A DNA stretch of 64,000 bases, from the NCBI RefSeq assembly GCF_000092025.1, contig NC_003063.2, forward strand, positions 806,001 to 870,000, given 5' to 3'. The translations under genes and the position numbers were made by a program. How positions within the stretch are numbered: the first letter of the stretch is position 1; each line of letters begins with the position of its first letter. Below the pieces are notes generated by a model. The model did no database searches and was not told the DNA's origin. It saw only the letters and a program-made list of their open reading frames with translations. This DNA is from Agrobacterium fabrum str. C58. GTDB taxonomy: Bacteria; Pseudomonadota; Alphaproteobacteria; Rhizobiales; Rhizobiaceae. Positions 1 to 64,000 of this stretch are shown here, piece by piece.

Positions 1-1
1 G

Positions 2-1171
2 ACCGGCGAAGTCGCCGCCGGCCGTCTCGATGCCGAAATCGGCAATCAGGACCGGAACGACGAGATCGGCAGGATGGCGCGTGCGCTCGGCAGTTTCCGT
101 GAAAAACTCATCCTGCAGCGGGACATGGAAGAGACCGCTTCGCGCACGCGGGAGGAGGCCGAGATGGCCCGGCGCGCGCATCTTGCCGAGCGCGAGGCCG
201 AGGCCGGCACCCTGCAGATGGTCGTGCAGTCTCTGGATGAGGGGCTTGACCGGCTGGCGAACGGCAACCTCGCCTATCGCATAGAGACCATTTTCCCCGA
301 GGATCTGGAAAGCCTGCGCCAGAACTTCAATACGGCACTTGCCCGGCTCAGCGAGACCATGGAGGCGATTGGCGGCAACTCCGCCGCCGTTCGTGGCGGC
401 TCCGAGGAAATGCGGGTGGGGGCCGACCAACTGGCGGAACGCACCGAGCGGCAGGCGGCTTCCATCACCGAAACGGCAAGCGCCATCAAGGCGATTACCG
501 AGGCCGTGCGCGACCAGATCGAACGCGCCGAACAGGCAACCCGGATCGCGCGCGACGCCAGCACGGAGGCAACGGCCTCCAGCCGCGTGATGGAGCAGAC
601 CATCGCTGCCATGGAGGCGATCCAGACCTCATCGCGCCAGATCAACCAGATCATCGGCGTCATCGATGAAATCGCCTTCCAGACCAACCTGCTCGCTTTG
701 AACGCAGGTGTAGAGGCCGCCCGCGCGGGCGACGCAGGCAGGGGTTTTGCCGTCGTGGCGCAGGAAGTGCGCGAACTGGCGCAACGTTCGGCCGCTGCCG
801 CGAAAGAAATCAGCAGCCTTTTGAAACGCTCCACCGACGAGGTTTCCGCCGGCGTGGTCCTGGTGGAAAAAGCCGGCGCTTCTTTGACCGGCATCGGCAA
901 ACATGTGCAGACCATCAGCACGCGCATCGAGGAGATCATGGAATCCACCCGCGAGGAAGCGCATACGCTCTCGGAAATCAACAGCACCGTCACCAGCCTC
1001 GATACCATGACCCAGCAGAATGCCGCCATGGTGGAAGAGACGACGGCGGCCATCCACAATCTCGCTTCCGAAGCCGGTGAAATGGACGGCAGGCTCGGAG
1101 AGTTCGTGCTGGCTTCAGAAAACGAAACAGTGCGGTATCACGAAAAGACACAATTCCGGCGGGCGGGCTGA
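2..1171 (+). CDS. Methyl-accepting chemotaxis protein, 3' part only
   Basis: Partial gene: the frame is open from the window edge, so the N-terminal sensor and membrane segments lie upstream. The first ~50 visible residues look like the end of a HAMP linker, followed by a long helical signalling domain. The hairpin tip, about residues 210-250 of the visible part, reads [20 protein letters not shown] and is the CheA/CheW-contacting signature of MCPs. Such receptors form trimer-of-dimer arrays at the inner membrane and control CheA kinase. There is no C-terminal CheR-tethering pentapeptide; the protein ends in a short basic tail. The ligand cannot be told from this part. A hairpin terminator follows directly. 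Confidence 0.95.
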
Positions 1172-1193
1172 GCCGGCCGGCGGACAAAAGGCA

Positions 1194-1224
1194 GGGGCCT
1201 CCTCGGAGAGGCCCCAATTTTTTT
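1194..1224 (+). terminator. Rho-independent terminator after the chemotaxis receptor gene
   Basis: An 8-bp perfect GC-rich stem (GGGGCCTC / GAGGCCCC) with a 6-nt loop is followed by AA and seven T. It ends the receptor transcript before the next gene's leader. Confidence 0.85.
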
Positions 1225-1317
1225 GAACCATCCATCAATTCTATGCGACTTCTCTGGTAAATCGGGACGCGCGCCTTACATCCGCAGCAAAGATTTGAAT
1301 TTCTGCAGGAGCGTCCG

Positions 1318-2319
1318 ATGATCCCCTTTTCCATTCTCGACCTTTCGCCGATCGGCGAAGGCGAGAGCGTCAGCGCGGCGCTCGAAAATTCCCGCCGCAT
1401 GGCCATCAAGGCCGAAGAACACGGTTATAATCGCCTCTGGCTGGCAGAGCATCACGGCATGCCCGGCATTGCCAGTGCTGCAACCTCGCTGGTGATCGCC
1501 CATGTGGGTGCCGCCACCAAACATATCCGTGTCGGTTCCGGCGGCATCATGCTGCCCAACCACTCCCCGCTCGTCATTGCCGAGCAGTTCGGAACACTGG
1601 CGGCACTTCTGCCCGGTCGTGTCGATCTCGGCCTAGGCCGCGCTCCCGGAACCGATATGCGCACAGCGCGAGCCCTGCGCCGCAACCTCGATGCCGGCGC
1701 GGAAAATTTCCCGCACGATATCGTCGAACTCCAGCGTTACCTTGGCCCGCCGCAGCCGGATCAGGCGATCCTCGCCGTGCCCGGCATGAATTCCAACGTA
1801 CCGCTCTGGCTGCTCGGCTCCAGCACCTACAGCGCGCATCTCGCCGCAGCACTCGGCCTGCCCTATTCCTTCGCCTCGCATTTTGCCCCTGATATGCTGA
1901 TGGAGGCGATCCATATCTATCGCGAGCGTTTCCAGCCCTCCGAGGTGCTGGACAAGCCCTATGTGATGGTCGGTGTGATGGGTGTCGGCGCCGATACGGA
2001 CGAAGAGGCGCAGCATCTCTTCACCTCGTCCCAGCAGCAATTCGTCAACCTGCGCCGCAATGTGCGCACGCAGTTTCCGAAACCGGTGCACAGCATGGAC
2101 GATTACTGGAACGAGATGGAACGTTTCTCCGTCGAACACACGCTGCGTTTCGCCGCCGTTGGTTCACCCGAAACGATCGAGCGCCATCTCGACGGTTTTC
2201 TCGCTGAAACACAGGCGGATGAACTGATCGTTTCCATGCCGATCCATGACATCGAAAAGCGGCTGCGTTCCGTGGAAATTTTCGCCGATGTGCGGACCGC
2301 CATCCGAAAGGCAGCCTAG
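1318..2319 (+). CDS. Luciferase-like (LLM class) flavin-dependent oxidoreductase, YhbW type
   Basis: A 333-residue member of the bacterial luciferase-like group that uses reduced FMN (TIM-barrel fold). Family hallmarks are seen: [12 protein letters not shown] near residue 40, then [23 protein letters not shown] and the [14 protein letters not shown] stretch near residues 100-120. Length and motifs match the E. coli YhbW group. The substrate cannot be predicted; members include monooxygenases acting on small organic molecules. It stands alone between two terminators, so it is probably monocistronic. The ATG is preceded by a GGAGCG ribosome site. Confidence 0.88.
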
Positions 2320-2352
2320 AATTTCTGGCATTTCCTGGAAATGCTTTAAACA

Positions 2353-2390
2353 AAAAAGCCCCGGAGCGATGTCGCTGCCGGGGCTTTTTC
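2353..2390. terminator. Bidirectional terminator between the LLM and yebC genes
   Basis: The inverted repeat AAAAGCCCCGG / CCGGGGCTTTT has an A-run on one side and a T-run on the other, so it can stop both convergent genes. Confidence 0.88.
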
Positions 2391-2405
2391 TTGAAAGATG
2401 AAACG

Positions 2406-3152
2406 TCAGGCGGAAAGCTTGGCGAGGATTTCTTCTGAGACTTCGAAGTTGGAATAGACGTTCTGCACGTCATCATCATCTTCGAGATTGTCGATGAGCT
2501 TCATCAGCGACTGCGCCTTTTCTTCGTCCACCGGCACCGTGTTCTGCGGCTTCCAGATGGCCTTGACGCTTTCGGCTTCGCCGAGCACGCCTTCCAGCGC
2601 CTTGGAAACCTCGTTCATTGCTTCGAAACCGCAGATGATGGTGTGGCCGTCTTCAGACGATTCGACATCATCGGCACCGGCTTCAATAGCTGCTTCCATG
2701 ACCTTGTCGGCATCGCCGACTTCAGCCTTGTAGGTGATTTCACCAACGCGGTCGAAGGAGAAGGATACCGAGCCGGTTTCGCCGAGTGCGCCGCCGGCCT
2801 TGGTGAAGATGGAGCGCACGTTGGAAGCGGTGCGGTTGCGGTTGTCGGTCAGAGCCTCGACAACGACGGCGACACCGCCCGGACCGTAACCTTCGTAACG
2901 GACTTCATCGTAGTTCTCGCTGTCTGCGCCGGAAGCCTTCTTGATCGCACGCTCGATATTGTCTTTCGGCATGGACTGTGCCTTGGCGTTCTGGATTGCC
3001 AGACGCAGGCGCGCGTTCATGTTGGGGTCGGGCATGCCCGTCTTTGCCGCAACGGTGATTTCGCGTGCAAGCTTGGAAAACATTTTGGACCGAACGGAGT
3101 CCTGCTTGCCCTTGCGGTGCATGATGTTCTTGAACTGTGAATGACCAGCCAT
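2406..3152 (-). CDS. yebC: YebC/PmpR family regulator (TACO1-like)
   Basis: A 248-residue protein that opens with [18 protein letters not shown], the signature N-terminus of the YebC family, with the three-domain length typical of the family. An acidic segment near the C-terminus ([12 protein letters not shown]) is also typical. Members have been described as DNA-binding regulators (PmpR) and, more recently, as ribosome-associated factors that ease translation of proline-rich stretches; the sequence does not decide between these. Many alphaproteobacteria carry yebC next to ruvCAB, but here it stands alone. It runs convergent with the oxidoreductase gene and divergent from the stress-protein gene. 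Confidence 0.93.
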
Positions 3153-3349
3153 GGAAAACCCGATTGTCTTAATTTGGAGATTGCGGGCCTTATAAGTGCG
3201 ATAAGCCTGTCGTTCAAGCCCGCAAGCACTTTCTCTTCCGCAAACAATAGAAGGAACTGATTTATCCGCTCCTCGTTCTGATCATGAACACGGCGGAAGA
3301 ACCTTTGTTGTCTCTCCGTCGCAGCGTTAAACCCGGAAGGAGAAAACAG

Positions 3350-3853
3350 ATGGTCAGCCTGACTGAAGCAAGAGAAGCCCCGGCCCGCCAGCTCTGGGAC
3401 GAGATCAACTCGGTCCATGCCGGCATGCTCGGTCTCGAAGGCCTGCACACGCATATGCAGCCCATGGCACCTCATGCTGACCCCAAGACCAATACGATCT
3501 GGTTTTTCTCCAAAAAGGATACCGATCTCGCAAAATCACTGAAATCAGGCTCGCGCGCCCACTTCTGCCTTGTCGGCAAGGACCATGATTACCATGCCTG
3601 CCTCTCCGGCATTCTGGAGGCGCGCGACGACAAGGCGAAGATCGACGAATACTGGAATTCCGTCACCGCCGCCTGGTATGAACATGGCAAGAGCGATCCG
3701 CAGCTGACGATGCTGGCGCTTCATGTCGATGATGCCGATATCTGGGCCTCCACGGACAGCACGCTGAAATTCGGCTGGGAAATCGCCAAGGCCAACATGT
3801 CGGACGACAAGACGCCTGATGTCGGCGTCCGCCAGCACCTCACCTTTGCCTGA
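3350..3853 (+). CDS. Pyridoxamine 5'-phosphate oxidase-like split-barrel protein (general stress protein 26 type)
   Basis: 167 residues from the ATG at 3350, chosen because AAGGAGAAAACAG lies just upstream; an in-frame ATG at 3284 has no comparable site and would add 22 basic residues. The protein resembles the FMN-binding split-barrel family (TNTIWFFSKKDTDLAKSL, then AHFCLVGKDHDYHACLSG). Bacillus Gsp26 and its relatives bind flavin and are induced by stress; no enzymatic activity is firmly known. A typical vitamin B6 oxidase is not suggested, because the PdxH substrate-binding motifs are absent. Confidence 0.85.
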   Translation: MVSLTEAREAPARQLWDEINSVHAGMLGLEGLHTHMQPMAPHADPKTNTIWFFSKKDTDLAKSLKSGSRAHFCLVGKDHDYHACLSGILEARDDKAKIDEYWNSVTAAWYEHGKSDPQLTMLALHVDDADIWASTDSTLKFGWEIAKANMSDDKTPDVGVRQHLTFA

Positions 3854-3889
3854 TCGACAGCTCCCCCGCCCTTCCTCGCCTGCCACCAG

Positions 3890-4732
3890 CTACATGCCCT
3901 TCGGCACCAGTATCTGCGGCTGGCGGGGAAGGTTTCTCATCGAGACCCGGATCACCGGATCCGTGGCATAGGCGATCCGGAAACTCCCCCCGAACATGGT
4001 CAGGAACTGCTCAAGCGGCGGACCGGTGCGGTGCATCGGCAAGATCAGCGCGGAGCGCAGGCGCTTCACAACCCTGCTCATGCTGTCAGCCCCCATGGTC
4101 AGACCGCCATCCACCGGCACCATCAGCACGTCCAGACGACCGATTTCGGCATAATGCGTATCCGTCAGTTCATGATGCAGATGGCCCAGGTGGCCGATGC
4201 ACAGCCCGGCGACCTCGAAGATGAAGATGGAATTGCCGTTTTCCTGAAACGACTCGTAGTCACCCCAGCGGTTGCGGATATCTGTCGCGACATTGCGGAT
4301 ATACACGTCACCCACCAGCACCCTGTGCTCAGCCTTTTCGCCGGGCGTATCACTCCAGCCATGCAGCACATATTGAATGGCCGGGTCCGGGTTGAGGGTG
4401 AAATGGGTGGAATGCGCCCGGTTCATCGTCACGACAGTCGGCATGACGGGCGGACGGTAGACGCCGTTATAATCGGTGGCGATCGTCACGCCATCGGGAC
4501 TTTCGATGAGATAGGTGGAATGGCCGATGAAGCTGATCTTCACCTCTTCCTTCGCCGTGGCCTGCGCCAGTTGGACACCCGGCGTATTGAAGCTCGCGAA
4601 CATCACTCCGGGGATATTTTGAGCAATCGCCTGGCATTGGCTGACGGGTGGCCGGCTTGCCGTCTGAGAAAAGGCGGCTCCCGCACAGGCAATCAGCCCT
4701 GTCATTGCAAGCATTAGCACGCGCAGCATCAT
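3890..4732 (-). CDS. Exported metallo-beta-lactamase-fold protein with a degenerate metal site
   Basis: 280 residues beginning with a signal peptide (MMLRVLMLAMTGLIACAGAAFS, cleavage near residue 22). The body resembles UlaG-like lactonase/hydrolase folds: IGHSTYLIESPDGVTIATDYN, then a His-rich GHLGHLHHELT segment and a C-terminal ILPMHR. The canonical HxHxDH zinc motif is not present; at that place the protein reads NRAHSTHF. Activity is therefore uncertain: it may use an altered metal site or have lost catalysis. The signal peptide indicates a periplasmic location. It is co-directional with the YmdB gene upstream but separated by 115 bp, so co-transcription is only possible. Confidence 0.8.
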   Translation of the reverse strand: MMLRVLMLAMTGLIACAGAAFSQTASRPPVSQCQAIAQNIPGVMFASFNTPGVQLAQATAKEEVKISFIGHSTYLIESPDGVTIATDYNGVYRPPVMPTVVTMNRAHSTHFTLNPDPAIQYVLHGWSDTPGEKAEHRVLVGDVYIRNVATDIRNRWGDYESFQENGNSIFIFEVAGLCIGHLGHLHHELTDTHYAEIGRLDVLMVPVDGGLTMGADSMSRVVKRLRSALILPMHRTGPPLEQFLTMFGGSFRIAYATDPVIRVSMRNLPRQPQILVPKGM

Positions 4733-4847
4733 GCCACTCCCCTGAACTTGCGAAGGTTGAGAGGATGAGGCAGGTTTTGCAGGGCGTCCAGTTACAAGAA
4801 CGGCGGAAGGCTCAGACTCTCGTCATTGTGAACGCTTCCGCGGACGT

Positions 4848-5672
4848 TCAGGCCCAGAAGGAGGGCAATGTTTCCGAAAGACGCGGGCCGATGCGCAGCG
4901 GCGCGATCTTTTCGGCAAGCCCGGTGCGATCGGAGATTTCAACGCCAACGCCGCAGATCGTCGCCGGTCCGCTTGCGGCCTCGAAACGGCCCTTCGGCAT
5001 TTTGGAAATGAAGCGGTTGATCGGTTCTTCCTTTTCCATGCCAAGCGAGCTGTCATAATCCCCGCACATGCCGGCATCAGACATATAGGCCGTGCCACCA
5101 TTCAATATCTGCGCGTCAGCCGTTGGAACATGGGTGTGGGTGCCAACGACGAAGCTTGCGCGGCCATCGACGAAATGGCCGAAACACTGCTTTTCGCTGG
5201 TCGCCTCGGCGTGGAAATCGAAGATGATGGCATCGGCCTGTTCCTTCAGCGGGCAGGCGGCAAGAATGGTTTCCGCCGACTTGAAGGGATCGTCCAATTC
5301 CGGATGCATGAACACCCGGCCCATGATGTTGGCGACGAGGATACGCGCGCCGTTGCGGGCATAAAAAATGCCCGAGCCCTTGCCCGGCGTGCCATCGGGA
5401 TAATTTGCCGGCCGCAGGAACTGGTCGTGGCGCTCGCAGAAGGAAACCGCTTCCTTCTGATCCCAGACGTGGTTGCCGGTCGTCACGACATCGGCACCGG
5501 CGTTGATGGTTTCGAGAAAGATATCCTCGGTAATACCGAAACCCCCGGCGGCGTTTTCACCGTTGACGATGACGAAATCGAGCTTCAGATCGGAAATCAG
5601 CCCCGGCAACCTGTCCCAGACAGCCGTGCGCCCGGTCTTGCCAACCATATCCCCGAGAAAAAGAAGTCTCAT
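4848..5672 (-). CDS. ymdB: YmdB family metallophosphoesterase (TIGR00282)
   Basis: 274 residues with the full calcineurin-like metal-binding series: LFLGDMVGKTGR at the start, VNGENAAGGFGIT near residue 40, TTGNHVWDQKE near 65, DFHAEATSEKQ near 150 and GTHTHVPTAD near 175. In Bacillus subtilis YmdB is a cyclic-nucleotide phosphodiesterase influencing biofilm and motility decisions; in rhizobia the role is little studied. It lies 99 bp downstream of the 5-formyl-THF cyclo-ligase gene on the same strand, an order common in alphaproteobacteria, and the two are probably co-transcribed. Confidence 0.93.
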   Translation of the reverse strand: MRLLFLGDMVGKTGRTAVWDRLPGLISDLKLDFVIVNGENAAGGFGITEDIFLETINAGADVVTTGNHVWDQKEAVSFCERHDQFLRPANYPDGTPGKGSGIFYARNGARILVANIMGRVFMHPELDDPFKSAETILAACPLKEQADAIIFDFHAEATSEKQCFGHFVDGRASFVVGTHTHVPTADAQILNGGTAYMSDAGMCGDYDSSLGMEKEEPINRFISKMPKGRFEAASGPATICGVGVEISDRTGLAEKIAPLRIGPRLSETLPSFWA

Positions 5673-5771
5673 TCACCGCCCCGTTTTGCGTATGTTCTTT
5701 GGATTGCGTCCCTCTAGCGGGTAATCCGTGTTTTAAAAAGTGCTAAAACGCCGTGTGCCCATTATCAGACA

Positions 5772-6359
5772 TCAGCGCTGCGCGGAAAACCAGCGCAGGC
5801 CGCTCTCCGTCAACACGGCGTGAAGCGCCACATCGTGCGGCTCCGCCGGCACCGACGCTACCTCCTGACAATCGAAGGCGATACCGATGAGAACAGGCTG
5901 ACGGCCCTTGGCGTGCAATCTCGCAATGGCGCGGTCATAGTGCCCCGCGCCATAACCGATCCGCTGGCCCTCCCCATCGAAGACGGAAAGAGGCACAAGC
6001 AAAATGTGCGGATCGAGAACTTCGGCATCCTCGCCCGGTCCGGTCGTGCCGAAACCGGTCTTCACCAGCGGCGTATCCGCTTCGAAGACGCGAAAAACGA
6101 TGGTTTCCTGGTCAAGTACCACGGGAAGGACGAGACGCCCGTCCCGCGCACGCAACGCCTCCATCAACGGCCGGGTATCAACCTCGGAGCGGATGGGCAT
6201 GAAACCGGAAATAACGGTGCCCGGTGCAAAGGGAATGCCGGAGACACCATGAGCCGTCATCGACAGGCTCTTCTGCTGCCGCTCGGCTGGCGTCAAAGCA
6301 TCGCGCGCGGCGAGCCTTTCGCCGCGCAACCTTGCTTTTTCCGCTGCATCGCCCTGCAT
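5772..6359 (-). CDS. 5-formyltetrahydrofolate cyclo-ligase
   Basis: 195 residues. The enzyme converts 5-formyl-THF to 5,10-methenyl-THF with ATP, returning an inhibitory folate form to one-carbon metabolism. Motifs seen are the N-terminal basic RLRGERLAAR segment, PIRSEVDTRPLM near residue 55 and the GYGAGHYDRAIA nucleotide-binding loop near residue 135. Its start codon shares one base with the stop codon of the upstream CNNM gene (TGATG), so the two are probably translationally coupled. In alphaproteobacteria this gene usually sits downstream of zapA and 6S RNA, as it does here with one gene in between. Confidence 0.95.
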   Translation of the reverse strand: MQGDAAEKARLRGERLAARDALTPAERQQKSLSMTAHGVSGIPFAPGTVISGFMPIRSEVDTRPLMEALRARDGRLVLPVVLDQETIVFRVFEADTPLVKTGFGTTGPGEDAEVLDPHILLVPLSVFDGEGQRIGYGAGHYDRAIARLHAKGRQPVLIGIAFDCQEVASVPAEPHDVALHAVLTESGLRWFSAQR

Positions 6360-7636
6360 CAGGCCGCCCGGCTCACAAGCACCTTGTCGATACGGTGGCC
6401 ATCAAGGTCGATGACTTCGAAACGCCAGCCATTGCGGGTGATGTGCTCGCCCAGTTCCGGCAGGCGGCGGAATTCGTCGAGCACCAGACCGGCAACGGTC
6501 TCGAACTCGGCATCCTCATCGATCTGGAATCCCATGCGATAGGCGAATTCATCGGCCGGCATCCAGCCGGCGACGAGGAACGACCCGTCTTCGCGCTCGA
6601 CCATGGCCGGTTCTTCGTCATTATCTTCCTGGAACGCGCCGGTGATGGCCTCCAGAACGTCGCCTGAGCTGACGATACCTTCGAAATGGCCGTATTCGTC
6701 GTATACCAGCACCATGTGCACGGTTGAGCGGCGCAGCGACTGTATGACATCCACCGCGCTCGTCAGATCCGAGACGACGGGAACCTCGCGCAGAAGCTCG
6801 CGGACATCAAGCTCCTTGCCGGAGGCAAGCGCATCGAAGGCGTCCTTGGCGAAAAGCACGCCCAGAATTTCGTCGGAAGCGCCGTTGCGCACCGGCAGGC
6901 GCGAACGCTGCGTCTGACGAAGCTGCTCGCGGATTTCTTCGGCGCTGTCTTCGATATCGACCACTTCCACATCACGACGCGGCGTCATCAGGCCGCGCGC
7001 ATTGCGGTCGGCAAGGCGCATGACGCTGGTGATCATCGCCGATTCCTCGGTCTCGATCACGCCGGCACTATGTGCTTCGGCCAGAACCGTGCGGATTTCA
7101 TCGTCCGTCACCGAAGCGTTGGACTCACCGCTATGGCCGAGAATTGCCAGCACGACCTTGCCGGATTTGTCCAGCAGCCACACCAGCGGCGCACCGATGC
7201 GTGAAAGCATCACCATGGTAGGCGCAACACGGGCGGCGATCTTTTCGGGATCGCGCAGAGCGATCTGCTTCGGCACCAGTTCGCCGACGATCAGCGACAG
7301 ATAGGTAATGGCGACGACCACGGAGCCGACACCGATGGCATCGGCGGCACGATCGGGAACGCCTTGCTCCAGAAGCCACCCGGTGAACCGGGCGCCGAGG
7401 GTGGCGCCGGAAAATGCACCGGACAGAACGCCGACCAGCGTGATGCCGATCTGAACCGTGGAAAGGAAACGTCCGGGATTTTCGGAAAGGCCGAGCGCCA
7501 TGGTGGCGCCCCTGCTGCCTTGCGCGGCAAGCACCTTGAGCCTCGCCGGTCTGGAGGAGACAACGGCAAGCTCGGACATGGCAAGCACACCGTTCAATAC
7601 GGTGAGCAGGACCACGATCATAATTTCAGTAAACAA
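6359..7636 (-). CDS. CNNM/CBS/CorC-type membrane protein (hemolysin family)
   Basis: 425 residues. Residues 1-190 form a CNNM-type membrane domain with four hydrophobic segments (the first is IMIVVLLTVLNGVLAMSELA). Residues about 205-325 form a CBS pair (GLMTPRRDVEVVDIE, LVYDEYGHFEGIVSSGDVL). Residues about 345-422 form the CorC_HlyC domain. CNNM proteins are linked to magnesium/cobalt export or homeostasis; the older name hemolysin comes from TlyC and is probably misleading. The start is a TTG preceded by AAAGAGC with suitable spacing; an ATG five codons later is the alternative. It follows 6S RNA on the same strand. Confidence 0.9.
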   Translation of the reverse strand: MFTEIMIVVLLTVLNGVLAMSELAVVSSRPARLKVLAAQGSRGATMALGLSENPGRFLSTVQIGITLVGVLSGAFSGATLGARFTGWLLEQGVPDRAADAIGVGSVVVAITYLSLIVGELVPKQIALRDPEKIAARVAPTMVMLSRIGAPLVWLLDKSGKVVLAILGHSGESNASVTDDEIRTVLAEAHSAGVIETEESAMITSVMRLADRNARGLMTPRRDVEVVDIEDSAEEIREQLRQTQRSRLPVRNGASDEILGVLFAKDAFDALASGKELDVRELLREVPVVSDLTSAVDVIQSLRRSTVHMVLVYDEYGHFEGIVSSGDVLEAITGAFQEDNDEEPAMVEREDGSFLVAGWMPADEFAYRMGFQIDEDAEFETVAGLVLDEFRRLPELGEHITRNGWRFEVIDLDGHRIDKVLVSRAA

Positions 7637-7879
7637 GTTTAGCTCTTTGGGCTGTTGAACGGCACGTCGCGGTTTTGGCCGCAGCGCCCTTTATGTAAAA
7701 GGGCATGACAGACATACCAATCCGGATAATAGGCAATTGTTCCGCCATTGCAATGACAGCAATATAAAAAAGCCATGCCCGGCAGCAGTGAAAAATAACT
7801 GTCGACGAAAAAATAATCAGGCGAAGGACCGGGGTTGACCCGAAACTTCAAGTGCGATCCGCGGCGACCGATGGAGATT

Positions 7880-8022
7880 TACGATCCTGGGTGCCTACAA
7901 AAGTAGGTGGGCGCCGTGTGTCCAGTCCCACAGGACTGGCCAGGGACAGCTCCCTTTGGATCGAGTATGGCCCCAGGGATTGTGGTTCCTGTCGGGAAGC
8001 GCAGAACGCATTCCAGATATAG
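7880..8022 (-). ncRNA. ssrS: 6S RNA
   Basis: The stretch 7637-8087 holds no protein gene, but its minus strand folds as a long interrupted rod. The closing stem pairs 8008-8018 with 7884-7894 (AUCU-GG-UGC against GCA-CC-GGAU with small bulges). The distal hairpin CCAGTCC-TGTG-GGACTGG lies at 7922-7939. 6S RNA mimics an open promoter and sequesters sigma-70 RNA polymerase. The position between zapA and the 5-formyl-THF cyclo-ligase region is the classical bacterial context of this gene and the strongest argument. Exact ends are uncertain by about 10-20 nt; TATAT at 8017-8022 could be the -10 box. I see nothing else in 7637-7879. Confidence 0.75.
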
Positions 8023-8087
8023 GACGGATTGGAGGAAACCACCAGAGGGCGGATAGCGAATTTTGCTGGCGCGGAAAGTTCGCCCGA

Positions 8088-8465
8088 TCAATGGGTCGCG
8101 GGTTTTGGTCGTGCGAGCAGCTTTTCGGTAATGCCGTTCAGCCGGTCGGCCAGATCGCCGATGGCAACAGCCACCATTTCATCCGATTTCGCCTTGTGTT
8201 CGGCCATGCCGTCACGGTTGTGGGAAAGGGATGCAACTTCACCCTCCAACCTATCGATCTTGCGGTTGAGTTCGGAAAGCTCGTCCATCACCATGATGCC
8301 GGCCATGACGGTGAGCCGCAGATCGCCAATTTCTCCGAACTGGCTCTTGAGATGCCCGACATAACGGTCGAAACGGGTCGCGAGATCGGTCAGGTGGTCT
8401 TCCTGCCCCGCTTCGCATGCCATGCGATAGGCCTTGCCGTCGATCATAACAGTGACTTGCGCCAT
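8088..8465 (-). CDS. zapA: Cell division protein ZapA
   Basis: 125 residues. It opens with MAQVTVMIDGKAYRMACEAGQEDHL, a ZapA N-terminal globular pattern (the ligand-like V-x-I-x-G-K-x-Y fold), followed by GDLRLTVMAGIMVMDEL and a long heptad helix to about residue 105. ZapA binds FtsZ filaments at midcell and bundles them. The context supports the call: it lies 11 bp after the DUF4164 gene and just upstream of 6S RNA. The C-terminus extends a little beyond the E. coli form (109 residues). Confidence 0.93.
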   Translation of the reverse strand: MAQVTVMIDGKAYRMACEAGQEDHLTDLATRFDRYVGHLKSQFGEIGDLRLTVMAGIMVMDELSELNRKIDRLEGEVASLSHNRDGMAEHKAKSDEMVAVAIGDLADRLNGITEKLLARPKPATH

Positions 8466-8476
8466 GAAACCGCTCC

Positions 8477-8749
8477 CTATCGATCCAGCACCGCGCGGAT
8501 CGTCTCCATGGCGGTTACCAGCCGGCGGGACACCTCGCGATTGACTTCTTCAAGACGGTTGGCGCGAAACTCGGCCTGATCAAGCTCGTGTGCGAGCCTG
8601 GCGCGGTCGACATGGACCCGCTTGACCTCATTATCGATCTCGCCCGTCTCCCTTTGCCGCTCGATACGCATATCGATGGCATTTTCGAGATTTGTGATGG
8701 CAGCATTCAGCTCCGTCAGCGCAGATTGTACGGTCTTCTCAGCCGACAT
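8477..8749 (-). CDS. DUF4164 family coiled-coil protein
   Basis: 90 residues from the ATG at 8749, preceded by GGAAAAAACG; an upstream in-frame TTG would add four residues and is less likely. Almost the whole protein is a charged amphipathic helix predicted as a coiled coil (TELNAAITNLENAIDMRIER... AELDQAEFRANRLEEVNREV pattern). It belongs to a small alphaproteobacterial family found directly before zapA, so a role as a division-site accessory is plausible, perhaps comparable to ZapB, but this is inference from position. Confidence 0.85.
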   Translation of the reverse strand: MSAEKTVQSALTELNAAITNLENAIDMRIERQRETGEIDNEVKRVHVDRARLAHELDQAEFRANRLEEVNREVSRRLVTAMETIRAVLDR

Positions 8750-9072
8750 CGTTTTTTCCAACTCGCACGCTACCGGCCGAATCGTCCGGTTTCAGGCCTT
8801 CCCAACAATCACGAGGTTATTACCCGATTTACCATCCCGTCAATCAAACCAGTGCATTGAGGCGTTTTGCTCTGTGGATGAACGAAGAAGCGCCGGGCCC
8901 CATCGCACGATTTTTGGCGGGACAGCCGGTTTTCTAAACGATTTTTATCCTCGGGCGAACCGCAATTGCCCGTGGATTTATTGACTTGCCTGCCTCACCT
9001 GCTATGGATCAACCCGCTTTTTGGATAGTTGCGTAAAACTATCTCCTTTCACCCGGAACAGACGGAAAAGCC
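8750..9072 (+). promoter_or_regulatory. Divergent promoter region of zapA operon and tkt
   Basis: This 323-bp gap has no gene. For tkt I see a sigma-70-like promoter: TTGACT at 8981-8986, a 16-bp spacer and TATGGA at 9003-9008, putting the start near 9015. The rest, including the promoter of the minus-strand DUF4164/zapA unit, shows no clear element. Confidence 0.5.
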
Positions 9073-11055
9073 ATGATTTCTCGCGACAAACACAACCGGA
9101 TGGCCAATGCGATCCGCTTTCTTGCCATGGATGCAGTGGAGAAGGCCAACTCCGGCCATCCCGGACTGCCGATGGGCGCCGCCGATGTCGCCACCGTTCT
9201 TTTCACCCGCTACCTGAAATTCGATCCGAAGGCGCCTCTGTGGGCGGACCGCGACCGCTTCGTGCTGTCTGCCGGCCATGGCTCCATGCTGCTTTACTCG
9301 CTGCTTTATTTGACGGGCTACGAGGACATGACGATCGACGAGATCAAGCGGTTCCGTCAGTTCGGCTCCAAGACCGCCGGCCATCCTGAATATGGCCATG
9401 CCACCGGCATCGAAACGACCACCGGTCCGCTCGGCCAGGGCATTGCCAACGCCGTCGGCATGGCAATTGCTGAGCGCAAGCTGGAAGAGGAGTTCGGCTC
9501 CGACCTGCAGAGCCACTTCACCTATGTGCTGTGCGGCGACGGCTGCCTCATGGAAGGCATCAGCCACGAAGCCATCGCGCTTGCCGGCCATCTGAAGCTC
9601 AACAAGCTCGTTCTCTTCTGGGACGACAACAACATCACCATCGACGGTGAAGTTGGCCTGTCCGACAGCACCGACCAGATCGCCCGCTTCCAGGCCGTTC
9701 ACTGGAACACTATCCGTGTTGATGGCCATGATCCCGACGCGATTGCTGCCGCCATCGAGGCAGCGCAGAAATCCGACCGCCCGACCTTCATCGCCTGCAA
9801 GACCGTCATCGGTTTCGGCGCCCCCAACAAGCAGGGTACCCACAAGGTGCACGGCAACCCGCTCGGCGCAGAAGAAATCGCCGCTGCCCGCAAGAGCCTG
9901 AACTGGGAAGCCGAAGCCTTCGTCATTCCGGAAGATGTGCTCGATGCATGGCGCCTCGCCGGCCTGCGCTCCACCAAGACGCGCCAGGACTGGGAAGCCC
10001 GTCTCGAAGCCACCGAGACGGCCAAGAAGGCCGAATTCAAGCGCCGCTTTGCCGGCGACCTGCCCGGCAACTTCGACAGCTCCATCGATGCCTTCAAGAA
10101 AAAGATCATCGAGAACAACCCGACGGTTGCCACCCGCAAGGCCTCGGAAGATTCGCTCGAAGTCATCAACGGCATCCTGCCGGAAATGGTCGGCGGTTCG
10201 GCTGACCTGACGCCGTCCAACAACACCAAGACCAGCCAGATGAAGTCGATCACGCCGACGGACTTCTCCGGCCGTTACCTGCATTACGGCATCCGCGAGC
10301 ACGGCATGGCTGCGGCCATGAACGGTATCGCTCTCCACGGCGGTCTCATCCCCTATGCCGGTGGCTTCCTGATCTTCTCGGATTATTGCCGTCCGTCGAT
10401 CCGCCTTGCAGCACTGATGGGCATCCGCGTCGTCCACGTTCTGACGCACGATTCCATCGGCGTCGGTGAAGATGGTCCGACCCACCAGCCGGTCGAGCAG
10501 ATCGCAGCGTTGCGCGCCATTCCGAACCTGCTCGTCTTCCGCCCGGCGGATGAAACCGAGACGGCGGAATGCTGGCAGCTGGCTCTCGAGCAAAAGCACC
10601 GTCCGTCCGCACTGGCGCTTACCCGCCAGAATCTCACGCCTTCGCGCAAGGAATATGAAGAGAAGAACCTGTCCGCTTACGGCGCATACGAACTCGTCTC
10701 CGCCAGCGACGCCAAGGTTTCGATCTTCGCTTCCGGTTCGGAAGTCGAAGTGGCGCTGAAAGCTGCTGCGACGCTGAAGGACAAGGGTGTTTCCGCCCGC
10801 GTCGTTTCCGTTCCCTGCTTCGAACTCTTCAAGGAACAGCCGGAAACCTATCGCAACGCCATCATCGGCAAGGCTCCGGTCAAGATCGCGGTGGAAGCCG
10901 CCATCCGCCAGGGCTGGGATTACTTCATCGGCAATGACGGCGCTTTCGTCGGCATGCACTCCTTTGGAGCCTCTGCACCGGCGAAGGATCTCTTCAAGCA
11001 CTTCGGCATCACGGCGGAAGCCGTCGTCGCCGCAGTCGAGGCAAAACTTGCATGA
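9073..11055 (+). CDS. tkt: Transketolase
   Basis: 660 residues, normal full length. It moves two-carbon ketol units between sugar phosphates in the pentose phosphate and Calvin-type pathways using thiamine diphosphate. Signatures: [17 protein letters not shown] near residue 30, the [13 protein letters not shown] thiamine-binding motif near 155, [10 protein letters not shown] near 180, and the pyrimidine-domain [14 protein letters not shown] near 465. It starts the cluster tkt-gap-(antiporter)-pgk-aldolase; gap follows after 62 bp, so co-transcription is likely. Confidence 0.97.
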
Positions 11056-11117
11056 GGGCTCCCAAGGCCCTCACATTCCGCATAGACCAAGCACATATCT
11101 TGTTCGGGAGACTGTAA

Positions 11118-12128
11118 ATGACTGTAAAAGTTGCCATTAACGGCTTCGGCCGTATCGGCCGCAATGTTCTGCGCGCCATCGTCGAATCCGGCCGTACCGA
11201 TATCGAAGTCGTTGCCATCAACGATCTCGGGCCGGTTGAAACCAACGCTCACCTGCTGCGCTACGATTCGATCCACGGCAAGTTCCCGGCTGACGTCAAA
11301 GTCGAAGGTGACACCATCATCGTTGGCGGCGGCAAGCCGATCAAGGTCACGGCTGTTCGCGATCCGGCAACCTTGCCGCACAAGGAACTCGGCGTTGACA
11401 TCGCGCTCGAATGCACGGGCATCTTCACCGCCCGCGACAAGGCTGCCGCTCACCTGACGGCCGGCGCCAAGCGCGTCATCGTTTCGGCACCGGCTGACGG
11501 CGCTGACCTGACCGTCGTCTTCGGCGTCAACGACGACCAGCTGACGAAGGACCATCTGGTCATTTCCAACGCTTCCTGCACCACCAACTGCCTCGTGCCG
11601 GTCGTGAAGGTTCTCGATGACGTCATTGGCATCGATCATGGCTTCATGACGACGATCCACTCCTACACGGGCGACCAGCCGACACTGGACACCATGCACA
11701 AGGATCTGTATCGCGCCCGCGCCGCAGCCCTGTCCATGATCCCGACCTCGACCGGTGCGGCCAAGGCCGTTGGCCTCGTTCTGCCGCACCTTAAGGGCAA
11801 GCTGGACGGCACGTCGATCCGCGTTCCGACCCCGAACGTTTCGGTCGTCGACTTCAAGTTCATCGCCAAGCGCGACACGACGGTTGAGGAAGTCAACGAA
11901 GCGATAAAGTCCGCTTCCAACGGCAAGCTCAAGGGCATCCTCGGCTACACCGAGGAGCCGCTGGTCTCCCGCGACTTCAACCACGACAGCCATTCCTCGA
12001 TCTTCGCGATCGACCAGACCAAGGTGATGGAAGGCAATTTCGTGCGCGTTCTGTCCTGGTACGACAACGAGTGGGGCTTCTCCAACCGCATGTCGGACAC
12101 GGCCGTCGCCTTCGCGAAGACCATCTAA
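11118..12128 (+). CDS. gap: Glyceraldehyde-3-phosphate dehydrogenase, type I
   Basis: 336 residues. It oxidises glyceraldehyde 3-phosphate to 1,3-bisphosphoglycerate. The Rossmann motif [14 protein letters not shown] is at residues 7-20. The catalytic cysteine, in [10 protein letters not shown], is Cys154. TGIFT near 100 and [11 protein letters not shown] near 312 are also present. It is downstream of tkt with its own GGGAGACTGTAA leader. A strong terminator lies 25 bp past the stop, so this cistron probably ends the tkt-gap transcript. Confidence 0.97.
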
Positions 12129-12152
12129 GCAAAACGCATCGATCAAAGCAGG

Positions 12153-12183
12153 TCCGGCGGGAGCAATCCCGCCGGATTTTTTA
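12153..12183 (+). terminator. Terminator after gap
   Basis: A perfect 10-bp stem TCCGGCGGGA / TCCCGCCGGA with loop GCAA is followed by six T, one of the strongest terminators in the window. Confidence 0.93.
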
Positions 12184-12444
12184 TTCTCGATTTTCCTCCC
12201 CCATGCCGCCAAGTTTTCAATTTCCTGCCTTTGTCTGGTCCATTTTGAAACGGACAAGAGGGACAGGGATAATGGTCGTGCGCAATGCACTTCGGCCCTG
12301 CCGTATCTTTCGATACACCCCGCCTTGCGTCGCCTTTCAACGCCACCCAGATAGCGCTGACAGACCGCAACCCGTGGCGCATTGACTGCGGACGTGCAGA
12401 GCATTCGTTGCGGCGGCCGGCGCGGTGTGAAAGAGGCGGTGGAC
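12184..12444 (+). other. Intergenic leader of the antiporter gene
   Basis: After the gap terminator I see no gene or clear promoter. An upstream TTG at 12382 is in frame with the antiporter but would add a non-hydrophobic, basic 21-residue leader without a ribosome site, so I treat it as non-coding. Confidence 0.5.
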
Positions 12445-14310
12445 GTGGAATCATTTTATCTTCTGTTGCTGGTCGCAACTGTTCTGGTTCTCGTCGCGGC
12501 CTTTTCCAGTCTTATCGCCTTCCGCTTCGGCGCGCCGCTGTTGTTGCTCTTCCTTGTTATCGGCCTCGCGGCGGGTGTGGATGGCCTCGGCATCGAATTC
12601 ACCAATAATCCGCTCGCCTATATGCTCGGCTCACTCATACTTGCCGTCATCCTTTTCGACTCCGGCTTCGGCACCTCCCTGCAATCCTTCCGGCTTTCTG
12701 CGGCACCCGCCGTCGCCCTCGCAACTGTCGGTGTCATCCTCACATCCGTGTTCTTTGCAGGGGCCGCTGCTCTGCTGCTCGGGCTTTCCTGGCTGGAGGG
12801 CCTGCTGCTCGGCGCCATCGTCGCCTCCACGGATGCGGCGGCCGTATTCTTCCTGCTGCGAATCGGCGGCATCCATATCCGTGATCAGGTGCGTTCAACG
12901 CTGGAGGTGGAATCCGGCACCAACGATCCGATGGCCATCTTTCTCACCGTTGCGCTGGTCGAGATCGTCGCCAAGGGTCAGGGTCTCGCCGGCATCGACA
13001 GCGGTTTCCTGCTGCTCTTCATCGAGGAAATGGGACTCGGCGTGATTTTCGGCCTGCTCGGTGGTCTCATGATCGCCACCGTCGTCAATCGCTTCGCCGC
13101 CGACCGTGGGCTGGCGCCGATCTTCGTGTTGGCGCTGGCGCTGCTCGTTTTCTCCTTCACCGGCGCAATTGGCGGCAGCGGATTTCTCGCGGTCTATGTG
13201 GCCGGCATCGTTGCCGGCAACCGCAGGATATTCGCCAAGGAAACCATCCGCCGTTTCCATGAAGGGCTGACCTGGCTTGCCCAGATCATCATGTTCCTGA
13301 TGCTCGGCCTGCTCGCCACGCCGTCGCAATTTCCGGCAATCGCCATTCCGGCCGTTTTGCTTGCGCTTTTCCTGATCTTCGTCGCCCGCCCGCTCGCGGT
13401 GTGGCTGAGCCTGATGCCCTTCAACTATACCCAGCAGGAGACCTCCTTCGTGGCGTGGGTCGGCCTGCGTGGCGCGGTTTCCATCCTGCTCGCCATCATG
13501 CCCATCCTCGGCGGACTGGACGATGCGCAGATTTATTTCAACGCCGCCTTCATCATCGTTCTGGTATCGCTTCTCGTGCAGGGCTGGACAATCAAGCCGG
13601 TGGCGACGAGGCTCGGGCTGATCGTGCCACCGCGCATGGGCGAGGTGGACAAGCTGGAGGTCGATCTTCCCGGCACCGCCAATCACGAGCTGATTTCCTA
13701 CCGCGTGGCCAAAGGCAGCGCCATCATGCAGGGTGAGCGCATTCCCCGTTGGGCGATGCCATCACTGGTGGTGCGAGACGGCAAGTCGATCCGTTACCAA
13801 TATGCCGGGCGGCTGCGCGAAAACGATCTCGTCTATCTGTTTATCGCGCCGAACTACACCCGCCTGATCGACAGACTGTTCGCCAGCGCCTTGCCCGTTG
13901 CCGATGACGACGCCGATTTCTTCGGTATCTTTACGATCTCGCCTTCGCGCCCTGCGAAAGAAATGGAGGCTGCCTACGGCCCCGGCCTCATTTCGCCCGC
14001 CGAGCACGCCATGACCATCGCTGAACTCATCGAGACGCGCCTTGCCGGCAAGGCGGGTTATGCCGACCGGGTGCGCCTCGGCCCCCTCGTTCTCATCGTC
14101 CGGGCGCTGGACGAACAAGAAGCAATCACCGGCGTCGGCATCTCGCTGGAACCTGTCGAACCCGCCATCGGCCTGCCGATTTTCATCAGCTTTTCGGACA
14201 TCCTCCGCCGTGCGCGCACGCATCTGGCACAACGGCGTCAGTTGCGTTCCGCCGATGCCGGCGAGGGCGTTTCCGCACCTGCGAAGACGGTGACAGAAAA
14301 TGAGGCCTGA
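12445..14310 (+). CDS. Cell-volume regulator type K+/H+ (CPA1) antiporter
   Basis: About 621 residues from the GTG at 12445, which has AAAGAGG seven bases upstream and begins directly at the first membrane helix ([16 protein letters not shown]). Residues 1-395 are a Na+/H+-exchanger domain of about 12 helices, with [12 protein letters not shown] near 128 and the [10 protein letters not shown] ion-site motif near 155. Residues 405-490 resemble a TrkA-C/RCK ligand-binding domain, and the C-terminus resembles a CorC-like transporter-associated domain. This order matches E. coli CvrA/NhaP2, which exports K+. It lies inside the glycolytic cluster, overlapping no functional partner. Confidence 0.88.
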
Positions 14311-14377
14311 CCGGCTTGCGTCGGCAATCAGGCATAGTATGGTCCGTCCCGAACTCGCAACAAATCAGGATCGACCC

Positions 14378-15580
14378 ATGCCCGCTTTCAAGACCATCGA
14401 CGACCTTAACGACATTGCCGGAAAGCGCGTTCTCGTCCGCGTTGATCTCAACGTGCCGGTCGCGGATGGCAAGGTGACGGACGCAACCCGTATCGAACGC
14501 GTTGCGCCGACCATTCTGGAACTCTCTTCAAAGGGCGCAAAAGTCATTCTGCTCGCCCATTTCGGCCGCCCAAAGGGTGAACCCGTCGCTGAGATGTCGC
14601 TTTCCCAGATTGTCCCCACGGTCGAGGACGTGCTGGATCACGCCATTTCCTTCGCAACGGACTGCATCGGTGCCCCTGCAGCGGATGCGGTCGCAAAAAT
14701 GAATGATGGCGATATTCTGCTGCTGGAAAACACCCGCTTCCACAAGGGCGAGGAAAAGAACGATCCCGCCTTCGTCGAAGAACTGGCCGCGAATGGCGAT
14801 ATCTATGTGAACGACGCCTTCTCCGCCGCTCACCGTGCCCACGCCTCCACCGAGGGCCTGGCGCGGCATCTGCCCGCTTATGCCGGCCGCACCATGCAGG
14901 CCGAGCTTGAGGCGCTGGAAAAAGGCCTCGGCCAGCCCGTTCGCCCGGTCGTCGCCATCGTCGGCGGTGCCAAGGTTTCGAGCAAGATCGATCTCTTGAT
15001 GAACCTCGTCAAGAAGGTCGATGCCCTCGTCATTGGCGGCGGCATGGCCAACACCTTCCTCGCCGCCCGCGGCACCAATGTCGGCAAGTCGCTCTGCGAG
15101 CACGATCTGGCAGAGACCGCAAAGCAGATCATGATCGAGGCAGCGACATCCGGTTGCGCTATCGTCCTGCCGGAAGACGGCGTCGTCGCCCGCGAATTCA
15201 CGGCCGGCGCGGCCAATGAAATTGTCGATATCAACGCCATTCCCGCCGACGCCATGGTTCTCGATGTCGGTCCGAAATCGGTTGAAAGCATCAAGGCCTG
15301 GATTTCGCGGGCGGAAACGCTGGTCTGGAACGGCCCGCTCGGCGCCTTCGAAATCGAACCCTTCGATGCGGCAACCGTGGCGGCGGCAAAACACGCTGCG
15401 GAATGCACCAAGGCCGGCAAGCTCGTTTCCGTTGCCGGTGGCGGCGACACCGTCGCTGCACTCAACCATGCCGGTGTTTCGGACGATTTCACCTATATTT
15501 CGACGGCGGGCGGCGCCTTCCTTGAATGGATGGAAGGCAAGGAATTGCCAGGCGTTGCCATCCTGACCACTGCCAAGTAA
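14378..15580 (+). CDS. pgk: Phosphoglycerate kinase
   Basis: 400 residues from the ATG at 14378, chosen because PGK homologues start at this point ([10 protein letters not shown], then [19 protein letters not shown]) and CAGGATCGACCC precedes it; an earlier ATG at 14300 would overlap the antiporter gene. It makes ATP from 1,3-bisphosphoglycerate. Also seen: AHFGRPKG near 60, [15 protein letters not shown] near 112, the nucleotide-binding [12 protein letters not shown] near 195 and the C-terminal [11 protein letters not shown] near 350. The gene is downstream of the antiporter (67 bp) and closed by a terminator. Confidence 0.97.
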
Positions 15581-15604
15581 ACTCATCTTACTTGCCTGAC
15601 AAAA

Positions 15605-15640
15605 GGCCGGACAAGCGATGCTTGTCCGGCCTTGTTTTTT
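15605..15640 (+). terminator. Terminator after pgk
   Basis: An 11-bp perfect stem GGCCGGACAAG / CTTGTCCGGCC with a 5-nt loop is followed by TTGTTTTTT. Confidence 0.93.
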
Positions 15641-15668
15641 GGTAAGTGGCACCGGGAGGAAAAGTTTC

Positions 15669-15695
15669 AAACGATTGAAATCATTTCAATCGTTT
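15669..15695. promoter_or_regulatory. 27-bp perfect palindrome upstream of the aldolase gene (probable operator)
   Basis: Thirteen-base arms are mirror images around C15682 (core GATTGAAAT C ATTTCAATC). It lies about 76 bp before the aldolase ATG, has no T-run and sits after the pgk terminator, so it looks like a repressor/activator binding site rather than a transcription stop. The binding protein is unknown; a carbon-responsive dimeric regulator is the obvious candidate. Confidence 0.7.
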
Positions 15696-15771
15696 CAATG
15701 AGTTAGCGTGCCATTTCCCTGCCCTGGAACTTCTGTTATCGGAAATTTATTGTGCCTTGGGAGAATAGCAA

Positions 15772-16797
15772 ATGACCGAACGTCTCGAAGACATCGCCAT
15801 CAAAATGGTTGCCGACGGCAAGGGCCTGCTCGCAGCCGATGAATCCACAGGAACGATCAAAAAGCGTTTCGACAGCATCAACCTGGAATCCACCGAGACC
15901 GCCCGCCGCGATTATCGCGAAATGCTGTTCCGCTCTGACGACGCCATGAAGAAGTACATCTCCGGCGTCATTCTTTATGAAGAAACCCTTTTCCAGAAGG
16001 CTGCCGATGGCACGCCTTTCGTTGATATCATCAAGGCCGCCGGCAGCCTGCCGGGCATCAAGGTGGATATCGGCGCCAAGCCGATGGCTTTCCACCCGCA
16101 TGAATTCATCACCGAAGGCCTTGATGGCCTTTATGAGCGCCTGCGCAAGTATCATGAAGCCGGCGCGCGTTTCGCCAAGTGGCGCGGCGTCATCACCATC
16201 GGTGAGCAGCGTCCGAGCTGGGGCTCGATCAAGGCAAACTCCCAGTCTCTTGCCCGTTATGCTGCCCTCTGCCAGCAGGCCGATATCGTGCCGATTGTTG
16301 AGCCGGAAGTGCTGATGGACGGCGAGCCTGGCACGCATGACATCGACCGCTGCGCCGAAGTCACGCAATGGGTTCTCCAGACCGTGTTTGCGGATCTGTT
16401 CGATGCCCGCGTCAACCTCGAAGGCATGATCCTCAAGCCGAACATGATCATCGATGGCAAGAACGCTCGCAAGGCTTCGGTCGAGGAAGTGGCGGAAAAG
16501 ACCGTCAAGGTTCTGAAGGCGACGGTACCAACTGCCGTTCCGGGCATCGCCTTCCTTTCCGGCGGCCAGTCCTCCGAAGAAGCTACGGCGCATCTCTCCG
16601 CCATGAATGCCGGTTACGACCTGCCCTGGTCGCTGACCTATTCCTACGGCCGCGCTCTTCAGGATACCGCTCTCAAGACCTGGGGCGGCAAATCGGAAAA
16701 CGTCGCCGCCGGCCAGCGTGCCTTCACGCACCGCGCCGCCATGAACAGCCTTGCCGCCAAGGGCAACTGGAAACAGGAGCTCGAAAAGGCAGCCTGA
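15772..16797 (+). CDS. Class I fructose-bisphosphate aldolase
   Basis: 341 residues. It cleaves fructose 1,6-bisphosphate to two triose phosphates by a Schiff-base mechanism; the likely lysine is Lys222 in EGMILKPNMI. Other family motifs are LLAADESTGTIKKRF near residue 18, KWRGVITIG near 142, KANSQSLARYA near 155, VPIVEPEVLMDG near 178 and LSGGQSSEEATAHLSAMN near 260. It is the last gene of the carbon cluster but has its own promoter region containing a 27-bp palindrome. A class II enzyme would need a metal-binding His set, which is not seen. Confidence 0.96.
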   Translation: MTERLEDIAIKMVADGKGLLAADESTGTIKKRFDSINLESTETARRDYREMLFRSDDAMKKYISGVILYEETLFQKAADGTPFVDIIKAAGSLPGIKVDIGAKPMAFHPHEFITEGLDGLYERLRKYHEAGARFAKWRGVITIGEQRPSWGSIKANSQSLARYAALCQQADIVPIVEPEVLMDGEPGTHDIDRCAEVTQWVLQTVFADLFDARVNLEGMILKPNMIIDGKNARKASVEEVAEKTVKVLKATVPTAVPGIAFLSGGQSSEEATAHLSAMNAGYDLPWSLTYSYGRALQDTALKTWGGKSENVAAGQRAFTHRAAMNSLAAKGNWKQELEKAA

Positions 16798-16828
16798 GCT
16801 ATCGCTCACAGGCAAATTGTGCAATTGA

Positions 16829-16853
16829 AGCCGCCCCGATGGGCGGCTTTTTC
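16829..16853 (+). terminator. Terminator after the aldolase gene
   Basis: An 8-bp stem AGCCGCCC / GGGCGGCT is followed by TTTTTCTTT. It ends two bases before the stop codon of the small minus-strand gene. Confidence 0.85.
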
Positions 16854-16854
16854 T

Positions 16855-17010
16855 TTACGGCCGCAGAAGCAGCGTCGCCGACCAGATGACAAAGGCGGCA
16901 ACCGCAATTTTCCAGCAATCGCCTCTTTTCTTAAGGCCCGGCAAGCCCAAAGGCCGGATGATCTGGACCACCATGGCCAGCAGTAAAAAAAGGCCGATCG
17001 CCTTCGTCAT
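16855..17010 (-). CDS. Small two-helix membrane protein, 51 residues
   Basis: A short open frame with an ATG preceded at 8 nt by AAAAGG. It encodes MTKAIGLFLLLAMVVQIIRP at the start and a second hydrophobic stretch WKIAVAAFVIWSATLLL at the end, joined by a basic loop (GLPGLKKRGD). Two short transmembrane helices with a positive loop are predicted. I think similar short hypothetical proteins exist in Rhizobiaceae but have no assigned role. The frame is convergent with the aldolase gene and divergent from the MFS gene. Confidence 0.65.
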   Translation of the reverse strand: MTKAIGLFLLLAMVVQIIRPLGLPGLKKRGDCWKIAVAAFVIWSATLLLRP

Positions 17011-17146
17011 TTATTGAGCCTTTTCTTTATTTCTGCATCGTCACAGGCTGGACATTTTTACCGTTCACCAGAAGAGTGCAACTCATTCGGGTAACCCCGT
17101 TCAATGGCCTGTCCGACCGTCCGTCCGAACGCATGAGAGTGTCTTC

Positions 17147-18436
17147 ATGAGCAGAAATCTTCTACCCGTATTCGCTCTTTTATCCAGCACTCTGTTTCTT
17201 TTTCTCGGCAACGGCCTTCAGGGCCTCATCCTGCCGATGCGCGGCTCGGCGGAGGGTTACTCCAATGAGATTCTGGGCTTCCTCGGCACCTCCTGGGCGG
17301 CAGGCTTTGTCATCGGCTGCTTCGTCGCCCCGGCCATCGTGCGCCGCGCGGGGCATGTGCGGGCGTTTGGTTCCTTCGTCGCGCTCGTCTGCCTGACGGT
17401 GCTGATGACCGGCCTCGTCGTCGATGACGTCTGGTGGATCACACTGCGCGCCCTCACCGGCTTCTGCACGGCCGGCACCTCCATGATCATCGAAAGCTGG
17501 CTGAACGAACGCGCGACCAATGAGAGCCGCGGCATGATCTTTTCCCTCTATATCGCCATCACCCTGCTTGGCGTCGTGGCGGGGCAGATGATCGTGCCGA
17601 TGGGCGATGTCAGCAATACCTCGCTGTTCATGATCTGCGGTATCATCTATTGCATCGCCATTCTGCCGGCGACGCTCTCCAAGGCTGCCAGCCCCCAGCC
17701 CTTGCAGAAGGTCAAGCTGGATCTACCCGCCCTATATCGCAACTCGCCGGTCTCCTTCGTCGGCATCCTGATGATCGGCATCGCCAACGGCGCTTACGGC
17801 ACGCTCGGTGCCGTCTTCGGCGCAAGGGCGGGGCTGGACCCAACCATGATCGCCATCATGGTTTCCGTTACGATCTTCGTTGGCGCGCTTGCCCAGTTCC
17901 CGGCGGGTCGTCTTTCGGACCGGATAGACCGCCGATACGTCCTTGCCGGACTGGCGGGGTTAGGCGCGGTCGCGGGCCTTGCCGTTGCAGCCGTGCAGCC
18001 GCACGAAGTCTATGTGCTCATCCCCATGATCGCCATTTACGGTGCCGCTGCCAACGCGCTCTATCCCATCGCGGTGGCCCATGCCAACGACTTTGCGGCA
18101 TCGGAAGACTTCGTCAAGGTATCCGGCGGGTTGTTGCTGCTTTACGGCATCGGCACCATCATCGGCCCGACGCTTGGCGGCGCGGTCATGACCTATTCCG
18201 GCCCCTATGCGCTCTTCTTCGTGACGGCCGTCGCCCATGTGCTGATAACGGCCTATGCCATCATCAGAAGCCGCCAGCGTGCCGCCCTTTCGACCGCGGA
18301 AAAGGACAATTTCTCGACGATGATGCCAACGACGCCCTCGCCGCTGGTAACGCCGGAGAGTATTGCGCTTGACCCGCGCGCGCCGCAATATCCAGGCGAC
18401 GACGGCGACTATGTGGAAAAAGGAGCAGGCATATGA
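17147..18436 (+). CDS. MFS transporter (YcaD-like)
   Basis: 429 residues with about 12 hydrophobic segments and the major facilitator repeat structure. The second half contains GRLSDRIDRRYVLAGLAG near residue 255, the typical loop between helices 8 and 9, and WWITLRALTGFCTAGTSMIIESWL is seen near 105. The substrate is unknown; the YcaD group is uncharacterised. The last ~40 residues are a polar cytoplasmic tail. Its stop overlaps the start of the DUF1192 gene by four bases (ATGA), so the two form a coupled pair. Confidence 0.9.
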   Translation: MSRNLLPVFALLSSTLFLFLGNGLQGLILPMRGSAEGYSNEILGFLGTSWAAGFVIGCFVAPAIVRRAGHVRAFGSFVALVCLTVLMTGLVVDDVWWITLRALTGFCTAGTSMIIESWLNERATNESRGMIFSLYIAITLLGVVAGQMIVPMGDVSNTSLFMICGIIYCIAILPATLSKAASPQPLQKVKLDLPALYRNSPVSFVGILMIGIANGAYGTLGAVFGARAGLDPTMIAIMVSVTIFVGALAQFPAGRLSDRIDRRYVLAGLAGLGAVAGLAVAAVQPHEVYVLIPMIAIYGAAANALYPIAVAHANDFAASEDFVKVSGGLLLLYGIGTIIGPTLGGAVMTYSGPYALFFVTAVAHVLITAYAIIRSRQRAALSTAEKDNFSTMMPTTPSPLVTPESIALDPRAPQYPGDDGDYVEKGAGI

Positions 18437-18624
18437 GCCTCTTTGATGATGATCGTCCGCAGAAACCCCGCGGACATGAAATCGGCAGCGATCTCAGCCT
18501 TCTTTCGGTGGACGAGTTGAGCGATCGAATCGAACTTTTGCGGGCAGAAATTGCCAGGCTTGAGGACGAGAAAAAAAGGAAGTCCGCTGGCAGACAGGCG
18601 GCGGAGAACCTGTTTCGCTCCTGA
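18433..18624 (+). CDS. DUF1192 family small protein
   Basis: 63 residues: SLFDDDRPQKPRGHEIGSDL followed by LSVDELSDRIELLRAEIARLE, a conserved helix, and a Lys-rich end. The family is restricted to alphaproteobacteria and has no known function; the helix suggests a dimer or docking segment. Its ATG lies inside the MFS stop codon (ATGA), with GGAGCAGGC as ribosome site. Confidence 0.88.
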   Translation: MSLFDDDRPQKPRGHEIGSDLSLLSVDELSDRIELLRAEIARLEDEKKRKSAGRQAAENLFRS

Positions 18625-18724
18625 CCTGAGGCTTTAATAAACTGGGGCAAGACCGGCCGAACGACATGCCGGGAGTGTAAACGCTAACCAGATTAAAGAT
18701 TCTGGCGCAGTCTTTCGTTTACCA

Positions 18725-18739
18725 TTAACCAAAAATTAA
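18725..18739. promoter_or_regulatory. CtrA full box TTAA-N7-TTAA, site 1
   Basis: The sequence matches TTAA-N7-TTAA exactly (TTAACCAAAAATTAA), the established binding motif of the cell-cycle regulator CtrA. The downstream half lies about 17 bp before a possible -10 box (TACTATA at 18754-18760), the layout of CtrA-activated promoters. The target would be the small RNA that follows. Confidence 0.7.
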
Positions 18740-18763
18740 GCTTTCTGAGAGATTACTATACAT

Positions 18764-18863
18764 GTCCAGTTCTTCTGGACCTCAGGCATCTTCTCCATAC
18801 GGCGAATTGGTCTGATTTTTCTCCCTGTTTTACCTTGAGAGCCGCTTTCGCGGCTCTTTTTTT
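18764..18863 (+). ncRNA. Candidate CtrA-controlled small RNA
   Basis: A stretch of about 100 nt between DUF1192 and rcdA has the makings of a trans-acting RNA. A 5' hairpin GTCCAG-TTCTT-CTGGAC lies at 18764-18780, followed by an unstructured middle with a pyrimidine-rich TTTTTCTCCCTGTTTT able to pair with Shine-Dalgarno regions. A strong intrinsic terminator (GAGCCGC-TTTC-GCGGCTC plus seven T) lies at 18839-18863. The promoter would be at site 1. No start codon with a ribosome site is seen inside. The 5' end is estimated; the terminator alone could instead end a longer transcript of the MFS/DUF1192 operon. Confidence 0.55.
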
Positions 18864-18895
18864 GCCGGTCGCCGGAATTCGTAAAACTGTGGGTA

Positions 18896-18910
18896 TTAAC
18901 CCTTCTTTAA
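18896..18910. promoter_or_regulatory. CtrA full box TTAA-N7-TTAA, site 2, upstream of rcdA
   Basis: A second exact match (TTAACCCTTCTTTAA) lies 117 bp before the rcdA start and just after the small-RNA terminator. RcdA serves CtrA proteolysis in Caulobacter, and there CtrA controls rcdA, so a regulatory loop is expected. Confidence 0.7.
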
Positions 18911-19026
18911 TAATTGCCTTGCGCATTTCAGGTAAAGATACCATCCTGAAAACACTAAAGGCCGGAACAAAATATCCCGGTCGTCGTTGCCTGACAGTGT
19001 GGTGCGTGAGCAGGGATTTAAAGAAA

Positions 19027-19542
19027 ATGTCGGAACAGGTTTTAAATACCATAAGCTTTGCGGGTCGCGCGGCTGCTTCCAACCAGTTCAAGACCCTCTA
19101 TACTGAAGGCATGACCTTGGTCGAGGAAACGGCAAGCTATCTCGATGGCGGCGGCCGCACGGCTTCCAAGGTTCTGCCGCGCATGGCATCTGTCCTTTAT
19201 GCGGCGGAATCGATGCGCCTTACTACCCGTCTGATGCAGATGGCATCCTGGCTGCTTTTGCAGCGGGCTGTCAACAATGGCGAAATGACGCGCGATCAGG
19301 TTCTGAGCGAAAAAAACAAGGTGCGGCTCGACAGCTTCAACGTTGACCGCAACGCGCCCGGCTGGAACGACCTGCCGGAATCCTTCCGCGACCTTATCGA
19401 ACGGTCGCTGCGCCTCCAGAACCGCGTCGCACTGCTCGATCGCGAAATCTATCGCCCAGCGGAAGCGACCAAGGTGCCAGACAACGAAAACAGCGTACAA
19501 GCGCAGCTCAACCTGCTGCGCACGGCTTTCTCGATCAACTGA
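19027..19542 (+). CDS. rcdA: RcdA, regulator of CtrA degradation (DUF1465)
   Basis: 171 residues from the ATG at 19027 (MSEQVLNTISFAGRAAASNQF), preceded by AAAGAAA; a longer frame from 18835 would run across the terminator and the CtrA box and is rejected. The protein is helical and matches the DUF1465/RcdA family (SKVLPRMASVLYAAESMRLT near residue 55, NDLPESFRDLIERSLRLQNR near 115). In Caulobacter RcdA is the adaptor that, with CpdR and PopA, brings CtrA to the ClpXP protease at the cell pole. Two CtrA boxes lie upstream. Confidence 0.9.
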   Translation: MSEQVLNTISFAGRAAASNQFKTLYTEGMTLVEETASYLDGGGRTASKVLPRMASVLYAAESMRLTTRLMQMASWLLLQRAVNNGEMTRDQVLSEKNKVRLDSFNVDRNAPGWNDLPESFRDLIERSLRLQNRVALLDREIYRPAEATKVPDNENSVQAQLNLLRTAFSIN

Positions 19543-19570
19543 GAAAAGACGACTATATCCGGACGATTTG

Positions 19571-19598
19571 AAAAGCAGGCTCACCGGCCTGCTTTTTT
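19571..19598 (+). terminator. Terminator after rcdA
   Basis: The stem AAAAGCAGGC / GCCTGCTTTT with a 6-nt loop ends in a run of T. Confidence 0.87.
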
Positions 19599-19642
19599 GT
19601 TTTGGCCGTTACAGTCACTAATACCGCAGCGAAAAGCAGGCA

Positions 19643-19675
19643 ACAAAAAAGCCCGGTAAAACCGGGCTTTTTTTA
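19643..19675. terminator. Bidirectional terminator between rcdA and rpmE
   Basis: AAAAAAGCCCGGT / ACCGGGCTTTTTTT with an AAA loop can act on both strands; it is most likely the rpmE terminator. Confidence 0.87.
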
Positions 19676-19695
19676 AACAATCCGTCCGCAAGGAA

Positions 19696-19917
19696 TCAGA
19701 GGCCGAGGCCGCCGAAACGCTTGTTGAACTTGGAAACGCGACCACCACGGTCCATAAGCTGCTGGTTGCCGCCCGTCCATGCCGGATGGGACTTGGGGTC
19801 GATTTCAAGGTTCATGACTGCGCCTTCCGAACCCCAGGTAGAGCGGGTTTCGTATTCGGTGCCATCGGTCATGACGACCTTGATCGTGTGATAAGCGGGA
19901 TGGATATCAGCCTTCAT
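19696..19917 (-). CDS. rpmE: 50S ribosomal protein L31, zinc-free form
   Basis: 73 residues starting [19 protein letters not shown], a clear L31. It has no cysteine at all, so it is the C-minus form lacking the zinc ribbon of E. coli RpmE, while a basic C-terminus ([12 protein letters not shown]) remains. L31 bridges the ribosomal subunits. It is monocistronic between a bidirectional terminator and the ABC-exporter promoter region. Confidence 0.97.
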
Positions 19918-20178
19918 GACAATCTTCCTGGTTAAGTGACATGCGGTCCATTTGCCGCAATTGCGTCAACTGAGCCATTTCAATAAATGAAGCCATAGAC
20001 CAGATGGGCTATGGCTTCCCAATTCGATGCGGAGCCTATACATGAAGGTCGCCCAGATAACAAGAGCCTGCTATCCCCTTGTGAAAGGAGATGGCCGCAA
20101 GGGCTGGAATTTTACCGGATGCCGGAAATTCACCCGCTAAAGGCCCAAAAAAGGCACTGAACGAGGAGCATAGAGGAC

Positions 20179-21978
20179 GTGGCAGACATTGACGAGCAGA
20201 AAGCGGCGAAACAGAGAAGCCTGAAGCCGCTTCTTGGCCTGTTTCCCTATCTCAGGCGGTATCGTGGCCTGATGGCGGCGGCCCTTTTTGCGCTTGTACT
20301 TTCCTCCGCCACAACACTGGCTCTGCCGCTTGCCGTTCGCCGTATCATCGATCACGGTTTCCAGACGCCGGATGGTGGCATGATCAACAGCTATTTCGCC
20401 ATGCTTCTGGCGATTGCCGTTGTCCTCGCGCTCGCCAGCGCCATGCGCTATTATTACGTGATGACCATAGGCGAAAGGGTCGTCGCCGATCTGCGCCGCG
20501 ATGTATTTGCCCACCTCACCACGCTGTCACAGCAATTTTTCGATAGCAATCGATCGGGCGAGCTCACTTCGCGGCTGACCGCCGATACGGTGCAGATTCG
20601 TTCCGCCTTCGGCTCCTCCGCCTCGGTCGCGCTGCGCAACATCATCATGTGCTGCGGTGCTGTGGCGATGATGATCTATACCAGCCCCGGCCTTTCCGGC
20701 CTTGCGCTGCTTGCCATTCCCTTCATCGTTTTTCCGCTGATCGCCTTCGGGCGGTCCGTTCGCGCCCGCTCCCGCACCACGCAGGATACATTGGCCAATT
20801 CCGCCGCCTATGCTTCGGAAACGATCGCGGCGAGCCGCACCGTGCAGTCCTTCAATGCCGAGGTGCTGGCGAATGCCCGTTACGGCGCCTCCGTGGAAGC
20901 CGCCTATCAGGGCGCACGCGCGGCGATCGGCGCGCGCTCCGTCCTGACTGCCGTCGCAATCGCTCTCGTTTTCGGCAGCGTTGTCGGCATTCTCTGGTAT
21001 GGCGCGCAGAACGTTCTGGCGGGCAGCATGACCGCGGGTACGCTTGGCCAGTTCGTGCTTTATTCCGTCATCGCAGCCAGTGGCCTCGGCCAGCTTTCGG
21101 AAGTCTGGGGTGAACTCGCCCAGGCGGGCGGCGCGGCTGAAAGGCTTTCCGAGCTTCTGAATGAACGCTCACCCGTTGCAGAGCCCGCAGCCCCCGTCGC
21201 CATGCCGCAACCACCGCGGGGCGAGGCGGAGTTCGACAATGTCGACTTCGTCTATCCACTCGCAACAGGGCGGCCGATTGTCTCCGGCCTCTCCTTGAAG
21301 GTCGCCGCCGGCGAAACCGTCGCCATCGTTGGACCTTCCGGCGCCGGCAAAAGCACGGTCTTTTCGCTGCTGATGCGGTTTTACGATCCGCAGCAGGGCC
21401 GCATCACCATCGATGGCGTGGATATCCGCAACGTCAGCCTTGCCGATCTTCGCGCACGGCTCTCCATCGTGCCGCAGGATGTCGCGATCTTCGCCTCCTC
21501 CATCCACGATAATATCGCATTTGGCCGGCCCGAAGCGACACGCGAGGACGTGCGCGCCGCCGCCATCGCCGCGCAGGCCGACGGCTTCATCGAGCGTCTC
21601 GGCGATGGTTACGATACGCAGGTGGGCGAGCGGGGTGTGACGCTGTCGGGTGGCCAGCGGCAGCGCATCGCCATCGCCCGCGCTATTCTGCGCGATGCAC
21701 CAATCCTGCTGCTTGATGAAGCGACCTCGGCGCTCGATGCGGAAAGCGAAACGCTGGTGCAGAAGGCGCTTGATGAGCTGATGAAAACCCGCACCACCAT
21801 CGTTATTGCCCATCGCCTCGCCACCGTGCTGAAGGCCGATCGCATTCTGGTGATGGATGAAGGCCGTATCATCGAGGAAGGCACGCATCAGAGCCTCATT
21901 CGCCAGAATGGCCTTTATGCCCGCCTCGCCCGGCTGCAATTCCAGACCGGACCGGATGAATTGCGCGCTCAGGCCTGA
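20179..21978 (+). CDS. ABC exporter, fused permease and ATPase (MsbA-related)
   Basis: 599 residues. Residues about 25-310 are a six-helix exporter membrane domain, and residues 345-585 are the ATPase: Walker A GPSGAGKST at 385-393, signature LSGGQ at 489-493, Walker B ILLLDEATSALD near 515 and the IAHRL switch near 547. It acts as a homodimer exporting a lipid-like or amphipathic substrate; which one cannot be read from sequence. The GTG start has GAGGAGC at a distance. A second essential MsbA for lipid A probably exists elsewhere, so a role in lipid A export is not assumed. Confidence 0.92.
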   Translation: MADIDEQKAAKQRSLKPLLGLFPYLRRYRGLMAAALFALVLSSATTLALPLAVRRIIDHGFQTPDGGMINSYFAMLLAIAVVLALASAMRYYYVMTIGERVVADLRRDVFAHLTTLSQQFFDSNRSGELTSRLTADTVQIRSAFGSSASVALRNIIMCCGAVAMMIYTSPGLSGLALLAIPFIVFPLIAFGRSVRARSRTTQDTLANSAAYASETIAASRTVQSFNAEVLANARYGASVEAAYQGARAAIGARSVLTAVAIALVFGSVVGILWYGAQNVLAGSMTAGTLGQFVLYSVIAASGLGQLSEVWGELAQAGGAAERLSELLNERSPVAEPAAPVAMPQPPRGEAEFDNVDFVYPLATGRPIVSGLSLKVAAGETVAIVGPSGAGKSTVFSLLMRFYDPQQGRITIDGVDIRNVSLADLRARLSIVPQDVAIFASSIHDNIAFGRPEATREDVRAAAIAAQADGFIERLGDGYDTQVGERGVTLSGGQRQRIAIARAILRDAPILLLDEATSALDAESETLVQKALDELMKTRTTIVIAHRLATVLKADRILVMDEGRIIEEGTHQSLIRQNGLYARLARLQFQTGPDELRAQA

Positions 21979-21979
21979 T

Positions 21980-22083
21980 CTGGAGTATTTCCAGCAAAAC
22001 TGTACTTGGTTTTACGTCCGGAAATGCGCAGAACAAAGAGTTAGGGCAATGAGGGTGAACTGGTGTTCACAGGAACTGCTCTA
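21980..22083. repeat. Rhizobial intergenic mosaic element (RIME-like) repeat
   Basis: The stretch between the two convergent genes matches, by memory, a dispersed palindromic repeat of Rhizobiaceae: GGAGTATTTCCAGCAAAA, then GGTTTTACGTCCGGAAATGC, ACAAAGAGTTAGGGC and an end palindrome GTGAAC-TGGT-GTTCAC, closing with GCTCTAG. Only one copy is present in this window. The element's terminal CTAG supplies the stop codon of the minus-strand dehydrogenase gene. Confidence 0.65.
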
Positions 22084-23724
22084 GCCCAGCACCTTGCGTC
22101 CCGCAACGCGGCCTGAAAACAGGCAGCCGCCAAGGAATGTGCCCTCCAGCGCGTTGTAACCATGCATGCCGCCGCCGCCGAAACCGGCGACCTCACCGGC
22201 GGCATGAAGTCCCGGCACCGGTTGACCCGTGGCATCCAGCACCCGCGCCTCAAGGTCGGTATGCAGGCCTCCGAGCGTCTTGCGCGTCAGCACATGCAGG
22301 CGCACGGCAATCAACGGCCCCATCGCCGGGTCAAGCAGCCGGTGCGGTTTCGCCGTCCGCATCAAACGGTCACCGAGATAACGGCGCGCGCCATGGATCG
22401 CCGTTACCTGCGCATCCTTGCTGAAGCCGTTTTCGATTTCGCGGTCACGCGCTTCTATCTGTCGGCGGATGTGATCAATGTTGAGCCGATCGCCGCCGAT
22501 GGCATTCATTTCCGCCACCAGCTCCTCCAGCGTGTCGCGAACGACAAAATCCTCGCCCCGCTCCATGAAAGCCCGCACCGGCCCCGGTGGCTCCTTGCCC
22601 AGCCGCTTCAACAGCAGCCGCACATCCTTGCCCGTCAGATCAGGATTTTGCTCGGAGCCTGAGAGCGCGAATTCCTTCTTGATGATCGCCTTGGTCAGAA
22701 TGAACCAGCTGTGGCTGCTGCCACGCTCGCCCAGCATCTTCAGCGTACCGAGCGTATCGAAGCCCGGCATGGCGGGAGCATCCAGCCGGTTGCCATCCGC
22801 GTCGCACCAGAAGGATGACGGGCCTGGCAGAATACGGATACCGTGGTTCGGCCAGATCGGATCGTGATTCTTCACGCCCTCGGTATAGTGCCACATGCGA
22901 TCCCGATTGATGACGGTTCCGCCCGCCATCTCGGTAATGCCGATCATGCGGCCATCCACATGAGCGGGCACGCCACAGACCATATTTTCCGGCGGTCTGC
23001 CCAGCCGCTCCACCGGCCAGTTGCGCCGCACCAGTTCCTGATTGCCACCGATGCCGCCGGAACTGACGATGATCGCGGAGGCAGAAAAACGGAAGTCGCC
23101 CTTAAGCTCACGGCTGCTTTTTTGACCACGAAGAACCGGATCAGCGGCGAGCACGACGCCTGAAATGCCAGTAATACGACCATCGGTCGTTTCCAGACGG
23201 TCGACCTGATGGCGGAAACGGAAGGTCAATCGACCGCTTGCCGCCATCTCCTCCGCTTTCTTGACGAACGGCGCCAGCACGCCGGGACCGGTGCCCCATG
23301 TAACATGAAAGCGCGGAACGGAATTGCCGTGACCATCTGCCAAAGAACCACCACGCTCAGCCCAGCCAACCACGGGAAACCAGCGCATGCCCATGCGGTG
23401 CAGCCATTCGCGTTTCTCACCAGCGGCAAAATCGAGATAGGCCTCAGCCCAACGGCGCGGCCAATGGTCCTCGGGGCGATCGAAACCGGCCGAACCAAAC
23501 CAGTCCTGCCGGGCCAGATCGAGGCTGTCGCGCACCCGCATCCGGCGCTGCTCGGGACTATCGACGAAAAACAGCCCGCCCAGCGACCAGAAGGCCTGGC
23601 CTCCGAGATTTTGTTCCCCCTCCTGATCCACAACACAGACGCTGAAACCACGCTCAGCCGCCTCGGTGGCCGCCACCAGCCCCGCAAGCCCCGCGCCGAC
23701 GACAATCACATCATAGCGTTCCAT
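22081..23724 (-). CDS. FAD-binding dehydrogenase (3-ketosteroid dehydrogenase / fumarate reductase-like fold)
   Basis: 547 residues. The N-terminal dinucleotide fold is clear (VVGAGLAGLVAATEAAERG, residues 8-26), and the C-terminus has GLHAAGEVAGFGGGGMHGYN, which closes the FAD site in this family. The family contains flavin dehydrogenases such as KstD; members in rhizobia are mostly unassigned and steroid use is not implied. SIIVSSGGIGG and a capping domain lie in between. It stands alone; a 16-bp palindrome lies in its promoter. The stop codon lies in a repeat element. Confidence 0.85.
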   Translation of the reverse strand: MERYDVIVVGAGLAGLVAATEAAERGFSVCVVDQEGEQNLGGQAFWSLGGLFFVDSPEQRRMRVRDSLDLARQDWFGSAGFDRPEDHWPRRWAEAYLDFAAGEKREWLHRMGMRWFPVVGWAERGGSLADGHGNSVPRFHVTWGTGPGVLAPFVKKAEEMAASGRLTFRFRHQVDRLETTDGRITGISGVVLAADPVLRGQKSSRELKGDFRFSASAIIVSSGGIGGNQELVRRNWPVERLGRPPENMVCGVPAHVDGRMIGITEMAGGTVINRDRMWHYTEGVKNHDPIWPNHGIRILPGPSSFWCDADGNRLDAPAMPGFDTLGTLKMLGERGSSHSWFILTKAIIKKEFALSGSEQNPDLTGKDVRLLLKRLGKEPPGPVRAFMERGEDFVVRDTLEELVAEMNAIGGDRLNIDHIRRQIEARDREIENGFSKDAQVTAIHGARRYLGDRLMRTAKPHRLLDPAMGPLIAVRLHVLTRKTLGGLHTDLEARVLDATGQPVPGLHAAGEVAGFGGGGMHGYNALEGTFLGGCLFSGRVAGRKVLG

Positions 23725-23752
23725 CGCCCCTCCCAGATATGACGGAATTACT

Positions 23753-23768
23753 TTTACGCGAACGTAAA
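23753..23768. promoter_or_regulatory. Inverted repeat TTTACG-N4-CGTAAA upstream of the dehydrogenase gene
   Basis: A perfect 6-bp inverted repeat with 4-bp spacing (TTTACGCGAACGTAAA), placed 29-44 bp before the ATG, so it overlaps the probable promoter. This is a typical dimeric-repressor operator layout (for example TetR or MerR type). The regulator is not encoded next to it. Confidence 0.5.
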
Positions 23769-23812
23769 TTTACTTTCGCCAGAAGGCAACGGCCATGATG
23801 CGGGCCCGTAAT

Positions 23813-24844
23813 TCAGCGCTCGGTCAGCTTGAGTTCGATGCGGCGGTTCTGCTGGCGCGCTTCCGGTGAGTCACCTTCCGCAATCGGCTGATATTCGCCG
23901 AAACCGGCGGCAACCAGCCGGTTTGCCGGTACGCCCTTGGAAATCAGGAATTTCACCACCGATGTCGCGCGGGCAGAAGAAAGCTCCCAATTGTCGCGGT
24001 AGCGGCCGGAACCAGTAAGCTGGACATTATCCGTATGGCCATCCACGCGCAGCACCCAGTTGATCTCCGCCGGGATTTCCTTGGCAAGATCGAGCAACGC
24101 GGTCGCCAGCTTCGCCATTTCCGCCTGCCCTTCCGGGTTGAGGTCATTGCCGCCGGAAGGAAACAGTACCTCCGACTGAAAGACGAAACGGTCCCCGACG
24201 ATGCGGATGTTTTCGCGGTCGGAGAGGATTTCCCGCAGCCGCCCGAAGAAGTCCGAGCGATAACGGTTCAGTTCCTGCACGCGCTGCGCCAGCGCGACAT
24301 TGAGGCGGCGGCCCAGATCCGCGATCTTGACCTGGGACGAGGTATCCTTGGCCTCCGATGCCTGCAGGGCGGCTTCGACGGAAGCGATCTGCGCCCTCAG
24401 CGCCGCGATCTGCTGGTTCAGCAATTCGATCTGCGCGGAGGCGCGGGAGTTCGCCTGCCGCTGCTCGTCCAGCTCGCCGGTCAGGCTGCCGATCCGGGCA
24501 TTGGCGCTGGCATTGTTGCCCGAACCCGCATCGAGAAGTGACTGCAGGCGCGAACGCTCGTTTTCCGACGCCGCAAGCGTGGATTGCAGGCTCGCCAGTG
24601 CGTCCTCGATATCCTGCTTGTTGCCCTTTTCCATCGCCAGAAGCTCGGTCAATTCGGCAATCTGGCTATTAAGGCGGGTCAGCACCTCGTCCTTACCGGT
24701 AATTTCCCGCGACAGCACGAATTGCGCCAGCACGAAAACTGTCAGCAGAAACATGATGGCCATGAGCAGCGTCGACAGCGCATCGACGAAACCCGGCCAA
24801 TAGTCCACACCCCTGTCGCGGCGGCGATTGCGCGCAAGCGCCAT
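23813..24844 (-). CDS. OmpA/MotB-like peptidoglycan-anchored motor protein
   Basis: 343 residues. After a basic N-terminus comes a single transmembrane helix, WPGFVDALSTLLMAIMFLLT (residues 16-35), with the MotB-like aspartate Asp21 that binds protons. Residues about 55-205 are a long coiled coil, and residues about 215-343 an OmpA-like peptidoglycan-binding domain (VDGHTDNVQL, GFGEYQPI). It is the stator partner of the MotA-like gene 2 bp upstream; together they should form an inner-membrane ion channel tethered to the wall. The architecture resembles ZorB, but no Zorya effector genes are near. Confidence 0.88.
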   Translation of the reverse strand: MALARNRRRDRGVDYWPGFVDALSTLLMAIMFLLTVFVLAQFVLSREITGKDEVLTRLNSQIAELTELLAMEKGNKQDIEDALASLQSTLAASENERSRLQSLLDAGSGNNASANARIGSLTGELDEQRQANSRASAQIELLNQQIAALRAQIASVEAALQASEAKDTSSQVKIADLGRRLNVALAQRVQELNRYRSDFFGRLREILSDRENIRIVGDRFVFQSEVLFPSGGNDLNPEGQAEMAKLATALLDLAKEIPAEINWVLRVDGHTDNVQLTGSGRYRDNWELSSARATSVVKFLISKGVPANRLVAAGFGEYQPIAEGDSPEARQQNRRIELKLTER

Positions 24845-24846
24845 GG

Positions 24847-25869
24847 CTACTCGCTCCCGTTATCGTGCCGGGTACGTCCGGGGGATTTCGTGTCCCCATC
24901 GATCCGCGCCGACAGCCGATCGAGCGTGCGGCGGAGCGATTTCGATTCTTCCTGCTGCGCCTCGATCCAGTCCCGCAGCATCTGCTGTTCGCTGCGCATG
25001 TTCTTGACGAGGCCCTGAATGCCCTCGGCAAGGCTGGTCATCGCCGCCAGCGACCGTTCGGTGCTGACCACGGCGCCCGGCTCCGCGGCACTGAACTCCC
25101 TCGGCCCCTCGACCGAGGTATCCGTTACCGACGACAGCCAGTTTTCCAGCTGGGTGTAAAAACGGTTCTGCGCACGGCCGGCCTGAAGATCGAGAAAACC
25201 GAGAATAAGCGAACCCGACAGACCGAGTAGCGAGGAGGAGAAGGCCGTTCCCATGCCTGCCAGCGGCGCGGTGAGACCGGCCTTGAGCGAGCTCAGAATA
25301 TCGTTGCTGTCGCCAGCACTCGGATCGAGCGACTGGATGACATTGCTGATGGCGCCGATGGTGCCGATCAGGCCCCAGAAGGTGCCGAGCAGACCGAGAA
25401 ACACCAGAAGGCCAACGAGATAACGCGATGTGTCACGCGATTCATCAAGGCGCGTCGCAATGGAATCGAGGATCGTCCGCTGCGTGACACCGGAAAGCCG
25501 GACTTCGCCACGCTTACCGATCAGCGTGCTCATCGGCGCCAGCAGTTTTGGTGCACGGCCGACCTTTTCGACGCTGCCGGCGGCGCGGAAGGCGTTGAAC
25601 CAGCGGACTTCCGAACGCAGGCTCATGGTCTGCGTAAAGACAAGGATGATGCCGATGACGAGCACGCCGAGAATGAAGCCGTTGAGCCCCGGATTGGTCA
25701 TGAAGGCGGTGTGCGCCTGCCGATAGAGAATGGCCGCCAGAAAGCCGACGAGGATCAGGAACAGAACCATCGTCCAGAGAAAGGGTGTGGGGCTGGACAG
25801 CTTGTGGCTGTATTGCCGCGTGGTCACCGGTTTCTCGACACCAAGATCGAGCAGCTCCGAATCCGCCAT
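24847..25869 (-). CDS. MotA/TolQ/ExbB-like proton channel protein
   Basis: 340 residues from the ATG at 25869, with AGAGGGA upstream; a GTG at 25893 is the alternative. Four hydrophobic segments are seen: PTPFLWTMVLFLILVGFLAA (~26-46), GFILGVLVIGIILVFTQ (~63-80), YLVGLLVFLGLLGTFWGLIG (~155-175) and the MotA-like LTAPLAGMGTAFSSSLLGLS (~205-225), the ion-pathway helix. The C-terminal ~110 residues are cytoplasmic and rich in charged helices. It pairs with the OmpA-like gene downstream. Function in rhizobia is unknown; envelope energisation as in Tol-Pal is one possibility. Confidence 0.88.
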   Translation of the reverse strand: MADSELLDLGVEKPVTTRQYSHKLSSPTPFLWTMVLFLILVGFLAAILYRQAHTAFMTNPGLNGFILGVLVIGIILVFTQTMSLRSEVRWFNAFRAAGSVEKVGRAPKLLAPMSTLIGKRGEVRLSGVTQRTILDSIATRLDESRDTSRYLVGLLVFLGLLGTFWGLIGTIGAISNVIQSLDPSAGDSNDILSSLKAGLTAPLAGMGTAFSSSLLGLSGSLILGFLDLQAGRAQNRFYTQLENWLSSVTDTSVEGPREFSAAEPGAVVSTERSLAAMTSLAEGIQGLVKNMRSEQQMLRDWIEAQQEESKSLRRTLDRLSARIDGDTKSPGRTRHDNGSE

Positions 25870-26000
25870 AACGTTCGCATTCCCTCTGGTCACGTATCAA
25901 GCGGAAGCTATTTGAAAATTGCGACGATTTGAAGCGAAAAGCCGGTCTTTCGTCACAGGCATTTTAGGAAAATGGATGAGTACCCGGCAACGGAAAACGA

Positions 26001-26028
26001 AAACGCCCGGCGAAAATTCACCGGGCGT
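26001..26028 (-). terminator. Terminator after suhB
   Basis: Reading on the minus strand, an 8-bp stem ACGCCCGG / CCGGGCGT with a 10-nt loop is followed by TTTTCGTTTT. Confidence 0.75.
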
Positions 26029-26070
26029 CTAAAACTTGCTGAAAACGGCAGGTTATCTGCCGAAAATGCA

Positions 26071-26871
26071 TCAGCGACCCGGTATCGGGCGGTTGGCGAC
26101 CTCGACGAGTGCCTTGTGGATATATTCGTTACCTGCAGCAACACTGCCGGTTCCGAAGATATCCGTGCCGCCCTTGGCGTCCGACGCGAAGCCGCCGGCT
26201 TCACGAATCAGCACCAGACCTGCGGCTACGTCCCAGGGTGAAAGGTCTGCTTCCCAGTAACCGTCGAAACGGCCGGCCGCGACATAAGCGAGATCAAGCG
26301 ACGCTGCGCCCATACGGCGGATGCCGGCCGCTTCGCCCATGACATGGCGAAGCTCGACCAGGAACTTGCCGTGATTGCCACGGCCAAGATGCGGCACGCC
26401 GCAGCCGATGACGCAATCAGTCAGCACCTTGCGTGCGGCAACGCGGATGCGACGATCGTTGAGGAACGCGCCGCCGCCGCGCTCGGCGGTGTAGAGTTCG
26501 TCTGTGGCCGGGTTAAAGATCACGCCGGCAACAATTTCCCCGTTCCGCTCCAGCGCGATCGAAACCGCAAAATGCGGAATGCCGTGCAGGAAATTGGTGG
26601 TGCCATCGAGCGGATCGACGATCCAGCGATGCGCGCCATCCGTGCCTTTTTCCTCGCCGCCTTCCTCGCCCAGGAAGTCGTAGGTCGGGCGGGCCTTCAT
26701 CAGCTCCTCGCGCACGATCTTCTCGGCCTTGAGGTCTGCCTGAGAAACGAAGTCGCTCGGTCCCTTGACCGAAACCTGAAGGTTCTGCACTTCACCGAAG
26801 TCACGCGACAAAGATTTACCCGCCTTGATGGCGGCCTGAACCATGACATTGAGAAGGGCTGAACGGGCCAT
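26071..26871 (-). CDS. suhB: Inositol-1-monophosphatase family protein
   Basis: 266 residues with the full metal-dependent phosphatase set: DFLGEEGGEEKG near residue 65, VDPLDGTTNFLHGIPHF near 85 and WDVAAGLVLIREAGG near 215. It hydrolyses inositol phosphates; in E. coli SuhB also joins the rRNA antitermination complex and acts as a regulator. Here it stands alone, 163 bp from the Sel1-repeat gene, and ends in a minus-strand terminator. The known SuhB-flanking RNA motif of alphaproteobacteria was searched for by eye in both flanks and not found. Confidence 0.95.
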   Translation of the reverse strand: MARSALLNVMVQAAIKAGKSLSRDFGEVQNLQVSVKGPSDFVSQADLKAEKIVREELMKARPTYDFLGEEGGEEKGTDGAHRWIVDPLDGTTNFLHGIPHFAVSIALERNGEIVAGVIFNPATDELYTAERGGGAFLNDRRIRVAARKVLTDCVIGCGVPHLGRGNHGKFLVELRHVMGEAAGIRRMGAASLDLAYVAAGRFDGYWEADLSPWDVAAGLVLIREAGGFASDAKGGTDIFGTGSVAAGNEYIHKALVEVANRPIPGR

Positions 26872-27034
26872 CGATGTTGTTTCCTGGAAAGCTTGCGAAC
26901 CGCCCGAAGCTTGTCAGGCAGGCACGTCATTATTTTCTTGAATTGAAAGTTTGCGGTTCAAGACCACAAAACGCGCGGAAATTCAAGGCAAAAAGCCCGA
27001 ATGAGAATATCGGCGGCGAAGCAAAGGCGGCTCT

Positions 27035-28129
27035 TCACGTCGGACGGAAACGATTTGCCGCTTCGATCGCCTTTTTCTGCTGCTCGTCGGTGATGCCGAG
27101 ATAGAAGTCTTCCAGCCTCGGATCCTTCAAACCGGCGCGCCGGGAAAGCACATACCACTTGGCCGCCTCCACCGGATCCGGCCGGGTGCCGAGCGCCTGA
27201 ACGTAAAGATGCGCCACCTTGTTCTGCGCCACGACATTACCGCGCTGTGCCGCGCCATACAGCCAGCGAAAACCCTCATCCAGATTACGCTCACCGCCGA
27301 AACCATTGACCAACCAGACGCCGAGATCGACCTGCGCCGTATCGTAACCAGCCTTTGCCGCCCGCATCAGCCAGTCCCGCGCCTTGGCCTTTTTCTCGGT
27401 CGGCACATCCTTGACCGACCAGTAGATCTGCGACACCGCATATTGCGCGTCGGCAATGCCCTGCTCGGCGGATTTTTCATAAAACGGCAAGGCCATCAAG
27501 AGCCCCTTGGCGCCGGGATTTTCCGAAACCAGAATCTGGCCCCAGTTGAACTGGGCAGAGGCATTGCCTGCTTCCGCCGCACGTCGCATGAAATCGTCGG
27601 CCTTCGCCTTGTCACGGGTGACGAACTTGCCCTCCATCAGGATCAGCGCGAATTTGAACATGGCGACGGGATCGCCGCCCTCAGCCGCCTGCTGATACCA
27701 GAAAGCGGCAGTCTTTTCGTCGCGGGCGATACCGAGGCCACGCGACATCATTTCCGCCACCAGCGTCTGTGCGGACGCATCACCGTTCTGCGCGCGGGTC
27801 AGCGCCTTGTCGAGCGCCTGGACATATTCACCGCGCTGGAAATGGCCATAGGCTTCGTCCACCCGGCCTTTGAATTCCTTTTCCGGCGGCAGAGCGGGCA
27901 GATCCGCGCCCATGCGCTGATAAACGTTGACGCCGGAAGACGGCTCGAGATCCTTCTGCTCTTCCGATTGCACCCGGCCCTGTCGGGTAGGCTGGGCCTC
28001 ATTTTCCAGCTGGCGGGACATGGCATTGCTTTCGCTCTGCGGTCCCGACTGGGCAAAGGCGACACCCGCGGGCGCACCGAAAGCGAGCGCCAGCAGCGAA
28101 ACGGAAAGGCAGAGAGGAACCGAGCGCAT
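27035..28129 (-). CDS. Exported Sel1-like/TPR repeat protein
   Basis: 364 residues from the ATG at 28129 (MRSVPLCLSVSLLALAFGAP), preceded at 8 nt by ACAGG; another ATG two codons earlier is possible. A signal peptide ends near residue 25 (AGVAFAQ). From about residue 110 there are at least five Sel1 repeats, with the pattern A-x-x-x-G-x-A-x-A-Q (AAEGGDPVAMFKFALILMEG, AAEAGNASAQFNWGQIL, AAKAGYDTAQVDLGVWL, AAQRGNVVAQNKVAHLY). Such proteins scaffold protein contacts, often at the envelope. It ends the thiE-like/Sel1 pair; the upstream gene stops 15 bp before. Confidence 0.85.
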   Translation of the reverse strand: MRSVPLCLSVSLLALAFGAPAGVAFAQSGPQSESNAMSRQLENEAQPTRQGRVQSEEQKDLEPSSGVNVYQRMGADLPALPPEKEFKGRVDEAYGHFQRGEYVQALDKALTRAQNGDASAQTLVAEMMSRGLGIARDEKTAAFWYQQAAEGGDPVAMFKFALILMEGKFVTRDKAKADDFMRRAAEAGNASAQFNWGQILVSENPGAKGLLMALPFYEKSAEQGIADAQYAVSQIYWSVKDVPTEKKAKARDWLMRAAKAGYDTAQVDLGVWLVNGFGGERNLDEGFRWLYGAAQRGNVVAQNKVAHLYVQALGTRPDPVEAAKWYVLSRRAGLKDPRLEDFYLGITDEQQKKAIEAANRFRPT

Positions 28130-28143
28130 GAACATCGCCTGTA

Positions 28144-28809
28144 TCAACCGCCAAACCGTGGCGCTTTTTCGTCAAGCAAAGCGTTGATTTCGGAAACAGC
28201 CTGGGCAGCGCCAGATGCATTGTCGAAAACACCGCTGCGCATTGCCACGAATTCCACGCCGGTTTCGGAAACAGCAACCACTGACGACAGATCCGTGCCG
28301 CCCATGACGATGGCCGGGATTTCGATCATCGACGCCCACCACTCCCCGAGCGCCAGATTTTTGGGATGGGCCTCCGGCTTGATGTCGCCTTCCAGCTTTC
28401 CAAAAAAGACATAATCCGGATTGGACTCACCCATTTCCAGCGCCTTGTGGCGATCATCGGCATTGCCGCCGCCGACGATCAGCTTCGGCGTGAAGTTTTC
28501 CACCGCCTCGGCAAGCGCCTCGGCATTGCCCCCCACATGCAGGCCATCCGCCTTCACCCGGCTAGCCGTGCGGCTGTCGCCGGCGATGAGGGCGGCGGCA
28601 CCCGCCGCCTGGACGATCGGCACGATCAGTTCGGCCCATTTCTGGAAAGCGGCGTCATCCAGACCGTATTGCGGAATGATGACCGAAGCGACATCGCCGC
28701 CCCGCAATGCGTCTTCCACCTCTGTCACCTGCTTTTGCGCATCGTCCCTTTGCGGAACGATCAGGACAAGGCGGCAACGGTCTTCAACAATGCTCATCGT
28801 TTCGTCCAT
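28144..28809 (-). CDS. ThiE/TenI-like thiamine phosphate synthase family protein
   Basis: 221 residues from the ATG at 28809 (an ATG four codons later is also possible; a TTG at 28860 seems too early). It resembles ThiE-type TIM barrels: LIAGDSRTASRVKADGLHVG near residue 80, then YVFFGKLEG and IPAIVMGGTDLSSVVAVSETGVEFVAM. True ThiE joins HMP-pyrophosphate and thiazole phosphate. No other thi gene or thiamine riboswitch is nearby and some catalytic-loop residues deviate, so a divergent paralogue (TenI-like) is as likely as a working ThiE. It is probably co-transcribed with the Sel1 gene. Confidence 0.75.
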   Translation of the reverse strand: MDETMSIVEDRCRLVLIVPQRDDAQKQVTEVEDALRGGDVASVIIPQYGLDDAAFQKWAELIVPIVQAAGAAALIAGDSRTASRVKADGLHVGGNAEALAEAVENFTPKLIVGGGNADDRHKALEMGESNPDYVFFGKLEGDIKPEAHPKNLALGEWWASMIEIPAIVMGGTDLSSVVAVSETGVEFVAMRSGVFDNASGAAQAVSEINALLDEKAPRFGG

Positions 28810-28901
28810 TTCAGGCAGAGGACGCTTATGGCGCGATCTGCACTCGTTTTCATATGACAAATCCGATAAACCGGACCGGCGAAAGGATCAACCATACATC
28901 C

Positions 28902-29666
28902 ATGCTGACCGATTTTCATTTTTATCTCGTCGCCATCCCCGCAGTCGTGCTTGTCGGCCTTTCCAAAGGGGGACTTGGCGGCGCTCTGGCGCTGATGGGC
29001 GTGCCGCTGATGGCGCTTGCCGTTTCGCCTGTACAGGCGGCGGCGATCTTCCTGCCGATCCTGATCGTCATGGATCTTGTGGCTCTCTGGGCGTGGCGAC
29101 ACCATAACCACCGAGAAACGCTGCTCATCATGCTGCCCGGCGCCATCGCCGGCATCGCGCTCGGCTGGGCGACATCCAGCCTCATTTCCGCAAATGCCAT
29201 GCGCCTTGTCGTCGCCTCGGTCACGATCCTGTTCGTACTGCGTTATTTCTATGAGAGCTTCAAAAGCCGCAGAGGCCAGGAAATACCGGCCAAACCGCAA
29301 AGACCGGCCGCCGCGACGCTCTGGTCCAGCCTGTCGGGTTATGCAAGCTTCGTCGCCCATGCGGGCGGTCCGCCTTTCCAGATCTATGTTCTGCCGCTGA
29401 AGCTCGATCCAAAGACCTATACCGGCATGAGCGTGCGTTTCTTCGCCATCATGAACGCGATCAAGCTCATCCCCTATTTCGCGCTCGGCGCGCTCGACGC
29501 CACCAACCTCAAGACCTCGGCCAGCCTGCTGCCGGTGGCCATGCTGGCGACGCTCGCCGGTGCAAGGGTGGTGAAATATCTGAAACCGGCCGTGTTCTAC
29601 CCGTTAATGTATTCCATGGCGCTGATTGCAGCGCTGAAACTGCTGTGGGACGGACTGCCGTTCTAG
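28902..29666 (+). CDS. TauE/SafE family sulfite-exporter-like permease
   Basis: 254 residues from the ATG at 28902, where the protein reads MLTDFHFYLVAIPAVVLVGL. Eight hydrophobic segments form two internal halves (VGLSKGGLGGALALMGVPLM near residue 20 and AGGPPFQIYVLPLKLDP near 155, the family's repeated glycine-rich entries). Members export sulfite, sulfonates or other small anions; the substrate here is unknown. It is divergent from the ThiE-like gene. A longer reading from an ATG 16 codons earlier cannot be excluded. Confidence 0.87.
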   Translation: MLTDFHFYLVAIPAVVLVGLSKGGLGGALALMGVPLMALAVSPVQAAAIFLPILIVMDLVALWAWRHHNHRETLLIMLPGAIAGIALGWATSSLISANAMRLVVASVTILFVLRYFYESFKSRRGQEIPAKPQRPAAATLWSSLSGYASFVAHAGGPPFQIYVLPLKLDPKTYTGMSVRFFAIMNAIKLIPYFALGALDATNLKTSASLLPVAMLATLAGARVVKYLKPAVFYPLMYSMALIAALKLLWDGLPF

Positions 29667-29675
29667 ACCCGGCAA

Positions 29676-29713
29676 TAAAAAGCTCTGGCAGCAGGTTTTA
29701 GCCACCAGAGCTC
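29676..29713 (-). terminator. Terminator of the minus-strand DUF465 gene
   Basis: Read on the minus strand, AGCTCTGG / CCAGAGCT with a 16-nt loop is followed by TTTTTATT. It also lies just past the TauE-like gene's stop. Confidence 0.7.
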
Positions 29714-29768
29714 AAAAGGCTCAGACCGCCGGCACTTCATTTGTCGAGGGCCGGCGATCTGGCATAAA

Positions 29769-29945
29769 TCAATGTCTCGTTGAGGCCTTGAGCCTCTGCA
29801 GCTCATCCTTCAGGCGCAGTTTTCGACGCTTAAGGTCCGCGATCTCTTTGTCGTCAGACGACGGGGAAGCAAGAATACTCTCGAGCTCCTCCTCCAGAGC
29901 ACCGTGTTTCTTTTCGAGCGATGCAATATGAGCCTGAATGGTCAT
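29769..29945 (-). CDS. DUF465 (YdcH) family protein, 58 residues
   Basis: A short, well-formed frame: MTIQAHIASLEKKHGALEEE, then LKRRKLRLKDELQRLK at the end. The pattern H-x-x-x-x-x-x-H-x-x-L-E followed by K-K/R-x-K-L-x-x-K-D-E is the DUF465/YdcH signature; the whole protein is one helical hairpin. AAAAGGAAGGACGT lies just upstream of the ATG. The function is unknown. A second, divergent member begins 234 bp away. Confidence 0.85.
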   Translation of the reverse strand: MTIQAHIASLEKKHGALEEELESILASPSSDDKEIADLKRRKLRLKDELQRLKASTRH

Positions 29946-30178
29946 GCGGCACGTCCTTCCTTTTTGAACCTACCTCCAGCTCTCCATCGCTGGAGTTTCA
30001 GGTTTACGACGGCAATGTGACATGGATCGCGCCGCTTGTCGAAGGCGAAATGAAGGCAATATGTGGGCAATTTGGTCGCAACGGATAACTTCCCGTTACC
30101 GCGATTTGATGATAGAGGCTCGTGAACGATCACATACGCGCCGGAGCTGATCCGGCGGCATAAAATGGGGATGACGAG

Positions 30179-30382
30179 ATGCCCGATCAGGACCAGGCGG
30201 ACATCAGGCTCACGCTGGCGCGGCTGCGCCAGGAGCATGAGGATTATGACGCGGCGATCAACGCGATGATCCAGACCAGCTGCGATGCGTTGAGAATACA
30301 GCGCATGAAAAAGAAGAAGCTGGCCGTCAAGGACAAGATGACCCAGATCGAAGATCAGGTCATTCCCGATATCATCGCCTGA
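30179..30382 (+). CDS. DUF465 (YdcH) family protein, 67 residues
   Basis: 67 residues, mostly helical, ending [20 protein letters not shown], the conserved Lys-rich DUF465 motif. An N-terminal helix [19 protein letters not shown] pairs with it. The function is unknown. It lies 14 bp before the purE start and is probably the first cistron of a DUF465-purE-purK unit; the same order is common in rhizobia. Confidence 0.88.
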
Positions 30383-30396
30383 GCCGGAGAGATTAC

Positions 30397-30897
30397 GTGA
30401 CAGCAGAAACGCCCCCCGTCGCCATCATCATGGGCAGCCAGTCCGACTGGGAAACCATGAAGAACGCCGCCGATACGCTGGATGCGCTCGACGTGGAATA
30501 TGAAGCCCGCATCATTTCCGCCCACCGCACCCCGGACCGGCTTTATGACTTTGCCAATGGCGCAAAGGACGAGGGTTTCAAGGTCATTATCGCCGGTGCG
30601 GGCGGGGCCGCCCACCTGCCCGGCATGACGGCCGCCATGACGCCGCTTCCGGTCTTCGGGGTTCCTGTGCAGTCGAAGACCATGTCCGGTCAGGACAGCC
30701 TCTATTCCATCGTGCAGATGCCCGCCGGCATTCCCGTCGGCACGCTTGCCATCGGCAAGGCCGGTGCCATCAATGCCGCCCTTCTGGCCGCTGCGGTCCT
30801 GGCGCTCAGCGACGAGGACCTGGCCGACCGGCTGGATGCCTGGCGTGCCCGCCAGTCGGCTGCCGTCGCGGAATATCCGATGGACAGCGCCCAGTGA
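30397..30897 (+). CDS. purE: N5-carboxyaminoimidazole ribonucleotide mutase
   Basis: 166 residues from a GTG start with CCGGAGAG upstream. This is class I PurE: it moves the carboxyl group from N5-CAIR to C4 in de novo purine synthesis. The signatures [20 protein letters not shown] (residues 10-29) and [13 protein letters not shown] near 45 are clear, as is [20 protein letters not shown] near 70. Its product partner PurK follows with a GTGA overlap. Confidence 0.97.
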
Positions 30898-31985
30898 CGA
30901 AAAACGTGATGGCAAAGACGAATAACCTGACCATCGGCATCATCGGCGGCGGGCAGCTTGGCCGGATGCTGGCCATGGCAGCGGCCCGCCTCAACCACCG
31001 CACCATCGTGCTGGAGCCGCAGGCCGATTGTCCGGCCGCGCAGGTTTGCAATGACCAGATCGTTGCGGAATATGACGACGAAAAGGCGCTTGCCGAACTC
31101 GCAAGCCGCTGCGATGTCGTGACCTACGAATTCGAAAACGTGCCTGTCGCAGCCGCCGAAAAACTCAGCGCCTCCGTGCCCGTCTACCCGCCGGCGCAGG
31201 CGCTCAGCGCCTCGCAGGACCGCTTGACGGAAAAACGCTTCCTCAATGGTTGCGGCATTCCGACCGCCGATTTTCGCGCCGTGGATAGCCAGGACGAGCT
31301 GGAAGCTGCCTTGACCGCCTTTGGCGGCAAGGGTGTGCTGAAAACCCGCCGTATGGGTTATGACGGCAAGGGCCAGCGTCTCTTCCGGGGCGGCGAAAAC
31401 CTCACAGGCGCCTTTGCGGCGCTCGGCGGCGTGCCGCTGATCCTCGAAAGTTTCGTCGCCTTCGAGCGGGAAATTTCGATCATCGCCGCCCGTTTCCAGG
31501 ACGGTACCGTCACCTGTTACGATCCGGCCGAAAACGTCCATCTGAACGGCATTCTGCACACATCGACGGTGCCGGCAGCACTTTCCGATGCCGCAAAGGC
31601 TGTCGCCGTGCAATCGGCCGAAAAGCTTCTCGCCGCGCTCGAGTATGTCGGCGTCATCGGTATTGAATTTTTCGTCCTGCCGGATGGTTCTCTGGTTGCC
31701 AATGAAATGGCGCCGCGTGTCCACAATACCGGCCACTGGACGGAAGCGGCTTGTGCGATCTCGCAGTTCGAGCAGCATATCCGGGCCGTGTCGGACCTTG
31801 CCCCTGGCAGCACGGATCGCCATTCCGATTGTGTGATGACCAATCTGATCGGCGACGACATCAACGACGTGCCCGCATGGCTGTCGAAAAAAGACTGTCT
31901 CGTGCATCTCTATGGCAAGACGGAAGCAAGGCCTGGCCGCAAGATGGGCCATGTGACCGAGCTTCTGCACACAGGAAAGGCCTAG
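30894..31985 (+). CDS. purK: N5-carboxyaminoimidazole ribonucleotide synthase
   Basis: 363 residues. It makes N5-CAIR from AIR, bicarbonate and ATP; an ATP-grasp enzyme. [17 protein letters not shown] lies at residues 12-28, the ATP-binding [17 protein letters not shown] near 150 and [25 protein letters not shown] near 270. The GTG start overlaps the purE stop (GTGA), implying coupling; an ATG five codons further in is the alternative. The purE-purK pair is the standard bacterial order. Confidence 0.96.
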
Positions 31986-32013
31986 TCTTTTAGGGCAAAG
32001 GCACGGCCAAGTG

Positions 32014-32042
32014 TTGACAGGCAGGGCTCAAACAGGTATCTG
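32014..32042 (+). promoter_or_regulatory. Sigma-70-like promoter upstream of rpmJ
   Basis: TTGACA, a 17-bp spacer and TATCTG form a close match to the housekeeping consensus. Transcription would start near 32049 and include the stem-loop at 32056-32081 in the rpmJ leader. Confidence 0.6.
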
Positions 32043-32055
32043 CCTGCCAACCGAA

Positions 32056-32085
32056 AAGAGCGCGCCCCGTTGCGCGCTTTTGATT
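32056..32085 (+). terminator. Stem-loop with U-run between purK and rpmJ (terminator or leader attenuator)
   Basis: AGCGCGC / GCGCGCT with a 6-nt loop is flanked by A and T pairs and followed by TTTTGATTGTTTG. It may end the purEK transcript. Because it lies just after the rpmJ promoter it could also be a leader structure. Confidence 0.55.
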
Positions 32086-32131
32086 GTTTGAATAGCACGG
32101 CAAAAGCCATGCAAAACTGCGGACCAGTAAA

Positions 32132-32257
32132 ATGAAAATCAAGAATTCGCTTAAAGCGCTTAAGGCCCGTCATCGCGATAACCGCCTGGTTCGCCGCAAG
32201 GGCCGCGTTTACATCATCAACAAGCAGAACCCGCGTTTCAAGGCTCGTCAGGGCTGA
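32132..32257 (+). CDS. rpmJ: 50S ribosomal protein L36, zinc-free (YkgO-like) form
   Basis: 41 residues, [20 protein letters not shown] at the start and [11 protein letters not shown] at the end. It lacks the CxxC...C...H zinc site of standard L36, so it is the alternative C-minus form, and the length fits it. It is a single short gene with its own promoter. Together with the cysteine-free L31 at 19.7 kb this indicates ribosomes that need no zinc for these two proteins. Confidence 0.96.
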
Positions 32258-32358
32258 TTGATCGCGATTGCGGTTCGTGATTGAACGCGCGGATCACTTT
32301 GTTGACAGTGCAGAAGTTTGCATTTGATATTGGGCGCAGCCGGGTTAAGCTTTAACTC

Positions 32359-32979
32359 ATGCGCCCAAATCATTTTTGCACGACTATTCTTCTTGCTCAG
32401 GGTTTCCTGTTTGCCGGCCTCCTGATTCCCGGAATGGCCGCCCTTGGTCATGCGGCGGACGGACAGCAGCCTGCTGCGGCAGAAGCCGCGCCTTCCCCCG
32501 CCAAAACCATCGACACCCTTTTCGCATCGCTGAAAAAAGAGCGCAACGCGGTCAAGGCGCGCAGCATCGCCAACCAGATCGCCGCCGAATGGAATGATTC
32601 CGGCAGCGCGACGGTCAATCTCCTGATGCAATGGGCAGGTGAAGCGGCGGACGAAAAGCGTAACGCGGCCGCCTATGATTTTCTCGACCAGGTGATTTTG
32701 CTCGACCCGAACTATGTGCAGGCCCCCTATCGCCGCGCCATGGTGCATTTCGCTGATGGCGATACCCGCAAGGCGATGGCGGACATCAACCTGACCCTGG
32801 AGAAGGAACCGCGCTATTTTCCAGCGCTGGCAAGCCTTGCCAACATCCTCGAAGCCTCAGACCGCGACGATCTGGCACTGAAGGCCTGGGAACAATATCT
32901 GGCGGTCTACCCCGCAGACAAGGACGCCCGCAAGGAAGCCGTCGACCTCTCGGAAAAGCTGGCGGGTACGCGCGGCTGA
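32359..32979 (+). CDS. Exported tetratricopeptide-repeat protein
   Basis: 206 residues. An N-terminal signal peptide (LLAQGFLFAGLLIPGMAAL, cleavage near AHA-type site around residue 33) is followed by a linker and about three TPR-type helix pairs between residues 90 and 195 (AAYDFLDQVILLDPNYVQAP, RRAMVHFADGDTRKAMADIN, ALASLANILEASDRDDLALK). It is predicted periplasmic and probably a protein-interaction scaffold. No partner can be named. It ends in a bidirectional terminator shared with gapR. Confidence 0.85.
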   Translation: MRPNHFCTTILLAQGFLFAGLLIPGMAALGHAADGQQPAAAEAAPSPAKTIDTLFASLKKERNAVKARSIANQIAAEWNDSGSATVNLLMQWAGEAADEKRNAAAYDFLDQVILLDPNYVQAPYRRAMVHFADGDTRKAMADINLTLEKEPRYFPALASLANILEASDRDDLALKAWEQYLAVYPADKDARKEAVDLSEKLAGTRG

Positions 32980-32998
32980 ATCTGATAAAAGCACAAAC

Positions 32999-33026
32999 AA
33001 AAATCGCCGCAAAAGCGGCGATTTTT
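32999..33026. terminator. Bidirectional terminator between the TPR gene and gapR
   Basis: A 12-bp stem AAAATCGCCGC / GCGGCGATTTT with loop AAAA carries A and T runs on its flanks, fitting the convergent gene ends. Confidence 0.9.
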
Positions 33027-33047
33027 CATTGAGGCATTTTCAGCCGA

Positions 33048-33302
33048 TCATTCCATGCCGAGCGCGGCCATATAGGTCTGAAGAATGGTTTCTTCCTCGA
33101 TGCGCTCGTTGGCATCTTTCTTGCGCAGGCGGATGATGGTGCGGATCGCCTTGGTGTCGTAGCCACGGCCCTTCGCCTCGCCCATGACATCCTTGATATC
33201 ACCCTGAATGGCAGCCTTTTCTTCTTCGAGGCGCTCGACGCGCTCGATGAACTGGCGCAGTTCTGCGGCGGCGACGGTTTCGGTGGTGCTTGTTTCGTCC
33301 AT
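33048..33302 (-). CDS. gapR: GapR nucleoid-associated protein (DUF2312)
   Basis: 84 residues from the second of two adjacent ATGs, which has AAAGGA at the better distance. The helical DUF2312 pattern is clear: [20 protein letters not shown], then [20 protein letters not shown] and [16 protein letters not shown]. In Caulobacter GapR clamps overtwisted DNA ahead of replication forks and stimulates topoisomerases. It is one of three cell-cycle-linked proteins in the window (with ZapA and RcdA). Confidence 0.9.
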
Positions 33303-33453
33303 CATTTCATCCTTTATTGGCGGCCCGCATCTGAGCCCTGTTCATTATATCCGGGCGAAGACCTCGCCGGTCGCTGCCAGCGGGCAGCAAAATTCCGGCC
33401 TGTGAACTGCCCATTGAAAGGCGTCCCGTCAAGTCGTTTCCGTCGATCAGCAG

Positions 33454-33759
33454 CTATTCCTTGGGCCGGTTCTGCTCAAAGGCGGTTTTCTGGGCATCAC
33501 TTGCCTCCGCCTGATATTTCTCTTTCCAATCCTCATAGGGCATGCCGTAGACGATTTCCCGGGATTGATCCTTGCTGAGCGGAACGCCAGCTTCCTCGGC
33601 TGCCTCCCGATACCAGTTGGAAAGACAATTGCGGCAGAAGCCCGCGAGATTCATCAGGTCGATATTCTGCACATCGTGACGTTCACGAAGATGCTGGACG
33701 AGGCGGCGGAAGGCGGCGGCCTCGAACTCTATCTGACTGTTGTCGTTCTCATTCGTCAT
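33454..33759 (-). CDS. DUF1244 family protein
   Basis: 101 residues. The diagnostic core is AAFRRLVQHLRERHDVQNID followed by LMNLAGFCRNCLSNWYREAA, with two cysteines four residues apart, and IVYGMPYEDWKEKYQ. The family is a small helical fold widespread in proteobacteria without known function; the CxxC-like pair might bind a metal or nothing. It is downstream of the N-formylglutamate amidohydrolase gene by 15 bp, so the two are probably one transcript. Confidence 0.88.
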   Translation of the reverse strand: MTNENDNSQIEFEAAAFRRLVQHLRERHDVQNIDLMNLAGFCRNCLSNWYREAAEEAGVPLSKDQSREIVYGMPYEDWKEKYQAEASDAQKTAFEQNRPKE

Positions 33760-33774
33760 GGCAAAACTCCAGGC

Positions 33775-34563
33775 TCAATAGGGGCCGGTGCGAGAGGCGA
33801 ACAGCTGATATTCATGCAGGACGGGATCGTCATTCATTGCGGCGAAAATGGGAGCGAGCCGGTCCGACCATTCGGCGATCCCCTTCTCATCCGCGATCAG
33901 ATCCTGCCGAACCTCCAGAAGCGCATGCGGTATGCCTCTCATCATGCAATGCCGATACATGGTGTCGCCCTTGAGCGCGCCGTCATAGGGTTCATTGTCG
34001 CCAACGAGGATGTCGCCGGTGGCGCGCAGATGGGCCAGAAGTGGATCGACCGCGCGGTGATCGGTATCCCACAGGACCGCCGCGTGCCATGGCCGCGGCG
34101 TTTCTTTCCAGAACGGCGTATAGGAATGCAGCGACAGGACGAGCGGCGCTTCTTCGGACGCCTTAGCAACACCGGTCAGCACGCGGTCCACGGCATTGTG
34201 ATAGGGCCGATGAAAAACCTCGATCCGCCTTTGCCATTCCTCATCCGCAATCGGATGATTACCGGGGATGATCGCCCCGTCCGAAATCTTCATGATGAGG
34301 GTCGGATCATCCTCGCCGCGATTCGGATCGATCAGCAGCCGTGAGAACCGCCCGAGCACGGCCGGCACGCCAAGGCGCGCAGCCAGCGAGCGCGTCAGCC
34401 CTTCTATCCCGATATCAAATGCGATATGGCGGTGAAAAGCGGTTTGCGGAAGGCCAAGATTGCCGTAGTGTGCCGGCAGGAGGTTCATGGCATGGTCCGC
34501 CAGAAGAACCATGCCTTTGTCATAATCGCCTTCTATGATTTCATAGGGTATGAAGTCGTTCAT
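33775..34563 (-). CDS. N-formylglutamate amidohydrolase family protein
   Basis: 262 residues. The family hydrolyses N-formyl-L-glutamate to formate and glutamate, usually as the last step of one histidine-degradation route. Seen are VLLADHAMNLLPAHYGNLGL near residue 20, HIAFDIGIEGL near 45, and the C-terminal LEVRQDLIADEKGIAEW near 215, plus LSLHSYTP near 145, typical of the FGase fold. There are no hut genes nearby, so a general amidohydrolase role is possible. Co-transcribed with the DUF1244 gene. Confidence 0.88.
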   Translation of the reverse strand: MNDFIPYEIIEGDYDKGMVLLADHAMNLLPAHYGNLGLPQTAFHRHIAFDIGIEGLTRSLAARLGVPAVLGRFSRLLIDPNRGEDDPTLIMKISDGAIIPGNHPIADEEWQRRIEVFHRPYHNAVDRVLTGVAKASEEAPLVLSLHSYTPFWKETPRPWHAAVLWDTDHRAVDPLLAHLRATGDILVGDNEPYDGALKGDTMYRHCMMRGIPHALLEVRQDLIADEKGIAEWSDRLAPIFAAMNDDPVLHEYQLFASRTGPY

Positions 34564-34758
34564 CGATGATTTTCTGGGGCAGGATTAAGGAGAGAAACTT
34601 GATGGCATGGCTTGAGGCCGGGCGCAAGTTCAGGCGGAAGAACAGCCATCTACCTTATCGCACTCACGATCCCACGAACAATATAATCGATTAAACTCGC
34701 GTTGACTTTCTTTGGCGGCCACGCCAAGAAGTGTGTTCATTATAACCATGGAATCCGG

Positions 34759-35241
34759 ATGGAAGCTGTGACTCAGTCATCTCTCGCTCTTCCTCGCCAC
34801 TTCAGGCATATCGCCCGTCTTTTCTCCGCAGCGGCATTGTTTCTGACCCCGTTCATTATCGTGGAGTCCGCGCATGCGGATTTCCGCGTGTGCAACAGCA
34901 CGCAGAATCTTGTCGGGGTCGCAATCGGCTACCGCGCACAGGATGGCTGGGTCAGCGAAGGCTGGTGGCAGGTTCCCTCCTCGACCTGCGCAACGCTGAT
35001 CGAGGGTGAGCTGCAGTCACGTTATTATTATCTTTATGCCGAAGATGCCGCCCATGGCGGCCGCTGGACCGGTGACGTCAACATGTGCGTGGCGGAAAAC
35101 GAGTTCAAGATCAACGGCGTGGACGATTGTTTTGCCCGCAGCTTCCAGAGAATGGGTTTCAAGGAATATGACACGGGCAGACAGGGCAGCTGGATGGTCC
35201 AGCTTTCCGATACGCCAGGCACACAGGGAAATCAAAACTGA
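34759..35241 (+). CDS. Exported DUF1036 protein, coupled to pyk
   Basis: 160 residues from the ATG at 34759, with GGAATCCGG upstream; the longer TTG reading at 34702 lacks a ribosome site. A signal peptide of about 40 residues ends at ...SAHA-DF. The mature part is the DUF1036 domain: FRVCNSTQNLVGVAIGYRAQ, then GWVSEGWWQVPSSTCATLIEG and FKINGVDDCFARSFQRMGFKEY with conserved tryptophans and cysteines. Function is unknown; a periplasmic role is likely. Its stop shares a base with the pyruvate kinase start. Confidence 0.87.
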   Translation: MEAVTQSSLALPRHFRHIARLFSAAALFLTPFIIVESAHADFRVCNSTQNLVGVAIGYRAQDGWVSEGWWQVPSSTCATLIEGELQSRYYYLYAEDAAHGGRWTGDVNMCVAENEFKINGVDDCFARSFQRMGFKEYDTGRQGSWMVQLSDTPGTQGNQN

Positions 35242-36680
35242 TGAAGCGTAACCGCAAAGTCAAAATTCTTGCAACTCTCGGCCCGGCCTCTTCCGAAGAG
35301 GCCATGATCGAAAAGCTGCATCTTGCTGGCGCTGATCTTTTCCGGATCAACATGAGCCATGCGAGCCACGACGTGATGCGGACGCTCATTCAGCGTATCC
35401 GCTCTGTCGAAAGCCGCAACGGCCGTCCCATCGGCATTCTGGCCGACCTGCAGGGTCCCAAGCTGCGCGTCGGAAAATTCGCCGAGACGAAGGTCGATCT
35501 GGTTCCGGGCCAGACCTTCACGCTTGATAACAACGACACCCCCGGCGACAACACCCGCGTTTTCCTGCCGCATCCTGAAATTCTCGAGGCGGTCAAGCCC
35601 GGCCACCGTCTGCTGATCGATGACGGCAAGCTGCATCTGCGCGCTGAAAAGAGCGACGGCAAGAGCATCGTCACCACGGTCGTTTCCGGCACCCGGATTT
35701 CCGACCGCAAGGGCATCAGCCTGCCCGACACCCTGCTCGGCGTCGGCGTTCTGACCGACAAGGACCGCGTCGACCTCGATGCCGTTCTCGAGACCAACGA
35801 AGTGGACTGGGTTGCTCTTTCCTTCGTTCAGCGCCCTGAAGACCTGGCAGAAGTGCGCAAGATTTCCCGCGGCCGCGTTGGCCTGATGTCCAAGATCGAA
35901 AAGCCGCAGGCTGTTGAACGCATCGAGGAAATCATCGAGCTTTCCGATGCATTGATGGTTGCGCGCGGCGATCTTGGCGTGGAAATGCCGTTGGAAGCCG
36001 TTCCGGGCATCCAGAAGCAGCTGACCCGTGCCTGCCGGCGCGCCGGCAAACCCGTCGTCGTTGCCACCCAGATGCTGGAATCGATGATAACGGCACCGGT
36101 TCCGACCCGCGCGGAAGTATCGGACGTTGCAACGGCCGTATTCGAAGGCGCCGACGCCATCATGCTCTCGGCTGAGTCCGCTTCCGGCGATTATCCGATC
36201 GAAGCCGTATCGACCATGGCGTCTATCGCCAGCACGGTGGAACAGGACCCCTATTATTCCAACATCATCTACGCGCAGCGTCCGCAGCCGGAAGCAACCG
36301 GTGCCGACGCCATTTCGCTTGCCGCCCGCCAGATCGCTGAAACGCTGAAGCTTGCGGCGATCGTCACCTATACGTCCTCGGGCACGACCGGCCTGCGCGC
36401 CGCGCGCGAGCGGCCGCAGGTGCCGATCATTGCACTGTCACCGATCATCCAGACCGCACGCCGCCTGTCGGTCGTCTGGGGCCTGCACTGCGTCGTCACC
36501 GGCGATGCCAGCGATCTGGACGACATGGTGAACCGCGCTTGTCGCATCGTTGTTTCCGAAGGTTTCGGCAAGCCCGGTGATCGCATCATCATTTCCGCCG
36601 GCGTGCCGCTCGGCACCCCCGGCGCAACCAACATGGTGCGCATCGCCTATATCGGCTCGGACGGCCAGAGCGGCGTCTGA
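35241..36680 (+). CDS. pyk: Pyruvate kinase
   Basis: 479 residues. It converts phosphoenolpyruvate and ADP to pyruvate and ATP. It starts MKRNRKVKILATLGPASSEE; FRINMSHASHDVM near residue 35 and ILADLQGPKLRVGKF near 70 belong to the active-site barrel, and VGLMSKIEKPQAVERIEEI near 215 and MVARGDLGVEMPLE near 240 complete it. The C-terminal allosteric domain is present. The ATG overlaps the DUF1036 stop by one base (TGATG), so pyk is translated from an mRNA that first encodes an exported protein. A terminator follows. Confidence 0.97.
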   Translation: MKRNRKVKILATLGPASSEEAMIEKLHLAGADLFRINMSHASHDVMRTLIQRIRSVESRNGRPIGILADLQGPKLRVGKFAETKVDLVPGQTFTLDNNDTPGDNTRVFLPHPEILEAVKPGHRLLIDDGKLHLRAEKSDGKSIVTTVVSGTRISDRKGISLPDTLLGVGVLTDKDRVDLDAVLETNEVDWVALSFVQRPEDLAEVRKISRGRVGLMSKIEKPQAVERIEEIIELSDALMVARGDLGVEMPLEAVPGIQKQLTRACRRAGKPVVVATQMLESMITAPVPTRAEVSDVATAVFEGADAIMLSAESASGDYPIEAVSTMASIASTVEQDPYYSNIIYAQRPQPEATGADAISLAARQIAETLKLAAIVTYTSSGTTGLRAARERPQVPIIALSPIIQTARRLSVVWGLHCVVTGDASDLDDMVNRACRIVVSEGFGKPGDRIIISAGVPLGTPGATNMVRIAYIGSDGQSGV

Positions 36681-36699
36681 TAGACAAATATCAAGCAAC

Positions 36700-36729
36700 A
36701 AAAAACCCGCCGTCACCGGCGGGTTTTTT
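36700..36729. terminator. Terminator after pyk
   Basis: AAAAAACCCGCCG / CGGCGGGTTTTTT type stem with a 4-nt loop; A and T runs allow action on both strands, including the DUF882 gene. Confidence 0.9.
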
Positions 36730-36760
36730 GTTGGCCTTTCGGCCGTCTGATAAAACTGGC

Positions 36761-38665
36761 TCAGTGCATCTTCACCGGCGTGCTGAAGCGGCTGGATTCG
36801 ATCGCCACGGCACCCGGTTTGAAGCTCGCCGAGGTCGCCGAAGCCGACATCTCCTTGCTGAGCATACGGTTGGCGACAACGCGTGGCGCCTTTACCGAGC
36901 GTCCGGTCGTGCCCTTGTTCTGGTTGAGCGCCCAATCCGAAATAAGATCCTGCGTCAGGCGTCCACCGCCGACCATGGCCTGCTCGGAAACAACCGCATC
37001 CTGCTTGCTAGGGCGCGAACCCTTGGTTGGAAGGCCGGCGCTGAGGCCACCATTGATGGCGGGCTTCAGATCGAAAGCATCCCCAAAACCAGGCTGCGGC
37101 GCGGCCTTGGCCGTTTCGGCTGGCGCGACGGTAACCTTGTGGTTGACGGCAGCCGGGAATGGTGCCGCCGTCGGCATGGCCGCGGACTGGACCTGCGACC
37201 GGGCAGCCTGACCGCTCTGTTCGAGAGCCGCAACCACGGTCGGCGAAAGCGTATCCTGCTGCGCCTCGGCCAGATCGTCTTCGCCTTCCTGATCAGTGTT
37301 TGCCGCCGCCAGCAGGGCTTCTGCCACGGCCGGACGATTGGCCGGAACCGGGATAGAAGCGAGTTCGCCGGTAGCAGCCGGTGTCGCACCATCGGCGGAA
37401 GCCGTTAGGATTGATCCTTCCGCATCACCCTTCATGCCGCGCGGGCCGAGAAGGGTGGGCACGGGCACCGAAACCTCAGCCAGATCGGCAAATTGCTGGC
37501 GCTCAGCCGGAGCTGACGTCGGCGTCGGCATGGTCGCCGCCTGTAGCGCATCCTGCGCGGCATTGCGGGCCGGAGAATAGAGCGCGGTCGCAAGGCCGGC
37601 ATTGGCAGGCGGCTGGTTGCCGAATGCTGGACGAGCCGTCGGCAGCGGCGCATCGTTCACGCCTGGAAGGGCCTGCGCCGAAGCAACAGCGATGGTGGGT
37701 TCAGGCTCGGGAGCCGCCTGCTGCGGAGCCGGGCGAGCGACAGCCGGGCGCTCTGCGGGCTCCGGCGCTGCGATGCTATCGGGATCTTCATCCTCGTCAC
37801 CACCACCAAAGAGGGCCTGCAACAGGGTCTTACGCTTGCCGCCACCACCGGAGGAAGCAGGGCCGGAGCCGGCGCTGGAAGCAACCTGAATTGAGGAAGA
37901 GCTAACGCGCTTCTTGTAATCGGCGAGCGCCTGCTCGTAACCGGGCAGCGGCTTACCGTCAGAGGGCACATGCAGTGTATTGCCCTTCGGGAAGATGCGC
38001 ACGAGTTCCTGACGGCTCATGCGTGGCCAGGCGCGAACGCCGCCGACATCCATATGCACGAAGGGAGAACCGGAGGTCGGATAAAAGCCGACGCCGCCGA
38101 TCTGCATCTGCATGCCGATTTCACGCAGGGTGGCGAGCTTTACGCCGGGGATGTAAAAATCCATGGCCTTGCCGAGCATATGCTGGCTTTTTTCCGCGAC
38201 ACCCTTGGTGCGCGTGCGCAGCAGGCCATTGGTCTCAGGCGATCGGAAGGCCGAAACGACATTGATGTAATCGGTTGCGCCGCTGCGGCGATAGACTTCC
38301 CAGACAAGATCGAAAAGTCGCGGGTCCATCCGCGTCGGCTGGTTGCGGCGCCAGTCACGCAGGAAACGGTTCAGTTCCTGCAGGCCCTTCTGGTCGTATT
38401 TGCCATTGCGCTTGAAGGTGATGACCGCCTTCTCGCGTGTATGGATGTAATACAGTTTGAGGCTGCGCGTCTCGGCGGCGGCTTCCGTCGCCGAAACACC
38501 TACGAAAGGCATAGCGGCGAGCATCAGGCAGGCAAAGGTGACAGCGCGTGCCGACAGCTTCGTGCATATATCCTTGATCAAGCCGCGCGCGATCTTTGTC
38601 GAAAGCGCGTTATTCCGATGCAGATATGGCAATTCGATCCCCGCCTGGAAGACAATTTCTGTCAC
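36761..38665 (-). CDS. DUF882 peptidase M15-like cell-wall protein with a long low-complexity tail
   Basis: 634 residues from a GTG with GAGG upstream. A cytoplasmic start of ~36 residues leads to a hydrophobic export segment (AVTFACLMLAAMPFVGVSAT). Residues about 70-225 are a DUF882/YcbK-type domain: SAFRSPETN, the metal-ligand pattern SQHMLGKAMDF and a second FVHMDVG, with VSAFRSP typical of DD-/LD-peptidases acting on peptidoglycan. Residues about 260-634 are rich in Ala, Pro and Ser without a recognisable fold. E. coli YcbK is only about 180 residues, so the tail is special to this group. Confidence 0.85.
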   Translation of the reverse strand: MTEIVFQAGIELPYLHRNNALSTKIARGLIKDICTKLSARAVTFACLMLAAMPFVGVSATEAAAETRSLKLYYIHTREKAVITFKRNGKYDQKGLQELNRFLRDWRRNQPTRMDPRLFDLVWEVYRRSGATDYINVVSAFRSPETNGLLRTRTKGVAEKSQHMLGKAMDFYIPGVKLATLREIGMQMQIGGVGFYPTSGSPFVHMDVGGVRAWPRMSRQELVRIFPKGNTLHVPSDGKPLPGYEQALADYKKRVSSSSIQVASSAGSGPASSGGGGKRKTLLQALFGGGDEDEDPDSIAAPEPAERPAVARPAPQQAAPEPEPTIAVASAQALPGVNDAPLPTARPAFGNQPPANAGLATALYSPARNAAQDALQAATMPTPTSAPAERQQFADLAEVSVPVPTLLGPRGMKGDAEGSILTASADGATPAATGELASIPVPANRPAVAEALLAAANTDQEGEDDLAEAQQDTLSPTVVAALEQSGQAARSQVQSAAMPTAAPFPAAVNHKVTVAPAETAKAAPQPGFGDAFDLKPAINGGLSAGLPTKGSRPSKQDAVVSEQAMVGGGRLTQDLISDWALNQNKGTTGRSVKAPRVVANRMLSKEMSASATSASFKPGAVAIESSRFSTPVKMH

Positions 38666-38841
38666 ATTGCCTCAAATGAACGTCAAATACGGTGACACGA
38701 TGGCAAAATTACCACACACATGCAACCTTCCTCTACATAGTGAATCAGCCACTAACAAGAGGTTTATAGACGGTAAGCGGATATCCTTGCTCAGAAGTTA
38801 ACGAATTTCACGATCTGCCCTGGAATAAACGGTTTGGACTC

Positions 38842-40383
38842 TCATGCGACGTCTCGAAGCGGATCATCCGGATCGATGCCATAATCTTTCAGCTTGCGAT
38901 AAAGCGTAGAGCGGCCGATGCCGAGCTTTCTCGCGACCTGGCTCATCTGGCCGCGATAAAAACGCAGGGCGAAACGGATGAGCTCCTCCTCGATCTCTGC
39001 CAGTTTCCGGATATTGCCCGAATCGTCCGTGCTGGAGATCAGGTTTCCGCCACGATAGATCGTGGTGGAGATATCCGACGGCTCCTCGATAACAGCATGG
39101 CTTTCGGCAGCCGGCGGCGGTGAATAGGCCGCAAGCTTCAACGACGATCCGGATGGTGAGCGGATAATATCGTCCCCATCATCACCGTTCGAAAATTCCG
39201 GCAGCTGCAGCGCGATCTGCGGAAAATCGGAATCCGACAGTTCCGAACCCTGCGACAGAACCACGGCACGGAAAACGGCGTTTTCCAACTGGCGGATATT
39301 GCCGGGCCAGTCATAGGCCGTCAGCAGCGCCAGCGCACTGGCATCGAGGCCGACGGGATTGGGCAGTTTCTGCTCCGCCGAAAAGCGTTCGGCGAAAACC
39401 CGCGCCAGATGGGGAATATCTTCCTTGCGCCGGCGCAGCGCCGGAATGGTGATCGGGAAGACGTTGAGGCGATAATAGAGGTCCTCGCGGAAGCGGCCTT
39501 CCTTCACCTCTTCGATAAGGTTCTTGTTGGTGGCCGAAATCAGCCGCACATTGACCTTCTGCACCCGCGCGGAGCCGACGGTTTCGATTTCGCCCTGCTG
39601 CACGGCGCGCAGCAGCTTCACCTGTACGTCGAGCGGCAGATCACCGATTTCATCGAGGAACAGCGTGCCGCCATCCGCCTCCATGAATTTGCCGACATGT
39701 TTTTCCGTCGCACCCGTGAAGGCGCCCTTCTCGTGGCCAAAGAGGATGCTTTCCACGAGATTATGGGGAATGGCACCGCAATTGACTGTTATGAACGGCT
39801 TGTTCGCCCGGTCGCCGCCTGACTGGATGGCGCGGGCGACCATTTCCTTGCCGACACCGGATTCGCCTTCCAGCACCACGGGAATGCTGGACTGGGCGGC
39901 GCGCTGCGCCAGTTCGATGACCCTCAGCATTGCGGGGCTTGCGGAAACGATATCGGTAAAATTCACTGCATTGCTCCGTCCGCGCCTGCCCGTGCGGGCC
40001 TTTGCCTCTTTCCTGTCGAGCTTGAGCGCATTGGAGATGGCGGCGCCGATCCTTTCCGGCGAAACCGGCTTCACGACGAAATCAAAAGCGCCGGCGCGCA
40101 TGGCCTGCACAACGGTGTCGATGCCGCCCTGTCCGGTTTGTACGATGACCGGAACATCCGTGCCGAGTTCGCCTACAGCTTTCAGAAAGGCAAGCCCGTC
40201 CATTTCCGGCATCATCAGATCGAGGACAATGACGTTGATCTCGCCACTATATTGCTTGAGCAATTCCAGCCCCGCCCTGCCGTTTTCGGCAAGCAAGGCC
40301 AGATGCCCATAACGTTCCACCGCATTTTTGAGCAGGCGGCGCTGGACGGGATCATCGTCTATCACGAGAACATGCGCGGTCAT
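38842..40383 (-). CDS. Sigma-54-dependent response regulator, NtrC family (orphan)
   Basis: 513 residues. Receiver domain 1-120 with IDDDP at 8-12 and phospho-acceptor Asp55 (IVLDLMMPEMDG). AAA+ domain about 145-385: Walker A GESGVGKE, the sigma-54 contact GAFTGA, Walker B GGTLFLDEIGDLP. The C-terminal HTH is QVARKLGIGRSTLYRKLKDYG. It activates promoters with sigma-54 after phosphorylation. No histidine kinase lies beside it, so its sensor is elsewhere. The neighbouring genes give no sure target. An ~60-residue acidic and Ser-rich linker sits between the AAA+ and HTH parts. Confidence 0.93.
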   Translation of the reverse strand: MTAHVLVIDDDPVQRRLLKNAVERYGHLALLAENGRAGLELLKQYSGEINVIVLDLMMPEMDGLAFLKAVGELGTDVPVIVQTGQGGIDTVVQAMRAGAFDFVVKPVSPERIGAAISNALKLDRKEAKARTGRRGRSNAVNFTDIVSASPAMLRVIELAQRAAQSSIPVVLEGESGVGKEMVARAIQSGGDRANKPFITVNCGAIPHNLVESILFGHEKGAFTGATEKHVGKFMEADGGTLFLDEIGDLPLDVQVKLLRAVQQGEIETVGSARVQKVNVRLISATNKNLIEEVKEGRFREDLYYRLNVFPITIPALRRRKEDIPHLARVFAERFSAEQKLPNPVGLDASALALLTAYDWPGNIRQLENAVFRAVVLSQGSELSDSDFPQIALQLPEFSNGDDGDDIIRSPSGSSLKLAAYSPPPAAESHAVIEEPSDISTTIYRGGNLISSTDDSGNIRKLAEIEEELIRFALRFYRGQMSQVARKLGIGRSTLYRKLKDYGIDPDDPLRDVA

Positions 40384-40552
40384 TTTTAGCTCCGGTTTCC
40401 GGTTTATGGACCTGCTTCATGCGGTCCCTTATGCCGCACTTTGGCACGGGAGATTTGAACATCCAGTTTTGAGAATTGCTTGCATTTTATCCATTGCCGC
40501 GGGAAACAGGGTCCCCATATGCTTTGAAAGCATAACCAGAAGGATACGTCCG

Positions 40553-42403
40553 ATGACCCTCCACCGCCCCGCTCCGCACCCCGTATTCTCGCTTGCCGAA
40601 ACCTCCGGCCCGGTGCTCGGCGATCTGCCGGGCTGGAAACTCTCGGATCTCTATCCGTCTGGGGATTCACCGGAATATAAGCGCGATCTCGAAAAGGCAG
40701 CTTCGATGGCAGCAGCTTTCGAGGCAAAATGGAAGGACAAGCTCGAATCCGCCGCAAAGGCCAAAGGCGAAGACGGTATCGGCGCGGCGCTGAAGGACTA
40801 TGAAGCGCTGGACGACCTTATCGGCCGCATCGGCTCCTTTGCCGGCCTTACTTATTTTTCCGATACGTCAAACCCGGCAAATGGCAAGCTATACGGTGAT
40901 GCTCAGGCGAAACTGACGGAGATTTCCGCGCACCTGCTGTTCTTCACGCTGGAACTCAACCGCATCGACGATGCCGTGATGGATGCCTGCATGGCGAACG
41001 ATGCCGCAGCGGGCCACTACCGTCCCTGGCTGGTAGACCTGCGCAAGGACAAGCCGCACCAGCTCGACGATCAGCTCGAGCAGCTGTTTCTTGAAAAATC
41101 GATGACCAGCGCGGCAGCCTTCAACCGCCTGTTCGACGAAACGATGGCCGACCTGCGTTTCGACATTGATGGCGCAAGCCTTTCGCTGGAAGTGACGCTC
41201 AATATGCTGCAGGAGCCGGAGCCGGAAACCCGCAGGAAGGCGGCGGAAGCGTTGAGCGCCACCTTCAAGGACAATCTGCGGGTCTTCACCCTCATCACCA
41301 ATACGCTTGCCAAGGACAAGGATATTTCCGACCGTTGGCGCAACTTCGAGGATATTGCCGACAGCCGTCATCTGGCCAATCGTGTCGAGCGCGACGTGGT
41401 CGATGCCTTGGCTGCGGCTGTCAAAAAGGCCTATCCGCGCCTTTCGCATCGTTATTATGCCATGAAGGCGAAATGGCTCGGCATGGAGCAGATGAATTAT
41501 TGGGACCGCAACGCGCCGCTTCCCGATACGTCGAATACGATCATCCCCTGGGATGAAGCGAAGGATACCGTGCTTTCCGCTTATGGCAATTTCGCCCCTG
41601 AAATGGCCGATATCGCCCGCAGATTCTTCGACGAAGAGTGGATCGACGCGCCTGCCCGCCCCGGCAAGGCGCCCGGCGCCTTCGCCCATCCGACCGTGCC
41701 CTCAGCTCATCCTTACGTGCTCGTCAACTATCTCGGCAAACCGCGCGACGTGATGACGCTTGCCCATGAGCTTGGCCATGGCGTGCACCAGGTGCTGGCC
41801 GGCCAACAGGGGGCGCTGATGTGCGCAACTCCGCTGACGCTTGCCGAGACCGCTTCCGTCTTCGGCGAAATGCTGACCTTCCGCAAGCTGCTCGACGACA
41901 CGAAAGATATCCGGGAACGCAAAGCAATGCTCGCCCGCAAGGTCGAGGACATGATCAATACGGTCGTGCGCCAGATCGCATTTTACGAATTCGAGCGCAA
42001 ACTGCACACCGCCCGCAAAGAGGGCGAGCTTACCTCGGAGCAGATCGGCGAATTGTGGCTCTCCGTTCAGGCCGAAAGCCTCGGCCCGGCCATCCGGATT
42101 TCGGAGGGTTACGAGACATGGTGGACATACATCCCCCATTTCATCCATTCGCCCTTTTATGTTTACGCCTATGCCTTCGGCGATTGCCTGGTGAACTCGC
42201 TCTATGCGGTTTACCAGAAGGCCGAAGCGGGTTTTCAGGAGAAATATTTCGAGCTTCTGAAAGCCGGCGGCACCAAGCACCATTCGGAGCTTCTGAAACC
42301 CTTTGGCCTCGATGCGACCGATCCTTCCTTCTGGGACAAGGGCCTTTCGATGATCGAAGGACTGATCGACGAGTTGGAAGAGCTGGACAGGAAACAGGCT
42401 TAA
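40553..42403 (+). CDS. pepF: M3 family oligoendopeptidase F
   Basis: 616 residues from the ATG at 40553 (MTLHRPAPHPVFSLAETSG), preceded by AGAAGGATACG; an earlier reading of the frame lies in the divergent promoter region and is rejected. The zinc-peptidase motif HELGH is at residues 405-409 (LAHELGHGVHQVLAG), followed by the second-ligand glutamate in LAETASVFGEML. It cleaves short peptides (about 7-17 residues) in the cytoplasm. N-terminal residues 1-200 are the helical lid of this family. Confidence 0.95.
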   Translation: MTLHRPAPHPVFSLAETSGPVLGDLPGWKLSDLYPSGDSPEYKRDLEKAASMAAAFEAKWKDKLESAAKAKGEDGIGAALKDYEALDDLIGRIGSFAGLTYFSDTSNPANGKLYGDAQAKLTEISAHLLFFTLELNRIDDAVMDACMANDAAAGHYRPWLVDLRKDKPHQLDDQLEQLFLEKSMTSAAAFNRLFDETMADLRFDIDGASLSLEVTLNMLQEPEPETRRKAAEALSATFKDNLRVFTLITNTLAKDKDISDRWRNFEDIADSRHLANRVERDVVDALAAAVKKAYPRLSHRYYAMKAKWLGMEQMNYWDRNAPLPDTSNTIIPWDEAKDTVLSAYGNFAPEMADIARRFFDEEWIDAPARPGKAPGAFAHPTVPSAHPYVLVNYLGKPRDVMTLAHELGHGVHQVLAGQQGALMCATPLTLAETASVFGEMLTFRKLLDDTKDIRERKAMLARKVEDMINTVVRQIAFYEFERKLHTARKEGELTSEQIGELWLSVQAESLGPAIRISEGYETWWTYIPHFIHSPFYVYAYAFGDCLVNSLYAVYQKAEAGFQEKYFELLKAGGTKHHSELLKPFGLDATDPSFWDKGLSMIEGLIDELEELDRKQA

Positions 42404-42411
42404 TCTCTTCG

Positions 42412-42450
42412 ACCGGCAAAGCTAACCTATTTCGGACAAGCTTTGCCGGT
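42412..42450. terminator. Long stem-loop between pepF and the aminotransferase gene
   Basis: A perfect 12-bp stem ACCGGCAAAGCT / AGCTTTGCCGGT with a 15-nt loop, followed only by TGATATT. The weak T tail makes it an unsure terminator. Confidence 0.5.
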
Positions 42451-42502
42451 TGATATTGCCAGCGGAGAGACCGGTAAACCTTCCAGGCGACGAGCACAGG
42501 CC

Positions 42503-43138
42503 ATGAAACGCAAACCCGCAGATCTGACCCTGAGGGAAACCCTGCGATGGGAGCCGCAAACCGGCTTTCAGCGCATCGACCAGCATATGCGCCGGCTATT
42601 GCGCTCCGCCGATGCGCTGGGTTTTCGCGCGCCCGTCAATGCGGTTCAGGTGCTGGAAAAGCAGGTGGGCGGTGAAAAGCCGCTCTGCGTCAGGCTGGTC
42701 ATGAACTACAAGGGCGAGCTGGATATCGAAACGGTCGAATTCCGTCCGTTGCCTGAAAATGCCGTCTGGCGCGTCCGCATTGCCAGACAGACAACACTCG
42801 ATTCCGCCGATACCTTCTATCGCCACAAGTCGTCTCGCCGGGAGCCCTATGATGCCGCTCGCGCCGAATTTTCAGCCGAGGAGGCAGACGAGGTGTTGCT
42901 GCTCAACGAACGCGGCGAATTGTGCGAGGGATCGTCGACCAGCATTTTCGTCGAAATGCCTGAAGGGCCGATGCTGACACCGCCGCTCGACAGCGGCATT
43001 CTGCCGGGTGTGCTGCGCGCCGACCTAATCCGCGAACGCCGGGCACGCGGGCAGGCGCTGAAGCCGGAGGATATTGCCGGTCGGAAAATCTTCGTCGGCA
43101 ATTCGCTGGAGGGATTGATTGCAGCGGAACTGATTTAA
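42503..43138 (+). CDS. Aminotransferase class IV protein (PabC-like aminodeoxychorismate lyase)
   Basis: 211 residues from the ATG at 42503. It is a short fold-type IV PLP enzyme: the N-terminus carries LRETLRWEPQTGFQRIDQHM, the likely PLP lysine lies in TFYRHKSSRREPYD, and ELCEGSSTSIFVEM with LPGVLRADLIRE at the C-terminus is the PabC/BCAT signature. PabC lyses aminodeoxychorismate to p-aminobenzoate for folate. Usually 260-280 residues, so this version is short at both ends. No pabA/pabB is near; D-amino acid or branched-chain transaminase activity cannot be excluded. Confidence 0.8.
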   Translation: MKRKPADLTLRETLRWEPQTGFQRIDQHMRRLLRSADALGFRAPVNAVQVLEKQVGGEKPLCVRLVMNYKGELDIETVEFRPLPENAVWRVRIARQTTLDSADTFYRHKSSRREPYDAARAEFSAEEADEVLLLNERGELCEGSSTSIFVEMPEGPMLTPPLDSGILPGVLRADLIRERRARGQALKPEDIAGRKIFVGNSLEGLIAAELI

Positions 43139-44043
43139 ACCGTGACCGCCAGAAGCCGGTCGCGGCCTTTTTCCTTGGCCGCATAAAGCGCCTGATCGGC
43201 GCGCATGAAAACATCGTCGGCGTTTTCCATCATCCGAAAAACGGTCATGCCGGCCGAGCAGCTGTAGGAGAAATCCGGGAACTCCGAGAGCGGTCTGGAA
43301 AGGCGTACCTTCTGCAGCAGCCGCTCGACGATCTCCCGGCCCTCGGCGATCGAACTGCGCGGCAGGATGAGCATGAATTCTTCTCCGCCGATCCTGCCGA
43401 AACAATCCACCCGCCGGATGACGGAATGGGCGATGCCGACAAAATCGCGCAGCACCGCATCCCCACATTTGTGGCCGAAGCGATCGTTGATCTGCTTGAA
43501 AAAATCGATGTCGAGCGTGCAAAGGCAAAAGGGCGCTTCAAGCCCCTTGGAAACCTGTTCCACCTGTAAGGCAAGCTTGGCGAAAACGAAGCGACGGTTC
43601 GCCGTACCCGTCAATTCATCCGTCTGCGAGGCGCGCACTGCCAGATCGCGGTCCTGCCGCAGCGTCCTGTAACCCTGACGCAATTCGGTAACATCGCTTG
43701 CGACGCAGAGCATCCAGCCATCCTGCTGCACCGTTTCCGTCATCCAGAACCAGCGACCGTCGTAAAGGTCCATCTCGAAGGCACGATAGGGCAGCTTGCC
43801 ACGCCGGGACTGTGCCGAGAGCAGCCATCCCTCGAAATCATTGTTGCGGATGACGACACCGGTGCGCAGCCGGTGGTTCAGCCGCATGATGTCTGCCCAG
43901 GTCGGAAAATCACCATCGGCAAGTTGAAAGCTTTCCCGAAACGACGGATTGGCATGGCGCAGCCGGTCGTTGGAATCGTAAAGGGCGATAAGAACGGGGG
44001 TGGCGCTCTGAAGCGCTGCGACACGCTCTAAAAGATCATTCAA
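43135..44043 (-). CDS. PAS-GGDEF diguanylate cyclase
   Basis: 302 residues. Residues about 15-125 are a PAS fold (TPVLIALYDSNDRLRHANPS), and 140-300 a GGDEF domain. The active-site loop reads GGEEF, a functional variant, and the inhibitory I-site RRVD lies five residues before it, so c-di-GMP synthesis with product feedback is predicted. TDELTGTANRRFV near 140 marks the domain start. Its stop codon overlaps that of the convergent PabC-like gene by four bases. No membrane segment is present, so it is cytoplasmic and senses through PAS. Confidence 0.92.
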   Translation of the reverse strand: MNDLLERVAALQSATPVLIALYDSNDRLRHANPSFRESFQLADGDFPTWADIMRLNHRLRTGVVIRNNDFEGWLLSAQSRRGKLPYRAFEMDLYDGRWFWMTETVQQDGWMLCVASDVTELRQGYRTLRQDRDLAVRASQTDELTGTANRRFVFAKLALQVEQVSKGLEAPFCLCTLDIDFFKQINDRFGHKCGDAVLRDFVGIAHSVIRRVDCFGRIGGEEFMLILPRSSIAEGREIVERLLQKVRLSRPLSEFPDFSYSCSAGMTVFRMMENADDVFMRADQALYAAKEKGRDRLLAVTV

Positions 44044-44302
44044 CAGGTAGCTCCCCTGCGATGGCTAAAAATTTCCCTGTCGTCATGCGGCCCTAGCCCC
44101 CGAGCCTTTGGACGCCTGCACGAAAATCAGGGCTTAATTATAAACGCACTCTCTAAAATGCGAAGGGGCAGAATATGGTGGAAAGAATGTGTAGACCCAT
44201 CTCGGCGTCATTACCGTCATATGTCCGTCATCCACCTGCCCTTTATTGTGGCACGCTTTTATGATCTAGCTTACTTATTGGCTGAAAAAGGAAAATTGAC
44301 GA

Positions 44303-45748
44303 ATGACGGACGCAAACTACCCGATTTATGGCGATATCGACGGCCCCATCATCATGATTGGCTTCGGCTCCATCGGGCGCGGCACTCTTCCGTTGATCGA
44401 GCGTCATTTCAATTTCGACAGAACCCGGCTCGTCGTCATCGATCCGCGCGAGGACATCGCTGCGTTTCTCGCGGAGAGAAATATCCGTCACGTCCAGACA
44501 CATCTGACCAAGGAGAACTATAAGGACGTTCTCAAGCCGCTTCTCAAAGGCGTGCAGGGTAAGGGCTTCTGCGTCAATCTTTCGGTCGATGCCGCCTCGG
44601 TCGATCTGATGCGGATCTGCCGCAAACATGGCATGCTCTACATCGACACCGTCGTGGAGCCATGGCCCGGCTTCTATTTCGACGCCGACGCCGACAATCG
44701 TGCCAGAACCAATTATTCGCTGCGCGAGACCATGCTGAAGGAAAGGGCACGCAAGCCCGGCGGCACGACCGCGGTTTCCACCTGTGGCGCCAATCCCGGC
44801 ATGGTGTCCTGGTTCGTGAAGCAGGCACTCGTTAATCTCGCAAAGGATACCGGCCTCGACATCGAGGAACCGCAGTCGCACGACCGGGAAGGCTGGGCAA
44901 AGCTGATGCAGCAGCTTGGCGTCAAGGGTGTGCATGTGGCCGAGCGCGACACCCAGCGGGCGAAAGAGCCGAAACCTTTCGGCGCTTTCTGGAACACCTG
45001 GTCCGTGGAGGGTTTTATCGCCGAAGGTTTTCAACCGGCCGAACTCGGCTGGGGAACACATGAAAACTGGATGCCGAAAAACGCGAAAAAGCAGAAAAAG
45101 GGAAGCAAGGCGGCGATCTATCTCGACCAGCCCGGCGCCAATACGCGGGTGCGCACATGGTGCCCGGGGCTTGGAGCGCAATATGGATTTCTCGTCACCC
45201 ACAATGAAGCGATCTCGATTTCGGACTACTTCACCGTCCGCAACGATGATGGCGACGTGACCTATCGGCCCACCTGCCACTATGCCTACCACCCCTGCAA
45301 CGACGCCATTCTGTCCCTGCACGAACTTTTCGGCAATGGCGGCAACCCGCAGCCGATCCAGCATGTGCTTGGCGAAGACGAACTCGTTGACGGCGCAGAC
45401 GAGTTGGGCGTTCTGCTCTATGGCCATGACAGGAATGCCTATTGGTACGGTTCGCGGCTGAGCCTCGAGGAGGCGCGGTCGCTTGCCCCCAGTCAGAATG
45501 CCACCGGATTGCAGGTCAGTTCGGCAGTTCTGGCCGGCATGGCCTGGGCGATCGAAAACCCTGAGGCCGGCATCGTCGAGGCGGATGAGATGGATTATCG
45601 CCGTTGCCTCGAAGTGCAGCGCCCCTATCTTGGCCCGGTAGAGGGGCATTACACCGACTGGACACCGCTTGACGGCCGGCCGGGACTGTTCCCCGACAAT
45701 ATCGACATGTCCGATCCCTGGCAGTTCCGCAACATCTTGGTGCGCTGA
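44303..45748 (+). CDS. hss: Homospermidine synthase
   Basis: 481 residues. It joins putrescine and an aminobutyl group with NAD+ to make homospermidine, the main polyamine of many rhizobia. MIGFGSIGRGTLPLIERHF (residues 18-36) is the NAD-binding Rossmann motif; TAVSTCGANPGMVSWFVKQA near 155 and the C-terminal DYRRCLEVQRPYLGPVEGHY are family-specific. The length matches the alphaproteobacterial enzyme. It is alone with a 259-bp promoter region; AAAAAGGAAAATTGACG is the ribosome site. Confidence 0.93.
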   Translation: MTDANYPIYGDIDGPIIMIGFGSIGRGTLPLIERHFNFDRTRLVVIDPREDIAAFLAERNIRHVQTHLTKENYKDVLKPLLKGVQGKGFCVNLSVDAASVDLMRICRKHGMLYIDTVVEPWPGFYFDADADNRARTNYSLRETMLKERARKPGGTTAVSTCGANPGMVSWFVKQALVNLAKDTGLDIEEPQSHDREGWAKLMQQLGVKGVHVAERDTQRAKEPKPFGAFWNTWSVEGFIAEGFQPAELGWGTHENWMPKNAKKQKKGSKAAIYLDQPGANTRVRTWCPGLGAQYGFLVTHNEAISISDYFTVRNDDGDVTYRPTCHYAYHPCNDAILSLHELFGNGGNPQPIQHVLGEDELVDGADELGVLLYGHDRNAYWYGSRLSLEEARSLAPSQNATGLQVSSAVLAGMAWAIENPEAGIVEADEMDYRRCLEVQRPYLGPVEGHYTDWTPLDGRPGLFPDNIDMSDPWQFRNILVR

Positions 45749-45897
45749 CGGATCGGCGTCTCATATTTGCCACGCCGGGGCTTTCCTGAACAATATCAGG
45801 AACCGGGGAGAGCGAACAACGTTGCCTTGAAATAAAGAACGCTTCACGGCATGGTCGAAGCATAGAAGGTTTCATCGAATCGCAGGAGAACAGGCTC

Positions 45898-46272
45898 ATG
45901 AACTTCAAGACAAGCGCTGCATTGCTTAGTGCCGCCATCGCGGTGTCTTCATGCGTCGCACCGGGACCCTCGCAGCAGACCTCGATGGCGCCTTCGCTTT
46001 CCCGCGGACCGGCTGTCGACGGCCGCTGGATCGACCGCAACGGCATCATATCGACCTTCCAGAACGGAGCCTTCTCCACCCGTTCGACCGACACCAACAC
46101 GCTTCTGGCCTCGGGCACCTATGTGACGATCTCGCCGACGCTTTATGAAATCAACATGACCTCGCTGGTGCGCAACACACAGTCGCGTGTCAACTGCGCG
46201 CTCGTCTCCCCGTCACAATTGAACTGCACGACGGACGCGAACAGCCAGTTCTCGCTCACGCGTCAAGGCTGA
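45898..46272 (+). CDS. omp10: Omp10-type outer-membrane lipoprotein
   Basis: 124 residues with a lipobox AVSSC (cysteine 19) after a short signal peptide. The mature part holds [20 protein letters not shown], then [20 protein letters not shown] and [20 protein letters not shown], closely like Brucella Omp10, a surface lipoprotein and serodiagnostic antigen. In Brucella omp10 lies beside hemH; here a 5'-nucleotidase gene lies between them. It is predicted to be tethered in the outer membrane. Confidence 0.85.
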
Positions 46273-46304
46273 TAACCTCGCCTTTTCAATGAGATGACCT
46301 TCTG

Positions 46305-46335
46305 AAACGCGCGCCTCCGGCGTGCGTTTTTCTTT
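46305..46335 (+). terminator. Terminator after omp10
   Basis: AACGCGCGCC / GGCGTGCGTT stem with a short loop is followed by TTTTTCTTTATT. Confidence 0.8.
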
Positions 46336-46487
46336 ATTGCGCAACTGTCATATTTCGCTTGCGGCGACTGCCGCTAAATGGAAACATCCCGTTTTGAAAG
46401 ACTGACATGATTTTGGATTAGAGAATGAGCACGGCCGGCGGATGATCAACCGGCCCGGGCTTCCGCTTTGAACAGGAGAGAGGGACC

Positions 46488-48398
46488 ATGAAGAAAATAT
46501 TGGGACTGGGTATGCTGAGCGTTTCGGCGATCACGCTTTCGGCCGGAGCGGCTCTTGCCGATTACGAGCTCAACATTCTTCACATCAACGATTTTCACTC
46601 CCGTATTGAATCGATCAACAAATTCGATTCGACTTGCTCAGCGGAAGAGGAAGGCAAAAACGAGTGCTTCGGCGGCGCCGCGCGCCTGCTGACCGCAATC
46701 AACCAGACGCGTGACGCGCTGAAGGCAGGCGGGAAAAATGTTCTCCTGCTCAATGCCGGCGACAATTTCCAGGGCTCGCTGTTCTACACCACCTACAAGG
46801 GGACGGTGGAAGCGGAAGTGCTGAACGCCATGAAGTTCGACGCCATGACTGTCGGCAACCACGAGTTCGACGATAGCGAAGACGGTCTCGCCGGCTTCCT
46901 TGACAAGGTGCAGTTCCCCGTCGTAACCGCCAATGTGGTGGCCACCGCCGCCTCGAAAATCGGCGACCGCGTCAAGCCCTCCATCGTGCTTGAAGTCGGC
47001 GGCCAGAAAATCGGCATCGTCGGCGCCGTCGCCAACGACACGGCGGAACTGGCAACACCCGGTCCCAATATCACCATCGCAGAAGATGTCGCCAAGATCG
47101 GCGAACAGGTGCAGAAGCTGAAGCAGGACGGCGTCAACAAGATCATCGCGCTCACCCATGTCGGTTATCCGCGTGACCTCGAATTCATTGCCAAAATCCC
47201 TGATGTCGACGTCGTGGTCGGCGGCCACTCGCATACGCTGCTGTCCAATACCGACCAGAAGGCCGAAGGCCCCTACCCGACGCTCGTTGACAATCCCGGC
47301 GGCTATAAGGTTCCGGTGGTTCAGGCCGGTCAGTACAGCAAATATCTCGGTGACCTCAAAGTGGTCTTCGACGACAATGGCGTGGTCAAGGAAAGCAAGG
47401 GCGACCCCATCCTGATCGACTCCACCTTCAAACCTGACGAAGCCACGCTGAAGCGCATCGATGAGCTGAAGGCACCGATCGAGGCGTTGAAATCCAAGGT
47501 CGTCGGCACCTCGGAAGGTCCGATCGAAGGCGACCGCAAGGTTTGCCGCGTGAAAGAATGCTCCATGGGCAATCTGGTGGCCGATGCGACACTGGCGCGC
47601 GTCAAGGATCAGGGCGTCACCATCGCTTTTGCAAACAGCGGCGGCCTGCGCTCCTCCATCGATGGCGGCGACGTCTCGATGGGTGAAGTGCTCACGGTTC
47701 TGCCGTTCCAGAACACCGTTGCGACCTTTCAGCTCAAGGGCGAGGATATTCGCGCCGCCCTCGAAAATGGCGTCAGCCAGATCGATGATGTCGCGGGCCG
47801 CTTCATGCAGGTTTCCGGCATGAAATACTCCTTCGACCGTTCCAAGCCGGCCGGCAGCCGCATCGTTTCGGTCGACGTCAAGGAAGGCGACGGCTTCGTG
47901 CCCCTCGATCCCACAAAGACCTATACTGTCGCAGCCAATAATTACGTGCGCACCGGTGGTGATGGCTTCAAGGTCTTTGCGACCAACGCCATCAACGCCT
48001 ATGACTTCGGCCCCAATCTCGAAGACGCAGTTGCGGCCTATATCACCGCCAACAGCCCCTACAAGCCCTATACCGACGGCCGCATCAGCGAAGTGACGCC
48101 TGCCGGTTATGTCGCTCCGGCGAAGCCCGCGGCACCCGCGCCTGCCCCAGCTGCCGCTCCGGCGCCTGCAGCGCCAGCCGCCACCGCACCGGCTGCAACG
48201 GCGCCGGCATCCCCGGCACCTGCTGCGGCCGCTGCCGCCGTTAGCAAATATGTCGTCGAAAAAGGCGATTCGCTCTGGAAGATCGCTGCCGAGAAATATG
48301 GCGACGGTGCTCTCTGGCACAAAATTGCCAAGGCAAACACACTGAAGCAGCCGAACCACATCGAGATCGGCGAAGAGCTGGAACTGCCGGCTCAATAA
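46488..48398 (+). CDS. Exported bifunctional 5'-nucleotidase/metallophosphatase with LysM domain
   Basis: 636 residues. A signal peptide (SVSAITLSAGAALADYE) ends near residue 24. Residues about 26-240 are a metallophosphatase: NDFHSR, AGDNFQGSLFYT, GNHEFDD and VGGHSHT. Residues 330-525 are the substrate-binding 5'-nucleotidase C domain (ANSGGLRSSIDGGDV near 380, NNYVRTGGDGF near 485). A ~45-residue Pro/Ala linker follows and a LysM domain (YVVEKGDSLWKIAAEKYGDG) ends the protein. It releases phosphate from nucleotides in the periplasm; LysM should tether it to peptidoglycan. The fusion is discussed as a finding. Confidence 0.92.
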   Translation: MKKILGLGMLSVSAITLSAGAALADYELNILHINDFHSRIESINKFDSTCSAEEEGKNECFGGAARLLTAINQTRDALKAGGKNVLLLNAGDNFQGSLFYTTYKGTVEAEVLNAMKFDAMTVGNHEFDDSEDGLAGFLDKVQFPVVTANVVATAASKIGDRVKPSIVLEVGGQKIGIVGAVANDTAELATPGPNITIAEDVAKIGEQVQKLKQDGVNKIIALTHVGYPRDLEFIAKIPDVDVVVGGHSHTLLSNTDQKAEGPYPTLVDNPGGYKVPVVQAGQYSKYLGDLKVVFDDNGVVKESKGDPILIDSTFKPDEATLKRIDELKAPIEALKSKVVGTSEGPIEGDRKVCRVKECSMGNLVADATLARVKDQGVTIAFANSGGLRSSIDGGDVSMGEVLTVLPFQNTVATFQLKGEDIRAALENGVSQIDDVAGRFMQVSGMKYSFDRSKPAGSRIVSVDVKEGDGFVPLDPTKTYTVAANNYVRTGGDGFKVFATNAINAYDFGPNLEDAVAAYITANSPYKPYTDGRISEVTPAGYVAPAKPAAPAPAPAAAPAPAAPAATAPAATAPASPAPAAAAAAVSKYVVEKGDSLWKIAAEKYGDGALWHKIAKANTLKQPNHIEIGEELELPAQ

Positions 48399-48439
48399 GC
48401 CGGACGGGAACGGACAGGGCAATTTGCCGCACACATAAC

Positions 48440-48470
48440 ACCGGCTCCGGACAACGGGGCCGGTTTCTTA
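48440..48470 (+). terminator. Probable terminator after the 5'-nucleotidase gene
   Basis: ACCGGCTCC / GGGGCCGGT with a 7-nt loop, followed by TTTCTTATTTTCC. The stem has one wobble/mismatch. Confidence 0.65.
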
Positions 48471-48472
48471 TT

Positions 48473-48748
48473 TTCCCTATGAAAACAGACATCTGCAGAT
48501 CAAATTTTGCCAAAAGACAGCCTGCGGCTGCGCCGGCCCCGGAAATAGCCTCCGCCGGTGGTTTAATCCTGAAGAATTTCGTCTAGAACACGATGAACAA
48601 ACTATCGGCCTATGCGTATAGACCGGGCATTTCCGGCCAAGCCGCGTCACGGTTTGTGTTTAGGCGCTAACAGAAGATGGAGTGTTCAGGCCTTTATCCG
48701 AGGCGAAACCGCTCCTCACATAACCAGTCCGAGTTTCAGGTGTCATTC
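48473..48748 (+). other. Leader and promoter region of hemH, no gene seen
   Basis: This gap, 350 bp counting the terminator, has no open frame with a good ribosome site; an in-frame ATG at 48677 would add 24 residues to ferrochelatase and is not supported. A TTCTAGACGAAA-like stretch near 48580 recalls the Irr ICE box, but the match is partial. Confidence 0.4.
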
Positions 48749-49783
48749 ATGGCGACAGAACTATCCGCACTCCCCGCAAACCATCCCCGCGTAACTTTTG
48801 GCAAGGTCGGCGTCCTGCTCGTCAATCTCGGCACGCCTGACGGCACGGATTATTGGCCGATGCGCCGTTATCTGGCGGAGTTTCTAAGCGACAAGCGCGT
48901 GATCGAATGGTCTCGTCTCTACTGGTATCCGATCCTCTACGGCATCGTCCTCAACAAGCGTCCGCAGAAGGTCGGCAAGGCCTATGAGGAAATCTGGAAC
49001 CACGAGCGCAACGAAAGCTATCTGCGCACCTATACCCGCAGCCAGGGCGAGCTGATGGCTGCGGCGCTGAAGGACTTTCCGAATGTCGTGGTCGACTGGG
49101 CGATGCGTTACGGGCAGCCTTCCATCGCATCCAGGATCGATGCCCTGAAGGAACAGGGTTGCGAAAAAATCTTGCTCTTCCCGCTTTATCCGCAATATGC
49201 CGCCTCGACCACGGCAACCGTGAACGACAAGGCTTTCGAGCATCTGATGAAGCTGCGCTGGCAACCGGCCATCCGCACCGTGCCGCCCTATCATGACGAT
49301 CCGGCCTATATCGAGGGGCTCGCCGCCTCCGTGAAAAACCATCTGGCGACGCTGGACTGGGAGCCGGAAATGCTGATCACCTCCTTCCACGGCATTCCGC
49401 AATCCTATTTCAAAAAGGGTGATCCCTATTATTGCCATTGCCAGAAAACCGCCCGCCTGCTGCGGGAGGCTCTGGGGCGGACCGAGAAGAATTTCATGAT
49501 CACCTTCCAGTCCCGCTTCGGGCCGGAAGAATGGCTGCAGCCCTATACCGACAAGACCGTGGAGAAGCTGGCCTCGGAGGGCATCAAGCGCATTGCCGTC
49601 ATGAATCCCGGCTTCGTATCGGATTGTCTTGAGACGCTGGAAGAAATCGCCGGTGAAGCCGGGGAGATTTTCCTGCATAATGGCGGAGAGAAATTTACCC
49701 ATATCCCCTGTCTGAATGACAGCACCGAAGGCATGAACGTTCTCGAAAAGGTTGTAAGACGGGAGTTGCAAGGCTGGGTGTAA
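48749..49783 (+). CDS. hemH: Ferrochelatase
   Basis: 344 residues from the ATG at 48749, with CAGG at 8 nt. It inserts Fe2+ into protoporphyrin IX as the last step of heme synthesis. Core motifs are VGVLLVNLGTPDG (residues 18-30), SFHGIPQSYFKKGDPYYCHC near 210 with the catalytic His, and FQSRFGPEEWLQPYT near 250. Location is the inner membrane surface. It neighbours omp10 as in Brucella, with the nucleotidase gene in between. Confidence 0.97.
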   Translation: MATELSALPANHPRVTFGKVGVLLVNLGTPDGTDYWPMRRYLAEFLSDKRVIEWSRLYWYPILYGIVLNKRPQKVGKAYEEIWNHERNESYLRTYTRSQGELMAAALKDFPNVVVDWAMRYGQPSIASRIDALKEQGCEKILLFPLYPQYAASTTATVNDKAFEHLMKLRWQPAIRTVPPYHDDPAYIEGLAASVKNHLATLDWEPEMLITSFHGIPQSYFKKGDPYYCHCQKTARLLREALGRTEKNFMITFQSRFGPEEWLQPYTDKTVEKLASEGIKRIAVMNPGFVSDCLETLEEIAGEAGEIFLHNGGEKFTHIPCLNDSTEGMNVLEKVVRRELQGWV

Positions 49784-49840
49784 TCTTGCCATAAGGTTGT
49801 TGGGATAAATCCCGGACGTTCTGATCCTAGGAGGAAAGTG

Positions 49841-50890
49841 ATGATTGCATTGGGCGGTTTTGACATCGTCGTCATAGCGGCGGTTGTTCTGGTTATTCTG
49901 GTGCTGTTTGCCGGCATCAAGACCGTGCCGCAGGGGCATCGTTACACGGTTGAACGCTTCGGACGCTATACCCGCACGCTCGAACCCGGCCTGAACCTCA
50001 TCATACCGTTCTTCGAAAGCATCGGCTCGAAAATGAACGTGATGGAGCAGGTGCTCCACATCCCGACGCAGGAAGTCATTACCCGCGACAATGCCAGTGT
50101 TTCGGCCGATGCCGTCACCTTCTATCAGGTATTGAACGCCGCACAGGCCGCCTACCAGATTTCCAATCTGCAAATGGCGATCGAAAACCTCACCATGACA
50201 AACATCCGCTCGGTGATGGGTTCGATGGATCTCGATGAGCTGCTGTCGAACCGCGATGCCATCAACGATCGCCTTCTGCGCGTGGTCGACGAGGCCGTGG
50301 GACCCTGGGGCATCAAGGTCACCCGCATCGAAATCAAGGATATCGCGCCGCCAAAGGACCTCGTCGATTCCATGGCGCGGCAGATGAAGGCGGAGCGCGA
50401 AAAACGCGCACAGGTGCTGGAAGCAGAGGGCGCCCGCAACGCCCAGATTCTGCGCGCGGAAGGTGCAAAACAATCCGCCATTCTGGAAGCAGAAGGCCAG
50501 CGCGAGGCGGCGTTCCGCGATGCCGAGGCACGCGAACGTCTTGCCGAGGCCGAAGCCAACGCCACCCGCATGGTTTCGGAAGCCATTGCCGCCGGCAATG
50601 TCCACGCCATCAACTATTTCGTCGCACAGAAATACACCGAAGCGCTCGCCGAGATCGGCACGGCCAAGAATTCCAAGATCGTGTTGATGCCGATGGAAGC
50701 CTCGGCGCTGATCGGCTCCCTCGGTGGCATCGGCACGATTGCGAGAGAAGTGTTCGGCGACAAGGGCGATACTCCGAGCGCGCCTGCCCCCTCCACCTCG
50801 TCCCGCTCCGTGCCGCCGACCCGGGCTTCCGGCCAGAGCATCAACGTTACCATCCCGGGTAATCCCTTCGGCTCTTCATCGGAGAAGTAA
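49841..50890 (+). CDS. SPFH/stomatin-like membrane protein (QmcA type)
   Basis: 349 residues from the ATG at 49841, with an ideal GGAGG at 7 nt (a GTG one codon earlier is possible). One N-terminal helix ([19 protein letters not shown]) precedes the SPFH domain ([20 protein letters not shown], residues 35-250), then a long charged coiled coil. The C-terminal ~55 residues are Pro/Ser/Thr-rich. Such proteins form rings or microdomains and assist membrane proteases. Its NfeD partner begins 2 bp after its stop, the widely conserved stomatin operon partner. Confidence 0.92.
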
Positions 50891-50892
50891 CG

Positions 50893-51357
50893 ATGTTGCA
50901 ACGGCTTGCCACTGAGCTGGGACCCTGGAGCTGGTGGATCGTCGGCTTCGTGCTGCTGGCCGCCGAACTCATCGCGCCCGGCGTCTTCCTGATATGGATC
51001 GGGCTTGCCGCACTTGTCATCGGCGTGGTTTCGCTGTTTTTCTGGGAAGCGGCATTCTGGGCGTGGCAATTGCAGCTGGTGCTGTTTGCCGCACTTTCCG
51101 TGGTGTTCGCCCTGCTCGGCCGGAGATATTTCGGCCGAAACCACGCGACAAGCGACGAGCCCTTCCTGAACCAGCGCGAAGCAAGCCTTGTCGGCCGCAC
51201 CGCAACTCTGCAGGAACCAATCGTCGAGGGTCGAGGTCGGATAAGGCTGGATGATACCTGGTGGCCGGTGAATGGCGAAGACCTGCCGGCCGGAACCCGC
51301 GTCAGGATTGCCTCGGCACGCGGGCGCACGCTGACAATCGAACCGATAGATCGGTAA
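50893..51357 (+). CDS. NfeD family membrane protein
   Basis: 154 residues. Three hydrophobic segments (WSWWIVGFVLLAAELIAPGV, WIGLAALVIGVVSLFF, LQLVLFAALSVVFALLG) are followed by a soluble OB-fold domain (LVGRTATLQEPIVEGRGRIR, ending in RTLTIEP). This is the short form that acts with a stomatin-like partner. It is cotranscribed with the SPFH gene, 2 bp apart. Confidence 0.93.
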   Translation: MLQRLATELGPWSWWIVGFVLLAAELIAPGVFLIWIGLAALVIGVVSLFFWEAAFWAWQLQLVLFAALSVVFALLGRRYFGRNHATSDEPFLNQREASLVGRTATLQEPIVEGRGRIRLDDTWWPVNGEDLPAGTRVRIASARGRTLTIEPIDR

Positions 51358-51430
51358 GCCAGGGGCCGCGCGGTGGCGGTGGCGCCGCATTTCCAGACAG
51401 AAGCCTGAAGTCCAGTTTCCGCGGAATGGC

Positions 51431-52426
51431 TTAAGCGACACCGATTCTCAGGAGATCGTGGAAATGCACCAGCCCGATCGGCCGGTTGTCGTCATCAACG
51501 ACGATCAGCGCGCCGATGTGGAATTTTTCCAGCGTCGCCAGCGCACTGGTCGCCAGCACCGACTTTTTGACGGTTTTCGGGCTGCGGGTCATGATGTCGT
51601 CGACCACCAGCTCGGCGAGGTTGCGCGACAGGTTGCGTGCCATGTCGCCCTCGGTGACGATGCCGCACAGACGGCCATCCTCGTCCAGAATGCCAACGCA
51701 GCCGAAGTGCTTGCGCGAGAGAACGCCCACCGCCTCGGGCATGGCCGTTCCCTTGTTGACCAGCGGCACACGATCACCCGTATGCATGATATCGCTGACC
51801 AGCGTCAGGCTCGCACCCAGCTTGCCGCCGGGGTGGAACACCTTGAAGTCACCAGCGGTGAAATTGCGCGCCTCAAGAAGCGCGACCGCAAGGGCATCGC
51901 CCAGCGCCAACTGCATCAATGTGGAAGTGGTGGGTGCAAGGCCCAGAGGGCAGGCTTCCTGTTCATTGGGCACCAGAAGCACGATATCTGAGGCCCGTGC
52001 GAGCGATGAATTTTCCGAACAGGTGAGTGCGATTAGCGGAATGGAGAAACGGCGGGAATAATTGATGATGCTGCGCAATTCAGCACTTTCACCACCCTTT
52101 GAAATAGCCAGCACCACATCATCGCCGCCTATCATGCCCAGATCGCCGTGATTTGCCTCCGCCGCGTGCACAAAAAAGGCAGGCGTTCCGGTAGAGGCGA
52201 AGGTGGCGGCAAGCTTTGCGCCTATGTGGCCGCTTTTTCCAACCCCGGTAATGATGAGACGGCCATTCGACTGGCCGATGGTCTCGATCGCCTTGCAGAA
52301 AGGCTCTGAAAGGCCGTTTCTCAGGGCATCCTCAAGGGCGGCAAGGCCAGCCCGCTCCATCGAAATCGTCCGCACGGCGGATTCGATGGCATTGTCTTCG
52401 ACCAGTTTGACAGCGCGCGTAATCAT
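51431..52426 (-). CDS. kdsD: Arabinose-5-phosphate isomerase, KpsF/GutQ family
   Basis: 331 residues. It interconverts ribulose 5-phosphate and arabinose 5-phosphate, the precursor of Kdo in lipopolysaccharide. The N-terminal SIS domain (residues 45-190) has ITGVGKSGHIGAKLAATFAS and FVHAAEANHGDLGMI; two CBS motifs follow (from about residue 215 and 280). Length and order match E. coli KdsD. It is convergent with the NfeD gene and independent of the PAS gene downstream of its own start. Confidence 0.93.
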   Translation of the reverse strand: MITRAVKLVEDNAIESAVRTISMERAGLAALEDALRNGLSEPFCKAIETIGQSNGRLIITGVGKSGHIGAKLAATFASTGTPAFFVHAAEANHGDLGMIGGDDVVLAISKGGESAELRSIINYSRRFSIPLIALTCSENSSLARASDIVLLVPNEQEACPLGLAPTTSTLMQLALGDALAVALLEARNFTAGDFKVFHPGGKLGASLTLVSDIMHTGDRVPLVNKGTAMPEAVGVLSRKHFGCVGILDEDGRLCGIVTEGDMARNLSRNLAELVVDDIMTRSPKTVKKSVLATSALATLEKFHIGALIVVDDDNRPIGLVHFHDLLRIGVA

Positions 52427-52485
52427 GGCCGACTGTTACTCTTTCAGCCGGAATAAGTCCACTCTCCCGCCATTCAGCCCTGTTT

Positions 52486-52851
52486 TTAATGACGCAGATC
52501 GGGCGGGGAAATCTCTTCCATCGTTCCAAGCCGCTTGAAGGGGATGTTTTCTTCATCGACCAGATATCGCCCGAGTGTCCTTACCCATAAGATGGAACCA
52601 TCACTACGGCGCACGGCATATTCCTGGTCGTAAAAGCTCGCGGCCTTCAGGGTGAGCAGCGCCGTCTCGATCACACGGTTTCGATGATCGATATCCACTT
52701 TTTCAAGCATCTGAAAAATACTGATGCCCTGCATCGCCTGTTTCAGCGAAATCCCGAAGAATTCCGCGCATATTTCATCGAGATAGAAGCGGTCATTGGT
52801 AATATCCCAACAATAAAAACCGACTTTCCGGATGTTCAAAACGCGATTCAT
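52486..52851 (-). CDS. Stand-alone PAS domain protein
   Basis: 121 residues comprising one PAS domain: NIRKVGFYCWDITNDRFYLD, FGISLKQAMQGISIF, then YDQEYAVRRSDGSILWVRTL, typical of a PAS/PAC pair, followed by a short tail. No kinase, GGDEF or DNA-binding output domain is attached, so it presumably signals through a partner. It lies upstream of kdsD on the same strand with 59 bp between. Function unknown. Confidence 0.85.
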   Translation of the reverse strand: MNRVLNIRKVGFYCWDITNDRFYLDEICAEFFGISLKQAMQGISIFQMLEKVDIDHRNRVIETALLTLKAASFYDQEYAVRRSDGSILWVRTLGRYLVDEENIPFKRLGTMEEISPPDLRH

Positions 52852-53270
52852 GAAACGATGCTGTCACATAAAATAAAATTCAATACGATTTGTTGAACGA
52901 TTTACGGTCGCTCTTTGCAAGCATAGGACAATTCCGTGCCAAATTGAAACGTATTAATCTTCGCATATTAGAAATATTTTGCGGTTACGGCGGGTCCGCA
53001 CGGCAATCCGCATCGGTGCAATTCTGGGCGCCAGTTCGCTCGGCAGGCGCAGCTGAATTTTCACCCACGCCCCAACGCCGAAATCCCCGCCGATCTTTAT
53101 CAACTGTTAACCATAAAAAACCTATTGTTAAAGCGATGTTAAAACTTGCGTCGGCTGTCTGGTCCCTGGTTTCTTCACGTCATTTCATCAGCCTGCCAAT
53201 CATCGGGTCTGAAGAGATGCCTTGGTGGACTTTCGATCCGGCATCGGCCAAACTCGCCGGGTGAAAAGGA
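52852..53270 (+). other. Divergent intergenic region before the outer-membrane barrel gene
   Basis: This 419-bp gap contains no convincing gene; an open frame at 52890-53264 starts with two TTG codons, has no ribosome site and shows no familiar sequence. GTTAACCAT near 53106 resembles a CtrA half site and the AT-rich stretch around 53105-53150 is the likely promoter. Confidence 0.45.
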
Positions 53271-54764
53271 ATGAAAGTGAAGGGCACCGCCACACGTCTG
53301 CCGACGTCGCGGAAAGCAGCAACCCTGCTGCTTGCCTGCACGATTTTTTACCCTCACGAAAGCGCCTTTGCGCAGACTGCAGCGACAGCCACACCAATGG
53401 TGCCGGGCGCCGCTTCCGCTGCTGACGGATCGGTTTCAACCACCCCGGCGACGGGCGGCGCAGTGGGCACAGGCACAGCGCCGGCCACACCCGCTCCCGC
53501 TCCGCAACTCTGGCGCCCCTCCAGCAATCCCGGCGACCCGATCTACGAACAGCCGGACGAAGCCGGCCAACCCTCTGCCGAGGCTGAGAACCCCTATGAG
53601 CCGACAATGGACGGCGGGGAAAATCCGCGGATAGCAACCGAACCCGGACAGACATCAGGCATCCGGCTCGGCACATTCGTGCTCAGGCCTTCGATCAGCC
53701 AGACGGTAAATACGGAAAAACAGACGAATACGGGCGGCCCCTCCCGGCGCAATTATTTGACGACGGGCATACGCGGTACGCTCACCAGCGACTGGTCCCG
53801 GCACGCACTGACGGTGACGGGCGATGGCGCCTGGGAGAGAAACTTCGGCGGCAACAAGAATGGCGAAGAACCCCGGGCAAATATTGAGGCCAATCTGCGC
53901 CTCGATCTCGGTGCGCAAACGACCGCCAATCTCAAGGCGGGTTATGAATTCAGCCGTGAAGGCACCACGGACCCCAATGCTCTGACCGGCGCTGCCGTGC
54001 AGGGTGGTGAGCACCGCTTCACCGCCGGCGCATCGATAGAGCGGGATTTCGGCAAGCTGCGCGGGCTTGCAGCGCTCGATCTCTCACGCACCGTCTATAC
54101 GGATGCAAAGGGCCTCGATGGCCGACCGATCAGCCTCAGCGATCGCGACCAGAACGGAGCGAACCTGCGCGGACGCATCGGTTATGAACTGTCGCCTGCT
54201 TTGATCCCCTTCCTCGAACTGAATGTGGGGACAACCAAATATGACAGCCGCCTCGACAATTCGGGCTATGCCCGCTCCTCCAATGCCTATGGAGCGAAGG
54301 TCGGCGCAGAAGTCGATCTCGGCGAAAAGACCCGCGGCGAGGCTGCAATCGGCTATCTGCGCAAGGAATATGACGATGATCGCCTGGCCGCAATCGGCGC
54401 CTTGACGCTGGATGGCAAACTCAACTGGGCTCCCCAGCGTGGCACGAATGTCAATCTCGGGCTGCGCACGACGATAGAGGACTTTGCCGGCGGTCCGCAG
54501 GGCGGCTGGATTTCCTATCGCCTGGATGCCGGCCTGACCCATGAATTGCGCAACAACCTGGTCGCGCGCCTAACGGGGCAGATCGTGCACCGCACATTCC
54601 CCTCCTCCAATACAGAGGACGCCGTGGAATATACGGCAGGCGCCGGCCTGACCTGGGGGCTGAACCGTTATCTCGACCTGACCGCAGATGTCAGCTACCA
54701 ATGGACCCCGGTTTATGACAGCAATGAATTGCGTGTCGGCGCGGGACTTGTCCTGAAACGATAA
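53271..54764 (+). CDS. Outer-membrane beta-barrel protein
   Basis: 497 residues. A signal peptide (TLLLACTIFYPHESAFAQ) ends near residue 36. Residues 37-130 are Ala/Pro/Thr-rich and disordered. From about 150 to the end there are alternating amphipathic strands (SDWSRHALTVTGDGAWERNF, FRDLDLGAQTTANLKAG, ...LVLKR at the end), as in the outer-membrane barrel families annotated as OMP_b-brl. The last strand ends in Arg rather than Phe. No porin signature is evident; the cargo is unknown. Just after it lies a bidirectional terminator. Confidence 0.85.
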   Translation: MKVKGTATRLPTSRKAATLLLACTIFYPHESAFAQTAATATPMVPGAASAADGSVSTTPATGGAVGTGTAPATPAPAPQLWRPSSNPGDPIYEQPDEAGQPSAEAENPYEPTMDGGENPRIATEPGQTSGIRLGTFVLRPSISQTVNTEKQTNTGGPSRRNYLTTGIRGTLTSDWSRHALTVTGDGAWERNFGGNKNGEEPRANIEANLRLDLGAQTTANLKAGYEFSREGTTDPNALTGAAVQGGEHRFTAGASIERDFGKLRGLAALDLSRTVYTDAKGLDGRPISLSDRDQNGANLRGRIGYELSPALIPFLELNVGTTKYDSRLDNSGYARSSNAYGAKVGAEVDLGEKTRGEAAIGYLRKEYDDDRLAAIGALTLDGKLNWAPQRGTNVNLGLRTTIEDFAGGPQGGWISYRLDAGLTHELRNNLVARLTGQIVHRTFPSSNTEDAVEYTAGAGLTWGLNRYLDLTADVSYQWTPVYDSNELRVGAGLVLKR

Positions 54765-54777
54765 TGAGCCCCAAAAC

Positions 54778-54806
54778 AAAAATCCCGGCGCGAAGGCCGG
54801 GATTTC
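54778..54806. terminator. Bidirectional terminator between the barrel gene and galU
   Basis: AAAATCCCGGC / GCCGGGATTT with a 6-nt loop, T-run on the minus side; stops both convergent genes. Confidence 0.9.
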
Positions 54807-54824
54807 CTTGTGTATTCCGGTCGA

Positions 54825-55712
54825 TTATTTCAGACCCTCGATCAAAGCCTTGATCGGCTCCTCGATCGCCGGACGGATATCGCCGCGCTCCAGTGCGAAA
54901 GCGACGTTTGCCAGGATGAAACCATCCTTGGCGCCGCAATCGAAGGTCTGCCCACGGAAATGATAGCCGGAGAATTCTTGCGACTTGGCGAGCGTCAGCA
55001 TGCCATCCGTCAACTGGATTTCGTTACCGGCGCCGCGTTCCTGATTTTCGAGAATATCGAAAATTTCCGGCTGCAGGATATAACGACCGTTGATGTAGAA
55101 ATTCGACGGCGCCGTACCCTTGGCTGGCTTTTCGACCATTTCGGTAATCTTGAAGCCTTCGCCGACGGCATTTCCCACGCCAACAATGCCATATTTATGC
55201 GTCTGGTCGGGAGCGCATTCCTGCACCGCGATGACGTTGCCCTGGGTCTGGTCGTAAAGTTCGACCATGCCCTTCAGGCAGCTTTTTTGCGAATGCATGA
55301 TCATGTCGGGCAAAAGCACGGCAAAAGGCTCATCGCCGACGATATCACGCGCACACCAAACCGCATGGCCGAGACCGAGCGGCACCTGCTGGCGCGTGAA
55401 GCTTGCCGTGCCCGCCTTGGGCAGAAGGCCGGCCAGCAATGTCAGCTCGGCATTCTTGTTGCGCTCGCGCAGCATCTGTTCAAGTTCAAATTGAATATCA
55501 AAATAATCTTCGATCACTGCCTTGCCGCGGCCGGTGACAAATACAAAATGCTCGATACCCGCTTCCGCCGCCTCATCGACAACGTACTGAATGACCGGCT
55601 TGTCGACGACGGTGAGCATTTCTTTCGGAACTGCCTTGGTGGCGGGCAGGAAACGTGTACCGAGACCTGCGACCGGAAATACGGCCTTCCGAATTTTCTT
55701 CTGTTCTACCAC
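54825..55712 (-). CDS. galU: UTP-glucose-1-phosphate uridylyltransferase
   Basis: 295 residues from a GTG with GGAGGGATAT upstream. It makes UDP-glucose for polysaccharide and lipopolysaccharide synthesis. [20 protein letters not shown] and [12 protein letters not shown] (residues 1-33) form the nucleotide loop; [13 protein letters not shown] near 38 and LPDMIMHSQ near 130 are family residues. The rhizobial exoN/galU genes match this. A 23-bp palindrome lies upstream between galU and the divergent transglycosylase gene. Confidence 0.95.
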
Positions 55713-55757
55713 ATATCCCTCCTGAGAGATAAAACTTGATCACAATCCCCGCACACT

Positions 55758-55780
55758 GTTGTTATTTCAAAAATAACAAC
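55758..55780. promoter_or_regulatory. 23-bp palindrome in the divergent galU/transglycosylase promoter
   Basis: Ten-base perfect arms GTTGTTATTT / AAATAACAAC surround CAA. It is AT-rich and without a T-run, so it is a protein site rather than a terminator. It is 46 bp upstream of galU and 128 bp upstream of the transglycosylase start. A shorter TACCAT-N6-ATGGTA repeat at 55800-55817 lies next to it. The binding protein is unknown. Confidence 0.6.
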
Positions 55781-55907
55781 GTTTTGTAAAGGGTGACGCT
55801 ACCATCTATTAATGGTAAAGAATTTGTTGACATTCTTTTGTTATCCATGATGACGCCCGATGCGTTTTCGCAATCGAAATGATATTCGAGAGAACGAAAG
55901 ACTGACG

Positions 55908-57128
55908 ATGACAAAGACCCTTTCAAATGTCCGCAAATTCGGTTGCATGATGTTTGCAGGCTTGGCGATCTCGCTTTCCCCCGTCTCGGCCCGGGCCGAT
56001 CAGGGGTTCAAGCAGTGGATCAACCAGTTCTACGCAACAGCCGCCAAAGAAGGCATTAGCAAGGCGACCTACCAGAAGGCCTTTGCCGGTGTCAGCGAGC
56101 CGGATCCGGACGCGCTGCGCAAGGCGACCTTCCAGCCGGAATTCACCACTCAGATCTGGGATTATGTCGATTCCCGCGTCAATCCTTATACGGTGCGGAT
56201 CGGTCGCGAAATGAAGATGAAACATGCGACGACGCTCAACTGGATCGAGCGCAACTTCAACGTCGACAAACACATCATTCTTGCCATCTGGTCGATGGAA
56301 TCCAATTACGGCGCGGTTCTTGAAAAGCCGGAGCGACTGCACAACATTCCGCAGGCGCTGGCGACACTCGCCTATTCCGATCCCAAACGCGCCAAATTCG
56401 CGCGCACGCAGCTGATCGCCGCGCTCAAGATTTTACAGTCCGGCGATGTCACCCCCAAACAGCTGACGGGCTCCTGGGCCGGCGCGATGGGCCACACCCA
56501 GTTCATTCCCACGAGCTACCTGCTCTATGCGGTCGATGCTGACGGCAATGGCAAGCGCGACATCTGGCATTCCGTTCCGGACGCCCTGGCGACGGCCGCC
56601 AATCTTCTGGCCAAGAACGGCTGGGAACCCGGCCGGACCTGGGGTTACGAAACCGCCGTGCCACGTGGCGGCGCCCGTTACGAAGGGCAGACAAAGTCCA
56701 TTGCGGAATGGTCGAAGCTCGGCTTCACCCGCCCCAACGGCAAGACTTTCACCCGCGGTTCCGATCGCGCCATGCTGAAACTGCAGGGCGGCGCAAACGG
56801 CCCTGGTTTCCTGATGATGAAGAACTTCTTCACGATCAAGAAATACAACGCCTCCGACAGCTACGCCCTGGCCGTTGGTCTGCTCGCGGATGAGATCGCC
56901 GGTTATGGCGGCATGCAGCAGAAATGGCCGCGCCCCGACGGTACGCTGGATATTCGCGAAAAATTCGAGCTCCAGACGCGTATGAAGGAACTCGGTTATT
57001 ACGATGGCGAGATCGATGGCAATTTCGGTTCCGGTTCGAAAGCTGCCATCAGCGCCATCCAGTCCCGCATGGGCATGCAAAATGACGGCGAGCCGTCGCA
57101 GCGATTGCTGAGAGCCCTGCGCAATTGA
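55908..57128 (+). CDS. Lytic murein transglycosylase (MltB-like) with peptidoglycan-binding domain
   Basis: 406 residues from the ATG at 55908; an upstream ATG in frame adds 16 polar residues. A signal peptide (MMFAGLAISLSPVSARAD) is followed by the MltB-type SLT_2 domain. The predicted catalytic glutamate is Glu131 in IWSMESNYGAVLE; GSWAGAMGHTQFIPTSYL near 185 is the conserved substrate motif. The C-terminal ~60 residues form a peptidoglycan-binding helix bundle (LQTRMKELGYYDGEIDGNFG). It cleaves glycan strands to 1,6-anhydro ends in the periplasm. Confidence 0.93.
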   Translation: MTKTLSNVRKFGCMMFAGLAISLSPVSARADQGFKQWINQFYATAAKEGISKATYQKAFAGVSEPDPDALRKATFQPEFTTQIWDYVDSRVNPYTVRIGREMKMKHATTLNWIERNFNVDKHIILAIWSMESNYGAVLEKPERLHNIPQALATLAYSDPKRAKFARTQLIAALKILQSGDVTPKQLTGSWAGAMGHTQFIPTSYLLYAVDADGNGKRDIWHSVPDALATAANLLAKNGWEPGRTWGYETAVPRGGARYEGQTKSIAEWSKLGFTRPNGKTFTRGSDRAMLKLQGGANGPGFLMMKNFFTIKKYNASDSYALAVGLLADEIAGYGGMQQKWPRPDGTLDIREKFELQTRMKELGYYDGEIDGNFGSGSKAAISAIQSRMGMQNDGEPSQRLLRALRN

Positions 57129-57191
57129 TAATGTGCCGGCGAATTCGGCGACGTCACGGACGCCGCCGATGCATCCGGAAAGGTTGATGTG

Positions 57192-58427
57192 ATGAGTAGG
57201 AAACCTGAGGCGAGAAACGGAAAGACGGGTTGGCGTTTCTGCGCCATCGTTCTCTCCGCTGTCCTCTGTGTGCCGCTCGTTCCTTCAGAAACCTTCGCAC
57301 AGGAGCAGCGGCGCACCCTTTTCGAAATGCTGTTTGGCAAGCCGGTGGGCCGCGATGGTAGTTCCGGCCGGGAATATCAGCCCCGCAGCCGCCGGGATTT
57401 TCCGGCTGCGCCGCGGGAAAGATCGGTCACCCGCCCACAGCCCACAAGAAAAGCCCCCTCGGTGGTTCAGATGCGAACCGCAAAACCGGAACCTGCCGCC
57501 AAGCTTGAAAATGCGAGACGCGTTCTGGTCATCGGTGATTTCCTGGCCGGCGGCATGGGGGAAGAGCTGGTCAATGCATTTGCCAGCTCGCCGGCGATCA
57601 CCGTCGATGTGCGTGCCAACGGTTCTTCCGGCCTCGTGCGCAAGGATTATTACGACTGGTTCGCCAATCTGCCGCAATTCATAAGCGAGACCAATCCGGC
57701 CACCATCGTCATCATGATGGGGTCGAACGATCGCCAGCAGATGCAGATCGGTGATGTCAGGGAAAAATTCGGCACGGAAGTCTGGTTCAAGGAATATGAA
57801 CGGCGGATCGACGAGCTTTTGACCCTTGCCGGTCGCCCGAAGGTGCCGGTGCTTTGGGTTGGCGTACCCGCCTTCCAGTCGCCTTCGCTTTCGGCCGATC
57901 TCGTCGGCTTCAATCGGCTCTATCGCAGCCATGTCGAAAAATATGGCGGTGAATTTGTGGATGTATGGGACGGTTTTGTCGATGAGGCCGGAAAATTCGT
58001 CATTACCGGCTACGACATGAACGGCCAACAGGCCCGTCTGCGTGAGGCCGATGGCATCGGAATGACGCAGGCCGGCAAACGCAAGCTCGCCTTCTACGTC
58101 GAGAAATTCGTGCGCAGGCACCTCGATAGCGCGGGGCCCGATCTGGTGAAACTGGACGGCAGTAATCTGCCCGCCCTCACCTCCCTGCCGGCGCTCGGCA
58201 TTGACGCAGGTCTGGTTCGCACCCAGCCGATCAGCCTAACCGATCCCAATCTCGATGGTGGCGACAAGCTTCTGGGCGATGCCCCCCTTGCGGCCGGACC
58301 GACACGCGTATCGGTGGTGGAATCGCCTCGCGAGAGGCTGACCAAGCGGGGAGAAATGTCTGATGCGCCGGCAGGGCGTATCGACGACTATCGTCTGGTG
58401 CCGGATACCGCACAGGCAAAACAATAG
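57192..58427 (+). CDS. Exported SGNH/GDSL-type hydrolase (DUF459)
   Basis: 411 residues from the ATG at 57192 (a GTG one codon earlier is possible). A signal peptide (FCAIVLSAVLCVPLVPSETF) is followed by a basic, Arg/Pro-rich region. The SGNH domain begins near residue 110: VLVIGDFLAGGMGEELVNAF (GD-F in place of GDS), then MMGSNDRQQM with the block III Asn and a C-terminal DGIGMTQAGKRKLAFYVEKF. The weak serine motif leaves activity uncertain. It may modify polysaccharide or peptidoglycan, given the transglycosylase gene 63 bp upstream. Confidence 0.85.
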   Translation: MSRKPEARNGKTGWRFCAIVLSAVLCVPLVPSETFAQEQRRTLFEMLFGKPVGRDGSSGREYQPRSRRDFPAAPRERSVTRPQPTRKAPSVVQMRTAKPEPAAKLENARRVLVIGDFLAGGMGEELVNAFASSPAITVDVRANGSSGLVRKDYYDWFANLPQFISETNPATIVIMMGSNDRQQMQIGDVREKFGTEVWFKEYERRIDELLTLAGRPKVPVLWVGVPAFQSPSLSADLVGFNRLYRSHVEKYGGEFVDVWDGFVDEAGKFVITGYDMNGQQARLREADGIGMTQAGKRKLAFYVEKFVRRHLDSAGPDLVKLDGSNLPALTSLPALGIDAGLVRTQPISLTDPNLDGGDKLLGDAPLAAGPTRVSVVESPRERLTKRGEMSDAPAGRIDDYRLVPDTAQAKQ

Positions 58428-58571
58428 GCGCTGTCCCTGCGTTTCAGTAGCCCCGCTGGGGCGTAATGTTGATGCAATCCCAACATGACAGTTTGAGGAC
58501 CGCTTTGCAGGAATGCGGGGATGGTTCCATCAGTCATCTCTGATCCCTCTCCGGCAAGGCGATATTGACTT

Positions 58572-58620
58572 GACGGCGACACATCGCTTGCCTTTAGCGT
58601 GAACGGCGCCGTCTTTTTTT
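58572..58620 (+). terminator. Terminator-like stem-loop with T7 before the two-component system
   Basis: GACGGCG / CGCCGTC arms enclose an inner CGCT/AGCG hairpin and are followed by seven T. It may end the SGNH-hydrolase transcript. A TTGACG box inside (58570-58575) could be a -35 site, so it may overlap the promoter of the next genes. Confidence 0.6.
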
Positions 58621-58678
58621 GACTTCACGCGTGTTCTTCCTCCCGGGAGACGACGCCGGATACGGTCGAGACGATTTC

Positions 58679-59353
58679 ATGCGCCTGCTGCTTGTTGAAG
58701 ACGAACGCGAAATGGCAGCAGCCCTGTCCGCGGCGCTCCACCGGTTCGATATTATCGTGGATACGGTCGGCACGCTCGATCTGGCGCGTCACGCCATCAT
58801 GGACAGCGTTCACGACCTTGTTGTGCTTGACCGGCAATTGCCCGATGGCGACGGCATCCAGCTTATCGAGGATCTGCGTCTCCTGCCCGTCACCCCACCC
58901 GTCATTGTGCTGACGGCGCAGGGGGGGCTTGCGGACCGGATCAATGGCCTGAACCTCGGCGCGGACGATTATCTGGCCAAACCTTTCGCCGTTGAGGAGC
59001 TGCTTGCCCGCATCCGCGCCCTGATGCGCCGGCCGGCCGGCACCGTGAAGATGACGGCGAGACTGGGCGCGCTGGAATTCTGCTTCGAAACCCGTGAGGT
59101 GCGCATCAAGGGGGAATTTCTTCCGCTGACGAGACGGGAATTGCTGATCCTTGAGGCCCTGTTGCGGCGACAGGGCAGAACGGTGCTGCGCTCGATGCTC
59201 GAGGAGGCCGTCTATAATTTCGATGATGAAATCCAGTCCAATGCACTCGATTCCCATATCTCCCGCTTGCGCCGCAAACTGGCGGCCGCGGATGCGGGTG
59301 TCGAGGTTCACGGCATCAGAGGCGTTGGCTACCTTATGAGGACGACCGTATGA
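58679..59353 (+). CDS. OmpR-family response regulator
   Basis: 224 residues from the ATG at 58679 (MRLLLVEDEREMAAALSAAL); an earlier TTG reading at 58619 lies on the T-run of a terminator. Receiver domain 1-115 with acidic ED at 8-9, phospho-acceptor Asp51 (VVLDRQLPDGDG) and the usual PPVIVLTAQG. C-terminal winged helix from about 130 (LPLTRRELLILEALLRRQGR, ending LDSHISRLRRKLAA). It works with the histidine kinase whose ATG overlaps its stop by four bases. Targets cannot be read; the closest group is QseB/TctD-like. Confidence 0.93.
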   Translation: MRLLLVEDEREMAAALSAALHRFDIIVDTVGTLDLARHAIMDSVHDLVVLDRQLPDGDGIQLIEDLRLLPVTPPVIVLTAQGGLADRINGLNLGADDYLAKPFAVEELLARIRALMRRPAGTVKMTARLGALEFCFETREVRIKGEFLPLTRRELLILEALLRRQGRTVLRSMLEEAVYNFDDEIQSNALDSHISRLRRKLAAADAGVEVHGIRGVGYLMRTTV

Positions 59354-60705
59354 AGCCGGCTAAAACGAGATCACTCAAACGCCGACTGACAATTCAATTG
59401 CTGCTTTTCCAGATCGGCAGCCTCGTCATCGTGACAGTCGCCTTCATCGTTTATTTGCTGACCGACGGCACCGGGAGCGCGCTCATCAGCTCAGAGGCGG
59501 CGCAGATCACAGCGAACGCTTTAATTCGTGAACAGAGCGGAAAAATTGCACTCAAAGAGACGCCAGCATACCTTGAGTTGTGCAAAGAGATGCCTGATTT
59601 CTGGTTCGTTGCGCTGTCCGAAAAGGACGAAATCATCCAGGGCGGACCGGTGCCCGAAGCCTTCAGCGACATGGACCAAAAGATGAACGATGTTAAAATC
59701 TCCAATATACGCGAAGCAGGAATGTCCTATTCGTACTTCGCCGTCCTATATGTCGCCGTCGTTCGCCGCGTGTCCGGGCCGGCCGGGGAATTCGCGATGA
59801 TAGGAAAAGGCGGTCCATTGAGCATGACCCTTCCGGTCCTGCTATTCTCCAACATCCTTATCCTGCCGGTTCTCGTTCTCGTTTCAATCGCGACCATCGC
59901 GGCGATTCCCTGGATCATTCGCCGGGAATTTCGCGCGCTCTCCACGATTGCGCGCACTGCCCAGTCCATCGATATCGACAAACGAGGATATCGATTGCCG
60001 GATGGCAATATTCCAAGGGAGGTGCAGCCGCTCGTGCATGCCGTCAACGGCGCATTGCAGCGGCTGGACGATGGCTATGAAAGGCACAAGCGTTTCATTC
60101 TCGATGCCGCCCATGAATTGCGAACCCCCGTCGCCATTCTCCAGACCCGCGTTGAAACCTTACTGGAAGGTCCCGCCCGCAGCAGGATATTGGCGGATGC
60201 CAGCCGCATCGCCGTGCTGGCCGAACAATTGCTCGATCTGCAACGCCTCGGCGGGCAGAAAGCACCCCTTGTTCCGCTTGATATCGTCGGCCTGTGCAGG
60301 TCCGTGGTCGCGGATATGGCGCCGCTTGCGATCTCACAAGGATATAATCTGTCCTTCGAGCCGGAAGAAGAACCGATCCTCGCCCTTGCCGATGACGCCT
60401 CGCTGCAGCGCGCTTTGATGAACATCATACAGAACGCCATCGAACATGGCGGCAATCACGGAACCATCACCATAAGGGTAGCCTCAAACCGAGTGATCGA
60501 GATAGCCGATGACGGCGATGGTATTCCCGAGACGGAACGGGAGCTCGTCTTCGATGCATTTCACCGGATGAGACCGAAGGATCGCGGCACCGGCCTTGGG
60601 CTCAACCTCGTGCAGGAGATCATCGGTTATCACGGCGGCGAGATCAGCATCAGCGATTCCCCGACCGGCGGCGCCTGCTTCCGCATCGCGCTTCCCTATT
60701 GCTGA
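59350..60705 (+). CDS. Membrane sensor histidine kinase
   Basis: 451 residues. Transmembrane helices at about 17-37 and 157-185 frame a periplasmic sensor domain of about 120 residues (PAYLELCKEMPDFWFVALSE). No separate HAMP is obvious. The phospho-acceptor is His255 in DAAHELRTPVAILQTR. ATPase boxes are NIIQNAIEHGG near 355, GDGIPE near 385 and GTGLGLNLVQEI near 415. The overlap ATGA with the response regulator indicates a coupled pair. The sensed signal is unknown. Confidence 0.94.
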   Translation: MKPAKTRSLKRRLTIQLLLFQIGSLVIVTVAFIVYLLTDGTGSALISSEAAQITANALIREQSGKIALKETPAYLELCKEMPDFWFVALSEKDEIIQGGPVPEAFSDMDQKMNDVKISNIREAGMSYSYFAVLYVAVVRRVSGPAGEFAMIGKGGPLSMTLPVLLFSNILILPVLVLVSIATIAAIPWIIRREFRALSTIARTAQSIDIDKRGYRLPDGNIPREVQPLVHAVNGALQRLDDGYERHKRFILDAAHELRTPVAILQTRVETLLEGPARSRILADASRIAVLAEQLLDLQRLGGQKAPLVPLDIVGLCRSVVADMAPLAISQGYNLSFEPEEEPILALADDASLQRALMNIIQNAIEHGGNHGTITIRVASNRVIEIADDGDGIPETERELVFDAFHRMRPKDRGTGLGLNLVQEIIGYHGGEISISDSPTGGACFRIALPYC

Positions 60706-60723
60706 GAACGCAGCAGTCAAACA

Positions 60724-60757
60724 AAAAAGGCCTGTCGCGTCTGCAACAGGCCTTTCC
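60724..60757. terminator. Bidirectional terminator between the histidine kinase gene and gltD
   Basis: AAAAGGCCTGT / ACAGGCCTTT with a 10-nt loop, T-run on the gltD side; suits convergent genes. Confidence 0.88.
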
Positions 60758-60779
60758 GTTTCCTATCGATTCCGCCTGC

Positions 60780-62234
60780 TCAGCGCGGCAGAACGGTGGC
60801 TCCCATCAGCGCTTCATCGATTGCCCGTGCCGCCTGCCGGCCTTCGCGGATCGCCCAGACCACCAGCGACTGACCACGGCGAACGTCGCCCGCCGTCCAC
60901 AGCTTATCGACCGAGGTCCTGTAGTCCGTTTCGTTGGCGACAACATTTGTGGAGCCGCGACGATCGGTGTTGAGCGTCAGCTTGCCTTCCATTTCCTTCA
61001 GCACGCTATCGGTGAAGGGACCGGAGAAGCCGATGGCGATGAAGGCGAGATCGGCCTTGATGATGAATTCCGTGCCGGCGATCGGCTTGCGGCGGTCATC
61101 TACCTGACAGCATTTCACGCCCGTCAACACGCCGTCTTCGCCGACGAATTCAAGCGTCGCCACCTGGAACTCGCGAATCGCGCCTTCGGCCTGCGAGGAC
61201 GAGGTACGCATCTTGGTTGCCCAGAAGGGCCAGACCGCAAGCTTGTCTTCCTTTTCCGGCGGCATCGGACGGATGTCGAGTTGGGTGACCTTTACCGCAC
61301 CTTGACGGAACGCCGTGCCGACGCAGTCAGATGCGGTATCGCCGCCGCCGACGACCACGACATGCTTGCCGCCAGCAAGGATCGGATCGGCGGGCCAGCC
61401 GACGCTGTCGATGTTTTCGCGGCCGACGCGGCGGTTCTGCTGCACGAGGTAAGGCATGGCATCATAAACGCCATTAAAATCGGCGCCACCGATGCCGGCC
61501 GGGCGCGGGGTTTCCGAACCGCCGCAATAAAGAACGGCATCATGATCGGCCAGAAGCGCTTCGACCGTCACATCCACACCGACATTAACGCCGCAATGGA
61601 AGGTGACGCCTTCACCCTTGATCTGCTCGACGCGGCGGTCGATGAAGTTCTTCTCCATCTTGAAGTCCGGAATGCCGTAACGCAGCAGGCCCCCAGCCTT
61701 CGATTCACGCTCATAAACGTGAACCTCGTGACCGGCGCGGCCAAGCTGCTGCGCAGCCGCCATGCCCGAGGGGCCGGAACCGATGATGGCGACCTTCTTG
61801 CCGGTGTGGATCGTCGCCGGCTTCGGCACGATGAAGCCCAGCTCATAAGCCTTGTCTGCGATAGCCTGCTCGACCGTCTTGATGGCGACCGGCGCATCCT
61901 CGAGATTCAGCGTGCACGCTTCTTCGCAGGGTGCCGGACAGACGCGGCCGGTAAATTCCGGGAAGTTGTTGGTGGAATGGAGGTTGCGGATCGCCTCTTC
62001 CCAATTGTTGTTATAGACCAGATCGTTCCAGTCCGGGATCTGGTTGTGCACGGGACAGCCCGTCGGGCCGTGACAGTAGGGAATTCCGCAATCCATACAG
62101 CGCGCCGCCTGCTTCTGCACCTCGGCATCCGACATCGGAATGGTGAATTCGCGGAAATGGCGGATACGATCCGATGCGGGCTGATACTTGCCCACCTGCC
62201 GGTCGATCTCCAGAAAACCTGTAACCTTGCCCAC
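60780..62234 (-). CDS. gltD: Glutamate synthase small subunit (NADPH)
   Basis: 484 residues from a GTG with AGGACATAAAC upstream. It passes electrons from NADPH through FAD to the large subunit. The N-terminal iron-sulfur cysteines are CMDCGIPYCHGPTGCPVHNQ near residue 45 and CPAPCEEACTLN near 100. The FAD motif is KVAIIGSGPSGMAAAQQLGR near 148 and the NADPH motif HVVVVGGGDTASD near 295. It ends the gltB - small ORF - gltD unit. Confidence 0.97.
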   Translation of the reverse strand: MGKVTGFLEIDRQVGKYQPASDRIRHFREFTIPMSDAEVQKQAARCMDCGIPYCHGPTGCPVHNQIPDWNDLVYNNNWEEAIRNLHSTNNFPEFTGRVCPAPCEEACTLNLEDAPVAIKTVEQAIADKAYELGFIVPKPATIHTGKKVAIIGSGPSGMAAAQQLGRAGHEVHVYERESKAGGLLRYGIPDFKMEKNFIDRRVEQIKGEGVTFHCGVNVGVDVTVEALLADHDAVLYCGGSETPRPAGIGGADFNGVYDAMPYLVQQNRRVGRENIDSVGWPADPILAGGKHVVVVGGGDTASDCVGTAFRQGAVKVTQLDIRPMPPEKEDKLAVWPFWATKMRTSSSQAEGAIREFQVATLEFVGEDGVLTGVKCCQVDDRRKPIAGTEFIIKADLAFIAIGFSGPFTDSVLKEMEGKLTLNTDRRGSTNVVANETDYRTSVDKLWTAGDVRRGQSLVVWAIREGRQAARAIDEALMGATVLPR

Positions 62235-62249
62235 GTTTATGTCCTCACA

Positions 62250-62408
62250 TCAAAGCGGAGCGCCTGTCGGGCCCCAGTACCAGTAAGCGAAACCGAAAGC
62301 CGCCCCCAGCACGATGAACTCAAATCCGATCTCGCCGCTCGTCCAGGTGACCGCCGTGGGAACGGCGGCCGCTGTTATCAGCGAGACCAGTTGGTGTAGT
62401 GTCCTCAC
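62250..62408 (-). CDS. Small membrane protein between gltB and gltD, 52 residues
   Basis: A short frame from a GTG 8 bp after the gltB stop (GGCGGAG upstream) to a TGA 15 bp before the gltD start. The product begins VRTLHQLVSLITAAAVPTAV and ends YWYWGPTGAPL; two hydrophobic segments (SLITAAAVPTAVTW and FEFIVLGAAFGFAYWYW) are linked by a short polar turn. It is not a known GltS or GltB part. The tight fit between both genes and the membrane pattern support a real gene; no family is recognised. Confidence 0.65.
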   Translation of the reverse strand: MRTLHQLVSLITAAAVPTAVTWTSGEIGFEFIVLGAAFGFAYWYWGPTGAPL

Positions 62409-62416
62409 GCAGCGGA

Positions 62417-64000
62417 TTACTCCGCCGCCACGCCCATGCGCATGCGCTCCATTTCCTCAAGCGCACGACGGTATTCGACCGGCATGACCTTGCGGAACTT
62501 CGGACGGAACTCGCTCCAGCGGTCGAGTATATCCTTGGCGCGTGCAGAGTTGGTGTAGTGGAAGTGATTGGAAATCAGCTGGTAAAGGCGCTCCTCGTCA
62601 TGACGCGTCATGTCCTCGGAAACGTCCACACGTCCCTTGTGCATGAGGTCGCCGCCGTGATGGTGGAGCTTCTCCAGCATGTCGTCCTCTTCCGGAACCG
62701 GCTCCAACTCGACCATCGCCATGTTGCAACGGGTGGCGAAGTCGCCCTTCTCGTCGAGAACATAAGCCACACCGCCGGACATGCCGGCCGCGAAGTTGCG
62801 GCCCGTCTCACCGAGAACGACGACGATGCCGCCGGTCATGTATTCACAACCGTGATCGCCCACGCCTTCGACAACAGCAACAGCACCGGAGTTACGCACT
62901 GCAAAGCGCTCGCCCGCCACACCGCGGAAATAGCACTCGCCGGTGATTGCGCCGTAAAGCACGGTGTTGCCGACGATGATAGAGTTTTCCGCAACGATAC
63001 GGGTGTTTTCCGGCGGGCGCACGATGATGCGGCCACCCGAAAGACCCTTCCCGACATAGTCGTTGCCGTCACCCACCAGATCGAAGGTGATGCCGCGGGC
63101 AAGGAACGCACCGAAGGACTGCCCGGCCGTGCCGCGTAGCGTCACATGGATCGTATCGTCCTTCAGACCTTTGTGACCCCAACGCTTGGCAAGCGCGCCC
63201 GAAAGCATGGCACCGGCGGAACGGTCGACGTTCTTGATCGGCACCTCGAACACGACAGGTTCGCGGTTTTCGAGCGACGGCAGAGACTTCTCGATCAGCT
63301 TGCGGTCGAGAATGTCGTCGATCGGATGCTTCTGGCGTTCGGTCCAGAAGGTCGCTTCCTTGGGAGCCTCGACCTTGTGGAAGATGCGGCTGAAATCCAG
63401 CCCCTTCGCCTTCCAGTGCGCCAGCATTTCATCCTTCTCGAGCAGTTCGGAAGCGCCGATGATCTCGTCCAGCCGGGTAACGCCCAGCGAGGCAAGGATT
63501 TCGCGCACTTCTTCGGCGACGAAGAAGAAATAGTTGATGACGTGTTCCGGCGTGCCCTTGAAGCGCTTGCGCAGAACCGGATCCTGCGTCGCAACGCCGA
63601 CGGGACACGTGTTGAGATGGCACTTGCGCATCATGATGCAGCCGGCCGCAATCAGCGGCGCGGTGGCAAAGCCGAATTCATCCGCACCAAGAAGCGCGCC
63701 GATGATGACGTCACGACCGGTCTTCAGGCCGCCATCCACCTGCAGCGCGACGCGCGAACGAAGGCCGTTCAGCACCAGCGTCTGCTGGGTTTCGGCAAGG
63801 CCGATTTCCCAGGGCGAACCGGCGTGCTTGAGCGAGGTGAGCGGCGAAGCGCCCGTACCGCCATCAAAACCGGAAACGGTGATATGGTCCGCGCGTGCCT
63901 TGGCAACGCCGGCCGCAACCGTACCGACGCCGACTTCCGACACCAGCTTTACCGAAACATCGGCTTCCGGATTGACGTTCTTCAGGTCGTAGATCAGCTG
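62417..64000 (-). CDS. gltB: Glutamate synthase large subunit, C-terminal part
   Basis: Partial: 527 codons of this gene of about 1,500 residues are inside the window, the rest lies beyond its right edge. The frame is open from 64000. The FMN/iron-sulfur domain shows [18 protein letters not shown] near the start and the 3Fe-4S cysteines in [17 protein letters not shown]. The final GXGXG beta-helix region is present ([20 protein letters not shown]). It catalyses glutamate formation from glutamine and 2-oxoglutarate. It is the first gene of the unit with the small ORF and gltD. Confidence 0.97.

Follow-up and report, generated by a model that had tools for sequence, protein, structure and literature searches.

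The interval between a DUF1192 gene and rcdA, which encodes an adaptor for CtrA proteolysis, holds two exact matches to the full CtrA box, TTAA-N7-TTAA, and between them the elements of a small RNA. The locus raises the question of what this RNA is, whether CtrA governs it and whether it acts on the adaptor gene beside it. Coordinates refer to the window, the whole 64-kb stretch of DNA that was analysed. The upstream neighbour (18433..18624, + strand) was assigned to DUF1192 by PF06698 (E 2.2e-23). The rcdA gene (19027..19542, + strand) matched PF07323 and the NCBIfam equivalog NF051867, ‘protease adaptor protein RcdA’, with 213.1 bits against a cut-off of 170. Beyond rcdA follows the gene of ribosomal protein L31 (19696..19917, − strand; PF01197), a conserved neighbour present in 21 of 30 loci selected by the RNA.

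Box 1 (TTAACCAAAAATTAA, 18725..18739) is located in the predicted promoter of the small RNA. The hexamer ATTACT at 18752..18757 (+ strand) is likely the −10 element of this promoter and is kept in the alignment anchored on box 1. A scan of the DUF1192-rcdA interval for a sigma-70 consensus promoter gave no match. The RNA of 100 nt (18764..18863, + strand) is delimited by a predicted start and by the last U, and is covered by Rfam and nhmmer matches. Its elements on the + strand are, in order, hairpin 1 (18764..18780), hairpin 2 with a C-rich loop (18782..18815), a single-stranded linker of 21 nt (18816..18836) with CUCCCUGUU at 18821-18829 as a possible anti-ribosome-binding-site stretch, and a 9-bp intrinsic terminator with its U tract (18837..18863; terminator found at 18837-18858). 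The region 18763-18863 folds with −36.5 kcal/mol (z = −5.03), and none of 200 shuffled sequences folded as well. Exact matches and the fold confirmed in place the two boxes, the 5′ hairpin, the C-rich single strand and the terminator that the sequence-only reading had described.

Covariation supports hairpin 1 by a single pair. It changes from A-U to G-C in 19 of 52 Rhizobiaceae rows and is paired in all 52, against a shuffle maximum of 47; the remaining pairs of the hairpin show little or no excess over their shuffles in the same rows. Hairpin 2 is absent from the consensus fold of the 52 rows and was recovered as a hairpin in 37 order-level rows. The terminator hardly varies in the Rhizobiaceae rows, and some double changes appear in the order-level rows. 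The linker motif CTCCCTGTT occurs in 107 of 109 family loci and in an altered form in L107 and L124. An Rfam search and an alignment across Rhizobiales had been named beforehand as checks on the RNA. They yielded a family, RF02356, and the covariation of hairpin 1, but the consensus for Rhizobiaceae did not sustain hairpin 2.

Rfam RF02356 (BjrC1505) matches the window at 18718-18863 with 36.5 bits (E 1.4e-4 in 3 kb), which is below the curated cut-off of 50 bits. At the Rfam gathering threshold, 6S RNA was the only match in the window. In the lineage of the window, the first ~45 positions of the RF02356 model fall on the CtrA box and the promoter; because they cover promoter DNA, the 5′ end of the model seems too long for this lineage. 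An nhmmer profile of 37 relatives from outside Rhizobiaceae matches the window at 18757-18866 (E 1.2e-6). It also matched 109 of 110 family loci at E ≤0.1, 103 of them at 1e-3, and the 109 best matches are all on the RNA. The missed locus, L119, ends before the RNA and was omitted from the family counts; L207, with a one-mismatch box 1 ahead of the RNA, was omitted from the consensus fold and from the profile.

Of 150 genomes sampled from the order, 126 gave an RF02356 match, 107 of them above the cut-off; the figures are 96 of 121 genomes for the window's family and 25 of 240 for the class. Fourteen control genomes, including Caulobacter vibrioides, gave no RF02356 match. The model also has no match in G193 and G219, though their rcdA loci (Ensifer; L077 and L080) do carry the RNA. 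Among the order genomes searched for both, 101 hold the RNA together with rcdA. In 98 of these the RNA is upstream of rcdA, shares its strand and is at most 1,500 nt away, with a median gap of 221 nt between the two model matches. In the three exceptions, RNA and rcdA are on separate contigs of fragmented assemblies. These counts uphold the rcdA neighbourhood pointed out from the window alone.

The RNA is not a new candidate, as the sequence-only reading had presented it, but belongs to a known family. In S. meliloti, sm84 was predicted in 2008 between SMc03988 and SMc03989 on the same strand, gave Northern and microarray signals and was aligned with A. tumefaciens C58 (PMC2573895). The same paper reports a Northern band of ~80 nt, not 100, and a predicted sigma-70 promoter. 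Sequencing gave 100 nt for SmelC671 (PMC2873474). The SmelC671 family is described as having two variable hairpins, the last of them the terminator, around a conserved single strand with CUCCCUGU; its relatives reach Bradyrhizobiaceae, and the R. etli member is ReC71 (PMC3927594). Expression of SmelC671 was assigned to nodule zone II (PMC7143759). The window RNA agrees with this description in its length of ~100 nt, the single strand between hairpins, the terminator and the same-strand neighbours, and no essential difference from sm84/SmelC671 was found. In S. meliloti 4H41 (L070), a 100-nt RNA extends from ATCC to the last T before rcdA. BjrC1505 shares the place upstream of rcdA, the linker and the terminator. 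Judged from sequence, the window RNA is orthologous to sm84/SmelC671 of S. meliloti, is likewise linked to rcdA and belongs to RF02356 as a divergent member. The identity with sm84/SmelC671 rests on size, motif, order and neighbours because the comparison locus is that of strain 4H41, not 1021. With the S. meliloti relative detected, the claim of a separate small RNA holds. A paper linking BjrC1505 to SmelC671 was not found in the open literature searched, in which BjrC1505 is named only in a list.

GspR (SmelC775) and EcpR1 (SmelC291) are rhizobial trans-acting sRNAs on cell-cycle mRNAs. Both were rejected as orthologs and are encoded at other loci than the window RNA: GspR between SMc03844 and SMc03845, and EcpR1 after divK-pleD. 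GspR is ruled out since SMc03844/5 tolerates insertions, whereas rcdA, beside which the RNA is found in S. meliloti (L070), is essential in that species (PMC4433202).

The position of box 1 argues for activation by CtrA. Full CtrA motifs near −35 accompany activation in predivisional cells of Caulobacter, and positions of −39 and −14 are given for a promoter read as activated and one read as repressed, respectively (PMC4287350). Relative to the predicted sRNA start, box 1 has its 5′ base at −39, within the −35 to −39 range of CtrA-activated promoters. In the sRNA promoter, a full CtrA box would thus replace the −35 element, followed by a conserved −10. With this architecture, phosphorylated CtrA most likely switches the RNA on at high CtrA levels. 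A sigma-70 promoter was predicted for sm84, so CtrA is not necessarily essential for the RNA.

The number of boxes carries little of this argument. Three exact TTAA-N7-TTAA sites are present in the window, against 0.11 expected from shuffles. The whole genome (5.67 Mb) has 50, about one per 113 kb, and no genome-wide enrichment was found, the pattern read backwards giving 57. Box pairs within 171 bp are expected by chance about 0.07 times genome-wide, and the genome list contains two further close pairs besides the one beside rcdA. Since the genome total is not above that of the reversed pattern, the evidence is the pairing and conservation of the boxes, not their count.

Conservation was determined in family loci picked by the RcdA protein alone, so that the RNA could not bias the sample. 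They comprise the best 30 of 119 genomes with a match and 79 of 80 further loci, and include Sinorhizobium, Rhizobium, Agrobacterium, Shinella and Neorhizobium; hence the term Rhizobiaceae. The 109 loci have 106 distinct upstream stretches, and with four pairs from the same records (L041/L083, L048/L080, L049/L077 and L056/L136) about 105 are independent. Box 1 was counted only at 75-115 nt before the linker motif. At this place it is exact in 74 of the 109 loci and has at most one mismatch in 101; eight loci are without a match at this tolerance. Its distance to the linker motif is 90-98 nt in 99 of the 101. Among the 74 exact boxes, 48 different spacers occur, with half-sites and 7-base gap unchanged, as expected if two half-sites are selected in the way that CtrA recognises them.

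Control motifs were counted at the places of box 1 and box 2 in the 109 loci: one and two occurrences of the reversed motif, 15 and seven of ATTA-N7-ATTA, none and eight of TTTT-N7-AAAA, and none at all for four other rearranged motifs. The ATTA-N7-ATTA occurrences at box 1 are probably the same boxes shifted by one base. In 79 loci, the 39.5 kb before rcdA contain 133 boxes; the remaining 389 kb contain none but are mostly coding, so that the contrast is a generous one. A further sample covered 20 more distant loci within the family (ranks 31-50). The linker was recognised in 15 of them, all of which have box 1 with at most one mismatch, 14 of these being exact. In each of the other five, an exact box precedes the rcdA match by 111-151 nt. 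Both the activating distance and this strong conservation uphold the earlier claim of a CtrA box at the promoter, and CtrA activation of the RNA is strongly suggested by the promoter sequence.

Box 2 (TTAACCCTTCTTTAA, 18896..18910) most likely has a different history. It precedes the predicted rcdA promoter CTTGCG-N17-CCATCC (18918..18946, + strand), of which CTTGCG and the ATCAT region are kept in 109 loci. It begins at about −57 relative to the predicted start of rcdA, with the −35 element left intact, which fits CtrA binding without an effect on rcdA. Box 2 is exact in all 109 of the closest family loci and in 19 of the 20 more distant ones (14 of the 15 with linker). Outside the family, 28 order-level loci picked by PF07323 all have box 1 with at most one mismatch (exact in nine); none has an exact box 2, and five have one-mismatch sites. 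Two Rhizobiaceae members within the order-level PF07323 set have both boxes exact. Thirty order loci picked by the RNA gave the same picture, with box 1 at up to one mismatch in all 30 (exact in 15) and box 2 exact in none and with one mismatch in five, in a sample that is biased because the Rfam model spans box 1. Twelve class-level matches, also picked by the RNA, all have a site with at most one mismatch near the promoter. rcdA is within 700 nt downstream in six of the 12 (L242, L243, L246-L248 and L250) and weakly in a seventh, L253. Box 1 is the older site and goes with the sRNA, since it is kept outside the family, in loci that lack an exact box 2. Most likely the window's family acquired box 2 along with its rcdA promoter.

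Two loci, L263 (G164) and L265 (G265), keep the exact box on the rcdA side, and the best Rfam match to the RNA is elsewhere in the genome. They are a natural separation of the two boxes. In the window (18888-18924), as at the corresponding place in 109 relatives, box 2 is embedded in the unusually conserved TGTGGAGATTAACCCTTTCTTAAGAA, followed by the consensus CTTGCGC. This conservation exceeds the need of a CtrA box, and another factor may bind there.

Genomes without rcdA bear on the link between the RNA and its neighbour. PF07323 had no match in 10 of 121 genomes, and three of these (G017, G050 and G120) keep the RNA. The full box before it is exact in L234 and has one mismatch in L237 and L238. 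All three stretches adjoin the L31 gene, and L237 and L238 also adjoin the DUF1192 gene. G017, which has no PF07323 match, carries two RNA copies (L234 and L235), each with an exact box. In G131 the RNA (L236) has an exact box and no rcdA within the stretch. The reverse case, rcdA and no RNA match, was found in 10 genomes. The data point to INDEPENDENCE from rcdA: the RNA and box 1 do not need the gene, since both are kept in rcdA-less genomes. Second, low-scoring copies in G097, G024 and G049 (L239-L241) were not counted; a box with at most one mismatch is absent from L239 and L241, and L240 has one with one mismatch.

The preferred reading, with a probability of roughly 70%, is that the 100-nt sm84/SmelC671/BjrC1505 RNA is CtrA-activated, acts in trans and pairs with ribosome-binding sites. 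The RNA would end at its own terminator, and rcdA would have a separate downstream promoter, with the second CtrA box in the window's family. The C-rich single strand, together with the loop of hairpin 2, would pair with G-rich ribosome-binding sites of mRNAs. Anti-ribosome-binding-site stretches are described for other rhizobial sRNAs (PMC7143759), and CUCCCUGUU resembles them; pairing with mRNA starts is therefore the likely mode of action. Pairing of the CUCCC stretch with ribosome-binding sites in general is plausible. Sites complementary to the linker are not in excess in the genome, with 41/45 against 44/45 for the reversed pattern and, for the 8-base core, 41/39 against 36/31. Among 29 complement sites checked for nearby starts, none was tied to a cell-cycle gene, the ORFs being without family naming.

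The nearest candidate target is rcdA, and the sequence-only reading had proposed a feedback module. As a closed loop, the CtrA-driven RNA would pair with a ribosome-binding site, either that of its neighbour rcdA or that of ctrA, and thereby tune the destruction of CtrA. Tight synteny speaks for it, and so did the first pairing scores. The linker pairs with the rcdA start at −22.4, ahead of all others among 50 gene rows compared in the window, the next of which reaches −19.3; a longer reading of rcdA itself accounts for one row. Against crude first-ATG controls, rcdA is best in its own locus in 68 of 101 loci, with a median of −14.8, compared with −8.6 over 380 control starts. Shuffled leaders were tried in 106 loci (L077, L080, L083 and L119 were skipped); in 43 of them, no more than 5% of the shuffles reached the pairing of the rcdA leader. 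With starts fixed by homology, most of this excess was lost. The family medians are −14.1 kcal/mol for rcdA (87 starts), −12.65 for L31 (56), −13.35 for DUF1192 (92) and −14.1 for ctrA (29); in the order set, DUF1192 (−16.1, n=32) even exceeds rcdA (−14.8, n=40), with L31 at −12.55 (34). The printed rcdA leaders share no motif that is visible by eye. rcdA, promising at first, was accordingly set aside as a target; ctrA does not stand out either, its median being equal to that of rcdA and near those of other genes. Pairing of CUCCC with either site is little or no better than with control genes. The persistence of RNA and box without rcdA also disagrees with a closed loop, as does S. meliloti, in which the available text of PMC4433202 reports no significant change of rcdA upon CtrA depletion by microarray or follow-up tests. 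Feedback through RcdA is therefore unlikely, and the first interpretation of the locus is partly supported.

It is decidedly improbable that both boxes serve rcdA, with box 1 as a distal control site and the RNA as an attenuated rcdA leader or the 3′ end of the DUF1192 transcript. Start mapping in three agrobacteria gave several starts for rcdA (atu3742), where a CtrA site was also predicted, and the authors assign these starts to rcdA (PMC10469942). One of these starts may be that of the sRNA. A strong terminator separates box 1 from rcdA, a 100-nt transcript was sequenced in S. meliloti (PMC2873474), box 1 holds its distance to the RNA, and box and RNA are kept where rcdA is absent; all four disagree with a leader. 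The weakest alternative, that box 1 represses or binds another regulator of AT-rich sites such as MucR, CtrA not being the main controller, can draw on the presence of MucR at many CtrA target promoters in Caulobacter (PMC4287350) and on the lack of a promoter class for SmelC671 in a review table (PMC7143759), yet is very improbable given the activating position at −39 (PMC4287350) and the constant half-sites and gap around variable spacers.

CtrA activation of the sRNA offers a simple reason for a puzzling binding site. In S. meliloti, CtrA ChIP-seq has a site at the rcdA promoter region (PMC4433202), and the box of the sRNA would explain why CtrA is bound there without a response of rcdA. 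SmelC671/BjrC1505 is very widely kept in Rhizobiales, and neither a controller nor a target was found in print in the open papers searched. The conserved CtrA box at its start would place the RNA in the cell-cycle circuit, a directly testable prediction. The available text of PMC3927594 and PMC2573895 does not mention CtrA for sm84/SmelC671, and none of the open papers searched was found to state that CtrA controls this RNA. While the RNA family is known, it is probably an overlooked CtrA output.

A broader view is evenly balanced between true and false: the RNA would be an ancient direct output of the CtrA switch in Alphaproteobacteria, older than the CtrA box of rcdA in Rhizobiaceae, and a working counterpart of CcnA in Rhizobiales and neighbouring orders. 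Under this view, CtrA ChIP signals booked to ‘rcdA’ would belong at least partly to the sRNA. CcnA of Caulobacter crescentus is likewise noncoding and combines a CCCC loop with a predicted CtrA site (PMC8959179). It differs in that it is transcribed from the region of the replication origin and has ctrA and gcrA as targets (PMC8959179). Its authors, in the portion of the paper available, did not clearly detect a homolog in S. meliloti (PMC8959179).

Several minor features of the window were recorded. The third exact TTAA-N7-TTAA box, at 53128-53142, precedes by ~130 nt an ORF whose product has a beta-barrel porin domain (PF10082). Two hairpins with many weak matches to Rfam leaders occupy 19573-19669, where rcdA and the L31 gene converge; they are most likely terminators. 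Matches to suhB and other Rfam families near 18785-18871 and 19544-19750 were weak, below the cut-off, and were rejected. The 6S RNA (RF00013, 81.4 bits) is encoded at 7852-8010 on the − strand, 10.8 kb from the sRNA. In S. meliloti, the two RNAs have a similar order and orientation, 6S RNA being on the other strand, ~12.4 kb from the RNA on the same contig in 4H41 and ~14.2 kb in 1021. A. vitis (L120) differs, with 6S RNA ~14 kb from the RNA but on the same strand.
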